Below, in pieces: positions 1-64,000 of a stretch of 64,000 bases of DNA. The notes under the pieces were generated by a model. The model was not told the origin of the DNA. It made no database searches and was given only the letters and a program-made list of their open reading frames with translations. Origin of the DNA: Cycloclasticus sp. Lineage in GTDB: Bacteria > Pseudomonadota > Gammaproteobacteria > Methylococcales > Cycloclasticaceae. Each line of letters begins with the position of its first letter. Within the stretch, counting starts at the first letter, position 1. The DNA lies in contig JBFLJU010000001.1 of assembly GCA_040743155.1 (NCBI GenBank), positions 186,001 through 250,000 of the forward strand, read 5' to 3'. Position numbers and translations under genes: made by a program.

Positions 1-2544
1 AAATGCGTCATTAACGTATCGTCTGGCAATGACCCGTAAACGCCAACAGCAAGTGTCTTTCTCAAGGCCTAAGAATGTGTCAAGCGCTAAGTTTTGTTCT
101 TCCGAATAATTCCAGCGACCGACGGTGCTCCATTCTTTGCTGATGGGCCACTTAAATGATAGGTCTGTTTGCTCGATATCATTGGAATTTCCGTTGCTAT
201 CAAAGGTTCCTTCGTAACGAGAGCGGTAAGTTGCATTGAAGATACGGTTTGCTCCGTCACGATAATGAAACCCAAGCGTTGCTTTTTGGGTTTTACCCGC
301 GTGAGGATTGTATTGCAGCGCGGTGCGGGCTGACCATGTGTCGGTTAACTTTGCCGATACTTCTGTGACTAAGTCGGAGGTGTTTTTTGTAATGGGCGTG
401 CTAGTGGGCTTTAAGCCTACATCAAGATCATCGAAGTAGACAATAGTGCCAATACTCGCTCTTAGGCGCTCGCTACCGGTGTTAGACTCAATAAGTCGTG
501 AGGTGAGTGCTAACGTTAACTGGTTTGCATCGGCCACTCGGTCAGCACCTGAATAACGGTTCTCTCTAAATAGCTGGTTAAAGCTGAAGTCGTATTCTGA
601 GGTGTCAAACAATGGAATATCATCTTGGTTCTCGTGCGGAACGTATAAATAATAGGCGCGTGGCTCGAGGGTTTGGATCATGCCTCCAGCAAAGTTCAGG
701 TCTCTTTCAAAGAATAACCCAGAGTCAACGGATAAGATGGGTAGCGTTCTACTTTGCTGGCTGTCCACTCCCGCGGCTTGATCCTGTAAGCGGTACTCGG
801 TATGTCTTAAGCTTAGCCTAGGGGTAATGAATCCAGCAGGTGTTCGGAATGGGACGCTAATGCCAGGGTGCAAATCAACTCGTTTAGCATCAACATCGGC
901 GCTGTGCTGAAAGTATACAAACTCATTGCGCATGCTGACTTTCGCAATACCAAAGGCTTCGGTTTCACGCAGGTTAAAAAGAACTTGTGGTAGACGACGA
1001 TGCGGCCTATTAGCACTAGAAATAGACTCATCAATAGAATCGTAATTGTCTATTTTAGTGAGTAAGCTCCAGCTATCGGCTCGGTAGTTTAAACTGGCTT
1101 GGCTTCTTAAATAGCGGTTACTGGAAATACTAAGGTTGTTGCCAAAATCTTCTAAATAATCATCATCCGACATGTAATTCAGGTCTAGCTCTGAGCTTAG
1201 GCGGGAACTGATGGTTGATTTGTTTTGCAATGAGAATTGGCCACGTAAATCATCGGTGTCGGTATCACTAAGAATTTCGGCCGCTACTTGGCCTTCGCTG
1301 CTGTCGGTTAGGTATCGAAACTCGCCACCTAGCATCAAACCACGATCGCTCATGATTCGCGGTGTAATAGTGGCGTCATAGTTTTCAGCAATATTCCAAT
1401 AGTAAGGAATTGCGAAGTCTAAGCCGGTTGTGTCGGAGTTACCAAACGTTGGTGTTAAAACACCGGACTGGCGTCGATCATCAATTGGGAAACTGATGTA
1501 CGGTGTGTATAACAATGGAATATCAAACACTTCAACCCAAACGTCACGTCCAGTTCCGCGGCCTGTTTCTTTGTTGAGTTCCAGCGTTCTAGCTTGGAGT
1601 TCCCAATCGCTAACGCTGGGTGCGCAGGTGGTATAAGTAATATTTGTTGATTGGCTGATATCACGGTTAATGAGACGAGTCGACTGGGTTGTGCCTCGTG
1701 CATGAGTCCCTTCAATAATAAACCGACTGTTTTTGAACTCGCCGGTATCGTTGCTAAGCTGAAGCGTTGCTTGATCACTGTGCAGGGCGAATCCATTTTC
1801 TTGGTAGAAAACATCACCAGATGCTGCTGCAATTTCTTTATTGTTGTTGAAAGTAACGCGGTCGGCGGTAATAGATTGGTCGGCGCGTTTTACTAAAACA
1901 TCACCACTAAATTGAGCATCATTCTGGTCGAGAATTTCGGCGTAATCAGATTGGATGCTCACTTCTGCATTTAAACGACTTTGCTGGATAGCATTTCTAC
2001 TGTCACGAAGTTCTGCTGTCGAGACCTCGCAGGTATCCCAAGGGTCAGCTTCAAGTTGCTGAATCATTAGGTGGAATAATGAATTATTTCTAATGCGATC
2101 AGAGGATGTGCTGCTAGGTAATTCGACAGCCGCTACACTGGCAACTTCAATACTGCTAGGCGCGCTAGTTTGGGTGCAATCCCAAGTGGCATTTGCGCCA
2201 GCTTGGCAATCCCATGAGCCGTCATTGTTCATGCTTGAAACTGCCACAGGTGCCTTTTTAGTGGTTAAAGGTGTTGCTTGACGAGTTAGTTGAACACGAG
2301 GCACCGAAGGATTAGCTGTTTTTTTTGCAGGTGACTCGGCAATAGTGCTTTCAGCGCTGACGTTTTCATCAATGGCTGTAGGCTCAGGCTGCTTAGCTAA
2401 AGGCTTGCTGGAGGCGGAACAATCCCATGTTTCACCGTCACTTGCAAGGTTACAGTCCCACTGAGAATCGCTAAAACCGAAAGTTTGTGATGCGGTAAAA
2501 AATAGCGCTAGGCTAAGAAAAAAATGTTTGTACGAAGTGTTAAT
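1..2544 (-). CDS. lptD: LPS-assembly protein LptD, 3' end cut by window edge
   Basis: LptD is the outer-membrane barrel that, with LptE, inserts lipopolysaccharide into the outer leaflet. The minus frame is open from the stop at 2568-2566 to position 1, and 848 residues are present. Visible: a signal-peptide-like N-terminus (hydrophobic FLSLALFF, residues 9-16), WDC motifs with Cys31, 42, 113 and 123, a YTTC cysteine at 307, and the hallmark Cys832-Cys833 pair of the C-terminal disulfide network (E. coli C724-C725). Some tens of residues are probably missing. No ATG, GTG, TTG or CTG exists between the upstream stop and the signal peptide. I infer an ATT start at 2544-2542, seven bases after AAAAGG. 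Divergent from amgK. Confidence 0.93.
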   Translation of the reverse strand, partial: MNTSYKHFFLSLALFFTASQTFGFSDSQWDCNLASDGETWDCSASSKPLAKQPEPTAIDENVSAESTIAESPAKKTANPSVPRVQLTRQATPLTTKKAPVAVSSMNNDGSWDCQAGANATWDCTQTSAPSSIEVASVAAVELPSSTSSDRIRNNSLFHLMIQQLEADPWDTCEVSTAELRDSRNAIQQSRLNAEVSIQSDYAEILDQNDAQFSGDVLVKRADQSITADRVTFNNNKEIAAASGDVFYQENGFALHSDQATLQLSNDTGEFKNSRFIIEGTHARGTTQSTRLINRDISQSTNITYTTCAPSVSDWELQARTLELNKETGRGTGRDVWVEVFDIPLLYTPYISFPIDDRRQSGVLTPTFGNSDTTGLDFAIPYYWNIAENYDATITPRIMSDRGLMLGGEFRYLTDSSEGQVAAEILSDTDTDDLRGQFSLQNKSTISSRLSSELDLNYMSDDDYLEDFGNNLSISSNRYLRSQASLNYRADSWSLLTKIDNYDSIDESISSANRPHRRLPQVLFNLRETEAFGIAKVSMRNEFVYFQHSADVDAKRVDLHPGISVPFRTPAGFITPRLSLRHTEYRLQDQAAGVDSQQSRTLPILSVDSGLFFERDLNFAGGMIQTLEPRAYYLYVPHENQDDIPLFDTSEYDFSFNQLFRENRYSGADRVADANQLTLALTSRLIESNTGSERLRASIGTIVYFDDLDVGLKPTSTPITKNTSDLVTEVSAKLTDTWSARTALQYNPHAGKTQKATLGFHYRDGANRIFNATYRSRYEGTFDSNGNSNDIEQTDLSFKWPISKEWSTVGRWNYSEEQNLALDTFLGLEKDTCCWRLRVIARRYVNDAF

Positions 2545-2619
2545 GTTAAAGCCTTTTATTTGAGTCTAACGTAGGTTGTATAAAATCGCATAGAATGACG
2601 AATTCTTCAATGTTACTTG

Positions 2620-2625
2620 TATAAT
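2620..2625 (+). promoter_or_regulatory. possible -10 element for amgK-murU
   Basis: A perfect TATAAT lies 62 bases before the amgK ATG in the divergent lptD-amgK gap. The best upstream -35 candidate (ATGACG, 2595-2600) is poor and spaced 19 bases away, so this is only a tentative promoter. Confidence 0.3.
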
Positions 2626-2687
2626 TTTTCAATATATTAGCACGCAACTTTCAGTCTGCGTGAATTAGGTCTAACAGAGTGTTCCTT

Positions 2688-3710
2688 ATGGTGATAGATG
2701 AACGTAAACAACTTTTAATTGAATGGTTAAAAGGTGTTTTTTTAACAGATGAGTTTAGTTGTGAGCCAGCATCAAGCGATGCCAGTTTTAGGCGTTATTT
2801 TCGTGTTCAGTTTAACGGTCAGTCATTCGTTGTTATGGATGCGCCGCCTGCTAAGGAAGACTGCACGTCATTTATTGCGGTGGCAGAACTGTTGTTTTCG
2901 CAAGGCATTAATGCACCGCAAATTTTTTATAAGTCACTCGAAAAAGGGTTTTTAGTTCTCAGCGATTTGGGGTCGGAAAGTTATTTAGACAAGCTAAGCG
3001 AATTGACGGCGAAAAATTGCTATGGCGATGCTGTTCAAGCCCTGCATAAAATGCACGACTTGCCGTTGGCTGAGCTAGAGATTCCTCAGTATGATTTAGC
3101 TTTATTACAGCAAGAGATGGGCTTATTTGAAGAGTGGTTCGTTAATAAATTATTGGCTGTTGATTTATCGTCCGATGATAAAACGGGCTTAGTGATGGTC
3201 AAAGAAAAATTAGCTCAATCAGCCCTTGAACAGCCACAAGTATTTGTTCATAGAGATTACCATTCCAGAAATTTGATGGTGACCGAGAAAGACAATCCAG
3301 GTGTAATTGATTTCCAAGATGCGGTTGCCGGTCCAATAACGTATGACCTCGTTTCTTTATACAGGGACTGTTATATCGATTGGCCAGATGAGAAAATTTA
3401 CGTATGGCTCGATGATTTCCTCCAGCAGAGGAGAGCACGTGGTTGCGTAGATGATTTTGATCAAGCTCGTTTTTATCAATGGTTCGACTGGATGGGGGTT
3501 CAGCGGCATATGAAAGCGATTGGTATTTTTGCGCGTTTGTTAATCAGGGATGGTAAAAATGGTTATTTAAAAGATATCCCTCGAACATTGAGCTATGTGA
3601 TTGCTGTTTGTGCTCGCTATGATGACTTAAGGCCCGTCGCGGACTTGATTGAAAAGCATCAACTTATGGCTAAGTTTGTTCAGCTGCAAACGGAGTTGAA
3701 ACCTTTATGA
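2688..3710 (+). CDS. amgK: anomeric MurNAc/GlcNAc kinase AmgK
   Basis: An aminoglycoside-phosphotransferase-fold kinase. The family phosphorylates the C1 position of N-acetylmuramate or N-acetylglucosamine recovered from peptidoglycan turnover, the first step of the Pseudomonas-type recycling shunt that bypasses de novo UDP-MurNAc synthesis. The catalytic loop VHRDYHSRN is near residue 187 and the metal-binding IDFQD near 205. The ATG at 2688 follows AGAG at a good distance; a GTG at 2679 would add three residues. The stop overlaps the murU ATG by four bases (ATGA), implying translational coupling. Position next to lptD and murU supports AmgK over a general aminoglycoside kinase. Confidence 0.88.
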   Translation: MVIDERKQLLIEWLKGVFLTDEFSCEPASSDASFRRYFRVQFNGQSFVVMDAPPAKEDCTSFIAVAELLFSQGINAPQIFYKSLEKGFLVLSDLGSESYLDKLSELTAKNCYGDAVQALHKMHDLPLAELEIPQYDLALLQQEMGLFEEWFVNKLLAVDLSSDDKTGLVMVKEKLAQSALEQPQVFVHRDYHSRNLMVTEKDNPGVIDFQDAVAGPITYDLVSLYRDCYIDWPDEKIYVWLDDFLQQRRARGCVDDFDQARFYQWFDWMGVQRHMKAIGIFARLLIRDGKNGYLKDIPRTLSYVIAVCARYDDLRPVADLIEKHQLMAKFVQLQTELKPL

Positions 3711-4372
3711 AGGTGATGATTTTAGCGGCGGGACGTGGCGAACGAATGGGTCGTTTGACCGAGCATTGTCCCAAGCCTTTGTTGAAGGTTGCTGGGCGTT
3801 CTCTTATCGAGCACCATATTTTGGCATTAAAGAAGCATGGTTTTAGCGAGTTCGTGATTAATATTGCCTATTTGGGTGAGCAAATTAAAGCGGCCTTAGG
3901 CTGTGGAGAGCGCTGGGGTGTGCGGATTGAATATTCAGATGAGGGTCTGCAAGCTCTAGAAACGGGCGGTGGGATATTTAACGCATTGCCTTTGTTGGGT
4001 GAACAGCCTTTTCTAGTTGTGAATGCCGATGTTTGGAGCGATTTTCCTTACGCAAGCTTGAGAACGAAGGTGGATAAGAATATTCATTTGGTACTGGTGA
4101 ATAATCCTTCTCATAATCTGAATGGTGACTTTGGCTTATTCGGCGGTAGTATTGAACTGGCGTCGGATAAACGCTACACCTACAGCGGAGTGGGGGTCTT
4201 TAACCCCATCATTTTTTCGCAGCAGACAGCAGGTATCTTCCCGTTAGCGCCGATTATTCGTGAGTCGATATCATGCCAGCGTGTCAGTGGCGAGCTGTAT
4301 CAAGGTAAATGGGTTGACGTTGGTACACCGGAACGACTGGCTGATTTAGAACGAAAACTTCAGCAGATTTAA
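3707..4372 (+). CDS. murU: MurNAc-alpha-1-phosphate uridylyltransferase MurU
   Basis: A sugar-nucleotide transferase that makes UDP-MurNAc from UTP and the MurNAc-1-phosphate produced by AmgK. The N-terminus shows the nucleotidyltransferase signature MILAAGRGERMG followed by PKPLLKVAGR, and the metal-binding aspartate is in VVNADVW. The 221-residue length fits the short MurU family rather than RmlA or GlmU, and no C-terminal acyltransferase hexapeptide repeats are present. It overlaps amgK by four bases and ends convergently with lipA. Confidence 0.88.
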   Translation: MKVMILAAGRGERMGRLTEHCPKPLLKVAGRSLIEHHILALKKHGFSEFVINIAYLGEQIKAALGCGERWGVRIEYSDEGLQALETGGGIFNALPLLGEQPFLVVNADVWSDFPYASLRTKVDKNIHLVLVNNPSHNLNGDFGLFGGSIELASDKRYTYSGVGVFNPIIFSQQTAGIFPLAPIIRESISCQRVSGELYQGKWVDVGTPERLADLERKLQQI

Positions 4373-4397
4373 CGTCGCATCAATCAGTACCCAATGA

Positions 4398-4423
4398 GGG
4401 GTTGTTGATTAGTCAATAACCCC
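4398..4423. terminator. hairpin between convergent murU and lipA
   Basis: GGGGTTGTTGA and TCAATAACCCC form an 11-pair stem (one G-T pair) with a TTAG loop. It overlaps the lipA stop codon and last codons. No T-run follows on either strand, so it is more likely a 3'-end stabilising structure or weak bidirectional terminator than a classical one. Confidence 0.4.
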
Positions 4424-5383
4424 GGACGCTTGTTGATCGGCGTGGTAAGAGGAGCGAACCATCGGGCCACTAGCAACGTGGGAAAAACCCATCTCTTTAC
4501 CGAGGCGTGCCAATTCATCAAATTCTTCGGGTGTAACATAGCGCTCAACGGCTAAGTGGTCTTGGCTTGGTTGTAGGTATTGACCTAAAGTCAGCATATT
4601 GCAATTGTGTGCGCGTAAATCCCGCATGACCTCAAGTGTCTCTTCCATCGTTTCACCTAAGCCAAGCATTAGGCCGGACTTTGTTGGGACTTCTGGATGT
4701 GCTTCTTTATAGCGTTTCAGTAGGTTGAGTGACCATTGGTAATCAGAACCGGGCCGAGCTTTTTTATACAAGCGTGGAATGGTTTCTAAATTATGATTGA
4801 AGACATCGGGAGGTGTCTGTACTAGAACTTCAACAGCAAGGTCCATACGGCCTCTGAAATCGGGTACCAGCACCTCAATTTGTATGGTCGGGTTTTTCTC
4901 GCGTACGGCGTTAATGCATTGCGCAAAATGATCGGCGCCACCGTCTCGCAAATCATCGCGATCAACAGATGTGATGACCACGTAGCGAAGAGCCATATCT
5001 TTAATAGTATCAGCGAGTTTTTGAGGTTCGTCTTTATCCAATGGCTTTGGTCGGCCGTGTGCAACATCACAAAATGGGCAGCGTCGCGTGCAAATATCGC
5101 CCATAATCATGAAGGTAGCGGTACCGTTGTTAAAACACTCACCTAAATTTGGGCAGGCGGCTTCTTCACAAACCGAGTATAAGCCGTGATCACGAAGCGC
5201 CTTTTTAATGGCATTGACGCGAGGGCCGCTTGGCACTTTGGCGCGTATCCAATGTGGTTTGCGCAAAATATCGGCTTTCTTTTCAACTTTAATGGGAATA
5301 CGTGCCAGCTTCGCTTCGCTTCGTTGGTGCGTTTCTGGGGTGGCGCGTGATGGTGCTTTTAGAGTATCTGTATCGTGTGACAT
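4409..5383 (-). CDS. lipA: lipoyl synthase LipA
   Basis: A radical-SAM enzyme that inserts two sulfurs into the octanoyl chain on lipoyl domains of 2-oxoacid dehydrogenases and the glycine cleavage H protein. Both iron-sulfur sites are visible: the auxiliary cluster [12 protein letters not shown] (about residues 72-83) and the radical-SAM CTRRCPFC (about 98-105). I chose the ATG at 5383, which starts 4 bases after the lipB stop. A TTG at 5413 would add ten residues and overlap lipB. It is the last gene of the long minus-strand envelope cluster and acts directly after LipB. Confidence 0.95.
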
Positions 5384-5387
5384 ATCG

Positions 5388-6050
5388 CTATACGTGTAGT
5401 GTATTTGGGCCAAGTTTGAGTTGGCAATAATTGAGTTGTTGCTTTAATTCGTGCAATAAAACAGCTGCAAAATCAGAGGTGGTACATTTTACGCCATGTT
5501 CTGATAATTGGGTAACTTCAAGACCCTCATAGCCGCATGGGTTGATAAAACTAAACGGTGTTAAGTCCATATCAATGTTCATGCTGAGGCCATGGTAACT
5601 GCAACCTTTCTTGACGCGTAGGCCTAAGGAGGCGATTTTTTTGTCATCAATATAGACGCCCGGCGCATCTTTGCGCGCGATGGCCGAGAGGCCATATTGT
5701 TTTAATCCGGTAATGGTGATGTTTTCAAGCACATCGACCAGTGCGCGAATGCCAATATCTAAGCGGCGCAGGTCGAATAAAACGTACATAACGAGTTGCC
5801 CCGGCCCGTGATAAGTCACTTGGCCGCCCCGGTCAGACTGGACTATGGGAATATCGCTGCTGTTTAGGATGTGCTCGGCTTTGCCACTAACGCCTTGAGT
5901 GAAAACGGCGGGGTGTTCCACAAACCAAACTTCGTCGGCTGTGTCACGGTCGCGACACAGGCAAAACTGTTTCATCGCTTCCCAAGTTGCTTGATAATCT
6001 TGCTGACCCAATTGGCGGATATATAAGGTCTGTTCGGCTTGTTGTTTCAC
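5388..6050 (-). CDS. lipB: octanoyl-ACP:protein octanoyltransferase LipB
   Basis: Transfers octanoate from acyl carrier protein to lipoyl domains, giving the substrate for LipA. Family motifs are present: [12 protein letters not shown], the active lysine region [13 protein letters not shown], and the catalytic cysteine in NPCGYEGL. Length 220 is normal. The start is a GTG whose GTGA overlaps the stop of the ybeD-family gene, so the two are probably translationally coupled. Gene order ybeD-lipB-lipA matches enterobacteria. Confidence 0.95.
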
Positions 6051-6331
6051 AAAGACATTAAGACCTGTTCGCAGTCTGTCAAATCTTGATAAATGGCATC
6101 CATTTGCTGCTTACTTTGAGCGGTAATGGTGATGCTAATAGAAACGTATTTTTTAGATTTGCTGAATTTTGACTGCACAGCACTTTCGCTTAAATCAGGC
6201 GCATGCCGGCGGACGATCTCGACGACGATTAAATCAAATCCGGTGTTCGCAAGCCCCATTGTTTTGATGGTGAAATCGCAGGGGTAGTCCATCAAGGCAT
6301 TATGTTGCTCGTCGGCGTGCTTGTCAGTCAT
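6047..6331 (-). CDS. ybeD: YbeD/DUF493 family protein
   Basis: A 94-residue cytoplasmic protein of the UPF0250/YbeD family, which has an ACT-like regulatory fold and no established enzymatic activity. Visible family features are the [11 protein letters not shown] start region, a central [10 protein letters not shown] strand and the C-terminal DCEQVLMSL. It overlaps dat upstream by 8 bases and lipB downstream by 4. The conserved position before lipB suggests a link to lipoylation, but that is inference from context only. Confidence 0.88.
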
Positions 6332-7196
6332 GTTGTTGCTTTCTAAGTTGATTTTTGAAGTGGCTATAGCGGGCCGAAACCTGTTGCCATAGTTCGCCGG
6401 GCTGCCTGTTGCTGACAGCTTGCCTATTCAATTCGGTCACGGGCATAATTTCTTTAGTTGAACTGGTTAACCAAATTTCATCTGCATCGAATAATTGTTG
6501 TTCTGATATCTCACGTTCAACGCAACTGATGCCTTCTTTAATGGCCAATTCTAAGACAAGGTCGCGGGTGATGCCGGGTAATAAATGATGGCTTTTAGGC
6601 GGTGTTATAATTTGCTTATCTTTAACGATAAACAAATTACTGGCGGAGCCTTCTGTGGCAAATCCATCACGCAGTAAAATAGCTTCAGCGCAGTCTTGAT
6701 CGCTGGCTTGTTGCTTTAATAATATATTTCCCAACAATGCGATCGATTTAACGTGACACCAATCCCAGCGTATGTCATCCAAGGTAATTGCGCTAATGCC
6801 CTTTGCGATAGAATTCAAACTATCCGTGTTGATGCTTTGGCACATCGCAAAGGTGGTTGCAGTATAGTCATCCGGTAACTGGTGGTCGCGGCTAGCGCCT
6901 GAACCGCGAGTGACTTGCACGTACACCGATTGGTCGGATTGCGTATGCGGTTCTACCAGTTTACTCAGAATATCTGTCCACTGTTGATCGCTCATAACAG
7001 GCTTCATGCGAATAGCGGCTAAGCTGTTATTGAGACGGTCTAAATGCTGCTGTAGTCGAAAAAGCTTACCGCCGTATGCTGGGATAACTTCGTAAACACC
7101 GTCAGCAAACAAAAAACCACGATCAAGCACGGAAATTTTTGCATCGGCCAGCGGTAAGAATTGACCGTTAAGAAAAACATCGAGTTTAGATGACAC
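6324..7196 (-). CDS. dat: D-amino-acid aminotransferase, class IV PLP enzyme
   Basis: Interconverts D-alanine and D-glutamate with their keto acids, so it can feed peptidoglycan synthesis. The PLP lysine lies in HVKSIALLGN, as in DAAT enzymes, followed by the cofactor-binding EGSASN segment; the N-terminal LDRGFLFADGVYEV is typical of fold type IV. A branched-chain aminotransferase or aminodeoxychorismate lyase is less likely given 290 residues and the HVKS form. It is inserted between dacA and ybeD, where E. coli has no such gene, and overlaps ybeD by 8 bases. Confidence 0.83.
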   Translation of the reverse strand: MSSKLDVFLNGQFLPLADAKISVLDRGFLFADGVYEVIPAYGGKLFRLQQHLDRLNNSLAAIRMKPVMSDQQWTDILSKLVEPHTQSDQSVYVQVTRGSGASRDHQLPDDYTATTFAMCQSINTDSLNSIAKGISAITLDDIRWDWCHVKSIALLGNILLKQQASDQDCAEAILLRDGFATEGSASNLFIVKDKQIITPPKSHHLLPGITRDLVLELAIKEGISCVEREISEQQLFDADEIWLTSSTKEIMPVTELNRQAVSNRQPGELWQQVSARYSHFKNQLRKQQHD

Positions 7197-7208
7197 TACC
7201 GGCTCCTA

Positions 7209-8333
7209 TTACTCAAGCATTAACAAGGCTTCATCTTTCAGCACATCCATCCACGAGCCCTCAGGTATTTCTTGTAAGGCAAGCAGAGGCCGCTTTGTAA
7301 TGACCTCACCTTTGAGCTTGATAACGGCGCTACCAACGAGTTGACCTTTAGCAATGGGGGCAATCAATTGAGGTTTTAACTCCAAACTGGCGTCCAGTGA
7401 TTTGTATTCGTTGCGTGGAATAGTGAGATAAAGGTCTTTAGATAGGCCAACGGATAACGTTTTTTGAGCCCCTTTCCACACGCGGGTGCTGGTTAGCGAT
7501 TGCTGTGCTTTATACAGTAAGTGAGTTTTGTAAAAGCGGTAACCGTAATTCAGTAAGGCTTGGTTTGTATCATTACGTGCTTCTAGGCTATTCGTTCCCA
7601 TGACCACCGAGATCAAACGCATTTTGTCACGAACGGCGGATGATACTAAGCAGTAGCCGGCGTCTTCAGTATGTCCAGTTTTAACGCCGTCCACGGTGCT
7701 GTCACGCCACAAAAGTTTATTTCTATTTTGCTGGGTAATGCCATTAAAAGAGAATTCTTTGATCGCATTGATTTTATATAGTTCGGGTGATTCTATTATT
7801 AAGGCTCGAGTGAGTATCGAGAGGTCTCTAGCCGTCGTGTAGTGCTGCTCGTCAGGCAAGCCCGAGCTGTTAATGAAGTGACTATTTGTCATGCCAAGGT
7901 CTTTGGCAACTTGATTCATCAATTGTGCAAAAGTCGATTCATCGCCGGCAATGTGTTCAGCAAGGGCAACGGTCGCATCATTGCCCGATTGCACGAGCAT
8001 GCCGTGTAATAAATCGTCGATAGTGACAAACTTATTAACTTCAACAAACATCCGCGAGCCAGGCGTTCTCCAAGCCTTTTCGCTAATACGTACTTTATCG
8101 CTTAAGTTTAAATTTCCATGATTGAGCTCACGGAAAAGAATTAGTGCCGTCATGATTTTTGTCATGCTAGCGGGTGCGAGTTTTAAATCTGCATCTTTAG
8201 ACGCTAAAACGGTGCCACTATGAAAATCCGTTAGGTGGTAACTTCTAGCCTTTAAATTAGGGGCTGATGGGATAGGTAAGGCGATAGCTTGCGAAGATAG
8301 GAAAAAGCTAAGTATTAGAATAATTCGTTTCAT
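7209..8333 (-). CDS. dacA: D-alanyl-D-alanine carboxypeptidase DacA (PBP5/6 family)
   Basis: Periplasmic, inner-membrane-anchored carboxypeptidase that trims the terminal D-Ala of pentapeptides. There is a signal peptide (to about residue 18), the SxxK serine in ASMTK, SGN in QSGNDA, and KTG in DGVKTGHT. A C-terminal beta domain is followed by an amphipathic tail (WMDVLKDEALLML) that should lie on the membrane. Its 374 residues compare with 403 in E. coli PBP5. A 93-base gap with a likely promoter separates it from rlpA. Confidence 0.95.
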   Translation of the reverse strand: MKRIILILSFFLSSQAIALPIPSAPNLKARSYHLTDFHSGTVLASKDADLKLAPASMTKIMTALILFRELNHGNLNLSDKVRISEKAWRTPGSRMFVEVNKFVTIDDLLHGMLVQSGNDATVALAEHIAGDESTFAQLMNQVAKDLGMTNSHFINSSGLPDEQHYTTARDLSILTRALIIESPELYKINAIKEFSFNGITQQNRNKLLWRDSTVDGVKTGHTEDAGYCLVSSAVRDKMRLISVVMGTNSLEARNDTNQALLNYGYRFYKTHLLYKAQQSLTSTRVWKGAQKTLSVGLSKDLYLTIPRNEYKSLDASLELKPQLIAPIAKGQLVGSAVIKLKGEVITKRPLLALQEIPEGSWMDVLKDEALLMLE

Positions 8334-8371
8334 ATTGTTGACGTATTAGTTTTGTCGGCGGGGAAAACTCA

Positions 8372-8380
8372 ATTATATCA
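8372..8380 (-). promoter_or_regulatory. extended -10 promoter for dacA
   Basis: On the minus strand TGATATAAT, a perfect extended -10 (TGn plus TATAAT), lies about 39 bases before the dacA ATG in the only sizeable gap of the cluster. No good -35 is seen, as is common for extended -10 promoters. Confidence 0.5.
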
Positions 8381-8426
8381 TGCAAAAGAGTGATCTCAGT
8401 GCAGCGGCTTCAGTGTTTCAACTGGC

Positions 8427-9272
8427 TTATTTAGAAACGTAGATAGTGTTTTTATAGCCGAGTTCATAAAGCTTTAATCGAGCAGAATCAGCGCTCTTTA
8501 TGCGTACATAGGGGCCAATCTGTACAACGTATATTGGGTTAGAGAAGTCTGAGCTAGGTCTCACCGTAACCGGTGTGTTTAGCGCACTGGTTAGTTTATG
8601 TTTTAATTTAGTGGCGTTATCTAAGGACTTAAAAGCGCCTACTTGGATAAATAAGAAGCCTTTATTTGAAGGGCTTTTGGACGGCTTTTCGATGGAATAC
8701 CGCAACGCAAAATCACTTGTTTTGGCGATAGGTGGAGTATCTAACGAGCTTGCGGTGAATGTACTTGGGTTAATGGCCTTAATTTCTACTGATGAGGTGC
8801 CATTTTTTAAGGTGCCAAGTTTGGCGGCGGCTGCATAAGATAAGTCGATAATCCGACCATCGTGGAAAGGGCCACGATCATTGACTCGAACAATGATTTT
8901 TTTACCGTTTGATAAGTTAGTTACTTCCACATAGGTAGGAATGGGCAAGGATTTATGTGCTGCCGTCATCGCGTACATATCGTAGATTTCACCATTTGAA
9001 GTTTTGTTGCCATGAAACTTCGTACCGTACCAAGAGGCTATGCCGCGTTGAACGAAGTCTTCACTGGATGGCATTACGTGATAGGTTTTTCCGAACACCT
9101 CGTATGAAGCGGGGTTGCCGCCACGGCTTTTGGCTTCAACTTTTGGAATGGCGTCAGGCGTTAGTTCGATATTGGCGGGGTGGACGGAAGGCGCGCTATC
9201 GAGGATAAGTGGTTGCTGACTGGTACAAGCACTTAGGAGGCTGGCAATAACAAAAAACAGGGGCAGGTGCAT
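8427..9272 (-). CDS. rlpA: septal-ring lytic transglycosylase RlpA, lipoprotein
   Basis: RlpA cleaves denuded glycan strands at division sites in Pseudomonas-type bacteria. Visible in order: a signal peptide ending in lipobox LSAC (Cys16), a double-psi beta-barrel domain with GIASWYGTKFHG and VRVNDRGPFHDGRIIDLS, and a C-terminal SPOR domain (FIQVGAFKS to YVVQIGPY) that binds septal denuded glycan. The ATG is 5 bases after the mltB stop with almost no Shine-Dalgarno sequence, suggesting coupling to mltB translation. The stop lies 93 bases before dacA. Confidence 0.92.
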   Translation of the reverse strand: MHLPLFFVIASLLSACTSQQPLILDSAPSVHPANIELTPDAIPKVEAKSRGGNPASYEVFGKTYHVMPSSEDFVQRGIASWYGTKFHGNKTSNGEIYDMYAMTAAHKSLPIPTYVEVTNLSNGKKIIVRVNDRGPFHDGRIIDLSYAAAAKLGTLKNGTSSVEIKAINPSTFTASSLDTPPIAKTSDFALRYSIEKPSKSPSNKGFLFIQVGAFKSLDNATKLKHKLTSALNTPVTVRPSSDFSNPIYVVQIGPYVRIKSADSARLKLYELGYKNTIYVSK

Positions 9273-9277
9273 CGTTT

Positions 9278-10285
9278 TTATTGGCTTTTATGAAAGCTTT
9301 TTTTGATCTCTTGGCCAAGTTGATAAACCGCCATCGCGTATAAGTGGCTGTGGTTATAGCGGGTGATGACATAGAAATTGTGGAAGGTGAGCCAATATTC
9401 AGCATGCTCTTTTTGTTTGAGCTGCAATAACCTGACGATAGTATCGTCCGCAATGTTTGACGGGGTCTTTACTTGTTTTTGCGCCAACTGTTGTAGGGTG
9501 TTGTTGGGTTTCAATGAGCGATTGAGTAAGACTTTATGAGCGCTACCTTCAACGCTTGTTTGTTGCGTAATGAGGGACGAGTTTTGCCAGCCGTGTTTTG
9601 CAAAGTAATGGGCAATGCTATTAATAATATCAGCGTGGCTGTTCCATAGGTCTCGTTTATTATCGCCATCGCCATCAACGGCATAAGCCCTGTAACTGCT
9701 AGAAATAAATTGTGATTGCCCCATGGCGCCAGCGTACGAGCCTTTTGGTTGGTAAGGGTCAAAGCCTTCCTCACGACATAATAATAAGAAGTGTTCTAAT
9801 TCACGTTGGAAAAACTTAGCACGTTTTGGAAAATGGAAGCCAAGTGTTGTTAGCGAGTCGAGCACTTTATACGACCCTGTATTGCCTCCGTATCGAGTTT
9901 CAACACCAATAATAGCAACGATAATTTCAGCTGGAATACCATATTTTTCTGAAGCAGCATCTAACAATGCCTTATTTTCATGCCAAAACTTAACACCGCC
10001 ATTAATACGATTTGGCTTTAGAAATATCTTGCGATAGCTGTGCCATTCCAAGCGTTTTTCAGCAGGGGATGACATGGCTTTAAGGATGCTTTCTTTAACC
10101 ACAGCTTTTTCCAATAAAGCAGTGAGTTCATAACGATCAAACTGATGTTCTACCACCATTTTTTCAATAAAGTCATGGTAGATATTGGGTTTAAGCGGTG
10201 GCGTTGCCGCGCATGCGTTTAAAGACGAAAACGTCAACAAGACGATTAAAATTAAGCGAAAAGAATGGTGTTTTTTGAGGTGCAT
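9278..10285 (-). CDS. mltB: membrane-bound lytic murein transglycosylase B
   Basis: A family-3 lytic transglycosylase that cleaves the MurNAc-GlcNAc bond to give 1,6-anhydro products, which feed wall recycling. The signal peptide ends in a lipobox LNAC (Cys25). The catalytic glutamate is in GVETRYGG, and downstream family motifs YAGAMGQSQF and DGDGDNKRDLWN are intact. Length 335 is normal. The start follows an AGGACAGG ribosome site and lies 9 bases after rodA. Confidence 0.94.
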   Translation of the reverse strand: MHLKKHHSFRLILIVLLTFSSLNACAATPPLKPNIYHDFIEKMVVEHQFDRYELTALLEKAVVKESILKAMSSPAEKRLEWHSYRKIFLKPNRINGGVKFWHENKALLDAASEKYGIPAEIIVAIIGVETRYGGNTGSYKVLDSLTTLGFHFPKRAKFFQRELEHFLLLCREEGFDPYQPKGSYAGAMGQSQFISSSYRAYAVDGDGDNKRDLWNSHADIINSIAHYFAKHGWQNSSLITQQTSVEGSAHKVLLNRSLKPNNTLQQLAQKQVKTPSNIADDTIVRLLQLKQKEHAEYWLTFHNFYVITRYNHSHLYAMAVYQLGQEIKKSFHKSQ

Positions 10286-10294
10286 AACCTGTCC

Positions 10295-11431
10295 TTAGGA
10301 AGAAAGTAATTTACGGTGAGTATGTATAGACATCAAGATGCCAAAGCCAATTAATAATGTAACCATTGAAGTGCCACCATAACTCACTAAGGGTAAGGGT
10401 ACACCAACGACCGGTAAAATACCGGTGACCATGCCAACGTTAACGAATAAATAGATGAAAAAGGTCAGAGACAAGCTACCGGCCAATAATCTTGAAAAGG
10501 TGTCTTGGGCTTGTATGGAAATATAGATTGAGCGGATAAAAATGAGTAGGTAGATCGTTAATAAGCCGACACAGCCTATTAAGCCAAACTCTTCGGAGAA
10601 GACGGCAAAAATAAAATCGGTAGAGCTTTCTGGTAAAAATTCTAAGCGTGCTTGAGAACCATTCATCCAGCCTTTGCCATGGATGCCGCCCGACCCGATA
10701 GCAATTTTTGACTGAATGATGTGGTAACCGGTCCCTAGAGGGTCTTCTTCGGGGTTAAGAAAGGTAAGTACACGCTGTTTTTGGTAGTCTTTCATAAAAC
10801 TCCAAAGAATGGGAGCAAGCGCTGTTCCTACGGTCGCTACGCCCATTATTATTTTCCAAGAAATGCCGGCTAAAAACAGTACGGCTAAGCCTGAACTGGC
10901 TATTAAAATGGCTGTTCCCAAATCAGGTTGTTTGGCAATAAGAAGTGTTGGGATGGTAATAAAAATAGTGGCAAAGATAATATGCCTGCCACTTGGCGGT
11001 AGGCGCCTTTCTGCTAAATACCAAGCAACCATCATCGGCGTTGCAAGTTTTAATAGCTCGGATGGTTGGAAACGGAACAGACCTAAATTTAACCAGCGTT
11101 GAGCACCCTTGCCCATATCACCAAAAAACAGTACGCCAAGCAAAAGAAGCGCACCCAGTAAGAATAACCACGGGGCAAACATTTTTAATACATGAGGTGG
11201 AATTTGCGCCACGATCAACATGGCAAAAAAGGCCACAGCCAATCGAGTCGCTTGCCGTTGCAGTAAGCCAAAATCATCATGACCAGAGCTCATTAAAATA
11301 AGGATGCCAATAGACGATAAGCTGGCTAAGAGGATGAGCAAGGTAAGGTCAATGTGCATGCGCTGGAATAAACTACCTTTTCTTTGGTGGTAGTGGCTTA
11401 CTTGTTGTGTATTTTGAAAAGACCAATTCAT
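10295..11431 (-). CDS. rodA: rod-shape glycosyltransferase RodA (SEDS)
   Basis: RodA is the SEDS-family peptidoglycan glycosyltransferase of the elongasome and partners with PBP2. There are about ten hydrophobic segments. Family motifs seen are KQPDLGTA, LEFLPESSTDFIFAV (containing the catalytic-region aspartate) and PLPLVSYGGTS near the end. Length 378 is normal. Its start overlaps the mrdA stop by 4 bases, so the two partners are made together. Confidence 0.95.
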   Translation of the reverse strand: MNWSFQNTQQVSHYHQRKGSLFQRMHIDLTLLILLASLSSIGILILMSSGHDDFGLLQRQATRLAVAFFAMLIVAQIPPHVLKMFAPWLFLLGALLLLGVLFFGDMGKGAQRWLNLGLFRFQPSELLKLATPMMVAWYLAERRLPPSGRHIIFATIFITIPTLLIAKQPDLGTAILIASSGLAVLFLAGISWKIIMGVATVGTALAPILWSFMKDYQKQRVLTFLNPEEDPLGTGYHIIQSKIAIGSGGIHGKGWMNGSQARLEFLPESSTDFIFAVFSEEFGLIGCVGLLTIYLLIFIRSIYISIQAQDTFSRLLAGSLSLTFFIYLFVNVGMVTGILPVVGVPLPLVSYGGTSMVTLLIGFGILMSIHTHRKLLSS

Positions 11432-13257
11432 GGCGATATCAGTATATATTCATCAAAAATAGCGCGTGCAATGGGCGCAGCAACCGAGCCGCCATGTCCG
11501 CCATTTTCAACGATAACGGCAATAGCTAATTGTGGGTTTCTAGCGGGCGCAAAAGCAATAAATAAGGCGTGGTCTTTGAGGTGTTCTAACACCTTGTCTT
11601 CCTCATACTTTTCATCTTGTTTTATACTAAACACTTGTGCGGTGCCCGTTTTCCCAGCAATTTTATACGGCGCACCAATTTTAATTTTACGGGCCGTTCC
11701 TCGTGCGCCATTGACCACGTCGTACATGGCGTCAATCATTAAGTTCCAGTGCTCATCGTTGTTTAGTTCGATTGGGGTGGTTAGTTTTGTTTGCCTTTGA
11801 GTGTCATTTATTTTAACAACAAGAGATGGCGTGTGTGCGCTGCCTTTATTTGCCAAAATGGCAGTTGCATGAGCCAGCTGTAGTGGTGTCGTCAGGTTGA
11901 AGCCTTGTCCAATACCCGCAATCAGAGTTTCGCCTGGGTACCAAGCCTGGTTTCGGTTGCGTTTCTTCCAAGCGCGAGAAGGAAGTAAGCCGCTTTTCTC
12001 CCCGAGAATATCGATGCCTGTTTTTTGCCCGAAGCCAAAATGACTGAGGAAGTTATGCATACGGTCAATTTTTAAGTCATGTGCCAATCTATAAAAATAC
12101 ACGTCACATGATTGAACAATGGAGTCGTGTAAAGTTGTCATACCGTGACCACCCCTTTTCCAATCACGGTATTTATGGCTTTGCTTTGGCAGTTGGTAAA
12201 AACCAGGACACATGATTTTTTGATTAGGTTTGATGGTGTTGTAGTCGAGCCCAGCTAGACCTAAAAAAGGTTTCAAGGTTGAACCTGGGGGATACTGTCC
12301 ACGAAGTGAGCGGTTAAATAAGGGCCGTTTAGGAGAGTCTCTTAAGGCATTGTATGATGTTTGGTCTATGCCTTTGGCAAATAGGTTAGCATTAAAGCCT
12401 GGCTTGCTAACGAGCGCGCGGACCGCGCCAGTCCGTGTATCGATGGCGGCGACGCTACCAGTAGACTCTCCGAGTGCGTCGTATGCAATTTTTTGTAAAT
12501 CGATGTCCAAGTTCAAAGTGAGGTTGCTTCCCGACAGTGGCGCGGTATGACTGAGTACTTTAATGGACCTACCTTGAGCAGTATGTTCAGTCTGTTGGTA
12601 GCCTACATATCCGTGTAACTCGTTTTCATATGTTTTCTCGATGCCTGTTTTGCCGATAAAGCGAGAGCCACGGTAGTTTACCGGGTCGATTGATTTAAGC
12701 TCTTTTTCATTAATGGCGCCAACATAGCCGACAACGTGAGAGGTTAGCTCAGGGAACGGGTAATGCCGTAGTGGGCGAGCTTGTATGTCAACGCCGGGGA
12801 ATAAATGACGATGAGCAGAAAATATGGCGACTTCGGTGTCATTTAGCCTGTTTCTTAAGGGCACACTGGCGAAGTATTTCTGTTGCTTACGGCGTTTTTC
12901 AAAGAGCCTGATTTCATTTTTAGAGACGGGTATTAAGGCGCTTAACTTCTCGATGGTTGAGCTGATGTCTTTAATTTGTTCGGGAACAAGTTCAAGGCTA
13001 TAACTAGGATTGTTTTCAGCCAATACTCGGCCGTGGGTGTCAAAAATTAGGCCACGAACTGGCGTAATAGCTGACAGTTTTACTCGATTGGTTTGAGCGA
13101 GGTCAGCGTATTTGTCGTGGGTTTGTATTTGTAAATAAGTGAGGCGGGCTATTAGGGCGAAAAATAGGATAAGAACAAAAATAACCAAGATGCTTGCACG
13201 TGACAGGAAAAGGCGGTTTTCTCGAAGCGAGCTTTTTAGGTCGAAGCTTGTTTTCAT
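11428..13257 (-). CDS. mrdA: penicillin-binding protein 2 (elongation transpeptidase)
   Basis: Class B PBP that crosslinks side-wall peptidoglycan with RodA. An N-terminal transmembrane helix (about residues 20-40) precedes the pedestal domain. The transpeptidase domain has the active serine in PPGSTLKPF (about residue 327), the SCD triad in QSCDVYFY, and KTG in AGKTGTAQV. The 609-residue length fits PBP2 (E. coli 633). It lies 5 bases after mreD and overlaps rodA. Confidence 0.96.
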   Translation of the reverse strand: MKTSFDLKSSLRENRLFLSRASILVIFVLILFFALIARLTYLQIQTHDKYADLAQTNRVKLSAITPVRGLIFDTHGRVLAENNPSYSLELVPEQIKDISSTIEKLSALIPVSKNEIRLFEKRRKQQKYFASVPLRNRLNDTEVAIFSAHRHLFPGVDIQARPLRHYPFPELTSHVVGYVGAINEKELKSIDPVNYRGSRFIGKTGIEKTYENELHGYVGYQQTEHTAQGRSIKVLSHTAPLSGSNLTLNLDIDLQKIAYDALGESTGSVAAIDTRTGAVRALVSKPGFNANLFAKGIDQTSYNALRDSPKRPLFNRSLRGQYPPGSTLKPFLGLAGLDYNTIKPNQKIMCPGFYQLPKQSHKYRDWKRGGHGMTTLHDSIVQSCDVYFYRLAHDLKIDRMHNFLSHFGFGQKTGIDILGEKSGLLPSRAWKKRNRNQAWYPGETLIAGIGQGFNLTTPLQLAHATAILANKGSAHTPSLVVKINDTQRQTKLTTPIELNNDEHWNLMIDAMYDVVNGARGTARKIKIGAPYKIAGKTGTAQVFSIKQDEKYEEDKVLEHLKDHALFIAFAPARNPQLAIAVIVENGGHGGSVAAPIARAIFDEYILISP

Positions 13258-13262
13258 CGATG

Positions 13263-13748
13263 CTATTGAACTCTGTAGCGTCTTCTTGCCAAGCGTAAGG
13301 TGGCAAAAATAGCGGGCCAGATCATGGCGCTTGAAAACGCCTGTAGCCAGTACTGGTAACTGGCGTCAGCGCGAATTGGAAATTGATTAATCGACAACGA
13401 TAACAGCTTCATACTTAATAGGAAAAACAGCACAAAATAAGCCTGTTGCCATACCCGATAGTTTCGTAAGCGAGGATAGAGCGCGTGACTAAAAAAAGAC
13501 GCGATACTAAAGATGAGTGCGTTTTGGCCTAGAAGACTGCCGGTTAAGACATCAAACAGCAGGCCCGTGATAAAACCTGTGAAAACACTGACTTTATGCG
13601 GTAGGGCGATACTCCAATACATCAGCGTTAGCAATGTCCAATTTGGCATTAATATGGCGACTTGATTTGGCCATGGTGCGACATTGAGGCACATGGAAAG
13701 AAATAACGATAAAACAATAATGAAGCCACCTGATGATTTAGCGTGCAT
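13263..13748 (-). CDS. mreD: rod-shape-determining membrane protein MreD
   Basis: A 161-residue inner-membrane protein of the elongasome that links MreC to MreB and the PBP2-RodA pair. It is mostly hydrophobic with about five predicted transmembrane segments. The PNWTLLTLMYW segment and the GLLFDVLTGSLLGQNAL loop are characteristic of the family. The start overlaps the end of mreC by 11 bases. Confidence 0.92.
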   Translation of the reverse strand: MHAKSSGGFIIVLSLFLSMCLNVAPWPNQVAILMPNWTLLTLMYWSIALPHKVSVFTGFITGLLFDVLTGSLLGQNALIFSIASFFSHALYPRLRNYRVWQQAYFVLFFLLSMKLLSLSINQFPIRADASYQYWLQAFSSAMIWPAIFATLRLARRRYRVQ

Positions 13749-14622
13749 CGGGTGTTAGCTGTTCAGGTTCGATGGCTACGCCCGACAATAGCGGTATGGG
13801 TTCTTGCTTGCTCCAGACCAATAAAATATCACGGGTGCGTTCAATTTTTGTAACGGTCTTAGCTTCAGCGTCCATGAAGGCTTCTCCTGGCAACGGTGTC
13901 AGCGTTGATACAGTGGCGACTGGGTAGCCCTTAGGAAAAACACCGCCAAGACCTGAGGTTGTTAATAGGTCGCCTATCTCAATATCGGCATTATGCGGAA
14001 GGTACGGTAGGGTTAAGGTGTTCTGTATGCCATTACCTAGAGCAATGGTTCTTAATCCTGTTCTGTTTATCTCAATCGGTATGGCGTGATTGGGGTCTGT
14101 GATCAGCATAATGGATGAGGTGAGGGGGTGTACATTAATAATTTGGCCGATCACACCGTCTTCGTTAAGAGCAGCTTGTCCCTCATATAAGTTAAAGCGA
14201 CTGCCTTTGTCGATAACAATATTGGTTGTGTTCGGGTTTTGGTTAACTTTGATAAGTGAGGCAGAAATAAATTGCTCGCCAAGCTTGAATGAAGACTCTA
14301 ATAAACTATGTAAGCGGGTGTTTTCCCTTGCAAGTGCTTCAAATTTTTGTAGTTTGGCTTTTAAGATTAAAGATTCAGACTTTAACTTTTTATTCTCCTC
14401 GGATAACTCAGCGTGGTTGGCGGTGCTTTCAGTTACGCTCTTATAAAGTTTACCGGGTAGGTCAACGACAACCAGAACGGGGTGTACGATAAAAGACAGG
14501 CCGTCTTTGAAGCGTGCAAGTTGACCGGTTTGTTGTGCTAGTAGTAATAGCACAATAGAGATAATCGCTGCGGCAATAAAGCGCGTACTTGTAGCAGGAC
14601 CTTTTGTGAAAATGGGTTTTAT
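13738..14622 (-). CDS. mreC: rod-shape-determining protein MreC with apparent ATA start
   Basis: MreC is a bitopic inner-membrane protein whose periplasmic coiled coil and beta domains activate PBP2. The frame opens after a stop at 14640-14638 and contains no ATG, GTG, TTG or CTG before GTG 14553, which would cut off the cytoplasmic tail and half the membrane helix. The family N-terminus (MKPLF-R-GPS type) matches codons from ATA at 14622: KPIFTKGPATSTR, then the helix FIAAAIISIVLLLL. AAAAAAGG lies 9 bases before the ATA, and mreB stops 18 bases upstream. The coiled coil (about residues 70-110) and two beta domains follow. From ATA the protein is 294 residues; with GTG it would be 271. Confidence 0.88.
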   Translation of the reverse strand: MKPIFTKGPATSTRFIAAAIISIVLLLLAQQTGQLARFKDGLSFIVHPVLVVVDLPGKLYKSVTESTANHAELSEENKKLKSESLILKAKLQKFEALARENTRLHSLLESSFKLGEQFISASLIKVNQNPNTTNIVIDKGSRFNLYEGQAALNEDGVIGQIINVHPLTSSIMLITDPNHAIPIEINRTGLRTIALGNGIQNTLTLPYLPHNADIEIGDLLTTSGLGGVFPKGYPVATVSTLTPLPGEAFMDAEAKTVTKIERTRDILLVWSKQEPIPLLSGVAIEPEQLTPDAR

Positions 14623-14640
14623 AGTGAATAGCCTTTTTTA

Positions 14641-15720
<1,080 letters not shown>

Positions 15721-15807
15721 TTAACAACCCTTTACCTCTTTGGGCAAGGCGCGAATTGTGTTAATTTGCACGCTTTTAAAGTATGAATTAAATAAAGGAG
15801 GCATTCT

Positions 15808-16095
15808 ATGTCAATTCAGTCGGAAGATGTACTGAAAATCGCACATTTGGCGAGACTTGGTATTCAACAAGAACAGCTTGAATCATATGCTTCAGATTTG
15901 TCCAATATTATGAATTTAGTCGAGCAGATGAATCAGGTCGATACGTCTGATATTGAGCCGATGGCTCACCCGTTAGATCAAATGCAACGCCTGCGAGCAG
16001 ATGTTGTTTCTGAAGGTAATCAACGCGATGCTTTGCAGAAAAATGCGCCGGATATAGAAGACGGGTTGTTTTTGGTGCCACGAGTCATCGATTAA
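15808..16095 (+). CDS. gatC: Asp/Glu-tRNA amidotransferase subunit C
   Basis: GatC is the small linker subunit of GatCAB, which amidates misacylated Glu-tRNA(Gln) and/or Asp-tRNA(Asn). The 95 residues show the family pattern VLKIAHLARLGI near the start and the DIEPMAHPLDQMQRLRAD segment. A very strong ribosome site AAAGGAGG precedes the ATG. It is divergent from mreB across 123 bases in which I see no convincing promoter pair, and it leads the gatCAB operon. Confidence 0.96.
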   Translation: MSIQSEDVLKIAHLARLGIQQEQLESYASDLSNIMNLVEQMNQVDTSDIEPMAHPLDQMQRLRADVVSEGNQRDALQKNAPDIEDGLFLVPRVID

Positions 16096-16181
16096 AACCG
16101 AATTAAGCAGTTGAGAGTTTTATTCGTTTCAATGAGACTTATTCCACTTGGGGATAAGCATATTTAAAGTTTTGGTGAAAA

Positions 16182-17645
16182 ATGTATAACAAATCATTAA
16201 AAGAACTGTCTGCGAGTCTTCGCAATAAAGAAGTGTCAAGTGTTGAGCTAAGCCAATACTTTTTAGACCGTATTAAGCGTTTTGATAGCGACTTAAATAG
16301 CGTCGTGACACTAAATGAGGAGGCTGCATTATTAACAGCGCAGCAAGCCGATAAGGTTATTCAGTCCGGCGAAGCTGGTTTACTGACGGGGATCCCGTTA
16401 CTTCATAAAGACATTTTTTGCACACAAGGCTTAAAAACCAGTTGCGGCTCAAAAATGCTCGATAATTTTATTGCGCCTTACACGGCAACAGCGGTGAGTA
16501 AATTAGAGCAAGCGGGCGCGATCACCTTGGGTAAAACCAATATGGATGAATTTGCGATGGGTTCATCTAATGAAACGAGTTTTTATGGCAGCGTAAAAAA
16601 CCCTTGGGATTTAAGCACGGTACCTGGCGGCTCTTCGGGCGGCTCTGCGGCGGCTGTTGCTGCTCGTCTAGCGCCGTTGGCAAGTGGCACAGATACCGGC
16701 GGTTCAATTCGTCAGCCGGCTGCTTTTTGTGGTATTACCGGCATTAAACCGACCTACGGGCGTGTGTCGCGTTACGGCATGATTGCCTTTGCTTCGAGCT
16801 TAGACCAAGGCGGTGCGATGGCGAAAAGTGCAGAGGATGCGGCGATTATGTTGCAAGCGATGTCGGGGTTTGATGAAAAAGATTCCACCAGCGTTGATAA
16901 GCCAGTGGATGATTTATTGGCTCATTTGGGCGACTCCATAAAAGGTTTAACCGTTGGTTTGCCAAAGGAGTTTTTCACCAAAGACCTTGATGGCGATATT
17001 CGTGAAAAAATTGAAGAAGCGATAGATACCATTAAATCAGCGGGTGCAACGGTAAAAGAAATCAGTTTGCCGAATATTAATTTGTCTGTGCCAGCCTATT
17101 ATGTGGTGGCCCCTGCTGAGTGTTCAGCCAATTTGTCGCGTTTTGATGGCGTGCGATTTGGGCACCGCTGCGAATCACCTAAAGACTTAGAAGACCTTTA
17201 TAAGCGTTCTCGCGAAGAAGGCTTTGGCGATGAAGTGAAGCGTAGAATTATGATTGGTGCTTACGTTTTATCGGCAGGCTATTACGACGCATATTATAAA
17301 AAAGCTCAGCAAGTTCGTCGTTTAATTAAAAATGACTTTGTTGAAGCGTTTAAAGAAGTTGATATTATCGCCAGTGCAACTGCGCCATCGCTTGCGTTTG
17401 CCTCGGGTGAGAAAAAAGATGATCCAGTATCCATGTATTTGTCGGATATCTTCACGATTGGCGTTAACTTGGCCGGCTTGCCGGGCATGTCGGTGCCGTG
17501 TGGCTTTATTGATAATAAGCCGGTAGGCATGCAACTGATTGGCAATTATTTTGAAGAATCTCGCTTACTCAATGTGGCGCATCAATATCAACAATTAACA
17601 GACTGGCACCTTGCAGTGCCGGCTGGATACGAGCAGGAGGCGTAG
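16182..17645 (+). CDS. gatA: Asp/Glu-tRNA amidotransferase subunit A
   Basis: GatA is the glutaminase/amidase subunit that releases ammonia for tRNA amidation. The amidase Ser-cisSer-Lys triad is visible: lysine in LLHKDIF (about residue 76), cis-serine in [10 protein letters not shown] (about 152), and nucleophile in [10 protein letters not shown] (about 176). Length 487 is normal. The gap from gatC is 86 bases. The stop is 2 bases before gatB, whose ribosome site lies within the gatA end. Confidence 0.97.
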
Positions 17646-17647
17646 CC

Positions 17648-19081
17648 ATGCAATGGGAAACAGTTATTGGGCTTGAAATTCACGCTCAGCTATCAACAAA
17701 ATCTAAAATTTTCTCTGGTGCGTCAACGGCGTATGGCGCAGAACCAAATACGCAAGCTTGCGCTGTTGACTTGGGCTTGCCGGGCACTTTGCCGGTGCTC
17801 AACGAACAAGCTGTTCGTTTTGCGGTGAAGTTCGGCTTGGCGATAGGCGCACATATCGCGCCGTATTCCGTGTTTGCGCGTAAAAATTATTTTTATCCAG
17901 ATTTGCCAAAAGGTTATCAAACAAGCCAATTCGATAAGCCAATTGTTGGCTTAGGGCATTTGAATATCGATGTAAATGGAGAAACAAAAACCATCGGTGT
18001 CACGCGTGCGCACTTGGAAGAAGACGCTGGTAAATCATTGCATGAAGACTATCAAGGCATGACCGGTGTTGATTTGAATCGCGCCGGTACACCGCTGCTA
18101 GAAATTGTTTCAGAACCGGATCTGCGTTCAGCTGCTGAAGCCGTTGCCTATGTTAAGAAGTTGCATACCTTGGTGCAGTACTTAGGTATTTGCGATGGCA
18201 ATATGCAAGAGGGTTCTTTTCGTTGTGATGTTAATGTGTCAGTGAGACCAATGGGTCAAGACGAGTTTGGCACGCGCGCGGAGATTAAGAATCTGAATTC
18301 ATTCCGTTTTATAGAAAAAGCAGTCGCACACGAAGTAGAGCGCCAAATTGATGTGATTGAAGCTGGCGGAAAGGTCGTGCAAGAAACCAGACTTTATGAT
18401 GCGAATAAAGATGAAACGCGTTCAATGCGATCGAAAGAAGAAGCAAATGATTACCGTTACTTCCCTTGTCCAGACTTGTTGCCGGTGGAGATAACAGCCG
18501 GTCTGTTAGACGAGATGCGTGAGGAATTGCCAGAATTACCTGAAGTGAAAAAACAGCGTTTCCAAGCGCAATACAAATTGACTGAATACGATGCGGATGT
18601 TTTAACAACGCAACGTGCAACGGCCGATTATTATGAAGACGCGGTTAATTTCTCTGATGGAGAGGCGAAGCTGGTTGCTAACTGGGTGATGGGTGAGCTC
18701 AGTGCGGCTCTTAACCAAAACAGTTTGGGGGTAGCATCTAGCCCTGTTAGTGCCGAACGTTTAGGTGGTCTAGTGATACGAATTGCCGATCAAACCATTT
18801 CAGGGAAAATTGCTAAACAAGTGTTTGAACATTTATGGGGCAGTGATTCAACGGCAGACGAAGTGATTGAGCGAGAAGGCTTAAGGCAAATTTCGGATAC
18901 AGGTGAATTGGAAAAAATTATTGATCAACTGATGGCTGATAATCAGACTCAGGTAGAGCAATTTCGTGCAGGCAAAACGAAAGTATTAGGATTTTTTGTC
19001 GGTAGTATCATGAAGCAAACTCAAGGTAAGGCGAATCCACAAGAAGTGAATAAGTTATTGCAGAGTAAGTTGAAAGGATAA
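17648..19081 (+). CDS. gatB: Asp/Glu-tRNA amidotransferase subunit B
   Basis: GatB holds the misacylated tRNA, activates its side chain with ATP and receives ammonia from GatA. The GatB signature [13 protein letters not shown] opens the protein, with [16 protein letters not shown] and the [14 protein letters not shown]-type segment (here [12 protein letters not shown]) downstream. A C-terminal GatB/YqeY domain ends with the [12 protein letters not shown] motif. Length 477 is normal. The GGAGG ribosome site is inside the gatA tail. Confidence 0.97.
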
Positions 19082-19130
19082 ACTTAGGCACTAAGTTCTA
19101 AAATAAAGACAATTAAACAATGAGGTTATT

Positions 19131-19514
19131 ATGAATATTTTAAAGCTTTCCGGTATTTTTGCATTAGCGTTATTGATGTCAGCATGTGCCAACGTTGCGA
19201 CAACTGCAGTGGGTGCAGGGGTGGTAAAGGCTGAAGAAAGTAGTAACTCGCTGAGTTCTCAGGATAAAGAAACAGCGAAGATTGAACAGCATATTGCGCG
19301 TATTATGGAAAAGCTAAAGGACGAGCCGACGGTTAAAGGCTGGGTCTTAGTGGGTGACGCTAATATGCACCTGAAGCGATACAATGAGGCTGTTTGGGCT
19401 TATCGAGAAGCCTACCTACTGAGCGATTTTGCCAGTGGCCCGAGAAGTAAACTAAGGCGAGCTATCTATCTCGCAGGTTTAGAGCCAGAGAATCAGCGTT
19501 ATGAGGATGAGTAA
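19131..19514 (+). CDS. small TPR-like lipoprotein of unknown function
   Basis: A 127-residue predicted lipoprotein with signal peptide and lipobox MSAC (Cys19). After a low-complexity linker it carries TPR-like helices: VKGWVLVGDANMHLKRYNEAVWAYREAYLLS. This resembles one repeat of CcmH/NrfG-type TPR proteins, but one to two repeats are too few to assign a partner. A good GAGGT ribosome site precedes the ATG. It follows gatB by 49 bases and ends 10 bases from the convergent JAMM gene. The function is not known to me. Confidence 0.75.
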   Translation: MNILKLSGIFALALLMSACANVATTAVGAGVVKAEESSNSLSSQDKETAKIEQHIARIMEKLKDEPTVKGWVLVGDANMHLKRYNEAVWAYREAYLLSDFASGPRSKLRRAIYLAGLEPENQRYEDE

Positions 19515-19524
19515 TACGTTGCTT

Positions 19525-19947
19525 TTATTTTTCGTCCATTCGCAGGATGATTTCCACAATATTTTCATCATGTAGCAACTTAAATCCGCGCATTTCTAGT
19601 ACACCCTTAGTATTGAGTGAGATGATTAGGTAGAGGGTGTCAGGGTAAGCGGCTTGCTCGATATCCGTTGCTGAAGGAATGGCGGGAGCTGTTGGGTGTG
19701 AGTGATAAATGGCAAACATATCTTCTTGTTTGTCACGCATTGCCTTCATCGTATTGATTTGTTCTTCAGGCGCCATCAAGAAACGACTGCTAGGTGCTTC
19801 AGCAACATTCTCAACGGGGTAACAGGAGTATTCGCCAGCCTGATTTTTTCCGATAAAACCACAAACTTCTAACTCTTCCGACACTTGGGCGTTGTGAAGT
19901 AATTCATTTACAAGCTTCCTTGGTAGTGTTATTTCTTTTTGATGCAT
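19525..19947 (-). CDS. JAMM/MPN-family metalloprotease-like protein (M67)
   Basis: A 140-residue single-domain JAMM protein. The zinc motif is complete: a glutamate in EVCGFIG and HSHPTAPAIPSATD, which is H-x-H-x7-S-x2-D. Prokaryotic relatives cleave C-terminal extensions from ubiquitin-like sulfur carriers or remain uncharacterised, so an activity on a sulfur carrier is possible but no ThiS/MoaD partner is nearby. It is the last gene behind hemA-prfA-prmC, 2 bases from prmC, and probably read with it. Confidence 0.85.
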   Translation of the reverse strand: MHQKEITLPRKLVNELLHNAQVSEELEVCGFIGKNQAGEYSCYPVENVAEAPSSRFLMAPEEQINTMKAMRDKQEDMFAIYHSHPTAPAIPSATDIEQAAYPDTLYLIISLNTKGVLEMRGFKLLHDENIVEIILRMDEK

Positions 19948-19949
19948 TG

Positions 19950-20807
19950 TTAACCTTGTTGTTTATGAAGTCTGCCTAATGTGGCGCGAATATGTCCCTG
20001 AATATCTCGAAAGTTCTCGGTGGGTTTGAAACCAGAGGATCTTAACAAGTTTTCTACTTGTTTGCCCTGCTGAAAGCCGTGTTCAAACAAGATAATTCCG
20101 TTGGGTTTAAGAAAATGTTGAGCACCCGAAATAATCTTTTCAATATCTTCTAGCCCTTCTTGTTCAGAAACGAGTGCAGAAGATGGTTCAAACCGCACGT
20201 CACCGTCTGAAAGATGGGGGTCGGTTGGGCAGATATAGGGTGGGTTGCTGACAATCAGGTCAAACTTTTTATCCGCTAGCTGTTCAAACCAGTCACTGAG
20301 GATGAAATCAATATTGCTTGCACCAAGTAGCTGGGCGTTTTTCTTCGCAATGCTGAGAGCGTCGCTACTTGCGTCGATAGCCGTAATAACCGCGTGTTTA
20401 AACTCTAACGCTAGCGTTATAGCAATGATGCCACTACCAGTTCCTAGGTCTAGTACCGAGAAGCTTTGTTCAGCAGAAAATTTCTGTTGGGCAATGTCGA
20501 TAAGAACCTCAGTATCTGGTCGAGGTATCAGTACGCTAGGTGAAACGATAAAAGAACGAGACCAAAATTCGCGCTCGCCGGTTAAATATGCGATAGGTTG
20601 CCCCTGCTGACGCTGTTTAACCAATTGCTTGAAAACACGAAGTTCGTCGGCAGATAAGGTTTTGTCAGGCCAAGCTCTAAAATAACTTCGGCTTTTTTTA
20701 AGTGTGTGTGCCAATAGCACTTCGCAATCGAGGACGCTGCTATCGCTATCGATGAGAGTGCTCGACGCCTGTGATAGCGCCTCTTTAATTGTCGAGGGGG
20801 TGCTCAA
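19950..20807 (-). CDS. prmC: release-factor glutamine methyltransferase PrmC
   Basis: Methylates the glutamine of the GGQ motif in RF1 and RF2 using S-adenosylmethionine. The SAM site VLDLGTGSGIIAI and the catalytic NPPY motif (IVSNPPYICP) are present, together with the N-terminal RF-binding helical domain including IPRPDTEVL. Length 285 is normal. It follows prfA, which encodes its substrate, by 10 bases in the usual hemA-prfA-prmC order. Confidence 0.97.
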   Translation of the reverse strand: MSTPSTIKEALSQASSTLIDSDSSVLDCEVLLAHTLKKSRSYFRAWPDKTLSADELRVFKQLVKQRQQGQPIAYLTGEREFWSRSFIVSPSVLIPRPDTEVLIDIAQQKFSAEQSFSVLDLGTGSGIIAITLALEFKHAVITAIDASSDALSIAKKNAQLLGASNIDFILSDWFEQLADKKFDLIVSNPPYICPTDPHLSDGDVRFEPSSALVSEQEGLEDIEKIISGAQHFLKPNGIILFEHGFQQGKQVENLLRSSGFKPTENFRDIQGHIRATLGRLHKQQG

Positions 20808-20817
20808 TGGAGGTGGT

Positions 20818-21906
20818 TTAGTCGTCAGAACTCAATTGGGTGAGCTGCTCCGCTTGATGTTCTTGAATTAACGGGTCAATGATTTGCTCTAGCGCGCCTT
20901 GCATTACTTCATCCAGCTTATACAGTGTTAAGTTGATGCGATGATCTGTGACGCGGCCCTGTGGGTAATTGTAGGTGCGGATGCGTTCAGAACGATCACC
21001 GCTGCCAACTTGTGAGCGGCGTGACTCTGCTTGTTCTGCGTCAACTTTTTCTTGTTCAGCGGTCATGATCCTGGCTTTTAAGAGCGACATGGCGCGTGCC
21101 CTGTTTTTGTGTTGAGAGCGTTCGTCTTGGCATTCAACAACAGTTCCCGTTGGAAGGTGGGTAAGGCGAATGGCGGAGTCTGTTTTGTTAACGTGCTGGC
21201 CACCTGAGCCTGAGGCGCGAAATGTATCAACACGCAAGTCGCCAGAGTTGATTTCTATTTCATCTTTTTCGTCAACTTCCGGCATGATGGCGACTGTGCA
21301 TGCAGACGTGTGTACGCGGCCTTGTGATTCCGTTTCTGGCACGCGTTGAACACGATGAGCGCCAGATTCAAACTTTAGTTGTGAATACACGTCGTTGCCT
21401 TCAATGCGGGCAATGATTTCTTTGTATCCGCCATGATCCCCTCGGTTTTCATTCATGATTTCAAATTTCCAGCCTTTTTTCTCGGCGAAACGTAAATACA
21501 TGCGGTATAAATCACCAGAGAAAATAGCGGCTTCATCGCCTCCCGTGCCGGCACGAACTTCAAGAAAAGCATTTTTCCCATCGTTAGGGTCTTTTGGAAG
21601 CAGCAGAACTTGCAGTTCTTTTTCTTGTGTTTCTAGAGCGGCTTGAGTTTCTTTTAACTCTTCTTTCGCCATCGCCTTGATGTCGGGGTCACTGTCACCA
21701 AGCATGGCTTTGGCCGCTTCTTGGTCTTCCAGCGTCGACAAATAATTCTGGTGGGTACTAACGATAGGGTTCAATTGAGCGTACTCTTGGCTCAAGCTGC
21801 GAAATTTATTTTGATCACTTTGAATGCTGGGCTCAGCCAGTAAGCCGGCTATTTCTTCGAAGCGCTCAGAAAGGGTGTCTAGCTTTTGTAAGATGGTTAT
21901 ATTCAC
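20818..21906 (-). CDS. prfA: peptide chain release factor 1
   Basis: RF1 terminates translation at UAA and UAG. The peptidyl-tRNA hydrolysis motif GGQ lies in [20 protein letters not shown], and the [12 protein letters not shown] segment follows. Domain 1 is a long helical N-terminus. Length 362 is normal. The start is a GTG one base after the hemA stop with a weak ribosome site, which suggests coupling to hemA. The GGQ glutamine is the PrmC target. Confidence 0.97.
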
Positions 21907-21907
21907 G

Positions 21908-23158
21908 TTATTTTTTTAGCTTGAAAAGTTGTTGGGCGGCGGTTAAAAGTTCGTTATTACCGTCAGATGCAGCTTGCTTTAGCGTGCTGCTTGGTGCGTG
22001 TAGAATTTTATTCGTTAAATCATTTGCTAAGCGTTCTAGAGCTTGCTCGGGCGACTGGCCATTATTCAGTGAATTGATTGCTTTTTGAAGCAATTCTTTG
22101 CGAACCTCGTCGGACTGAGCTCTGAGTTGATAGATGGTTTTTGAGGCGTCTTGCGCACGAATCCATGTTTGGAAATGGGACACTTGTATGTCGATAATGT
22201 CTTCGGCTTGCTCGGCGGCTTCACGGCGTGATTGCAGGCCATCGTCGACAATGTTCTTAAGGTCGTCAACGCAATAAAGGTATACGTCGCTTAACGTGCC
22301 CACTTCCTTTTCTATGTCATGCGGTACGGCCAAATCCATCATAAACATGGGTTTATGTTTACGTTTTGCTATCGCTGTTTCAACGCTGCCTTTACCGAGT
22401 ATGGGCAGCGTGCTAGCGGTTGAAGAAATGATGATGTCGGCTTCGGATAAATGCTCGGGGATGTCCTTTATTTCTATGGCGTAGCCATTACCTTGAGACG
22501 CGATGGTATGGGCTTTTTCCAAGGTTCTATTAGCGACAATTAACTGCCCGATGCCCTGTTCTTTAAGGTGTTGAGCAGATAGTTCAATCGTTTCGCCAGC
22601 ACCAATGAGTAAGGCTGTTTGCTCTGCGAGGTTACTAAAAATTTGTTGGGCTAATTTAACACCGGCAAAGGCAACAGATACAGGGCTAGATCCAATGGCG
22701 GTATCGGTGCGAACCTTTTTAGCCACTTGAAAGGTGTGTTGAAACAGGCGGCCTAGGTATTTTCCTAGTGTGCCAGCGCTAGACGCGTGTTGGTAAGCTG
22801 TCTTCATTTGCCCAAGTATTTGGGGTTCGCCAAGGACCATAGAATCAAGACCGCATGCAACGCGTGACATGTGCTTGATTGATTGGTGACCTACGTGGCT
22901 ATAGAGATAATCTCTAATGTTGGCCTCGTTCAGGTGATGATGTGCGGCAAGCCATGCGATCAATTCATCCGTTTGTTGCGTTGCTATATCACAATAGATT
23001 TCTGTGCGATTGCAAGTCGATAAAATAGCGGCTTCTTCAATGGAGGAAAGGTTGCTCAGTGATTGCAGTGAATCGGTCAGGCGCTCAGGCGAAAAAACAA
23101 GCTTCTCGCGAATCTCGATAGGTGCCGTGTTGTGATTGAGTCCGAGCGTAAGCAGCAT
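21908..23158 (-). CDS. hemA: glutamyl-tRNA reductase HemA
   Basis: First committed enzyme of C5 haem synthesis, reducing Glu-tRNA(Glu) to glutamate-1-semialdehyde. The catalytic cysteine is in [11 protein letters not shown] (about residue 50). The NADPH-binding domain follows ([17 protein letters not shown]), and a C-terminal helical dimerisation domain ends the 416-residue protein. A TATAAT-like -10 (minus strand, 23201-23196) lies 38 bases upstream, making it the likely first gene of hemA-prfA-prmC. Confidence 0.97.
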
Positions 23159-23195
23159 GCGCTTTTTGTTTGGTTTACCTTAGTCTAATTGGGTT

Positions 23196-23201
23196 ATTAT
23201 A
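23196..23201 (-). promoter_or_regulatory. possible -10 element for hemA operon
   Basis: TATAAT on the minus strand, 38 bases before the hemA ATG in the divergent gap. The -35 region 17 bases further up (AACATT) is poor, so only the -10 is supported. Confidence 0.4.
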
Positions 23202-23247
23202 AACTTTTTAGCTTAGTGAATGTTTTATTAAGTTGCTACTGCTGGCT

Positions 23248-23266
23248 TTCGAGACGTCTTCTCGAA
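23248..23266. repeat. inverted repeat in hemA/TPR divergent promoter gap
   Basis: TTCGAGA - CGTCT - TCTCGAA is a perfect 7-base inverted repeat with a 5-base centre, midway between divergent hemA and the TPR lipoprotein gene. It has the size of a dimeric regulator site or a small hairpin. No T-run follows. Confidence 0.45.
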
Positions 23267-23333
23267 GAATAATATGGTATTAGGTTTTTGTTTTGAATAG
23301 TTAATTTGGCGTGAGCTGTTGGGTGAGAAAATC

Positions 23334-25088
23334 ATGGTTTTAAGGTTTGTATTAATAATTGTTGTGGCTCTGTCTGTTGGCTGTGCGCATGTGGCTAACA
23401 GTGAGATAGCTGCGGTTAAGAAGCGTGTTGAGCCGACAACGGGTGTTGAGCAAAAAACGCCAGAGGTGAAGTCGCTGTCAGGACCGGAGTCAACATTGGT
23501 TGAGCAGAGTAATTTGGACGCGGTACTATTGTATAGTCTGTTAGGCGGTGAATTGGCTGGTCAGCGAGGAGAGGTTGGTTTAGCGTCTGTTTTTTACCTT
23601 AGCGCCGCTAAGCATTCAAAAGACCCGCAAGTAGCTCTTAGGGCGGCTCAAATAGCGCTGTATAACAAAGATATTGCAGCGGCTAAATCTGCGGTAGATA
23701 TATTGGTCGCAGATAAAAACATGTCAGTACCGTCTCATAAGCTGGCATTAACAATTTATTTGCGCGCGGGTGAGCTAGAGAAAAGCTTGCAACAGATCGA
23801 ATTGATCCTTAAGAAAAGTGACATTCCAGTGCGTAATATGTTGCTAGCGATAGGCGATGTTGTTTCGCGCAATGCGGTCAATGGAGTTGCCGTTAGCGTT
23901 ATGAATACGTTGGTTAATAAGTACCCTGAAGAAGCGAGTGTGTATTTGGCTCGGTCGCAAATTGTGTCGCGCCTAGGGGAGTTAAAGCAGGCGGAGCGAG
24001 ATGCGCTGAAATCAACGCAATTAGACCCGTCTTGGCCAACGGGGTTCGTTCAATTGGCTTTAGTGCTTGAAAATAGTGGCGATACAGATGGCGCGTTAGC
24101 GGTTTTAAAGGACGCAAGTCATCGGCTTAAAACAAGGCAGCTGATGATGGGGTACGGGCAGTTACTAGCAAAAAATGAGCAATATGAAGCGGCTAAAGAA
24201 AAGTTTTTGGAGTTGGTGTCCCTTGAGCAAAACTATCCAGAGGCACGCTTTGCTTTAGGTCTTGTTTACTTGAAGTTAGACGATGCGATAAGGGCGACAG
24301 AGGTTTTTACGCGCTTGTACGAAGCGAAGGCGTTTCCTTCAAAATCGGCTTTTTATTTGGGCCGAATATATTACTACCAAAAAGAATATGAAGATGCGCT
24401 AGCGTGGTTCGAGAAAGTAGCTGCAGGTGATCATTACATTGATGCTCAAGCGTCTATCGCAATGATTAAGTCAGAGACGGGGGATTTGCAAGGGGCGAGA
24501 AGTGTGTTGCAGCGCTTACGTAATGCCTACCCAAAAAAATCAGTACGTTTTTACCTTTTAGAAGCCGAGCTGTTAATGGATGGTCAGCATATGAAGCGTT
24601 CATATGACATGTTAACGGAGGCGATTAATGAAATCCCTGATGATTTGGCGCTTAGATATGCTCGTTCTATTGCGGCTACTGAAATAGGTGAGTTGGATTT
24701 AGCTGAGAAGGATTTGCTGTTTGTTTTAGAAAGAGAGCCGAAGGATGTTAACGCGTTAAATGCGCTAGGTTATACGTTGGCGAGTAAAACATTTCGTTTC
24801 AAAGAGGCCCGTTATTACTTAGCTCAAGCGTTGGCATTGAAGCCGAATGATGCGGCCATTCTGGATAGTATGGGGTGGTTGAATTATCGAGAAGGGCGTT
24901 ACGAGCAGGCGTTGATTTTATTGGAAAAAGCATATAAGACGACGCCCGAAGGTGAGATAGCTGCGCACCTTGGTGAAACCATGTGGATGCTTGGTCGGCA
25001 AAAGGAAGCTCGCACTGTTTGGGAAGACGCTTTGAAACGAGATGCTGGTAATCGATACTTAATTGAGGTCCTTCAGAGGCTGAAGTGA
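23334..25088 (+). CDS. TPR-repeat lipoprotein upstream of lolB
   Basis: A large predicted lipoprotein. From the ATG at 23334 the signal peptide ends with a SVGC lipobox; a TTG at 23319 would add five residues and is less likely, because GGTGAG sits properly before the ATG. The mature protein is built almost entirely of tetratricopeptide repeats, with clear repeats from about residue 190 to the end (for example LGLVYLKLDDAIRATEVFTRLY and LGYTLASKTFRFKEARYYLAQAL). Homologues occupy the same place before lolB in pseudomonads. The role is unknown, perhaps scaffolding in envelope assembly. The stop overlaps the lolB start region. Confidence 0.9.
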   Translation: MVLRFVLIIVVALSVGCAHVANSEIAAVKKRVEPTTGVEQKTPEVKSLSGPESTLVEQSNLDAVLLYSLLGGELAGQRGEVGLASVFYLSAAKHSKDPQVALRAAQIALYNKDIAAAKSAVDILVADKNMSVPSHKLALTIYLRAGELEKSLQQIELILKKSDIPVRNMLLAIGDVVSRNAVNGVAVSVMNTLVNKYPEEASVYLARSQIVSRLGELKQAERDALKSTQLDPSWPTGFVQLALVLENSGDTDGALAVLKDASHRLKTRQLMMGYGQLLAKNEQYEAAKEKFLELVSLEQNYPEARFALGLVYLKLDDAIRATEVFTRLYEAKAFPSKSAFYLGRIYYYQKEYEDALAWFEKVAAGDHYIDAQASIAMIKSETGDLQGARSVLQRLRNAYPKKSVRFYLLEAELLMDGQHMKRSYDMLTEAINEIPDDLALRYARSIAATEIGELDLAEKDLLFVLEREPKDVNALNALGYTLASKTFRFKEARYYLAQALALKPNDAAILDSMGWLNYREGRYEQALILLEKAYKTTPEGEIAAHLGETMWMLGRQKEARTVWEDALKRDAGNRYLIEVLQRLK

Positions 25089-25669
25089 TGCGCTACTGTT
25101 TTCTTGCGCTATTCGTCACGCAGTTGTTGGCGTGTGCCTCGGTGGGCTCGATAAAAATGGAGCCTAGTCTGGATGTTTCTCCTTATGCCCTACAAGAAAA
25201 CCTAGCGATTAAGCATTGGCGGTTATTGGGTCGATTGTCTGTTCGCAATGCTAGTGAATCGTGGTTAACGAAGTTGGAGTGGCGGCATGAGCTATCGGTC
25301 GATGATTTAACACTGAGCACATCGTTAGGTGGGGTTGTTGCAAAACTGCGGTATTCGAACCACGGTATTGTTTTGGTCGGCGCGGATGCGCAGGCACGAC
25401 GTGTTTCTGAAAATGAGTTGCAGTCTTTATTGGGTTATTCGCCTCCTTTAGCACAGCTAAAATATTGGGTTCGCGGGTTACCTGACCCTAATATTGGCGT
25501 GAGGATGAGTGAGCAACAGATTGCTGGCGTATTCGCCTTTCAACAAGATGGATGGGCCGTCAAATTAGAGCGCTTTGCTAAGGTAGGTGAAATGGTATTA
25601 CCGAGCAAAATATCGCTTTCAAAAGAGCGTTTGAAGATTAAATTGGTGGTAGATGAATGGTTGACTTAA
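25088..25669 (+). CDS. lolB: outer-membrane lipoprotein receptor LolB
   Basis: LolB accepts lipoproteins from LolA and inserts them in the outer membrane; it is itself a lipoprotein. The signal peptide ends in LLAC. The mature part has the LolB features HWRLLGRLSVRN, a central LGGVVAKLRYS strand and the NELQSLLGYSPPL segment followed by YWVRGLPDP. Length 193 is normal. The ATG at 25088 overlaps the previous TGA (TGATG); a GTG directly before it is an alternative. It overlaps ispE by 13 bases. Confidence 0.94.
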   Translation: MRYCFLALFVTQLLACASVGSIKMEPSLDVSPYALQENLAIKHWRLLGRLSVRNASESWLTKLEWRHELSVDDLTLSTSLGGVVAKLRYSNHGIVLVGADAQARRVSENELQSLLGYSPPLAQLKYWVRGLPDPNIGVRMSEQQIAGVFAFQQDGWAVKLERFAKVGEMVLPSKISLSKERLKIKLVVDEWLT

Positions 25670-26550
25670 GTGTGGATAGAGATGAATGGGCTGAGCATTG
25701 GTGGCCTGCGCCAGCTAAGTTGAATTTAATGCTTAATATCGTTGGTCAAAGGGCCGATGGTTATCACGAGTTGCAAACGGTGTTCCAGTTAGTAGCAATA
25801 TCAGATTGGTTGAACTTTATACCGACCGATAATGGTCGCATCAGCCTAAGTTGTAGCTCAGCTGATATCGCAACAGAGGATAATTTGGTTGTACACGCGG
25901 CAAGCTTGCTCAAGGAGCGAAGTGGTTCAACCTTAGGTGTGGATATTATCTTAAAAAAAATATTACCGATGGGTGCTGGTTTAGGCGGTGGTAGCTCAGA
26001 CGCAGCAACTACGTTGGTTGTGTTGAATGATGTTTGGGGTTTAGGGTATTCAGTTGAGCAGTTAATTGATTTAGGGCTTGAATTGGGTGCGGACGTGCCG
26101 ATCTTTGTAAAAGGTTGTTCGGCGTGGGCAGAAGGCGTAGGTGAAAAAATGACGTCGATTAAATTGCCTGAAAATTGGTTTGTTGTAGTGAATTCAGCCC
26201 ATCATTGTTCAACAAAGGAAGTTTTTGCACATAACAGTTTGACAAGAGATAATTCTCCCATCACAATACGCGACTTTTTAGACGGCCAAGAAAATAATGA
26301 TTGCTTGCCGGTTGTAAGAGAAATGAATCAGGAATTGGATCGTCAATATCGACAGTTCTCTGATTTCACTAAGGTATATTTAACAGGCACTGGCTCGAGT
26401 ATGTTTGCTAAATGCAACACTCGGCAAGAGGCGGTGTCGCTGTCAGATCGGTTACCCGATGGCTGGAATAAGTGGATAGTAAAAGGCATTAACAAATCAC
26501 CTTTACAGAAGTCGCTTAAACAGTTTTTTAATCGAGTAAATCAGGTATAA
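25657..26550 (+). CDS. ispE: 4-diphosphocytidyl-2-C-methyl-D-erythritol kinase IspE
   Basis: GHMP kinase of the MEP isoprenoid pathway that phosphorylates CDP-methylerythritol. The substrate lysine motif PAKLNLML is near the start, the ATP loop LPMGAGLGGGSSDAA is intact, and the C-terminal GHMP motif reads YLTGTGSSMFA. The N-terminus is longer than in E. coli by about ten residues because translation starts inside lolB; a start further in would lose PAKLN. The next gene is tRNA-Gln. Confidence 0.96.
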   Translation: MVDLSVDRDEWAEHWWPAPAKLNLMLNIVGQRADGYHELQTVFQLVAISDWLNFIPTDNGRISLSCSSADIATEDNLVVHAASLLKERSGSTLGVDIILKKILPMGAGLGGGSSDAATTLVVLNDVWGLGYSVEQLIDLGLELGADVPIFVKGCSAWAEGVGEKMTSIKLPENWFVVVNSAHHCSTKEVFAHNSLTRDNSPITIRDFLDGQENNDCLPVVREMNQELDRQYRQFSDFTKVYLTGTGSSMFAKCNTRQEAVSLSDRLPDGWNKWIVKGINKSPLQKSLKQFFNRVNQV

Positions 26551-26551
26551 T
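26546..26551 (+). promoter_or_regulatory. possible -10 element for tRNA-Gln/prs
   Basis: A perfect TATAAT overlaps the last codons and stop of ispE, 17 bases before the tRNA. The -35 area is weak (GTTTTT). The tRNA may be transcribed from here as well as from the ispE operon. Confidence 0.35.
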
Positions 26552-26567
26552 CTGCAGCCATAAAGTT

Positions 26568-26642
26568 TGGGGCGTGGCCAAGTGGTTAAGGCACGGGGTT
26601 TTGATCTCCGCATCCCAGGTTCGAATCCTGGCGCCCCAGCCA
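26568..26642 (+). tRNA. tRNA-Gln(TTG)
   Basis: The 75-base cloverleaf is complete. Acceptor arms TGGGGCG and CGCCCCA pair perfectly, the anticodon loop TTTTGAT gives UUG, the T-arm CCAGG-TTCGAAT-CCTGG is intact and CCA is encoded. It lies between ispE and prs, the place of tRNA-Gln in pseudomonads. Gln-tRNA may be charged indirectly through the GatCAB encoded in this window. Confidence 0.97.
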
Positions 26643-26695
26643 TCCTTTATTTTGTAGAACATTCTGTTTTCTTTAGTCTTTAGTAGGAGTTTAGT

Positions 26696-27649
26696 GTGCT
26701 AGATAGTCGCATCATGGTGTTTGCTGGTAATGCAAACACAGTTTTAGCTAAAGATATCGTGCGTTATCTAAATATCAGACTGGGTAGAGTCAGCGTTGAT
26801 ATGTTTAGTGACGGCGAGGTAATGGTTGAAATCGGCGAAAATGTTCGCGGTAAGGAAGTTTTTATTATTCAGCCTACGTGTGCACCAACAAATAACCATC
26901 TAATGGAGTTGTTGGTAATGATTGATGCATTGAAGCGTGCCTGTGCTAGTAGAATCACAGCGGTCATCCCTTATTATGGCTATGCAAGACAGGATCGTCG
27001 CCCGCGTTCAGCTCGTGTGCCTATTACGGCAAAGTTAGTGGCGAAAATGATCGATACGGCAGGAGCGGATCACGTATTAACGGTTGACTTACATGCGGAT
27101 CAGATACAGGGCTTCTTTGATATTCCGGTTGATAACGTTTACGCGTCGCCATTGTTATTGAGCGATATTTGGAAAAGAAAAACAGACACGCTGATGATTG
27201 TTTCACCAGATGTCGGTGGTGTAGTGCGTGCTAGGGCGATTGCGAAACGTTTGGGTGATGCCGATTTGGCAATTATCGATAAACGCCGCCCGAAAGCGAA
27301 TGTCTCTCAGGTTATGAATATTATTGGTGATGTCAGTGGAAGAGACTGCGTTATCGTTGATGACCTTGTGGATACGGCTGGCACATTGTGTTTAGCTGCA
27401 AAGGCGCTAAAAGAGAGTGGTGCAACCAGCGTTAAAGCGTACTGTACGCATCCGGTGCTCTCAGGCAAGGCGATTGATAATATATCAAATTCAGTTTTAG
27501 ATGAGTTGGTTGTTACAGATACTATTCCGTTAACGGCTGCTGCTTTAGGTTGCGATAAAATTAGACAATTGAGTGTTGCTGAGATGTTGGCGGAGACAAT
27601 TCGCCGTATGGTAGAGGGTGATTCTGTAAGTTCGCTATACGTAGATTAA
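26696..27649 (+). CDS. prs: ribose-phosphate pyrophosphokinase
   Basis: Makes PRPP from ribose-5-phosphate and ATP for nucleotide, histidine, tryptophan and NAD synthesis. Conserved regions include [21 protein letters not shown] (ATP-binding flexible loop), the divalent-cation site [15 protein letters not shown] and the PRPP loop [14 protein letters not shown]. Length 317 is normal. Translation starts at a GTG seven bases after AGGAG; the next ATG (26714) would remove the first six residues. Confidence 0.97.
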
Positions 27650-27706
27650 AAAATATGGCAAAATATGCTGTTTAGTGCAATTAATATTATTTTTGGAGAA
27701 GGTTAG

Positions 27707-28351
27707 ATGAGTATCAGCTTTGAATTGGCGGCATCGATTCGTAAGGATTTAGGTAAAGGCGCAACGCGTCGTTTACGCAAACAAGACATGGTTCCTGCTG
27801 TAATTTATGGGGCCGGAGAAGAGCCTGTCTCAATAACCTTGTCTCATAATCAGTTATTACATAGCACAGAAAATGAAGCGTTTTTCGCTCACATTCTGTC
27901 TATTGATGTAGAAGGTAAAGAAGAAAAGGTCATTATTAAAGCCTTGCAGCGTCATCCGGCTAAGCCAATATTGATGCATGCGGACTTTTTAAGAGTAAGT
28001 ATGAAGGAAGCGTTAAAAGTACACGTGCCGATTCACTTTATTGGTGAAGACGTTGCGCCTGGTGCTAAAGCAGGTGGTGTGGTAACGCATGACATGGTAG
28101 ATGTCGAGATATCTTGCTTACCGAAAGATTTGCCTGAGTTTATCGAGGTAGATGTTTCAGGCTTAGAAATTGGCGAGAGCTTACATTTATCTGACCTTAA
28201 ATTAGCAGAAGGTTTAGAAATTGTTGCTTTGATTCAAGGCGAAGATCATGACTTACAGGTTGTGGCTATTCAAGCAAACAGAGCGGCGGTGACTGAAGAA
28301 GACGAAGCGGATGCTGAGGGCGAAGCTCCAGAAGAGGAATCAGGCGAGTAA
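27707..28351 (+). CDS. rplY: 50S ribosomal protein bL25, long CTC form
   Basis: Binds 5S rRNA on the large subunit. Residues 1-92 form the L25 domain (IRKDLGKGATRRLRKQ, VPAVIYG), followed by the TL5/CTC C-terminal beta domain and an acidic tail rich in Glu and Asp. The 214 residues match the general-stress CTC form rather than the 94-residue E. coli protein. Gene order prs-rplY-pth is common in gammaproteobacteria. Three bases separate it from pth. Confidence 0.96.
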   Translation: MSISFELAASIRKDLGKGATRRLRKQDMVPAVIYGAGEEPVSITLSHNQLLHSTENEAFFAHILSIDVEGKEEKVIIKALQRHPAKPILMHADFLRVSMKEALKVHVPIHFIGEDVAPGAKAGGVVTHDMVDVEISCLPKDLPEFIEVDVSGLEIGESLHLSDLKLAEGLEIVALIQGEDHDLQVVAIQANRAAVTEEDEADAEGEAPEEESGE

Positions 28352-28354
28352 ATT

Positions 28355-28921
28355 GTGATTTCTTTGATTGTCGGCCTGGGTAATCCGGGCGATGAGTATA
28401 AAAAAACCCGGCATAATGCCGGGTTTTTATTGTTAGATGCATTGGCTGTTGAATTAGGGGTCTCATTTGCATATGAGGCTAAGTTTAAAGCAGAGACGGC
28501 GAAGTGCTTGATTAATGGACAGTCTGTGCGTTTAATCAAGCCGCAATCTTTTATGAATAAAAGTGGTTTGTCGGTATCCATGTGTGCAAATTATTTTGAT
28601 GTACCTATTGAACAGATTCTAGTGGTTCATGATGAGTTAGATATTGAACCGGGTGTGGTTCGCTTGAAAGTAGGTGGTGGTCATGGTGGCCATAATGGGC
28701 TGCGAGATATTATTACGCATCTATCTTCGAAGGGCTTTTATAGGCTACGGATAGGTGTGGGGCATCCAGGCGATCGCAATAAAGTGGTTAATTATGTGTT
28801 GAAAGCACCTAGCAAGTCAGAGTTAATCTTGCTAGAATCAAGCATTGACCAGGTGATTAATGAGATGCCAAACATTTGTGGTGGCGAGTATCAGCAAGTA
28901 ATGCAAAGACTCCATTCGTAA
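28355..28921 (+). CDS. pth: peptidyl-tRNA hydrolase
   Basis: Releases peptides from peptidyl-tRNAs dropped by ribosomes. The signature LIVGLGNPGDEYKKTRHNAG includes the catalytic histidine (residue 20) and substrate Asn; the central MNKSG and the GHGGHNGLRDI motif are intact. Length 188 is normal. The start is GTG, three bases after rplY. Codons 16-25 contain a near-ideal intrinsic terminator hairpin (separate entry), which could limit transcription into the rest of the gene. Confidence 0.96.
   Translation: MISLIVGLGNPGDEYKKTRHNAGFLLLDALAVELGVSFAYEAKFKAETAKCLINGQSVRLIKPQSFMNKSGLSVSMCANYFDVPIEQILVVHDELDIEPGVVRLKVGGGHGGHNGLRDIITHLSSKGFYRLRIGVGHPGDRNKVVNYVLKAPSKSELILLESSIDQVINEMPNICGGEYQQVMQRLHS
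28402..28428 (+). terminator. intrinsic-terminator-like hairpin inside pth coding sequence
   Basis: Five A's, then CCCGGC, loop ATAAT, GCCGGG, then TTTTT form an 11-pair stem with a GC core and a T-run; the outer A/T arms make it bidirectional in form. It lies 48-74 bases after the pth start, in codons for KKTRHNAGFL, and about 50 bases after the rplY stop. It may act as the rplY terminator or as a translation-sensitive attenuator of pth. Confidence 0.6.
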
Positions 28922-28950
28922 AAATCTTTTGTCGACATGTGTTTTCCTTG

Positions 28951-28979
28951 TTGACAGTCAAATTCAAATACAAGACAAT
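28951..28979 (+). promoter_or_regulatory. promoter of the tRNA-Tyr/Gly/Thr-tuf operon
   Basis: TTGACA (28951-28956), 17-base spacer and GACAAT (28974-28979). The start point would fall near 28986, nine bases before tRNA-Tyr. The stretch after the -10 (AGTCGGC) is fairly GC-rich, as at stringently controlled stable-RNA promoters. Confidence 0.65.
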
Positions 28980-28994
28980 AGTCGGCTAAATTTC

Positions 28995-29079
28995 GGAGGG
29001 GTTCCCGAGCGGCCAAAGGGATCAGACTGTAAATCTGACGGCTCAGCCTTCGGAGGTTCGAATCCTCCCCCCTCCACCA
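28995..29079 (+). tRNA. tRNA-Tyr(GTA)
   Basis: An 85-base class II tRNA with long variable arm. GGAGGGG pairs with CCCCTCC, the anticodon loop contains GTA, the T-loop TTCGAAT is intact and CCA is encoded. First of the Tyr-Gly-Thr cluster ahead of tuf, as in E. coli tufB. Confidence 0.97.
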
Positions 29080-29103
29080 TTTGTGTGTAGAGCCGAAATG
29101 ACC

Positions 29104-29177
29104 GCGGGTGTAGTTCAATGGTAGAACGTCAGCCTTCCAAGCTGAACACGCGGGTTCGATTCCCGCCACCCGCTCCA
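29104..29177 (+). tRNA. tRNA-Gly(TCC)
   Basis: A 74-base tRNA. GCGGGTG pairs with CACCCGC, the anticodon loop CTTCCAA gives UCC, the T-loop TTCGATT is present and CCA is encoded. It lies 24 bases after tRNA-Tyr. Confidence 0.97.
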
Positions 29178-29194
29178 TTGCGGTAGTGAATCAG

Positions 29195-29269
29195 GCCCAT
29201 ATAGCTCAGGGGTAGAGCACTTCCTTGGTAAGGAAGAGGCCATCGGTTCAATTCCGATTATGGGCTCCA
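29195..29269 (+). tRNA. tRNA-Thr(GGT)
   Basis: A 75-base tRNA. GCCCATA pairs with TATGGGC, the anticodon loop TTGGTAA gives GGU, and CCA is encoded. It lies 17 bases after tRNA-Gly and 68 bases before tuf. Confidence 0.97.
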
Positions 29270-29334
29270 GTTGTAATAAGTTGTACAGAAGTGATTGCGG
29301 TTTTAATTTAAATTAATGTTCGAATAAGAGGTGC

Positions 29335-30515
29335 GTAATGTCTAAAGAAAAATTTGAAAGAAATAAGCCCCATGTCAACGTCGGCACGATTGGACACGTT
29401 GATCACGGTAAAACAACTTTAACAGCAGCGTTAACGAAAGTCATGGCAGAAGCCATGGGTGGAGAAGTTAAAGCCTTTGACGAGATTGATAACGCACCAG
29501 AAGAGCGTGAGCGTGGTATTACCATCGCAACATCGCATGTTGAATATGAGTCAGCAAACCGTCACTACGCACACGTAGATTGCCCAGGTCACGCCGATTA
29601 CGTTAAAAACATGATTACCGGTGCTGCTCAAATGGACGGCGCTATTCTAGTTTGTTCAGCTGCTGATGGTCCAATGCCACAAACACGTGAGCATATCCTG
29701 TTATCACGCCAAGTTGGTGTTCCTTATATCGTCGTGTTCATGAACAAAGCCGATATGGTTGATGATGATGAGCTACTAGAATTAGTAGAAATGGAAATAC
29801 GTGAACTATTAGACATGTATGAATTCCCAGGTGACGACACACCAGTTATCACCGGTTCTGCTCTTAAAGCCCTAGAAGGCGATACATCAGAAATCGGCGT
29901 ACCTTCAGTGCTTAAATTAGTAGAAGCATTAGACACATACATCCCGTTACCAGAACGTGCAATTGATGGCGACTTCATTATGCCAGTAGAAGACGTGTTC
30001 TCAATCTCAGGTCGTGGCACAGTTGTTACGGGTCGTATCGAACGCGGTGTGATCAACGTTGGTGAAGAAATTGAAATCGTTGGAATTAAAGACACAGTAA
30101 CAACAACTTGTACAGGTGTTGAAATGTTCCGTAAATTGCTTGACCAAGGTGAAGCAGGCGATAACGTAGGTATCCTACTACGTGGCACAAAACGTGAAGA
30201 CGTAGAGCGTGGCCAAGTATTGGCAAAGCCAGGATCAATCAACCCGCATACACACTTCGAAGCTGAAGTATATGTATTGGGTAAAGATGAAGGTGGTCGT
30301 CATACACCATTCTTCAACGGTTACCGTCCACAGTTCTACTTCAGAACAACCGACGTAACAGGTGCATGTGACTTACCAGAAGGCGTAGAAATGGTTATGC
30401 CAGGTGATAACGTGCAAATGACAGTAAAACTAATCAACCCGATTGCGATGGAAGAAGGATTACGCTTTGCTATTCGTGAAGGTGGCCGTACAGTTGGTGC
30501 CGGTGTTGTTGCTAA
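29335..30515 (+). repeat. tuf direct repeat, left copy (about 1181 bases)
   Basis: An apparently exact direct repeat of 45683-46863, from the GTA before the ATG to just before the last four codons. Flanks on both sides are unrelated, so the identity is confined to the gene, as expected from ongoing gene conversion. Confidence 0.85.
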
Positions 30516-30528
30516 GATTATAGAGTAA
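29338..30528 (+). CDS. tuf: elongation factor Tu, first copy
   Basis: GTPase that delivers aminoacyl-tRNA to the ribosome. The G motifs are GHVDHGKTT (P-loop), DCPGH and NKAD; domains 2 and 3 follow to give 396 residues. The protein is identical to the second copy at 45686. The DNA is identical from three bases before the ATG until the fourth codon from the stop (AAG ATT ATA here, AAA ATA ATT there). The promoter is shared with the tRNAs upstream, and tRNA-Trp follows. Confidence 0.99.
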
Positions 30529-30558
30529 TAGCGAAGCGATTTATTAAAACAGAAGTAT

Positions 30559-30634
<76 letters not shown>

Positions 30635-30681
30635 TTTGGCAGGCGCTAGACCTTATTCGTCATATCAATAGAAGTTAAAAT

Positions 30682-31050
30682 ATGAGTGTAGAAATAGAGC
30701 AAGAGTCTGGTGGACTTGACATAGCAAAGCTAGGTCTTGCAGTTATAATAATTGTTGCTGCTATTGGTGGCTTTTATTTTTATGCCGATCAATCCTTGCT
30801 ATTGAGAGTGATAGGTTTGCTAGTTTCCTTGTCAGTTGCCGTAGGTCTTGTTTATACAACGAACTTAGGGCAATCATTTTGGCAGTTCGCACAAGGGTCT
30901 AGAATAGAACTTAAGAAAATCGTTTGGCCGACTAAAAAAGAAACCATACAAACAACATTAATTGTTGCAGTGATGGTTTTATTCGTTGGAATTTTATTGT
31001 GGATGTTTGATGGCCTGCTTATGTGGGGCATTGGGCAGGTAACAGGTTAA
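30682..31050 (+). CDS. secE: preprotein translocase subunit SecE
   Basis: SecE clamps SecY in the inner-membrane translocon. The 122-residue protein has three predicted membrane helices (about 15-33, 40-58 and 93-112), as in E. coli. The conserved amphipathic hinge and start of the last helix read [17 protein letters not shown]. It is followed by nusG after 10 bases. Confidence 0.96.
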
Positions 31051-31060
31051 GGCAAATAAT

Positions 31061-31594
31061 ATGACGTTGCGCTGGTATGTGGTTCACGCTTACTCAAATT
31101 TTGAACATCGGGTCAAAAGCTCATTAGAAGAAGCGATTGAGCGTGAGGGAATGCAAGATCAATTTGGTGAGATTTTAGTGCCGACTGAAGAAGTCGTTGA
31201 AATGCGAGATGGCCAACAAAAAAGAAGTGAACGAAAGTTCTTCCCTGGTTATGTCTTGGTTCAAATGGAACTGAATGATGATACTTGGCACTTGGTTAAG
31301 GACACAAATAAGGTATTAGGCTTTATTGGTGGTAAAAGTGATCGTCCGGCACCTATATCTGAGGCTGAAGCGAATAAGATCCTTAATAGAATTCAAGAAG
31401 GTGTGGAAAAACCAAGACCGAAAGTGTTGTTTGAGGTCGGTGAGGTCATACGTATTAATGATGGGCCCTTCAAAGACTTTAATGGCACGGTTGAAGAAGT
31501 TCATTACGATAAGAGTTCGATACGGGCTTCAGTATTAATTTTTGGGCGTGCTACGCCAGTAGATTTAGAATTTGGTCAGGTCGAAAAAGTCTGA
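31061..31594 (+). CDS. nusG: transcription antitermination factor NusG
   Basis: NusG binds RNA polymerase and links it to Rho or to S10 on the leading ribosome. The NGN domain starts [12 protein letters not shown] and contains [10 protein letters not shown]; the KOW domain is [24 protein letters not shown]. Length 177 is normal. The gene pair secE-nusG precedes the L11 operon. Confidence 0.98.
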
Positions 31595-31606
31595 TTATTG
31601 TTAACA

Positions 31607-31630
31607 GGGGAGCCGAAAGGCGTTTGACCC
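31607..31630 (+). promoter_or_regulatory. probable L1 operator in the rplK leader
   Basis: GGG-A-GCC-GAAA-GGC-GTTTGA-CCC folds into a stem with an asymmetric inner loop, the form of the L1-binding site in 23S rRNA and in L11 operon leaders. It ends 15 bases before the rplK ATG, so bound L1 could block initiation. Confidence 0.7.
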
Positions 31631-31645
31631 ACTTAGGAGAGAAAG

Positions 31646-32077
31646 ATGGCTAAGAAAATAGATGCCTATATTAAATTACAGGTAAAAGCAGGTGAAGCGA
31701 ATCCAAGCCCACCAGTTGGCCCAGCATTAGGTCAGCACGGTGTGAATATTATGGAGTTTTGTAAGGCGTTTAACGCAAAAACCCAAGGTATGGAAAAAGG
31801 CATGCCTATTCCAGTTGTTATCTCAGTATATGCAGATAAAAGCTTTACATTTATTACCAAAACACCACCGGCTTCAATTTTATTGAAAAAAGCAGCAGGC
31901 ATTCAAAAAGGTAGTGGTACACCTAATACCGTTAAAGTGGCGACAGTAACTCGTGCGCAACTTGAAGAAATCGCGACAGTAAAGAAAGCTGATATTACAG
32001 CAGCGGATATGGATGCTGCGGTAAGAACAATAGCTGGAAGTGCTCGTAGTATGGGTATTGACGTGGAGGGTGTGTAA
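31646..32077 (+). CDS. rplK: 50S ribosomal protein uL11
   Basis: L11 forms the GTPase-associated centre with 23S rRNA and is needed for RelA activation. The 143 residues open with [20 protein letters not shown] and the proline-rich thiostrepton-contact region [15 protein letters not shown]. An AGGAGAG ribosome site lies just after the L1 operator. The stop is directly followed by the rplA ATG. Confidence 0.98.
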
Positions 32078-32776
32078 ATGGCTAAGCTAACAAAAAAAGC
32101 AAAATTAATTCAAGAAAAAGTTGAGCCAGGCAAGGCTTATGATGCAAACGGTGCATTTGCTATTCTTAAGGAATTGGCAACATCTAAGTTTGATGAGTCT
32201 GTAGATGTCAGCGTGAACTTGGGTATCGATTCACGTAAATCTGAGCAAAATGTTCGTGGTTCTACTTTGATGCCAAACGGAACAGGTAAAGTAGTTCGTG
32301 TTGCTGTGTTTACACAAGGCGCAAACGCCGAAGCTGCGACAGCTGCGGGTGCTGATATTGTAGGTATGGATGATCTTGCAGCTCAAGTTAAAGCGGGCGA
32401 GATGGATTTTGATGTTGTCATTGCTTCTCCTGATGCAATGCGTGTTGTTGGAACATTAGGTCAAATTCTTGGTCCACGTGGTTTAATGCCAAATCCAAAA
32501 GTAGGTACTGTAACGCCGGATGTTGCGACAGCGGTAAAAAATGCCAAAGGTGGTCAAGTTCGTTACAGAACAGATAAAGCGGGCATTATTCATTGCAGTA
32601 TTGGTAAGACAGCATTTACAGAAGCGGCTTTAAAAGAAAATATGGAAGCACTATTGGCTGACTTATTAAAGGCAAAGCCAGTTGCGGCAAAAGGTGTTTA
32701 CCTGAAAAAAATCAGTGTATCAACAACAATGGGCCCTGGCCTAGTGGTTGATCAATCTAGCATTACTATTGGCTAG
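32078..32776 (+). CDS. rplA: 50S ribosomal protein uL1
   Basis: L1 makes the mobile stalk at the E site and represses its own operon by binding the rplK leader. The 232 residues include the family segment [15 protein letters not shown] and the [16 protein letters not shown] strand. There is no gap to rplK, which fits coupled translation so that one L1 operator controls both. A 203-base leader follows before rplJ. Confidence 0.98.
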
Positions 32777-32804
32777 AAAGCTTCGTAAAGAAGCTATAAC
32801 TTTG

Positions 32805-32979
32805 GATTGCTAAGAAATTAGCAATCGTCAAAGACCGTAGGTGCATTGTTGCTTAATAGTCCTACGCAGACGGTAAGTCCTTATCAGTATTTAGGATGCC
32901 CCGTTAAAGGGTGCCCTGCAAGGGGTTGTGTAAATCGTAACGACATTAGTTGTTACATAACAGTAGTTAGGAGGTATAT
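32805..32979 (+). promoter_or_regulatory. L10-type leader of rplJL(-rpoBC)
   Basis: The region before rplJ holds a perfect 9-pair stem with GAAA loop (GATTGCTAA/TTAGCAATC, 32805-32826), then ACCGTAGG paired with CCTACGCAGACGGT (about 32833-32874), whose unpaired bases resemble the kink-turn of the L10(L12)4-binding leader. Further paired segments and AGGAGG precede the ATG. By analogy with E. coli, L10-L12 would repress translation here. Confidence 0.72.
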
Positions 32980-33507
32980 ATGCCACTAAATCTTGAGCAA
33001 AAACAAGCAGTTGTTGCTGAAGTGGCTGAGGTTGCTGCAAATGCATTTTCCGCAGTTGCAGCGCAATACCGTGGTTTAACTGTTGTAGAGATGACTGAGC
33101 TTCGTGAGAAGGCTCGTGAATCTGGTGTGTATTTGCGTGTTGTTAAAAATACGTTAGTACGTAAAGCTGTTGAGAATACTGAATTTGAATGTATTCAAGA
33201 CGCACTTCAGGGTCCGCTGGTTATGGCGTTCTCAATGGAAGATCCAGGTAGCGCAGCGCGACTAGTGAAGGATTTTAGTAAAAACCATGAAAAACTAGAA
33301 ACACAATTTGTTTCTGTTGGTGGTCAATTACTGGAAGCATCAGAACTTGATCGACTATCAAAACTACCGACAAAAGACCAAGCAATCAGTATGTTGATGT
33401 CTGTGATGAAAGCACCTGTCGAGAAATTCGTCAGAACACTTGCTGAACCGCATGCACAGTTGGTCAGAGTTGTTGATGCCGTCCGCATTCAAAAGCAGGC
33501 TGCATAG
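32980..33507 (+). CDS. rplJ: 50S ribosomal protein uL10
   Basis: L10 is the base of the L12 stalk and the repressor of its own mRNA. Residues include the N-terminal rRNA-binding AAQYRGLTVVEMTELR and RVVKNTLVRKAV, and a C-terminal helix that carries L12 dimers. Length 175 is slightly longer than E. coli (165). A strong AGGAGG site precedes the ATG. Confidence 0.98.
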   Translation: MPLNLEQKQAVVAEVAEVAANAFSAVAAQYRGLTVVEMTELREKARESGVYLRVVKNTLVRKAVENTEFECIQDALQGPLVMAFSMEDPGSAARLVKDFSKNHEKLETQFVSVGGQLLEASELDRLSKLPTKDQAISMLMSVMKAPVEKFVRTLAEPHAQLVRVVDAVRIQKQAA

Positions 33508-33550
33508 GTATTATTTTTTAAACACATAAATTAATTAAGGGGTTAAGACA

Positions 33551-33925
33551 ATGGCTGTCTCCAAAGAAGATATTTTAGAAGCAATTTCAAGCATGAGCGT
33601 TATGGATGTCGTAGAACTAGTTGAAGCGATGGAAGAAAAATTTGGTGTATCTGCAGCTGCTGCTGTAGCGGTTGCACCTGCTGCTGGCGGTGAAGCTGCT
33701 GCTGCAGAAGAGCAAACTGAGTTTAACGTAATTATGACAAGCTTCGGTGACAACAAAGTATCAGCTATTAAAGCTGTTCGCGCTATTACAGGTCTTGGTT
33801 TGAAAGAAGCCAAAACTTTAGTTGAAAGCGCGCCTGCTGCAGTTAAAGAAGCTGTATCTAAAGATGAAGCTGAAGAAACTGTTAAGCAGCTTGTAGAAGC
33901 TGGTGCTGCTGCAGAAGTTAAGTAA
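33551..33925 (+). CDS. rplL: 50S ribosomal protein bL12
   Basis: Flexible stalk protein that recruits translation GTPases. The N-terminal dimerisation helices are followed by an Ala-rich hinge (about residues 36-52) and the globular C-terminal domain with [20 protein letters not shown], which contacts EF-Tu and EF-G. Length 124 is normal. It is followed by a processing/attenuation hairpin before rpoB. Confidence 0.98.
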
Positions 33926-33965
33926 CATTTGTTGCTATTAAAAAGCTATAAAGGCTTTTAAAAGA

Positions 33966-33997
33966 ATAGGGTCGGTAGTTTTTAACTACCGACCTAT
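33966..33997 (+). terminator. hairpin between rplL and rpoB (attenuator or processing site)
   Basis: ATAGGGTCGGTAG pairs with CTACCGACCTAT, twelve pairs with one bulged G and a T-rich loop. No T-run follows, so read-through into rpoB is expected. In E. coli the same gap has a partial terminator and an RNase III site that set the L12 to RNA polymerase ratio. Confidence 0.6.
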
Positions 33998-34074
33998 TTC
34001 CCGTTGTAGGGTATTAAAATTTCTAATTTATTGGGTTATTTAAATTGGAAATAAACGAATTAAAGGGTTAAAAA

Positions 34075-37000
34075 ATGGCGTACTCATATACTGAGAAAAG
34101 GCGTATTCGTAAAACATTTGGTCGACAAGAAGGTGCGATGGAAACACCTTACCTGTTAGAAACACAAATTAGTTCTTACAAACGTTTTCTTCAATCTGAT
34201 GTTGCAACAACCGAAGAGCTAGACTCTGTTGGTTTACATGCAGCTTTAGGTAGTGTGTTTCCAATTACAAGCCATACCGGTTATGCGGTATTGGAGTATG
34301 TGAGTTACCGTTTAGGTAAGCCCAAATTTGACGTTAAAGAATGTCAATCACGTGGTGCAACTTATGCGTCACCATTAAGAGTTCAAGTCCGGTTGGTTAT
34401 ATACGATAAAGACTCACCAGCTGGATCGAAGCGGGTAAAAGATATCCGCGAACAAGAAGTATATATGGGTGAGTTGCCTTTAATGACAGGTAACGGTACT
34501 TTTGTTATCAATGGTACAGAGCGAGTTATTGTCTCGCAGTTACACCGTTCTCCTGGTGTATTTTTCGATCATGATAAAGGCAAAACACATTCATCAGGCA
34601 AGCTGCTTTTCTCCGCAAGGGTTATTCCTTACCGTGGTTCATGGCTTGATTTTGAATTCGATCATAAAGATATCGTTTATGTTCGTATCGATCGCCGTAG
34701 GAAGTTACCTGCAACGGTGCTGCTTAAAGCACTAGAGTTCACTAATGATCAAATCATTGATATGTTCTTTGATAAGAACGTATTCCATGTAAAGGAATCA
34801 ATCCTTACAATGGACCTAGTACCTGAAAGGTTACGCGGTGAGATCGTTGGTTTTGATGTTAAGGTCAACGGTAAAGTCCTGATCGAAGAAGGACGCAGAG
34901 TCACTGCGAAGCATATTCGTGCGCTTACTAAAGCTGAAATAAAGCAAATAGACGTGCCGAATGACTACTTATTAGGAAAAATTTTAGCATCGGCTATTGT
35001 TAATCAGGAAACTGGTGAAATTGTTGCTGATTTAAATGCTGAAATTACAGAAGAAAATATCGACGAAATTGTTAACAGTGGCGCGAGTAAGATCGAAACC
35101 TTATACGTTAATGATTTAGATAAAGGTGCTTTTATATCCAATACACTGAAAATTGATTCAACATTGGATCAATTAGACGCGTTGGTTGAAATCTATCGGA
35201 TGATGCGCCCTGGCGAACCGCCAACTAAAGAATCTGCGCTTAAATTATTCCATAACTTATTCTTTACATTAGATCGTTACGACATCTCTGCAGTGGGTCG
35301 TATGAAATTCAATCTTCGTTTAGGTCGCGATGAAATCACGGGCCCTGGTGTCTTAAGTAATGATGACATCATCGGTGTATTAAAAGAACTTATTAGCATT
35401 CGTAATGGTGTTGGTTCAGTTGACGATATCGATCACTTAGGTAACAGAAGGATTCGTTCTGTTGGTGAAATGGTTGAAAACCAGTTTAGAGTAGGTTTAG
35501 TTCGTGTCGAGCGTGCGGTTAAAGAACGTTTGTCTATCGCCGATTCTGAAGGCTTAATGCCACAAGAAATTATTAACGCTAAGCCTGTGGCTGCAGCGAT
35601 TAAAGAATTCTTTGGTTCTAGCCAACTATCACAGTTCATGGATCAAAATAATCCATTATCTGAGATCACACATAAGCGCCGTGTGTCAGCGTTAGGCCCT
35701 GGTGGTTTGGCTCGTGAAAGAGCTGGTTTTGAGGTTCGAGATGTGCACGCAACTCACTATGGTCGTGTTTGCCCGATTGAAACACCTGAGGGTCCAAATA
35801 TTGGTTTGATCAACTCATTGGCTGTTTATGCTAGAACAAACGAATACGGCTTTTTAGAAACACCTTATAGAAAAGTTGTTGATGGCCAATTGACTGAACA
35901 AGTAGATTTCTTATCTGCTATTGAAGAAGGTCGTTTTTACATCGCCCAAGCAAACGCAGAATTAGACGAAAAAGGAAACTTTACTGAAGATATGGTGACT
36001 TGTCGCCATGCTGAAGAATTTGCCATCACAACGGCAGATAAAATTAATTATATGGATGTCTCTCCGAAACAGATCGTTTCTGTAGCGGCGTCTATTATTC
36101 CTTTTCTAGAGCACGATGATGCTAACCGTGCATTAATGGGCTCAAACATGCAGCGTCAGGCCGTTCCAACACTTAAAGCTGATAAGCCTTTAGTGGGAAC
36201 TGGTATGGAGCGTGCTGTTGCGGTGGACTCGGGTGTTACTATTGTTGCAACACGTGGTGGCATCATTGATGATGTTGATGCGTCAAGAATTATTGTTCGG
36301 GTTAATGATGATGAAGCTGAAGCGGGTGAGTCAGGCGTAGATATCTACAACTGTACTAAATACACTCGTTCTAATCAAAACACCTGTATTAACCAACGTC
36401 CACTTGTTAAACCTGGCGATTTAATTGCCAAAGGTGACGTATTGGCTGATGGACCTTCTACAGATATGGGCGAGTTAGCGCTTGGCCAAAATATGATGGT
36501 CGCGTTTATGCCTTGGAATGGTTATAACTTCGAAGATTCCATCTTGATCTCTGAAAAAGTTGTTAAGGAAGATCGCCTAACCACGATACATATTGAAGAA
36601 AAAGTGTGTGTTGCTCGTGACACAAAATTAGGTTCTGAAGAAATCACAGCTGATATTCCAAATGTTGGTGAAGGCGCGCTATCTAAACTAGATGAATCTG
36701 GCATAGTTTATATTGGTGCTGAAGTTAAAGGTGGCGATATTCTAGTGGGCAAAGTAACGCCTAAAGGTGAAAGTCAATTAACAGCGGAAGAAAAATTGCT
36801 TAGAGCGATTTTTGGTGAAAAAGCCTCTGATGTTAAGGATACTTCGCTGCGTGTTCCTTCAAGTATGCAAGGCACCGTTATTGATGTGAAGGTTTTCACT
36901 CGAGATGGTGTTGAGAAAGATCAACGTGCGATAGAAATTGAAGAAGCTGAGCTAGCCAGTGTTAAGAAGGATTTGGACGATCAACTACGTATCGTCGAAG

Positions 37001-38154
37001 GCGACACCTTCTTACGTGTTGAGAAATTAATACTTGGAAAAGAAGCAGTTTCTGGCCCTGAAAGGCTTAAAAAAGGAACAGCAGTTACTAAAGAGTACTT
37101 ATCAAGCATTACTAATCGCGAATGGCTTAAAATTAAATTTAATGACGAAGAGCTTAATGTTCAATTAGAAACTGTAGCTGAACAAGTTGAGCAGCAACGT
37201 ATTGACATCAATGAGCTATACGAAGAGAAACGTAAGAAAATCACCATGGGTGATGATCTTCAGCCTGGCGTCTTGAAAATGGTGAAAGTGTATCTTGCTG
37301 TTAAACGTCGTATTCAGCCGGGTGATAAGATGGCCGGTCGTCACGGTAACAAGGGTGTTATCTCTATGATCGTACCTGAAGAAGATATGCCTTATATGGA
37401 AGATGGTACACCGGTAGACGTTGTGCTTAACCCGCTAGGTGTTCCGTCACGTATGAACGTAGGTCAGGTGTTAGAAACTCATCTAGGTTGGGCGGCAAAA
37501 GGCCTAGGTAACGAAATTGGTAAAATGCTTGAAGCGAAGGCTAAAGTAGACAAATTACGTAAGTTCTTAGACAAAATTTATAATACGAGCGGCCGTAAAG
37601 AAGAGTTAGATTCGTTCAGCGACGATGAGATTCTTGAATTAGCAGGTAACCTCAAAGCAGGTGTGCCAATGGCAACGCCAGTATTTGATGGTGCCTCTGA
37701 AGCTGAAGTTAAGCAAATGCTAAAATTAGGTGGTCGTTCTGAGTCTGGACAAGTACAGTTATATGATGGCCGTACTGGCGAAGCCTTTGATCGAGAAACA
37801 ACAGTAGGCTATATGTACATGCTGAAATTGAATCACTTGGTTGACGATAAAATGCACGCTCGTTCTACAGGACCTTATAGCCTTGTGACTCAGCAACCTT
37901 TGGGTGGTAAAGCTCAGTTCGGTGGTCAGCGATTTGGAGAGATGGAGGTTTGGGCACTTGAAGCTTATGGTGCTGCTTACACCTTGCAAGAAATGCTAAC
38001 GGTTAAATCTGATGATGTATCTGGACGTACACGTATGTACAAAAACATCGTTGATGGTAACCACACCATGGATCCGGGTATGCCAGAATCATTTAACGTA
38101 TTAGTTAAAGAGATTAGGGCGCTAGGTATCAATATTGAGCTGGAACAAGATTAA
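34075..38154 (+). CDS. rpoB: RNA polymerase beta subunit
   Basis: Catalytic-core subunit of RNA polymerase, 1359 residues (E. coli 1342). The rifampicin pocket near residue 513 reads [15 protein letters not shown] and [13 protein letters not shown], so the common resistance positions Asp516, His526 and Ser531 (E. coli numbering) are wild type. The C-terminal [13 protein letters not shown] and [20 protein letters not shown] motifs are intact. The start is 149 bases after rplL; rpoC follows after 55 bases. Confidence 0.99.
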
Positions 38155-38209
38155 TTTCTTATTCATTAGCATTTAGTTGAACAAAAACAGATAACAAGGA
38201 GATACGGTC

Positions 38210-41200
38210 TTGAAAGATCTACTCAATTTTTTAAAGCAACAAAACCAAACTGAAGAGTTTGATGCCATTCGTATAGGTTTAGCGTCACCTGACATGATTA
38301 GATCATGGTCTTATGGTGAGGTTAAAAAGCCTGAAACGATCAACTATCGTACGTTCAAACCAGAAAGAGACGGTTTGTTTTGTGCGAAAATCTTTGGCCC
38401 CGTTAACGACTACGAATGCTTGTGTGGTAAATACAAGCGTTTAAAGCACCGCGGTGTTATTTGTGAAAAGTGTGGCGTTGAAGTAACACTTTCTAAAGTA
38501 CGTCGCGAACGTATGGGTCATATTGACCTTGCCTCTCCGGTTGCACATATTTGGTTTTTAAAATCCCTACCATCCCGGATTGCCTTACTATTGAATATGA
38601 CTTTGCGTGACATTGAGCGTGTGTTGTACTTCGAATCGTTCGTAGTTGTTGACCCAGGTTTAACGACACTTGAAGTCGGTGTCTTGATGACAGATGAAGA
38701 GTATCTTGATGCTCTTGAAGAACACGGTGATGAGTTTACTGCCTTAATGGGTGCCGAAGCGATTGACGGCCTATTAAAAGCGCTAGACCTTAATGCTGAA
38801 ATGGATGGCTGTCGCGAAGACATCAATGCAACAAAGTCTGAAACAAAAATTAAGAAAATTTCAAAGCGCCTTAAAGTGCTTGAAGCCTTAGTTGCTTCGA
38901 AGAATAAGCCTGAATGGATGATTTTGAAGGTACTTCCTGTACTGCCTCCAGAACTAAGACCTTTAGTGCCACTTGATGGCGGCCGTTTTGCAACGTCTGA
39001 CTTAAATGATCTTTATCGCCGCGTGATTAATAGAAATAATCGCCTACATCGCTTATTAGATCTAAGTGCTCCAGACATTATCGTTCGTAATGAAAAACGT
39101 ATGTTGCAAGAGTCTGTTGATGCGCTATTAGATAATGGTAGACGTGGCCGTGCGATTACGGGTACAAACCGTCGTCCTTTAAAATCTCTAGCGGATATGA
39201 TTAAGGGTAAGCAAGGTCGTTTCCGTCAAAACTTACTTGGTAAGCGTGTTGATTATTCTGGCCGTTCAGTGATTGTGGTTGGACCAACATTGAAATTGCA
39301 CCAGTGTGGTTTACCTAAGAAAATGGCGCTTGAATTGTTCAAGCCATTTATCTTTAACAAGTTACAGTTACGTGGTGAAGCGACAACAATTAAGGTTGCT
39401 AAAAAGCAAGTTGAACGTGAAGGCCCAGAGGTATGGGATATTCTTGCTGAAGTTATCCGTGAGCATCCTATTATGCTTAACAGAGCGCCTACGCTTCATC
39501 GTCTAGGTATTCAAGCGTTTGAGCCTATTTTGATTGAAGGTAAGGCTATTCAATTGCACCCATTAGTGTGTTCAGCGTTCAACGCCGACTTCGATGGTGA
39601 CCAAATGGCTGTTCACGTTCCATTATCAATTGAAGCGCAGTTAGAAGCGCGTACCTTGATGATGTCGACAAACAATATCTTGTCACCAGCTAACGGTGAG
39701 CCAGTTATTGTTCCTTCACAAGACGTTGTTCTTGGCTTGTATTACATGACCAGAGATCGAGTAAATGGTCTTGGCGAAGGTATGGCATTTAGTGATGTTG
39801 ATGAAGCGGCTCGTGCTATTCAATCTGGTTTCGTTGAACTTCATTCTAAAGTTAAAATTCGGATACAGGAAAAGACTGTTACGGATTCTGGCGAAGAAGA
39901 AACTACAACACGTCTTGTTGAAACGACTATTGGTCGTGCTCAAGTTTGGAGTATTGTTCCAAAATCACTTGATTTTGACCTTGTTAATAAAGATTTAACA
40001 AAAAAAGCGATCATGCAGTTAATAGACGCTTCATATCGTCAATTGGGTGATAAAGAAACAGTCATTTTTGCCGATCAACTGATGTACCTTGGTTTCTCGA
40101 ATGCGACTAAATCTGGCGTATCTTTTGGTATTAACGACATGGTTATTCCAAGTACAAAAGGGAAGTTGATTAAGGCCGCACAAAAAGAAGTTAAAGAAGT
40201 TGAAAGTCAATACTCTTCAGGACTTGTGACAAATGGTGAGCGCTACAATAAAGTTATTGATATTTGGTCTCATACTAATGAACAAGTAGCCAAAGCGATG
40301 ATGGATAACCTTGGCAGCGATGATGTGCAAGATGCCGAAGGTAACACGGTCAAGCAAAAGTCATTCAACTCGGTTTACATGATGGCAGATTCCGGTGCTC
40401 GTGGTTCAGCGGCCCAGATACGTCAACTTGCAGGTATGCGTGGTTTGATGGCTAAACCAGATGGTTCGATTATCGAAACACCTATTACTGCAAACTTTAG
40501 AGAAGGCTTGAACGTTCTGCAGTACTTCGTTTCTACTCATGGTGCTCGTAAAGGTTTGGCGGATACGGCGCTTAAAACAGCTAACGCGGGTTACTTAACT
40601 CGACGTTTGGTTGACGTTGCTCAAGATATGGTAGTTCTTACAGACGATTGTGGTACTGAAAATGGGCTCGAAGTTACACCATTAATTGAGGGTGGTGAAG
40701 TTGTAGAACCATTAGGTAATCTAATTCTTGGACGCGTTATTGCACAAGACGTACTGAGTTCGGCAACTAATGAAATTATTGTGCCTCGTAACACTCTAAT
40801 TGACGAAGCTTGGGTGGAGCACTTAGAAGAAAATGGCGTGGATAAGGTAATTGCACGTTCAGCGATTAGTTGTGAGAATAGGAAAGGCATTTGTAAGATG
40901 TGCTATGGCCGTGATCTCGCTCGCGGACACTTGGTGAACCTAGGTGAGGCCGTTGGTGTTGTTGCTGCTCAATCTATTGGTGAGCCAGGAACTCAGTTAA
41001 CGATGCGTACGTTCCATATTGGTGGTGCGGCTTCAAGTTCAGCTGCTATTAACAGTATTGAGATTAAATCTGAAGGCACGCTAGTATTCAATGACAAGCT
41101 TAAAACCATTGAAAATAAAGATGGCAAATTGGTTGTTATTTCCCGTTCAGGTGAAATCAGTGTCGTCGACGAATATGGCCGAATACGTGAAAACTATAAA

Positions 41201-42430
41201 ATTCCGTATGGTTCTGAATTAACGGCTAAAGAAAGTGATAAATTGTCAGCAGGTGTTGTACTTGCAACATGGGATCCGCATACTCACCCTGTGATAACAG
41301 AGGTGGCTGGTAAAGTTATATTTACTGACTTTGTTGAAGGCGTTTCTGTTCAGCAGCAATCAGATGATATTACCGGACTGTCATCACTAATTGTTACGGA
41401 CGCTAAGCAACGTGGCAGCAGTGGTAAAGACTTAAGACCTGCCATTACCTTGGTGGATGCCAATGGTGAACCAGTCTATATACCAGGTACAACGATAGCG
41501 GCGCATTATGTTATGCCTGCTGGAGCGGTGGTAAATGTAACTGATGGCGTAGATGTTGAAAGCGCTGATATCTTGGCTCGTATTCCACAAGAGTCCAGTA
41601 AGACCCGTGATATTACAGGTGGTCTTCCACGTGTGGCCGATTTGTTCGAAGCGCGTAAAACAAAGGACCCTGCGATTTTAGCTGAAATGACGGGTACCGT
41701 GAGTTTTGGTAAGGAAACAAAAGGTAAACGCCGTTTAGTCGTAACGGATAAAGACGGTGAAACCAAAGAGTTGCTGATACCTAAGTGGCGTCATATTACT
41801 GTGTTTGAAGGTGAGCACGTAGAGCAAGGTGAAACTATTGCTGAAGGTGAGTTAACGCCTCACGATATTTTAAGACTGCGTGGTGTACCTGAATTAGCCA
41901 GATACTTGGTCAATGAAATACAAGATGTGTATCGCTTACAAGGCGTGAAAATCAATGATAAGCATATTGAGGTTATTATTAGACAAATGCTTAGAAAAGT
42001 TGAAATTACTTCCGGTGGAGATAGTTCATACATAAAAGGTGAGCAAGTTGAGAAAACACGCTACCTTGAGATGAATGATAAGTTGGAAAAGGAAGGTAAA
42101 ATCCCAGCAACTGCTGATAACGTGCTGCTTGGTATTACAAAAGCGTCACTAGCAACTGAATCATTTGTTTCTGCGGCCTCTTTCCAAGAAACAACACGAG
42201 TATTAACTGATGCAGCTGTTAGAGGTACTCGAGATGACCTTCATGGTTTAAAAGAGAATGTTATTGTTGGTCGTTTGATTCCGGCTGGTACTGGCCTGGC
42301 TCATCATATAGAGCGTAGGAAAAACAAAGCAGCAGCAATGAGCCCTAAGATGGATGATGAAGCTACTACAGCGGCAGCTCATGACGAAGCAGAAGAGGCG
42401 TTAAAGCAAGCTCTCAATATGCAAGAATAA
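38210..42430 (+). CDS. rpoC: RNA polymerase beta' subunit, TTG start
   Basis: Holds the active site of RNA polymerase; 1406 residues (E. coli 1407). The first zinc site is CLCGKYKR...CEKCG (about 70-88). The catalytic [12 protein letters not shown] is at about 458-469. The second zinc site includes [15 protein letters not shown], and the trigger-loop region has [16 protein letters not shown]. Translation starts at TTG with AAGGAGA in front, and the first residues MKDLLNFL match other RpoC proteins. A strong terminator follows. Confidence 0.99.
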
Positions 42431-42460
42431 TTTCGTCAAGAGAAAAGAAAGTTAAGATCT

Positions 42461-42491
42461 GCCAGTCCGAAGTTTGGACTGGCGTTTTCTT
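42461..42491 (+). terminator. terminator after rpoC
   Basis: GCCAGTCC - GAAGTTT - GGACTGGC, an 8-pair perfect stem followed by GTTTTCTT. It ends the tRNA-tuf-secE-nusG-rpl-rpo unit and separates it from the ribosomal superoperon. Confidence 0.9.
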
Positions 42492-42519
42492 AAAATAAAT
42501 AATTACGCAGTCATTATGC

Positions 42520-42548
42520 TTGACAGTAAAGCATAATCTGCCTAAAAT
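42520..42548 (+). promoter_or_regulatory. strong promoter of the str-S10-spc-alpha superoperon
   Basis: TTGACA (42520-42525), 17-base spacer, TAAAAT (42543-42548): near-consensus sigma-70. The predicted start near 42555 leaves a leader of about 118 bases before rpsL. Confidence 0.85.
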
Positions 42549-42672
42549 TCTCGCTCTTCAGTCGATTGGATTTCCTTTCGCTGGAATAACCTTAAATAAG
42601 AATTATTAAATGCATGTTTTCACAAATGTGTAGTAAATATTTTGCACGAGTTTTTGGAGCTCTAAATAAGAT

Positions 42673-43047
42673 ATGACCACAATTAACCAATTAGTTCGTA
42701 AGCCTAGAAAACGTAAGGTAGAAAAAAGTAATGTACCTGCGCTTGAAGCATGCCCACAAAGAAGGGGTGTTTGTACACGTGTATACACAACAACACCAAA
42801 AAAACCAAACTCTGCATTACGTAAAGTGGCGCGTGTTAGGTTAACGAATGGCGCTGAAGTGACCAGCTATATTGGTGGTGAAGGTCATAACCTTCAAGAA
42901 CACTCAGTCGTATTAATTCGTGGCGGTCGTGTTAAAGATTTACCGGGTGTTCGTTATCACGTAGTTCGAGGAAGCTTGGATACGTCTGGTGTAGAAGCGC
43001 GTCGTAGAGGCCGTTCTAAATATGGTGCTAAGCGCCCTAAAAACTAA
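42673..43047 (+). CDS. rpsL: 30S ribosomal protein uS12
   Basis: S12 monitors decoding at the A site. The 124 residues contain [15 protein letters not shown] and [14 protein letters not shown]; the lysines that mutate in streptomycin resistance (E. coli K43, K88) are present, so wild type is expected. First gene of the superoperon. Confidence 0.99.
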
Positions 43048-43063
43048 TTAAACGAGTTCAATA

Positions 43064-43534
43064 ATGTCTAGAAGAAAAAAAGCGATTAAACGAGAGATTT
43101 TACCGGATCCAAAATTCGGAAATTTAGTGTTAGCTAAATTCATGAATATGATCATGGTGGATGGAAAGAAGTCTATTGCAGAAAAAATTGTTTACGGCGC
43201 ACTTGATACGATCGAAAGCAAAGGTCATGCGGAGCCGGTTGAGGCATTAATTTTAGCGTTAGAAAAAGTACAACCAGCCGTTGAAGTTAAGTCTAGACGA
43301 GTAGGTGGTGCAACTTACCAAGTGCCTGTAGAAGTGCGTCCAAACCGCAGAATGGGTTTATCTATGCGTTGGTTGATTGATGCTTCGCGTAAGCGTAGTG
43401 AGAGATCAATGTCAGCAAGACTGGCTGGTGAAGTGGTTGATGCCCTAGAAAGCAGAGGTTCAGCGTTCAAGAAACGTGAAGACACTCATCGTATGGCTGA
43501 AGCGAATAAAGCATTCTCGCATTTCCGCTGGTAG
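43064..43534 (+). CDS. rpsG: 30S ribosomal protein uS7
   Basis: S7 nucleates assembly of the 30S head and in E. coli represses the str operon through the rpsL-rpsG gap. The 156 residues start [19 protein letters not shown] and include [15 protein letters not shown]. The gap to rpsL here is only 16 bases, much shorter than the E. coli S7-binding spacer of about 96, so the same feedback is unlikely. Confidence 0.98.
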
Positions 43535-43562
43535 GTTTATTTAGAAAGATTTAGGAAACAAG

Positions 43563-45659
<2,097 letters not shown>

Positions 45660-45682
45660 TATTAAGTAATGACGGGTATTGA

Positions 45683-46863
45683 GTAATGTCTAAAGAAAAA
45701 TTTGAAAGAAATAAGCCCCATGTCAACGTCGGCACGATTGGACACGTTGATCACGGTAAAACAACTTTAACAGCAGCGTTAACGAAAGTCATGGCAGAAG
45801 CCATGGGTGGAGAAGTTAAAGCCTTTGACGAGATTGATAACGCACCAGAAGAGCGTGAGCGTGGTATTACCATCGCAACATCGCATGTTGAATATGAGTC
45901 AGCAAACCGTCACTACGCACACGTAGATTGCCCAGGTCACGCCGATTACGTTAAAAACATGATTACCGGTGCTGCTCAAATGGACGGCGCTATTCTAGTT
46001 TGTTCAGCTGCTGATGGTCCAATGCCACAAACACGTGAGCATATCCTGTTATCACGCCAAGTTGGTGTTCCTTATATCGTCGTGTTCATGAACAAAGCCG
46101 ATATGGTTGATGATGATGAGCTACTAGAATTAGTAGAAATGGAAATACGTGAACTATTAGACATGTATGAATTCCCAGGTGACGACACACCAGTTATCAC
46201 CGGTTCTGCTCTTAAAGCCCTAGAAGGCGATACATCAGAAATCGGCGTACCTTCAGTGCTTAAATTAGTAGAAGCATTAGACACATACATCCCGTTACCA
46301 GAACGTGCAATTGATGGCGACTTCATTATGCCAGTAGAAGACGTGTTCTCAATCTCAGGTCGTGGCACAGTTGTTACGGGTCGTATCGAACGCGGTGTGA
46401 TCAACGTTGGTGAAGAAATTGAAATCGTTGGAATTAAAGACACAGTAACAACAACTTGTACAGGTGTTGAAATGTTCCGTAAATTGCTTGACCAAGGTGA
46501 AGCAGGCGATAACGTAGGTATCCTACTACGTGGCACAAAACGTGAAGACGTAGAGCGTGGCCAAGTATTGGCAAAGCCAGGATCAATCAACCCGCATACA
46601 CACTTCGAAGCTGAAGTATATGTATTGGGTAAAGATGAAGGTGGTCGTCATACACCATTCTTCAACGGTTACCGTCCACAGTTCTACTTCAGAACAACCG
46701 ACGTAACAGGTGCATGTGACTTACCAGAAGGCGTAGAAATGGTTATGCCAGGTGATAACGTGCAAATGACAGTAAAACTAATCAACCCGATTGCGATGGA
46801 AGAAGGATTACGCTTTGCTATTCGTGAAGGTGGCCGTACAGTTGGTGCCGGTGTTGTTGCTAA
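45683..46863 (+). repeat. tuf direct repeat, right copy
   Basis: Partner of 29335-30515; the same orientation means recombination between them could delete or duplicate the 16.3 kb that includes secE, nusG, rpoBC and fusA, which would be lethal if lost. Confidence 0.85.
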
Positions 46864-46876
46864 AATAATTGAGTAA
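45686..46876 (+). CDS. tuf: elongation factor Tu, second copy
   Basis: Same 396-residue GTPase as the copy at 29338 with an identical protein sequence. The DNA differs only in the last four sense codons and the surroundings. The ribosome site before it (GACGGG) is modest. rpsJ begins 5 bases after the stop, so this copy is read with the S10 operon. Having one copy with tRNAs and one in the str operon matches tufB and tufA of E. coli. Confidence 0.99.
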
Positions 46877-46881
46877 TTAAA

Positions 46882-47193
46882 ATGTCAAAACAATCTATAA
46901 GAATACGTTTAAAAGGCTTTGATCATCGTTTAATAGATCACGCTGCACGAGAAATTGTCGAAACTGCAAAAAGGACAGGTGCTCAAGTAATGGGTCCTAT
47001 TCCATTGCCTACAAAAAAAGAACGCTTTACTGTTCTGATTTCTCCGCATGTTAATAAAGATGCAAGGGATCAATATGAACTTCGTACGCACAAACGTATG
47101 ATGGATATTGTTGAACCAACAGATAAAACGGTTGATGCGCTGATGAAACTTGATTTATCGGCTGGTGTTGACGTTCAAATTAAGCTGAATTAA
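46882..47193 (+). CDS. rpsJ: 30S ribosomal protein uS10 (NusE)
   Basis: S10 is part of the 30S head and, as NusE, bridges NusG to the ribosome and antitermination complexes. The 103 residues include [14 protein letters not shown] and [15 protein letters not shown]. Only 5 bases separate it from tuf, so the long S10 leader used for L4 control in E. coli is absent. Confidence 0.98.
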
Positions 47194-47226
47194 TTCAGCT
47201 GTAAAATACAAAATAAAGGATAAATC

Positions 47227-47865
47227 ATGTCTTTAGGTTTAGTTGGCCGTAAGTGCGGTATGACAAGATTGTTTACAGAAGAAGGTGTTTCAATTCCTGT
47301 TTCTGTTGTGCAAATTTTGCCGAATCGTATTACACGTGTATTAAGTCAAGAATCCGATGGTTATTCTGCTGTGCAGGTAACTACAGGTGACGTTAAAAAC
47401 TCTCGTGTAAATAAGGCTGAAGCAGGTCAATTTACAAAAGCAGGTGTTGAAGCTGGAAGAGGATTGTGGGAGTTTAGGCTTGATAACGATTCTGACCTTG
47501 AGGTAGGTTCTGATCTGCCATTGGACATATTTGAAGCTGGTCAAAAAATTGATGTGCGTGGACAAAGCATCGGTAAAGGTTTTGCAGGTGTTATTAAAAG
47601 GTATAACTTCCAAATGCAAGATGCCACTCACGGTAACTCTCTTTCTCATCGTGCGCCTGGTTCAATTGGTCAGTGCCAAACACCTGGTCGAGTCATTAAA
47701 GGTAAGAAAATGGCCGGTCACATGGGTAATGAAAGAGTGACGACCCAAAACTTAGAAATAGTGCGAATTGATGCTGAGAAATCTGTCGTGCTAATTAAAG
47801 GTGCGATTCCAGGTTCAAAGAACGGCGATATCGTGATTACACCTGCTATCAAATCAAATAAATAG
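47227..47865 (+). CDS. rplC: 50S ribosomal protein uL3
   Basis: L3 reaches to the peptidyl transferase centre. The 212 residues contain [15 protein letters not shown], including the glutamine that PrmB methylates in E. coli, then [14 protein letters not shown]. It lies 33 bases after rpsJ with an AAAGGAT ribosome site. Confidence 0.98.
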
Positions 47866-47873
47866 GCATAAAT

Positions 47874-48473
47874 ATGAATACTCAAACGCCTGTCGTAGGT
47901 AAAGATGTTTCTGAGGCCGTTTTTGGTCAGGATTACAACGAAGGAATAATTCATCAGCTTGTTGTCACATATATGGCAAATGCTAGATCTGGTACACGTG
48001 CTCAGAAAACTCGTTCTGAAGTTAGTGGTGGTGGAGTCAAACCTTGGAAACAAAAAGGAACCGGCCGTGCTCGTGCTGGAACAATTAGAAGTCCAATTTG
48101 GCGTACCGGTGGTGTAACATTTGCTGCTAAACCACAAGATCACAGTAAAAAGCTCAACAAAAAGATGTATGCCGTAGGCATGAGATCTATTTTGTCTGAA
48201 CTAATTCGTCAAGAAAGATTAGTTATTGTTGATGGTTTGTCAATTGAAGAGCCAAAAACTAAATTATTGAATGCAATGCTAGCTGAGCAAGGGTTAACGA
48301 GTACGTTGTTTGTTTTAGCTGCGGAAGATGTAAATCTTCAGCTTGCCAGTAGAAACATTCATAAGGTGGATGTTTGCACAGCTTATGAAATTGATCCAGT
48401 TTCACTCTTGGCTTATGAAAAAATTTGCATGACTGCTGATGCGGTTTCGCTAATAGAGGAGCGTTTGAAATGA
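47874..48473 (+). CDS. rplD: 50S ribosomal protein uL4
   Basis: L4 lines the exit tunnel; in E. coli it also represses the S10 operon. The tunnel loop reads [19 protein letters not shown]. Length 199 is normal. The stop overlaps the rplW ATG by four bases. Without an S10 leader in this genome, its autogenous role is doubtful. Confidence 0.98.
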
Positions 48474-48763
48474 ACCAAGAATTTTTATTGCAATTAATTA
48501 CTGCACCTGTCGTTACTGAAAAAAGCTCAATTGCAGCTGACAAAAGTAATCAGTATGTATTTAAAGTAAATAACAGCGCAAATAAAACTGAAATCAAAGC
48601 AGCTGTTGAAAAACTATTTGACGTCAATGTTGAATCTGTAAAAACATTGAATGTAAAAGGTAAAGTCAAACGCTTTGGTAAAGGTTTTGGTAAAAGATCA
48701 GATGTTAAAAAAGCGTATGTTCGTATTAAATCAGGGCAAGAAATAGAGTTCATTTCTGCTTAA
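48470..48763 (+). CDS. rplW: 50S ribosomal protein uL23
   Basis: L23 sits at the tunnel exit and docks trigger factor and SRP. The 97 residues show [13 protein letters not shown] and the loop [20 protein letters not shown]. It overlaps rplD by four bases. Confidence 0.97.
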
Positions 48764-48782
48764 TTGGAAGATAAATAATCTT

Positions 48783-49610
48783 ATGGCAATTGTAAAATCT
48801 AAACCAACTTCACCTGGCTCACGCTTCGTCGTTAGAGTCAGAAATACTGAGCTAAGTAAGTCAGCACCTCATGCTCCCCTTTTAGCGAAGAAGACTAAAT
48901 CGGGTGGTAGAAATAATAATGGTCGAATTACGACTAGGCACCGTGGTGGGGGTCATAAACAACATTATAGAATTATTGATTTCAAAAGAAATAAGTATGA
49001 TGTGCCGGGCAAAGTAGAAAGTCTGCAATATGACCCAAATAGAACTGCCAATATCGCTCTAATACTATATAATGATGGCGAAAGACGATACATTATTGCA
49101 CCAAAGGATTTGAAAGTTGGTGATGAAATAGTTTCTTCTGAAGTAGCCCCAATTACAATAGGTAACTGTTTACCAATGAGGAATATTCCCGTTGGTACGC
49201 AAGTCCATTGTGTTGAATTAAAGCCAAGCAAGGGTGCTCAAATCGCTCGTAGCGCTGGAACAGTAGTTCAAATCGTTGCTCGTGACGGTGATCATGTAAC
49301 GCTAAGATTGCGCTCTGGTGAGATGCGTAAAGTGTTATCTGAGTGTCGTGCTGTTATTGGTGAAGTGGGTAATTCAGAGCATAGCCTTATTTCTCTTGGG
49401 AAAGCCGGCGCGAAACGTTGGAGAGGTGTTAGGCCAACCGTTCGTGGTGTTGCTATGAACCCAGTAGATCACCCGCATGGTGGTGGTGAAGGTCGTACAT
49501 CAGGTGGTCGCCACCCAGTGTCGCCTTGGGGTATGCCAACAAAGGGTTATAAGACGCGTAAGAACAAACGCACTGATAAGTTAATCGTAAGAAACAGAAC
49601 AAAACGTTAA
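48783..49610 (+). CDS. rplB: 50S ribosomal protein uL2
   Basis: L2 is required for subunit joining and peptidyl transfer. The 275 residues include [19 protein letters not shown] and the C-terminal [13 protein letters not shown] with the conserved histidine. Spacing of 19 bases from rplW. Confidence 0.99.
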
Positions 49611-49619
49611 GGATATATT

Positions 49620-49892
49620 GTGCCAAGATCCATTAAAAAAGGCCCTTTCGCTGATCTTCATTTGCTGAAGAAAGTTGAAGCAGCCATAGAAAGTAACAAT
49701 CGCCGACCAATTAAAACTTGGTCTAGACGTTCAATGATTTCGCCAACAATGGTTGGGTTAACGATTGCTATCCATAATGGAAGACAGCATATGCCAGTAT
49801 TGATTACTGAAAATATGGTCGGACATAAATTGGGTGAGTTCGCGTTAACGCGTACTTATCGTGGTCATATCGTTGACAAGAAATCAAGATAA
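49620..49892 (+). CDS. rpsS: 30S ribosomal protein uS19
   Basis: S19 works with S13 in the 30S head. The 90 residues read [17 protein letters not shown] and the [18 protein letters not shown] motif. The start is GTG, eight bases after AAGG. Confidence 0.98.
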
Positions 49893-49906
49893 CAACTGGT
49901 GTAGTG

Positions 49907-50242
49907 ATGGAAGTTAAAGCTAAATTAAAAAACGCAAATTTTTCTGCTCAAAAAGGTCGTCTTGTTGCGAATCAGATAAGAGGTATGAATGTTGAGGCTG
50001 CATTAGATCTTTTGGGTTTTAGTACCCGTAAAGCGGCAGATAGTTTTAAGAAACTACTCAACTCAGCGATTGCAAATGCCGAGCATAATGAAGGTGCAGA
50101 CGTTGATGCGTTATACGTGTCAACAGTATTTGTTGACGAGGCGCCAACATATAAACGTTTTAAAGCGCGTGCTAAAGGCCGTGGCAATAAAATCCTTAAA
50201 AGAAACTGCCATCTAACTGTTGAAGTTAGTGATACTAAATAA
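49907..50242 (+). CDS. rplV: 50S ribosomal protein uL22
   Basis: L22 extends a hairpin into the exit tunnel. The 111 residues include [18 protein letters not shown] and a basic hairpin, [18 protein letters not shown]. The ATG is preferred; a GTG directly before it at 49904 would add one residue. Confidence 0.97.
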
Positions 50243-50255
50243 AGAGTAAATAGAT

Positions 50256-50933
50256 ATGGGTCAAAAAGTACATCCTACTGGTATACGTCTCGGAATCGTT
50301 AAAGACTGGAATTCGCGTTGGTACGCAAGTACTCAGGCTTATCCTGAGATGTTGAGACAAGACTTAATTGCTAGAGATTTCCTGAAAAAGAAATTAATGT
50401 CAGCTTCTGTTAGCAAGATTCAAATTAACCGCCCTGCCGGAAATGCACAGATTACAATTCATACTGCTAGACCAGGGATTGTTATTGGTAAAAAAGGTGG
50501 TGACGTTGATTCGTTACGTGCTGAAGTTAGCAAAATAATGGGTGTGCCGGTTCAGATCAATGTTGAAGAAATTCGCAAGCCCGAACTTGATGCGTTGTTA
50601 GTAGCAGAAAGTGTTGCTCAGCAATTAGAGCGTAGAATCATGTTCAGACGTGCTATGAAGCGTGCTGTTACTAATACGATGCGTTTAGGTGCTGAAGGCA
50701 TTAAGATTAAAGTTAGTGGTCGTTTAAATGGTGCGGATATCGCTAGAAACGAATGGTACAGAGAAGGTCGTGTTCCTTTGCATACTCTTCGTGCTGATAT
50801 CGATTATGGCTTTACTGAAGCTTTAACGACTTATGGTATTTTAGGAATTAAGGTTTGGATATTCAAAGGCGAAGTCTTTGAAGAAAAAAATGCTCTTCCT
50901 ATTGTGGGTTCTAAGGAAGCGGCTGGAGAATAG
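50256..50933 (+). CDS. rpsC: 30S ribosomal protein uS3
   Basis: S3 lines the mRNA entry tunnel. The N-terminal [19 protein letters not shown] is followed by a KH domain with [15 protein letters not shown] and the C-terminal domain ISGRL-like [20 protein letters not shown]. Length 225 is normal; 9 bases to rplP. Confidence 0.98.
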
Positions 50934-50942
50934 GTATCTACG

Positions 50943-51356
50943 ATGTTACAACCAAAAAGAACAAAATTTAGAAAAGCTCATAAAAACAGAAACACTGGAC
51001 TAGCTCATCGTGGCAGCAGTGTAAGTTTTGGTGAGTTCGGTTTAAAGTCCATTGAGCGTGGAAGAATGACTGCTCGTCAAATTGAAGCTGGTCGACGCAC
51101 AATTACACGTCATATTAAACGTGGTGGTAAAGTTTGGATTCGAGTGTTTCCAGATAAGCCGATTACAAAGAAACCATTAGAAGTACGTATGGGTAAGGGT
51201 AAAGGTAGTGTAGAATTCTGGGTTGCTCAAATTAAACCTGGCACTATGTTGTTTGAGTTGCAAGGTGTATCTAAAGAGATAGCTGTTGAAGCTTTTAAAT
51301 TAGCTGCTGCAAAGCTACCTTTCAAAACAAAATTTGCTGAACGGACCATAATGTAA
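50943..51356 (+). CDS. rplP: 50S ribosomal protein uL16
   Basis: L16 supports the A site and late 50S assembly. The 137 residues include [14 protein letters not shown] and [19 protein letters not shown]; the arginine hydroxylated by RoxA in E. coli (R81) lies in the segment VRMGKGKG. The stop shares one base with the rpmC ATG (TAATG). Confidence 0.98.
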
Positions 51357-51553
51357 TGAAAGCATCTGAATTAAGAGAAAAAACAGCTCAAGAGTTAAAT
51401 GAATTACTTCTTGAGTTAAGAAAAGAGCAGTTTAATTTACGTATGCAAAGTGCTACGGGTCAATTGAACCAAGTACATCAATTTGGTGTAGTGCGTGGTG
51501 ATATCGCGCGTATTAAAACCATCTTGAACGATCAAACAGGTGAATCTAAATGA
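51356..51553 (+). CDS. rpmC: 50S ribosomal protein uL29
   Basis: A 65-residue two-helix protein at the tunnel exit. The motif [20 protein letters not shown] and [12 protein letters not shown] are typical. One base shared with rplP and four with rpsQ indicate strong coupling. Confidence 0.96.
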
Positions 51554-51810
51554 GTGTAGAAGAGCAAACTCTAAGAACCATTTCTGGTGTTGTGACCAGT
51601 AATAAAGGCAATAAATCTATTACTGTAGCAGTTACACGTCAAGTAAAGCATCCTTTGTATGGCAAAGTGATTAAACGTACGACCAAATATAACGCTCATG
51701 ACGAAAGTAATGAGTGTTCAGAAGGTGATATCGTTTCTTTAGTTTCATGTCGACCGATTTCAAAGTCAAAAACATGGAAACTTCACGAAATCATCGAAAA
51801 AACAAAATAG
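51550..51810 (+). CDS. rpsQ: 30S ribosomal protein uS17
   Basis: S17 binds 16S rRNA early. The 86-residue OB-fold protein shows [18 protein letters not shown] and [16 protein letters not shown]. It overlaps rpmC by ATGA. Confidence 0.97.
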
Positions 51811-51828
51811 AGTTAGTTGGAGTAAGTA

Positions 51829-52197
51829 ATGATTCAAATGCAGACAAGGCTTGATGTAGCCGATAACAGCGGCGCACGTAATGTTATGTGTATTAAGGTG
51901 CTGGGTGGTTCTCATAAGCGCTATGCAAAGATTGGTGACATTATCAAGGTCAGTATTAAAGATGCTATTCCTCGGGGTAAAGTCAAAAAAGGTGACGTTG
52001 TAAATGCTGTGGTTGTAAGAACTAGAAAAGCAATTCGACGCCCTGATGGCTCAGCTATCCGTTTTGATGGTAATGCTGCGGTACTTTTAAACGCAAACTT
52101 GCAGCCGATTGGTACGCGTATTTTTGGCCCTGTTACTCGTGAGTTAAGAAATGAGAAATTTATGAAAATTATCTCATTGGCTCCTGAAGTCATTTAA
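51829..52197 (+). CDS. rplN: 50S ribosomal protein uL14
   Basis: L14 forms an intersubunit bridge. [17 protein letters not shown] opens the 122-residue protein and [15 protein letters not shown] follows. It begins the spc section of the superoperon without a visible promoter or terminator before it. Confidence 0.98.
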
Positions 52198-52212
52198 TGG
52201 TTTAAGTTAATT

Positions 52213-52530
52213 ATGAATAAAATTAAAAAAGGTGATGAGGTTATTGTTTTAACCGGAAAGGATAAGGGTAAAAGAGGTCTTATTTTATCTGTTGTTTCTG
52301 CTGATAAAGTTTTAGTAGAGGGAATCAATTCTGTTAAAAAACACCAAAAACCTAATCCGAATAAGGGTATTGAGGGTGGTATTGTTGAAAAGCAAATGCC
52401 AATCAATATTTCAAACGTGGCAATATTTAATACTCAGACTAAAAAAGCGGACAGAATAGGCTTTAGAGTGCTTGAAGACGGAAAGAAAGTCCGATTCTTC
52501 AAATCAACCAATGAAGTGCTTGACGCTTAA
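52213..52530 (+). CDS. rplX: 50S ribosomal protein uL24
   Basis: L24 initiates 50S assembly. The KOW motif [19 protein letters not shown] lies at the start of 105 residues; the second half carries [15 protein letters not shown]. Confidence 0.97.
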
Positions 52531-52547
52531 GCGAATAGAGAAAAGTT

Positions 52548-53093
52548 ATGTCAATTTTAGAAGAACGTTATAAAAAAGAAATGGTTCCGGCTTTATTCAA
52601 GGAGCTTAATCTTAAGTCTGTGATGGAAGTTCCTAAAATCACCAAAATCACTCTTAATATGGGTGTTGGTGAAGCAGTTGCGGATAAGAAGGTTATTCAG
52701 AACGCAGTTGGAGATCTCGAAAAGATTTCCAGTCAGAAACCAGTCATTACAATATCAAAAAAATCTATCGCCGGCTTTAAAATCCGTGATGATATGCCAA
52801 TTGGTTGTAAGGTAACGCTAAGAAATGATCGCATGTATGATTTCTTACAGCGTTTAATCTCGATTGCTATTCCAAGAATTCGGGACTTCCGTGGTTTGAG
52901 TGACAAGTCATTTGACGGACGTGGTAATTACTCTTTAGGTGTTACTGAGCAAATTATCTTCCCTGAAATTGATTACGATAAAATTGATACGCTTCGTGGT
53001 TTAGATATTGCAATTACGACGACTGCTAGAAATGATGAAGAAGGCCGTGCTTTATTGAAGGCTTTCAATTTCCCTATTAAAAAACAAGGTTAG
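52548..53093 (+). CDS. rplE: 50S ribosomal protein uL5
   Basis: L5 binds 5S rRNA and touches the P-site tRNA. The 181 residues contain [32 protein letters not shown] and [14 protein letters not shown]. The site where S8 represses the E. coli spc operon would be near this start; I did not recognise it. Confidence 0.98.
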
Positions 53094-53096
53094 AAA

Positions 53097-53402
53097 ATGG
53101 CTAAGAAATCAATGATAGCTAGAGAGAATAAACGTATTCGTTTAGTCGCTAAATATGCTGCAAAAAGAACAGAGCTTAAAGAAATTATTAGAAATCCAAA
53201 GTCAACTTTTGATCAAGTGTCAGAAGCGCAAGCTAAATTAGTTTCATTGCCTAGAGATTCTAGCCCATCACGTGTACGTAACCGATGCAATATCACGGGT
53301 CGTCCACACGGTTATTACAGAAAATTTGGCCTTGGACGTAATAAATTACGCGAAGCAACTATGCGCGGTGACGTGCCTGGTTTGTCTAAAGCTAGCTGGT
53401 AA
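53097..53402 (+). CDS. rpsN: 30S ribosomal protein uS14, zinc-free form
   Basis: The 101-residue long form of S14 used by most proteobacteria. The region that carries CxxC pairs in zinc forms has only one cysteine ([19 protein letters not shown]), so it needs no zinc. This contrasts with the zinc-type S4 and L36 of the same operon. Confidence 0.97.
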
Positions 53403-53417
53403 AAGAGGAATATTTAT

Positions 53418-53816
53418 ATGAGCATGAGTGATCCTATTGCAGATATGTTAACTCGCATTCGTAATGCGCAGTCTGCTGAAAAAACAAGTGTAAGAATGCC
53501 GTTTTCAACTAAAAAATTAGCCTTAGCGAATATTTTAGAGCAAGAAGGCTTTGTTGCTGGTTCTAGCAAAATTGAAGATTCAGAAACCAAACCTGAACTA
53601 GAAATAACATTAAAATATTTCCAGGGAAAGCCGGTAATCGAATCAATAGATCGTGTTAGTAAACCAGGGTTGCGCATCTATAAATCTAAAAACGAGCTTC
53701 CTAAAGTTAAAGGTGGCTTAGGTGTAGCTATTATTTCAACGTCAAAAGGCTTATTGACCGACCGTGCGGCACGTGCTGAAGGTCATGGTGGTGAAGTCCT
53801 TTGTTACGTTAGTTAA
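53418..53816 (+). CDS. rpsH: 30S ribosomal protein uS8
   Basis: S8 is a primary 16S-binding protein. [18 protein letters not shown] matches the family N-terminus, so the first ATG is used; the C-terminal [15 protein letters not shown]-like motif with GGEVLCYVS is intact. 132 residues. Confidence 0.98.
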
Positions 53817-53829
53817 ATTAGGGTTTATT

Positions 53830-54363
53830 ATGTCAAGAATTGCAAATAGTCCGATTGAATTGCCTACAGGTGTTGAGTTTAAGAACTCTGATGGTCAATT
53901 AACGGTAAAAGGTAAAAATGGTGAGCTAAATTGCAAGCTATTTAATTGTGTAGATATTGAAGTGAATGACAATGTTATTTCCTTTAAAACTAACAATACT
54001 GTAAAAGGCTCAATCGCATTAACAGGTACTCAACGTTCCCTCGTTAATAATATGGTTGTTGGTGTGACGACAGGTTTCGAAAAGAAATTGGAGTTACGCG
54101 GTGTTGGTTATAGAACACAAGTTAAAGGTAAAGTATTAAATTTAACCTTAGGTTTTTCTCATCCAGTTGAATATAAAATTCCCGATGGCATAACCATTGA
54201 GGCGCCATCTCAAACTGAGATAACCGTTAAAGGTTGTGATAAACAATTAGTTGGTCAAGTAGCAGCTAACATTCGGGCTTATCGATCACCTGAGCCGTAT
54301 AAAGGTAAAGGAATTAGATACGTTGGTGAGCATGTAGTTATGAAAGAAGCTAAGAAGAAATAG
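53830..54363 (+). CDS. rplF: 50S ribosomal protein uL6
   Basis: L6 lies near the sarcin-ricin loop. The real start is ATG 53830 ([15 protein letters not shown]); the longer frame from 53764 overlaps rpsH and adds a non-homologous tail. 177 residues with the [11 protein letters not shown] and [14 protein letters not shown] motifs. Confidence 0.98.
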
Positions 54364-54371
54364 GCAGGATA

Positions 54372-54725
54372 ATGGATAAGAAAAGTTCACGTTTGCGTAG
54401 AGCAACTAAAACAAGATCTCGAATAAAAGAAAGTGGTAAAATGCGTTTAAGCGTTCACCGCTCTCCTCGTCATATTTACGCACAAGTTACAAGTGGCGAT
54501 GGCTCCAAAGTTATTGTTAGCGCATCGACTTTGTTAGCTGATATTAAATCATCGGTAAAGAACTGTGGCAATATTGAAGCGGCCAGCGTTGTTGGTAAGA
54601 TTATTGCTGAGCGTGCTGTTGAAGCAGGGATAACTCAAGTTGCTTTTGATCGCTCTGGCTTTAAATATCATGGTCGTGTCAAAGCTCTTGCGGAAGCTGC
54701 ACGTGAAAACGGATTGGAATTTTAG
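54372..54725 (+). CDS. rplR: 50S ribosomal protein uL18
   Basis: L18 carries 5S rRNA into the large subunit. The basic N-terminus ([16 protein letters not shown]) binds RNA, and the core shows [25 protein letters not shown]. 117 residues; 8 bases after rplF. Confidence 0.98.
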
Positions 54726-54733
54726 AGGCAATT

Positions 54734-55243
54734 ATGGCATCAATACCTGGACAAAATAATCAACAAGACGACTTACAAGAAAAATTAATTACAGTAAGAA
54801 GAATTTCAAAAGTTGTTAAAGGTGGTCGTCAATTTAGATTCTCTGCGCTTGCCGTAGTAGGTGACGGTAAAGGCCGTGTCGGCTTTGGGATTAGTAAAGC
54901 ACGTGAGGTTCCTGTTGCTATTCAAAAGGCGATGGAGCAAGCACGCAAGAATATGACCACTGTTAATCTGAGTGGCAATACGCTTCAATACCCAATTACA
55001 TCAAAATATGGTGCTGCTGAAGTGTTTATGAAACCAGCCTCTGAAGGTACTGGTATTATTGCTGGTGGTGCAATGCGAGCTGTTTTTGAAGTTGTAGGGG
55101 TTCATGACGTTCTAGCAAAATGTGTTGGTAGTAACAACCCTGCTAATGTTGTTCGGGCAACTATTAAAGGCTTGTCAGATATGACCAATGCTGAATTAGT
55201 TGCAATGAAACGTGGCAAATCAGTAGCAGATATCATCGGGTAA
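54734..55243 (+). CDS. rpsE: 30S ribosomal protein uS5
   Basis: S5 is involved in decoding accuracy and mRNA unwinding. The motif [20 protein letters not shown]-like segment (here [10 protein letters not shown]) opens the RNA-binding domain, and [12 protein letters not shown] is near the end. 169 residues. Confidence 0.98.
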
Positions 55244-55248
55244 TTATA

Positions 55249-55434
55249 ATGAGTGATAAAAAAATAAAAGTAACTATGATTCGTAGCAAAAATGGCCGCT
55301 TAGCATCTCATAAAGCATGTGTTGCTGGTCTAGGTTTACGTAAAATTCATCAAACAGTTGAAGTTATTGATACACCAGAAAATAGAGGTATGATCAATAA
55401 AGTTCACTACATGCTTCAAGTAGAAGAGGTTTAA
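55249..55434 (+). CDS. rpmD: 50S ribosomal protein uL30
   Basis: A 61-residue protein, [16 protein letters not shown] then [21 protein letters not shown], the whole-length family pattern. Five bases after rpsE and three before rplO. Confidence 0.97.
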
Positions 55435-55437
55435 ATA

Positions 55438-55869
55438 ATGTTATTAAATACAATTAAGCCTGCTGCGGGCAGCAAAAAGTCTGCTAAACGAGTTGGTAGA
55501 GGCATTGGGTCTGGTTTTGGTAAAACTTGTGGACGTGGACATAAAGGTCAAAAATCACGTTCAGGCGGCTATAGTAAAGTTGGTTTTGAAGGTGGTCAAA
55601 TGCCAATTCAGCGCAGACTTCCTAAAGTTGGTTTTACTTCAGCAAAAAAGAAACTGACTTCTGAAGTAAGGCTTAACGAGTTGTTAAATCTTAAGGATGA
55701 TGTTATTACTGTAGAAACCCTTATTGCTGCGGATATCGTTCCTGTTTTTACAAAACGAGTTAAGGTTATTCTTTCTGGTGAAATTAAATCTGCCGTGAAG
55801 CTTAAAGGTATTGCTGCTACAGCCGGAGCTGCTAAAGCAATTGAAGCAGCTGGCGGAAGCTTAGCTTAA
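55438..55869 (+). CDS. rplO: 50S ribosomal protein uL15
   Basis: L15 stabilises the 50S interior. The Gly-rich N-terminal extension [20 protein letters not shown] and [17 protein letters not shown] are characteristic. 143 residues; 3 bases before secY, so ribosomal and translocon genes are tightly coupled. Confidence 0.98.
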
Positions 55870-55872
55870 GCT

Positions 55873-57207
55873 ATGTCTGCGAGAGGATCCTTAGCTACCC
55901 AAAAAGGTGGCGGTCTCAGTAATATGCCTGAATTACGTCAAAGACTATTTTTCGTATTAGGTGCTTTATTCGTTTTTCGAATTGGAGCGCATGTTCCTGT
56001 TCCTGGGATTGATCCAAAAGCACTGTCGCTTATGTTTGAGCAACAGGCGGGTACAATTTTAGACATGTTTAACATGTTCTCTGGTGGTGCTTTAAAAAGG
56101 TTGAGTATTTTTGCTTTAGGCATTATGCCTTACATTTCTGCTTCAATTATCATTCAGTTGATGACATCTGTTGTTCCAAAGTTCGAACAACTTAAAAAAG
56201 AAGGTGAATCAGGAAAAAGGAAAATAACTCAGTACACGCGGTATTTTACTGTGGTACTAGCTACTTTTCAGGCCTTTGGTGTGGCAACAGCGATACAAGG
56301 GCAGTCAGCCGGCGGTTTACCTGTAGTATTTAATCCAGGCATGGCGTTTATGTTTACCGCAGTGGTTACTCTAGTTAGTGGTACATTGTTCTTGATGTGG
56401 CTTGGCGAGCAGGTTACTGAGAGAGGAATTGGGAATGGTATTTCAATTATTATCTTTGGTGGCATTGTTGCAGGGCTACCAAGTGCAATTGGTGGAACAC
56501 TAGAACTCGTTAGAACAGGCGAAATGAATGCCTTTATGGTGATCATGCTGTTCCTTGTTGCGATAGCTGTGACAGCGTTTGTTATTTTTGTTGAGCGTGC
56601 CCAACGGCGCATTTCAATCAATTATGCAAAACGTCAGCAAGGTAATAAAATGATGGCGGGTCAATCTAGCTTTTTACCACTTAAGCTTAATATGGCAGGT
56701 GTTATTCCTCCCATTTTTGCTTCTAGTATTATTTTATTCCCATCAACCATAGCCGGTTGGTTTGGAAATAGTGAAGGAATGGGGTGGCTGCAAGATATAT
56801 CTAGTATGTTGTCACCAGGGCAGCCAATCTATGTGATGTTATATGCGGCTGCCATTATCTTCTTTTGTTTTTTCTATACTGCGTTAGTCTTTAATTCAAG
56901 AGATACGTCTGATAATTTAAAGAAATCAGGTGCATTTATTCCAGGTATAAGACCAGGTGAGCAAACGACTAAATATATTGACGCAGTTATAACGAAATTG
57001 ACTTTATTAGGCGCTATGTACATTACTGCAGTGTGCCTGTTGCCAGAGTTTTTGATTGTTTATTGGAATGTCCCCTTTTACTTCGGTGGCACTTCCTTAT
57101 TGATTATTGTTGTTGTGGTCATGGACTTTATTGCACAGATGCAGTCACATTTAATGTCGCAGCAATATGATGGTTTAATGAAAAAAGCAAACCTTAAAAA
57201 CAAATAG
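55873..57207 (+). CDS. secY: preprotein translocase subunit SecY
   Basis: The channel of the inner-membrane translocon. Ten hydrophobic segments are visible in 444 residues; the plug-region start [27 protein letters not shown], and GERGIGNG-like [14 protein letters not shown] are conserved. Partner SecE is at 30682. Confidence 0.98.
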
Positions 57208-57232
57208 ATTAGGGTTCTAGTAGGAGTTAATT

Positions 57233-57346
57233 ATGAAAGTAAGAGCATCAGTTAAAAAAATATGTCGTAACTGTAAAGTCGTTAGACGTAATAGAGTTGT
57301 ACGTATTATTTGTAAAGACGGACGGCATAAACAACGTCAAGGCTAA
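57233..57346 (+). CDS. rpmJ: 50S ribosomal protein bL36, zinc-ribbon form
   Basis: A 37-residue protein, [19 protein letters not shown], with C11, C14, C27 and H32 forming the zinc site of the usual L36. TAGGAGT lies before the ATG. It sits between secY and rpsM as in E. coli. Confidence 0.96.
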
Positions 57347-57422
57347 TAGTTTAGCTTGTAGTTATTCACAATAAAGATTAAAATTGCCGGTTTTCTACTG
57401 GCTAAAATAACGGAGAGAATTA
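57347..57422 (+). promoter_or_regulatory. alpha-operon leader gap
   Basis: This 76-base gap before rpsM is the longest inside the superoperon. It holds a small hairpin (GCCGG-TTTTCTA-CTGGC) and GGAGAG before the ATG. In E. coli S4 represses translation here through a pseudoknot; whether that persists with the unusual S4 is unknown. Confidence 0.35.
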
Positions 57423-57779
57423 ATGGCACGTATTGCTGGTATTAATATACCTGATAATAAGCACATTGTTATTTCACTGACTTCTATTTATGGAATCGGT
57501 CTTACAAGATCGAAAGCTATATGTGTTGCAGCTGGAATTGATGCAGCAACAAAAGTAAGAGAACTTTCAGAAGATCAATTAGAACTTCTGCGTACAGAAG
57601 TTGGTAAATATTTAATTGAAGGCGACCTGCGTCGTGAAGTATCAATGAATATTAAACGATTATTAGATCTGGGTTGCTTCCGTGGGATTCGTCACCGTAG
57701 AAGCTTACCTGTTCGTGGGCAGCGTACTAAAACAAACGCTAGAACACGTAAAGGTCCTCGTAAACCAATTAGAAAATAA
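57423..57779 (+). CDS. rpsM: 30S ribosomal protein uS13
   Basis: S13 contacts the P-site tRNA and L5. [19 protein letters not shown] opens the protein; the basic tail [19 protein letters not shown] is intact. 118 residues. Confidence 0.98.
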
Positions 57780-57804
57780 GATTTAATTAAAGGATATTTT
57801 AAGT

Positions 57805-58191
57805 ATGGCTAAACCAAGTCGTAGTAAAAAGAAAGTAAAAAAGAGTGTAGTCGATGGCATAGTGCATGTTCACGCTACATTTAATAATACAATCGTGACT
57901 ATCACAGACCGTAAAGGTAATACTCTTGCATGGGCTACTGCCGGTGGATCTGGATTCAGGGGTTCACGTAAAAGCACACCTTTTGCCGCTCAAGTAGCTG
58001 CTGAACGTGCTGGTGAAGTAGTCAAAGAATTTGGCATGAAAAACCTTGAAGTGAAAATTAAAGGTCCAGGACCTGGTCGTGAGTCTGCGGTTCGTGCGCT
58101 TAACAACATTGGTTTTAACATTACTTTTATCGAAGATGTGACACCTATTCCACACAATGGTTGTCGTCCACCTAAAAAACGACGTGTATAA
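57805..58191 (+). CDS. rpsK: 30S ribosomal protein uS11
   Basis: S11 lies on the 30S platform near the E site. 128 residues with [18 protein letters not shown] and the C-terminal [15 protein letters not shown]; the Asn-Gly there is the site that becomes isoaspartate in E. coli. Confidence 0.98.
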
Positions 58192-58204
58192 CTAGGAAAT
58201 TATT

Positions 58205-58831
58205 ATGGCTAAATATACTGATTCAAAATGTCGTTTATGTCGTCGTGAAGGCGAAAAGCTTTATCTAAAAGGCGAAAAATGCTACACAGCTAAGTGTGCT
58301 ATTGAAAAAAGAGCATATCCACCTGGGCAGCATGGACAACGTCGTACACGTCTTTCAGACTATGCTTTGCAACTACGTGAAAAGCAAAAGTTACGCCGTA
58401 CTTATGGTGTTCTTGAAAAGCAATTCCGTGGTTATTATGCTGAAGCTGCACGTATTAAAGGTTCAACAGGTGAAAACTTATTACAACTTTTAGAATGTCG
58501 TTTAGATAACGTTGTCTACCGTATGGGTTTCTCTTCTTCTAGATCTGAGGCAAGACAACTTGTTAGACATAACGGAATCGTAGTTAACGGTGTTCGTGTA
58601 AATATTCCTTCATTTCAAGTTAATTCAGACGATGTGATTGAAGTGAAAGAAAGTGCAAAAAACCAAAATCGTATCAAATCAGCTCTAGAATTTGTTGAGC
58701 AACGTGGAATCCCTGAGTGGATCGAACTTGATATTAAAAAGATGCAAGGTACATTTAAGACTAAGCCAGAAAGATCTGACTTGCCTGCTGAAATCAACGA
58801 ACATCTTGTTGTTGAGCTGTACTCTAAGTAA
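58205..58831 (+). CDS. rpsD: 30S ribosomal protein uS4, four-cysteine zinc-ribbon form
   Basis: S4 nucleates 30S assembly and guards decoding. The N-terminus carries C9-x2-C12 and C26-x4-C31 ([19 protein letters not shown] then TAKC), the zinc-binding pattern of Thermus-like and, as I recall, deltaproteobacterial S4. E. coli and Pseudomonas S4 lack most of these cysteines. [10 protein letters not shown] and the S4 RNA-binding domain ([25 protein letters not shown]) follow. 208 residues. The codon style looks like its neighbours, so any transfer is old. Confidence 0.97.
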
Positions 58832-58850
58832 TCTTTAAAGAGGAAATATA

Positions 58851-59855
58851 ATGCAAAATCTACTTTCAGGGTTTCTACAACCTAAAGTTACAGGAGTTCA
58901 GTCAATTTCTCCTACTTGTTCAAAAGTCACTATTGAACCTATGGAGCGTGGCTACGGCCATACACTTGGTAATGCCTTAAGGCGTGTGTTGTTGTCATCA
59001 ATTTCTGGTTGTGCCGTTACAGAAATTAAGATTGATGGTGTATTGCACGAATACTCAACAATTGATGGTGTACAAGAAGATGTTATTGACATTATTCTAA
59101 ATTTAAAGAATTTAGCTGTCATTTTGAACGCTAAAGATGAAGCTTACCTTACCATCGAGCAATCAGGTGAAGGCCAGGTAACGGCTGCTGATATACAAAT
59201 TGATCATGATGTTGAAATTATCAATCCTGAATTGGTTATTGCTAATTTGACTGCTAAGGGCAAATTATCAATGTCTATCAAAGTAGAGCGTGGATCTGGC
59301 TATCAAACAGCCGCTTCTCGCAAACAAGAAGATGAAGACCTACCGGTTGGTACATTATTGCTGGATGCTTCTTTTAGTCCTATTAAAAGAATCTCATACA
59401 ATGTTGATACAGCCCGTGTTGAGCAACGTACAAACTTAGATAAGTTAATTATTGAACTTGAGACCAACGGAACGATTGATCCTGAAGAAACGATTAGAGC
59501 TGCGGCTACTATCCTTCATCATCATATTGCTGTCTTTGTTGATTTAAAAGATATCGTTGATGAACCTGAGCTTCCAAAAGAACCTGAGTTTGATCCAATT
59601 CTTTTACGCCCAGTTGATGACCTTGAGTTGACAGTACGTTCTGCAAATTGTCTAAAAGCTGAGCAAATATTTTATATTGGTGACTTGATTCAACGTACTG
59701 AAGTTGAGTTGCTTAAAGCACCTAACTTAGGTAAGAAATCACTAACTGAAATTAAAGATGTATTGGCTTCAAAAGGTATGTCTTTAGGTATTCGTCTTGA
59801 AAATTGGCCGCCATCTAGTTTAATTACTAGTGACAGAGCTGTATCTTCAATTTAA
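58851..59855 (+). CDS. rpoA: RNA polymerase alpha subunit
   Basis: Dimerises to start RNA polymerase assembly. The N-terminal domain shows [19 protein letters not shown]; a linker rich in Pro/Glu (about 235-245) leads to the C-terminal domain, [21 protein letters not shown], containing the UP-element/CRP contact surface. 334 residues (E. coli 329). Confidence 0.99.
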
Positions 59856-59870
59856 TTTAAGGATTTAACT

Positions 59871-60260
59871 ATGCGTCATCGTAAATCAGGCAGACAGCTT
59901 AATCGTAACAGCAGTCACCGTAAGGCCATGTTCAAAAATATGGCTAATTCATTAATTGATCACGAAGTCATTCGTACAACATTACCTAAAGCAAAGGAAC
60001 TACGTCGTTTTATTGAGCCTCTTATAACGGCTTCGAAGACTGACTCAGTTGCTAAGCGTCGTTTGATATTCGCTCGTTTAAGAGACCGTGATAGCGTAAC
60101 GAAACTATTCAATGATCTTGCACCACGTTATAAAGATCGTCCTGGTGGCTACCTACGGATTTTAAAATGCGGTTTCAGAACAGGTGATGCTGCGCCAATG
60201 GCTTTTGTTGAATTAGTTGATCGTGATTCTGTGGATAGTGAGCAGAGTTCTGAAGCTTAA
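59871..60260 (+). CDS. rplQ: 50S ribosomal protein bL17
   Basis: L17 is near the tunnel exit. [20 protein letters not shown] and [16 protein letters not shown] are family hallmarks. 129 residues. The stop codon lies within the first unit of an 18-base tandem duplication. Last gene of the superoperon. Confidence 0.98.
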
Positions 60261-60296
60261 TTGCATTTACAAGCTTAATTGCATTTACAAGCTTAA
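60253..60296 (+). repeat. 18-base tandem duplication at the rplQ stop
   Basis: AAGCTTAATTGCATTTAC occurs twice in a row (60253-60270 and 60271-60288), then AAGCTTAA begins a third partial unit. The first unit contains the last Ala codon and stop of rplQ, so the duplication leaves the protein unchanged. Confidence 0.9.
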
Positions 60297-60300
60297 ATAA

Positions 60301-60327
60301 AAAAACCGGGTTTAACCCGGTTTTTTT
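60301..60327. terminator. bidirectional terminator between rplQ and fdxA
   Basis: AAAAACCGGG - TTTAA - CCCGGTTTTTTT makes a 10-pair stem with A-runs and T-runs on both sides, so it can end the superoperon on the plus strand and fdxA on the minus strand. Confidence 0.92.
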
Positions 60328-60345
60328 ATGTTCAATGATTAAGTT

Positions 60346-60669
60346 TTATCTTTCAAGGTGGTCGAGCTTATTTTCCTTGTCTGCCCAGTCATCGGCATCT
60401 TCTGGTGCATCTTTAACATCGGTTATTACTGGCCACTCTAATGATAAGTCAGCATTTATCTTAATAAACTCTTCTTGTCCTTCTGGAAGTTCATCTTCTG
60501 AATAAATGGCTTCTACAGGGCATTCTGGTTCACACAGTGTGCAATCAATGCATTCATCTGGATCGATGACTAGAAAGTTTGGCCCTTCATGAAAGCAATC
60601 CACTGGGCAGACGTCTACACAATCAGTGTATTTACATTTTATGCATGCTTCGGTTACGACAAATGTCAT
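60346..60669 (-). CDS. fdxA: 7Fe ferredoxin FdxA ([3Fe-4S][4Fe-4S])
   Basis: A low-potential electron carrier. Cys9, 17 and 50 match the [3Fe-4S] ligands and Cys21, 40, 43 and 46 the [4Fe-4S] ligands of Azotobacter ferredoxin I, one residue shifted. The C-terminal extension to 107 residues is also of that type. The redox partner is unknown. It is transcribed towards the rplQ terminator; the TSUP gene lies 88 bases upstream on the same strand. Confidence 0.95.
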
Positions 60670-60757
60670 TTTGTATTCCTTGTTGATTTAGTTACTGTTG
60701 ATATTATATTCAATCTTGGGAGGGATTTAATGCTTTATTGCATTTGAAGTTTGATTG

Positions 60758-61519
60758 TTAAATGGCGAACTTAATACCAATTATAAGTAAAATACTGGCT
60801 ACTATATATTTCAATGTCTTCTCGGGAAGTTTCTCGCCTACGATTGCACCTATATAGATCGCAGGTAATGAGCCAACAAGTAGGCTTAAAAGTAAATTAA
60901 AATCAATATTACCTAGTTGCAAATGTCCTAAGCCAGCAACAGCGGTTAATGGAACGGCATGGGCGATGTCAGTTCCAATGATAGTTCTGGTACGTAGGCC
61001 AGGGTACAATAACAAGAGTATCGCGCCGCCTATAGCGCCTGCGCCGACAGAAGATAGGGTGACCAGAACGCCCAGAACCAAACCTAAGCAAATGATTACA
61101 AGGGGGCTTGGGCTGTAATTAACTGGTTTTTTGAAGTATTTGTTTATCGTATCTTTAAAGATGATGACAATGGATGTCAGTATCAACATAAAGCCAAGCG
61201 TTATAGAGATAATATGTTCAAACGCTTCACCAGATAATTCAAAATATTGAATAATGTATATGCAGGCTATAGAGCCCGGTAAACTCCCTAAACAAAGGTT
61301 TTTAACAATAGACCAATTTATGTTTTTGAGTCTTTGGTGTGACCAAACTCCACTTGCTTTGGTAATTGCGGCATATAATAAGTCAGTACCAACCGCAATG
61401 GCCGGTTGTACATTGAACCCAAGCACTAGTAATGGTGTCATAAGTGAACCGCCACCAACCCCTGTTAAGCCAATAACAAAGCCGACTGCGGCGCCTGCGA
61501 ATATGTATAGAAAGTCCAA
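60758..61519 (-). CDS. TSUP/TauE-SafE family membrane permease
   Basis: A 253-residue membrane protein with about eight hydrophobic segments and the two-fold family repeat: GLTGVGGGSLMTPLL near the N-terminus and TLSSVGAGAIGGAILL in the middle. Family members move sulfite, sulfoacetate or related organosulfur anions. Divergence from cysB and nearness to cysH favour a role with sulfite or sulfate, by inference. The best start is TTG at 61519 with very little Shine-Dalgarno sequence. Confidence 0.85.
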   Translation of the reverse strand: MDFLYIFAGAAVGFVIGLTGVGGGSLMTPLLVLGFNVQPAIAVGTDLLYAAITKASGVWSHQRLKNINWSIVKNLCLGSLPGSIACIYIIQYFELSGEAFEHIISITLGFMLILTSIVIIFKDTINKYFKKPVNYSPSPLVIICLGLVLGVLVTLSSVGAGAIGGAILLLLYPGLRTRTIIGTDIAHAVPLTAVAGLGHLQLGNIDFNLLLSLLVGSLPAIYIGAIVGEKLPEKTLKYIVASILLIIGIKFAI

Positions 61520-61544
61520 ATTAAAACCGTATAAGAATATAAGC

Positions 61545-61572
61545 TTGAAATATAATCCAATCGTCTTATAAT
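61545..61572 (+). promoter_or_regulatory. cysB promoter
   Basis: TTGAAA (61545-61550), 16-base spacer and TATAAT (61567-61572); the start near 61579 leaves a leader of about 43 bases. The element lies in the 102-base gap shared with the divergent TSUP gene, where CysB could autoregulate. Confidence 0.65.
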
Positions 61573-61615
61573 AAAAAGGAATATATATTTCTATATTTAT
61601 AACCAGATAAGATAA

Positions 61616-62596
<981 letters not shown>

Positions 62597-62599
62597 TCA

Positions 62600-63316
62600 T
62601 TAACTTGGTTTTGTTAAACTAGAATGTAGGCCGCATTCTTTACTATCGGCTTCTTCCCACCACCAGCGACCTTCTCTGGGATCTTGGTGGGGCAGAGTTG
62701 GGCGCGTGCATGGCTCGCAACCAATGCTAATAAATCCCTTGTTGTGTAATGGGTTAAATGGTACTTCAAGTGCACGGATATACGACCATACCTCTTCAGA
62801 ACTCCAGTGACACAAGGGGTTAAACTTTAGTAGTTCACCTTCTATGCCTTCAAACGCAGAATCTATTTCTACAATAGGGAGGCTATCACGAGTAGCCTTA
62901 CTTTGATCTCGGCGTTGCCCTGTAATCCAACCGGATAAAGTCGTTAGATGCCGCTTTAGAGGTTCTACCTTTCTAATGCCACAACATTCCTTATGGCCGT
63001 CTTGATAAAAGCTAAATAAACCTTTCTCTGCGGTCATCTTTTCTAAGCTAACTTGGTTTGGCGATAGTACGGTTATTTGAATCTTGTAATGATCCATCAC
63101 AGTTTGAATGAACTGGTATGTTTCTGGGTGTAGGCGCCCTGTATCTAAGGTGAAGACACTTGGCTCTAGCCCAAGTTTACACGCCATATCTATTAGTACG
63201 ACATCTTCGGCGCCACTGAATGAAATAGCTAGGTTGTTATTACTAGCGTAAATTGTCTTAAGAATCTCTCGGGGTTGTTTATTATCGAGTTGATCTTGCA
63301 GTGTTTGAATGTTCAT
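62600..63316 (-). CDS. cysH: assimilatory APS reductase (CysH family, [4Fe-4S] type)
   Basis: Reduces adenylyl sulfate to sulfite with thioredoxin. The nucleotide loop [10 protein letters not shown], the CC pair in [11 protein letters not shown], the CxxC in GCEPCTRP and the C-terminal ECGLHSS are all present. The two cysteine pairs bind a [4Fe-4S] cluster, which marks APS rather than PAPS reductases (E. coli CysH lacks them), so APS kinase would not be needed. 238 residues. The gap to the upstream gshA stop is 134 bases, with no hairpin seen. Confidence 0.93.
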
Positions 63317-63450
63317 GCCATTGATTACAGTATTTTTGTTGGATTAAGTGTAACAAACATCGTATATTTCAAAAATTCTAAATTGAGATATCAATAGAAG
63401 TAATGGTGCTCAGCAGTAGTAAAGTGGATGTGTTAATTACTCGGTAATTG

Positions 63451-64000
63451 TTAGGTTTGAGAGAAGTAGTGTTGTAGGAACTGATCAAAGTCTATCGTGT
63501 CGCTTTCTTCTATAAGGCGTTGTTCTTTGATTGATTGTTGGCTAGCTTGTTCAAAACACCGCTGTTGTTCATCCGCTAAGTTTCTTTTGTTAAAGAGTTC
63601 ATGATGCTTATTTGCTTGCTGCATAGCGAACTTGAAGAAGGGCAGGTTCTGTTCCTTCATGGATTTTAAAACCATTGCAGATGGGGTGAGTTCTACATTA
63701 TTTAATTTGGCTATTTGCGCATTAAGGGATGCTGTGTAGGGTTTCGATGTATCGTCTGCATCAAGAATATTGCAGAGATCTAGCATTTCTTGGCAGATCT
63801 CTAAGCCCCAAGTTTTCAAACTAGCAGACTCTCCTTGACGACGCAGTAATAAACCATCTTTACGTCCTTCTGATGCGACCAGTGTTAGATTTTTATCAAC
63901 GCAGGCTTTATCCTCAGCTGATAGTGACGGGCTGTCTGTTAATAAACAGAAAATCATAAAGGCTTCTAAAAAGCACAGTTGTTGTTCACTGATGCCGGCA
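63451..64000 (-). CDS. gshA: glutamate-cysteine ligase GshA, 5' part cut by window edge
   Basis: The C-terminal 182 codons of a proteobacterial (type 1) gamma-glutamylcysteine synthetase, first step of glutathione synthesis. The frame is open to the window end; residues upstream of the internal Met at 63957 still fit the family (QLCFLEAFMIFCLLTDSP). Further motifs are EGRKDGLLLRR and the C-terminal EESDTIDFDQFLQHYF, close to the usual end. The ATP-binding part lies outside the window. Assigned from my memory of the family. Confidence 0.78.
   Translation of the reverse strand, partial: AGISEQQLCFLEAFMIFCLLTDSPSLSAEDKACVDKNLTLVASEGRKDGLLLRRQGESASLKTWGLEICQEMLDLCNILDADDTSKPYTASLNAQIAKLNNVELTPSAMVLKSMKEQNLPFFKFAMQQANKHHELFNKRNLADEQQRCFEQASQQSIKEQRLIEESDTIDFDQFLQHYFSQT

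Follow-up and report, generated by a model that had tools for sequence, protein, structure and literature searches.

A conserved ATT start codon, probably kept by selection, at lptD of Cycloclasticus and its parallel in mreC

ATT and ATC start codons are normally avoided in bacteria and, to our knowledge, the documented non-AUG starts disfavoured by IF3 belong to only a handful of bacterial genes. IF3 represses infC, which starts with ATT, as well as sigR, which starts with GTC; sigR becomes deregulated when it is given a canonical start (PMC5472188). Repression of non-cognate ATT starts by IF3 is also supported by a second work, which presents pcnB as the second AUU gene of Escherichia coli (PMC9410913) and from which we take the statement that this AUU start limits pcnB expression (Binns and Masters 2002, via PMC9410913). 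In a reconstituted system, AUU initiation with the CAU anticodon declines as IF3 rises (PMC10158994). Conserved starts that lower initiation have been found in Staphylococcus aureus ccpN (AUA) and cvfC1 (AUU) by comparison and ribosome stalling (PMC13009471), and non-canonical starts are fixed in six conserved Listeria genes (PMC13068326).

We describe here a gene of this kind, lptD, in a stretch of 64,000 nucleotides (hereafter, the window) corresponding to positions 186001-250000 of a single-contig Cycloclasticus genome of 2,563,313 bases. Cycloclasticus is a marine oil-degrading genus, and LptD is an essential outer-membrane protein. In the open-access literature we found no paper on an lptD gene with an AUU start codon. 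Elsewhere in the window, genes between ~29300 and ~63300 match only 3-5 of the 8 compared genomes, with 77-99% identity, and those flanking this region mostly match 8/8, with 49-95% identity; the region looks like an integrated mobile element.

The lptD start region and its conservation in Cycloclasticus

The lptD frame, on the minus strand, begins behind an in-frame TAG (2568-2566), exactly where the initial annotation had placed it, and reads ACT CAA ATA AAA GGC TTT AAC up to an ATT at 2544-2542, which is followed by AAC ACT TCG TAC AAA CAT TTT TTT CTT AGC CTA GCG CTA TTT TTT. A Shine-Dalgarno (SD) sequence, AAAAGG (2557-2552, minus strand), precedes the ATT by a 7-nt spacer, CTTTAAC. The minus-strand frame of the window offers no ATG, GTG, TTG or CTG from the TAG to the hydrophobic core of the signal peptide, so that on this point, as on the 7-base distance, the annotation was right. 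The signal peptide region (2470-2544, minus strand), (f)Met-Asn-Thr-Ser-Tyr-Lys-His-FFLSLALFFTASQTFGF, was assigned by inspection and contains a hydrophobic stretch conserved in the genus. The earliest in-frame ATG, GTG or TTG is a GTG at 2304, located 80 codons 3' of the ATT and beyond the signal peptide. The mechanical ORF list opens lptD at this GTG and so loses the first WDC motif as well as the signal peptide; any annotation limited to ATG, GTG and TTG could do likewise. The identity of the protein is given by Pfam (PF04453, LptD, E = 2.7e-107), together with an N-terminal LptA-like domain (PF03968, E = 1.7e-05). Counted from the ATT, the coding sequence occupies 1-2544 of the minus strand and runs off the window; it has 888 codons in the whole genome. 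Folding of the RNA around the start of lptD in one species, in segments of 61 and 92 nt, gave z-scores of -0.46 and -0.32, nothing unusual.

We compared this region in the 18 available Cycloclasticus species genomes, that of the window among them; it is to this genus that the named GTDB relatives with the nearest LptD sequences (mostly 57-80% identity) belong. Once the region 5' of lptD was aligned, all 18 showed the same succession of an SD, 7 nt, ATT or ATC, and A. The start codon is ATT in 16 genomes and ATC in two (G011 and G015). Seventeen of them have AAAAGG as the SD, with the spacing unchanged at 7 nt, and the remaining one (G012) has TAATGGG; the codon is invariably preceded by C or T and followed by A. 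Twelve genomes have no ATG, GTG, TTG or CTG at all from the last in-frame stop to the ATT/ATC. This stop lies 15 nt 5' of the codon, with four codons in between, in G002, G006, G007, G010 and G016, and at -15, -24 or -30 in other species. In the other six, the in-frame codons are an ATG at -48 (G014, G017, G003 and G015), a GTG at -102 (G001), or, in G012, an ATG at -12 without a good SD plus a CTG at -18. The rest share none of these, and no canonical start is common to the lptD orthologues of the 18 genomes. The comparison of 5' ends with homologues that had been proposed as a check, with ATG as the outcome that would refute an ATT start, found ATG in 0/18, and initiation of lptD at ATT (ATC in two species), now strongly supported by these alignments, is in our judgement very probable.

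Among the related families of the order whose lptD start could be read (for example G023, G029, G021, G033, G028, G039, G030 and G024), an ATG is found near the signal peptide. The ATT state would therefore have arisen in or before the Cycloclasticus ancestor and, as far as tested, it appears confined to the genus.

Persistence of the weak codon and control genes

If the ATT is the start, the protein would put up with an ATG in its place and the ribosome would prefer one; that 18 lineages lack it indicates that the weak codon has been maintained. We aligned 16 lptD genes, with the window's gene as reference, and third bases of fourfold codons differed from that gene at 61-73%, close to saturation. 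Of the 94 columns whose fourfold codon box is common to all sequences, 2 contained only pyrimidines and none reproduced the pattern of the start codon (nearly all T, no purine). Given silent sites so near saturation, the non-ATG state seems to be kept by selection. These data bear on the alternative that survives best, namely that the ATT is indeed the start but has no regulatory meaning, being a tolerated accident whose sensitivity to IF3 is incidental. Promoter strength could compensate for such an accident in an essential gene, but a single T-to-G change would have restored ATG, and the sole change observed, to ATC, leads to another non-cognate codon; we regard this alternative as unlikely.

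As a control, we paired 203 genes with those of a second species (G014) across 450 kb of the genome. Nearly all of them have an ATG, GTG or TTG, shared or their own, or else a conserved upstream stretch that is part of a gene overlapping in a different frame, recognizable by its near lack of silent differences. Many silent differences combined with the absence of a shared canonical N-terminal start were found, among the 203 genes in the two species, only in lptD and mreC, a count outside which stands a small glutaredoxin-like ORF. With its 18/18 genomes and this control, the arrangement at the lptD start exceeds chance. The glutaredoxin-like ORF (LTFYTTDGCHLCEE, plus strand, genome positions 95944-96267) has no obvious N-terminal ATG, GTG or TTG, and G014 has an ATG just 5' of it. 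A first control in the window had flagged four ORFs besides lptD, of which only mreC proved real when read by hand; lipB has a conserved GTG, and a DUF493-like gene and an ORF at 17555 have conserved ATGs.

The mreC gene (14622-13741, minus strand; Pfam MreC) has no ATG, GTG or TTG at its N-terminus. In the window, the sequence after the mreB stop is TAATAAAAAAGGCTATTCACT ATA AAA CCC ATT TTC, with the start codon at 14622-14620, and ATA (as ATA AAA) is found in 16/16 readable Cycloclasticus genomes. In the order and the class (Gammaproteobacteria), readable mreC genes begin mostly with ATA, ATC or ATT; a Lys codon usually comes next, and some starts lie directly 3' of a stop, as in TAG ATT ATT AAA CCG TTA TTT (L209). 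The class sample contains a single ATG start (L212) and a single GTG start (L201), and TTG is likely in two cases (G022 and G036). A limited search of the open-access literature yielded no report on the mreC start codon. The initial annotation was silent on mreC, which lies in the same window and has the same property, and the pattern that includes mreC may be the more important result.

Alternative starts and the conserved upstream block

A conserved block, TTGAAGA...CATTCTATGCGATTTTATAC (2578-2610, minus strand), lies 5' of lptD in the genus, and its core or second half, CTATGCGATTTTAT, recurs in the nearest family (G023 and G029), more weakly in G021. We consider that it is probably a promoter, TTGAAG-N17(ending in TGC)-GATTTT with a spacing of 17-18 nt, at 2582-2610 of the minus strand, a position conserved in nearly all the genus; as a scan of 2400-2760 for consensus sigma-70 promoters detected no site, it is on this conservation that we infer its function. 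The block contains an ATG, which belongs to CATTCTATGCGATTTTATAC, is the one found at -48 and lies at 2591-2589 (minus strand) in the window, within the likely promoter, where it would be a decoy. Translation of lptD could be imagined to begin at this ATG, in ATGCGATTTTATAC, which is located 47-50 nt 5' of the ATT in most species and runs into the lptD frame without interruption in G014, G017, G003 and G015. Nevertheless, its frame differs from that of lptD in G000, G001, G004, G008, G010 and G012; in G002, G005, G006, G007, G011, G013 and G016 the frame agrees but a stop intervenes; and the codon is AAG in G009 and GTG in G010. While the distance from SD to start codon is constant, that from the block to the SD varies, not always by multiples of three. 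In addition, the promoter-like block accompanies a separate ATG further down in the nearest family. On account of frame changes, stops and the absence of this ATG from G009 and G010 we rejected it as the lptD start, and such a start is very improbable.

Equally improbable is that the true start is another rare codon nearby, either the ATA at 2559-2557, the one further rare codon that the upstream frame contains, or the codons directly 5' of the ATT. Starting at this ATA would make the n-region more basic (MKGFNINTSYKHFF), but nearly all other species have CAA, TAA, TGA or CCA in the corresponding column, and for this lack of conservation we rejected it; the two codons 5' of the ATT are freely variable (TTT AAC, TTC CCC, CGT CCC, GAC ACT, TGT ACT). 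The ATT/ATC is the sole candidate common to the species, and an unseen upstream start, one of the reservations in the initial annotation, was accordingly rejected. Its other reservation, a sequencing or assembly error that changed ATG into ATT, can be dismissed almost completely, since only the rarity of ATT starts speaks for it and ATT or ATC, nowhere ATG, occupies the equivalent place in 17 other species genomes from different projects.

IF3 sensitivity and likeness to known systems

In Cycloclasticus, infC itself reads TTTGGAGATTGTAAAATCGCAACAAAA or a close variant, with ATC after GGAG, in the 16/16 genomes read; an example of such a locus lies near genome position 663503. The IF3 of the genus can be aligned from end to end with solved IF3 structures and is of the normal type. 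An infC gene starting at ATC together with a normal-type IF3 makes repression of lptD by IF3 plausible, and by analogy with the known cases we consider it rather probable that lptD initiation is sensitive to this factor, a response that the initial annotation had suggested. In the mechanism that we propose, ordinary initiator tRNA would read the lptD ATT or ATC as fMet, and the AAAAGG block 7 nt upstream would position the ribosome on it. Owing to the third-base mismatch with the CAU anticodon, initiation would be slow and IF3 could reject it. LptD synthesis would thus be throttled and would go up when free IF3 drops relative to ribosomes, alongside that from infC (ATC) and mreC (ATA).

To become functional, the LptD barrel must pair with LptE and form disulphides. 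The weak codon seems to be kept by selection, presumably because a slow-folding, disulphide-bonded outer-membrane protein should not be overproduced. Such control of dose is a possible, still tentative, reason for the weak start of lptD, and the overall picture suggests that LptD is made at a deliberately low, adjustable rate. Taken as a whole, an ATT start, rather probably sensitive to IF3 and possibly limiting dose, is the best explanation of the locus, and one in which we have good confidence.

More broadly, these observations suggest that weak start codons hold envelope proteins at low dose, lptD across the genus and mreC across much of the class. It is conceivable, though unlikely on balance, that lptD (ATT) and mreC (ATA) form a small group of envelope genes under IF3 control, coupled by way of infC (ATC) to the ratio of IF3 to ribosomes. 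If so, the rates of outer-membrane and cell-wall assembly in Cycloclasticus would track translation capacity, and the link between mreC and IF3 would extend to much of the Gammaproteobacteria.

Compared with the systems described so far, lptD joins a known kind, that of genes with conserved non-canonical starts. Its counterpart within the window is mreC, likewise an envelope gene with an ATA, ATC or ATT start, although the state of mreC is widespread in the class and that of lptD, within the limits given above, is restricted to the genus. Like infC (AUU in E. coli, ATC in Streptomyces and in Cycloclasticus), lptD has a conserved non-cognate ATT or ATC with an SD, kept against ATG, but infC is autoregulated through its own product, whereas LptD has no role in translation. 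Like lptD, E. coli pcnB is an individual gene with an ATT start that does not belong to the translation initiation apparatus; the gene is a different one, and Cycloclasticus pcnB has mostly TTG near its N-terminus. The ccpN and cvfC1 starts come with extended SD pairing, whereas that of Cycloclasticus lptD has AAAAGG only. Finally, Streptomyces sigR (PMC5472188) shares with lptD a lineage-wide non-canonical start in a gene unrelated to translation; its start is GTC instead of ATT, its repression by IF3 is experimental, and it holds the sigma factor below its anti-sigma factor.
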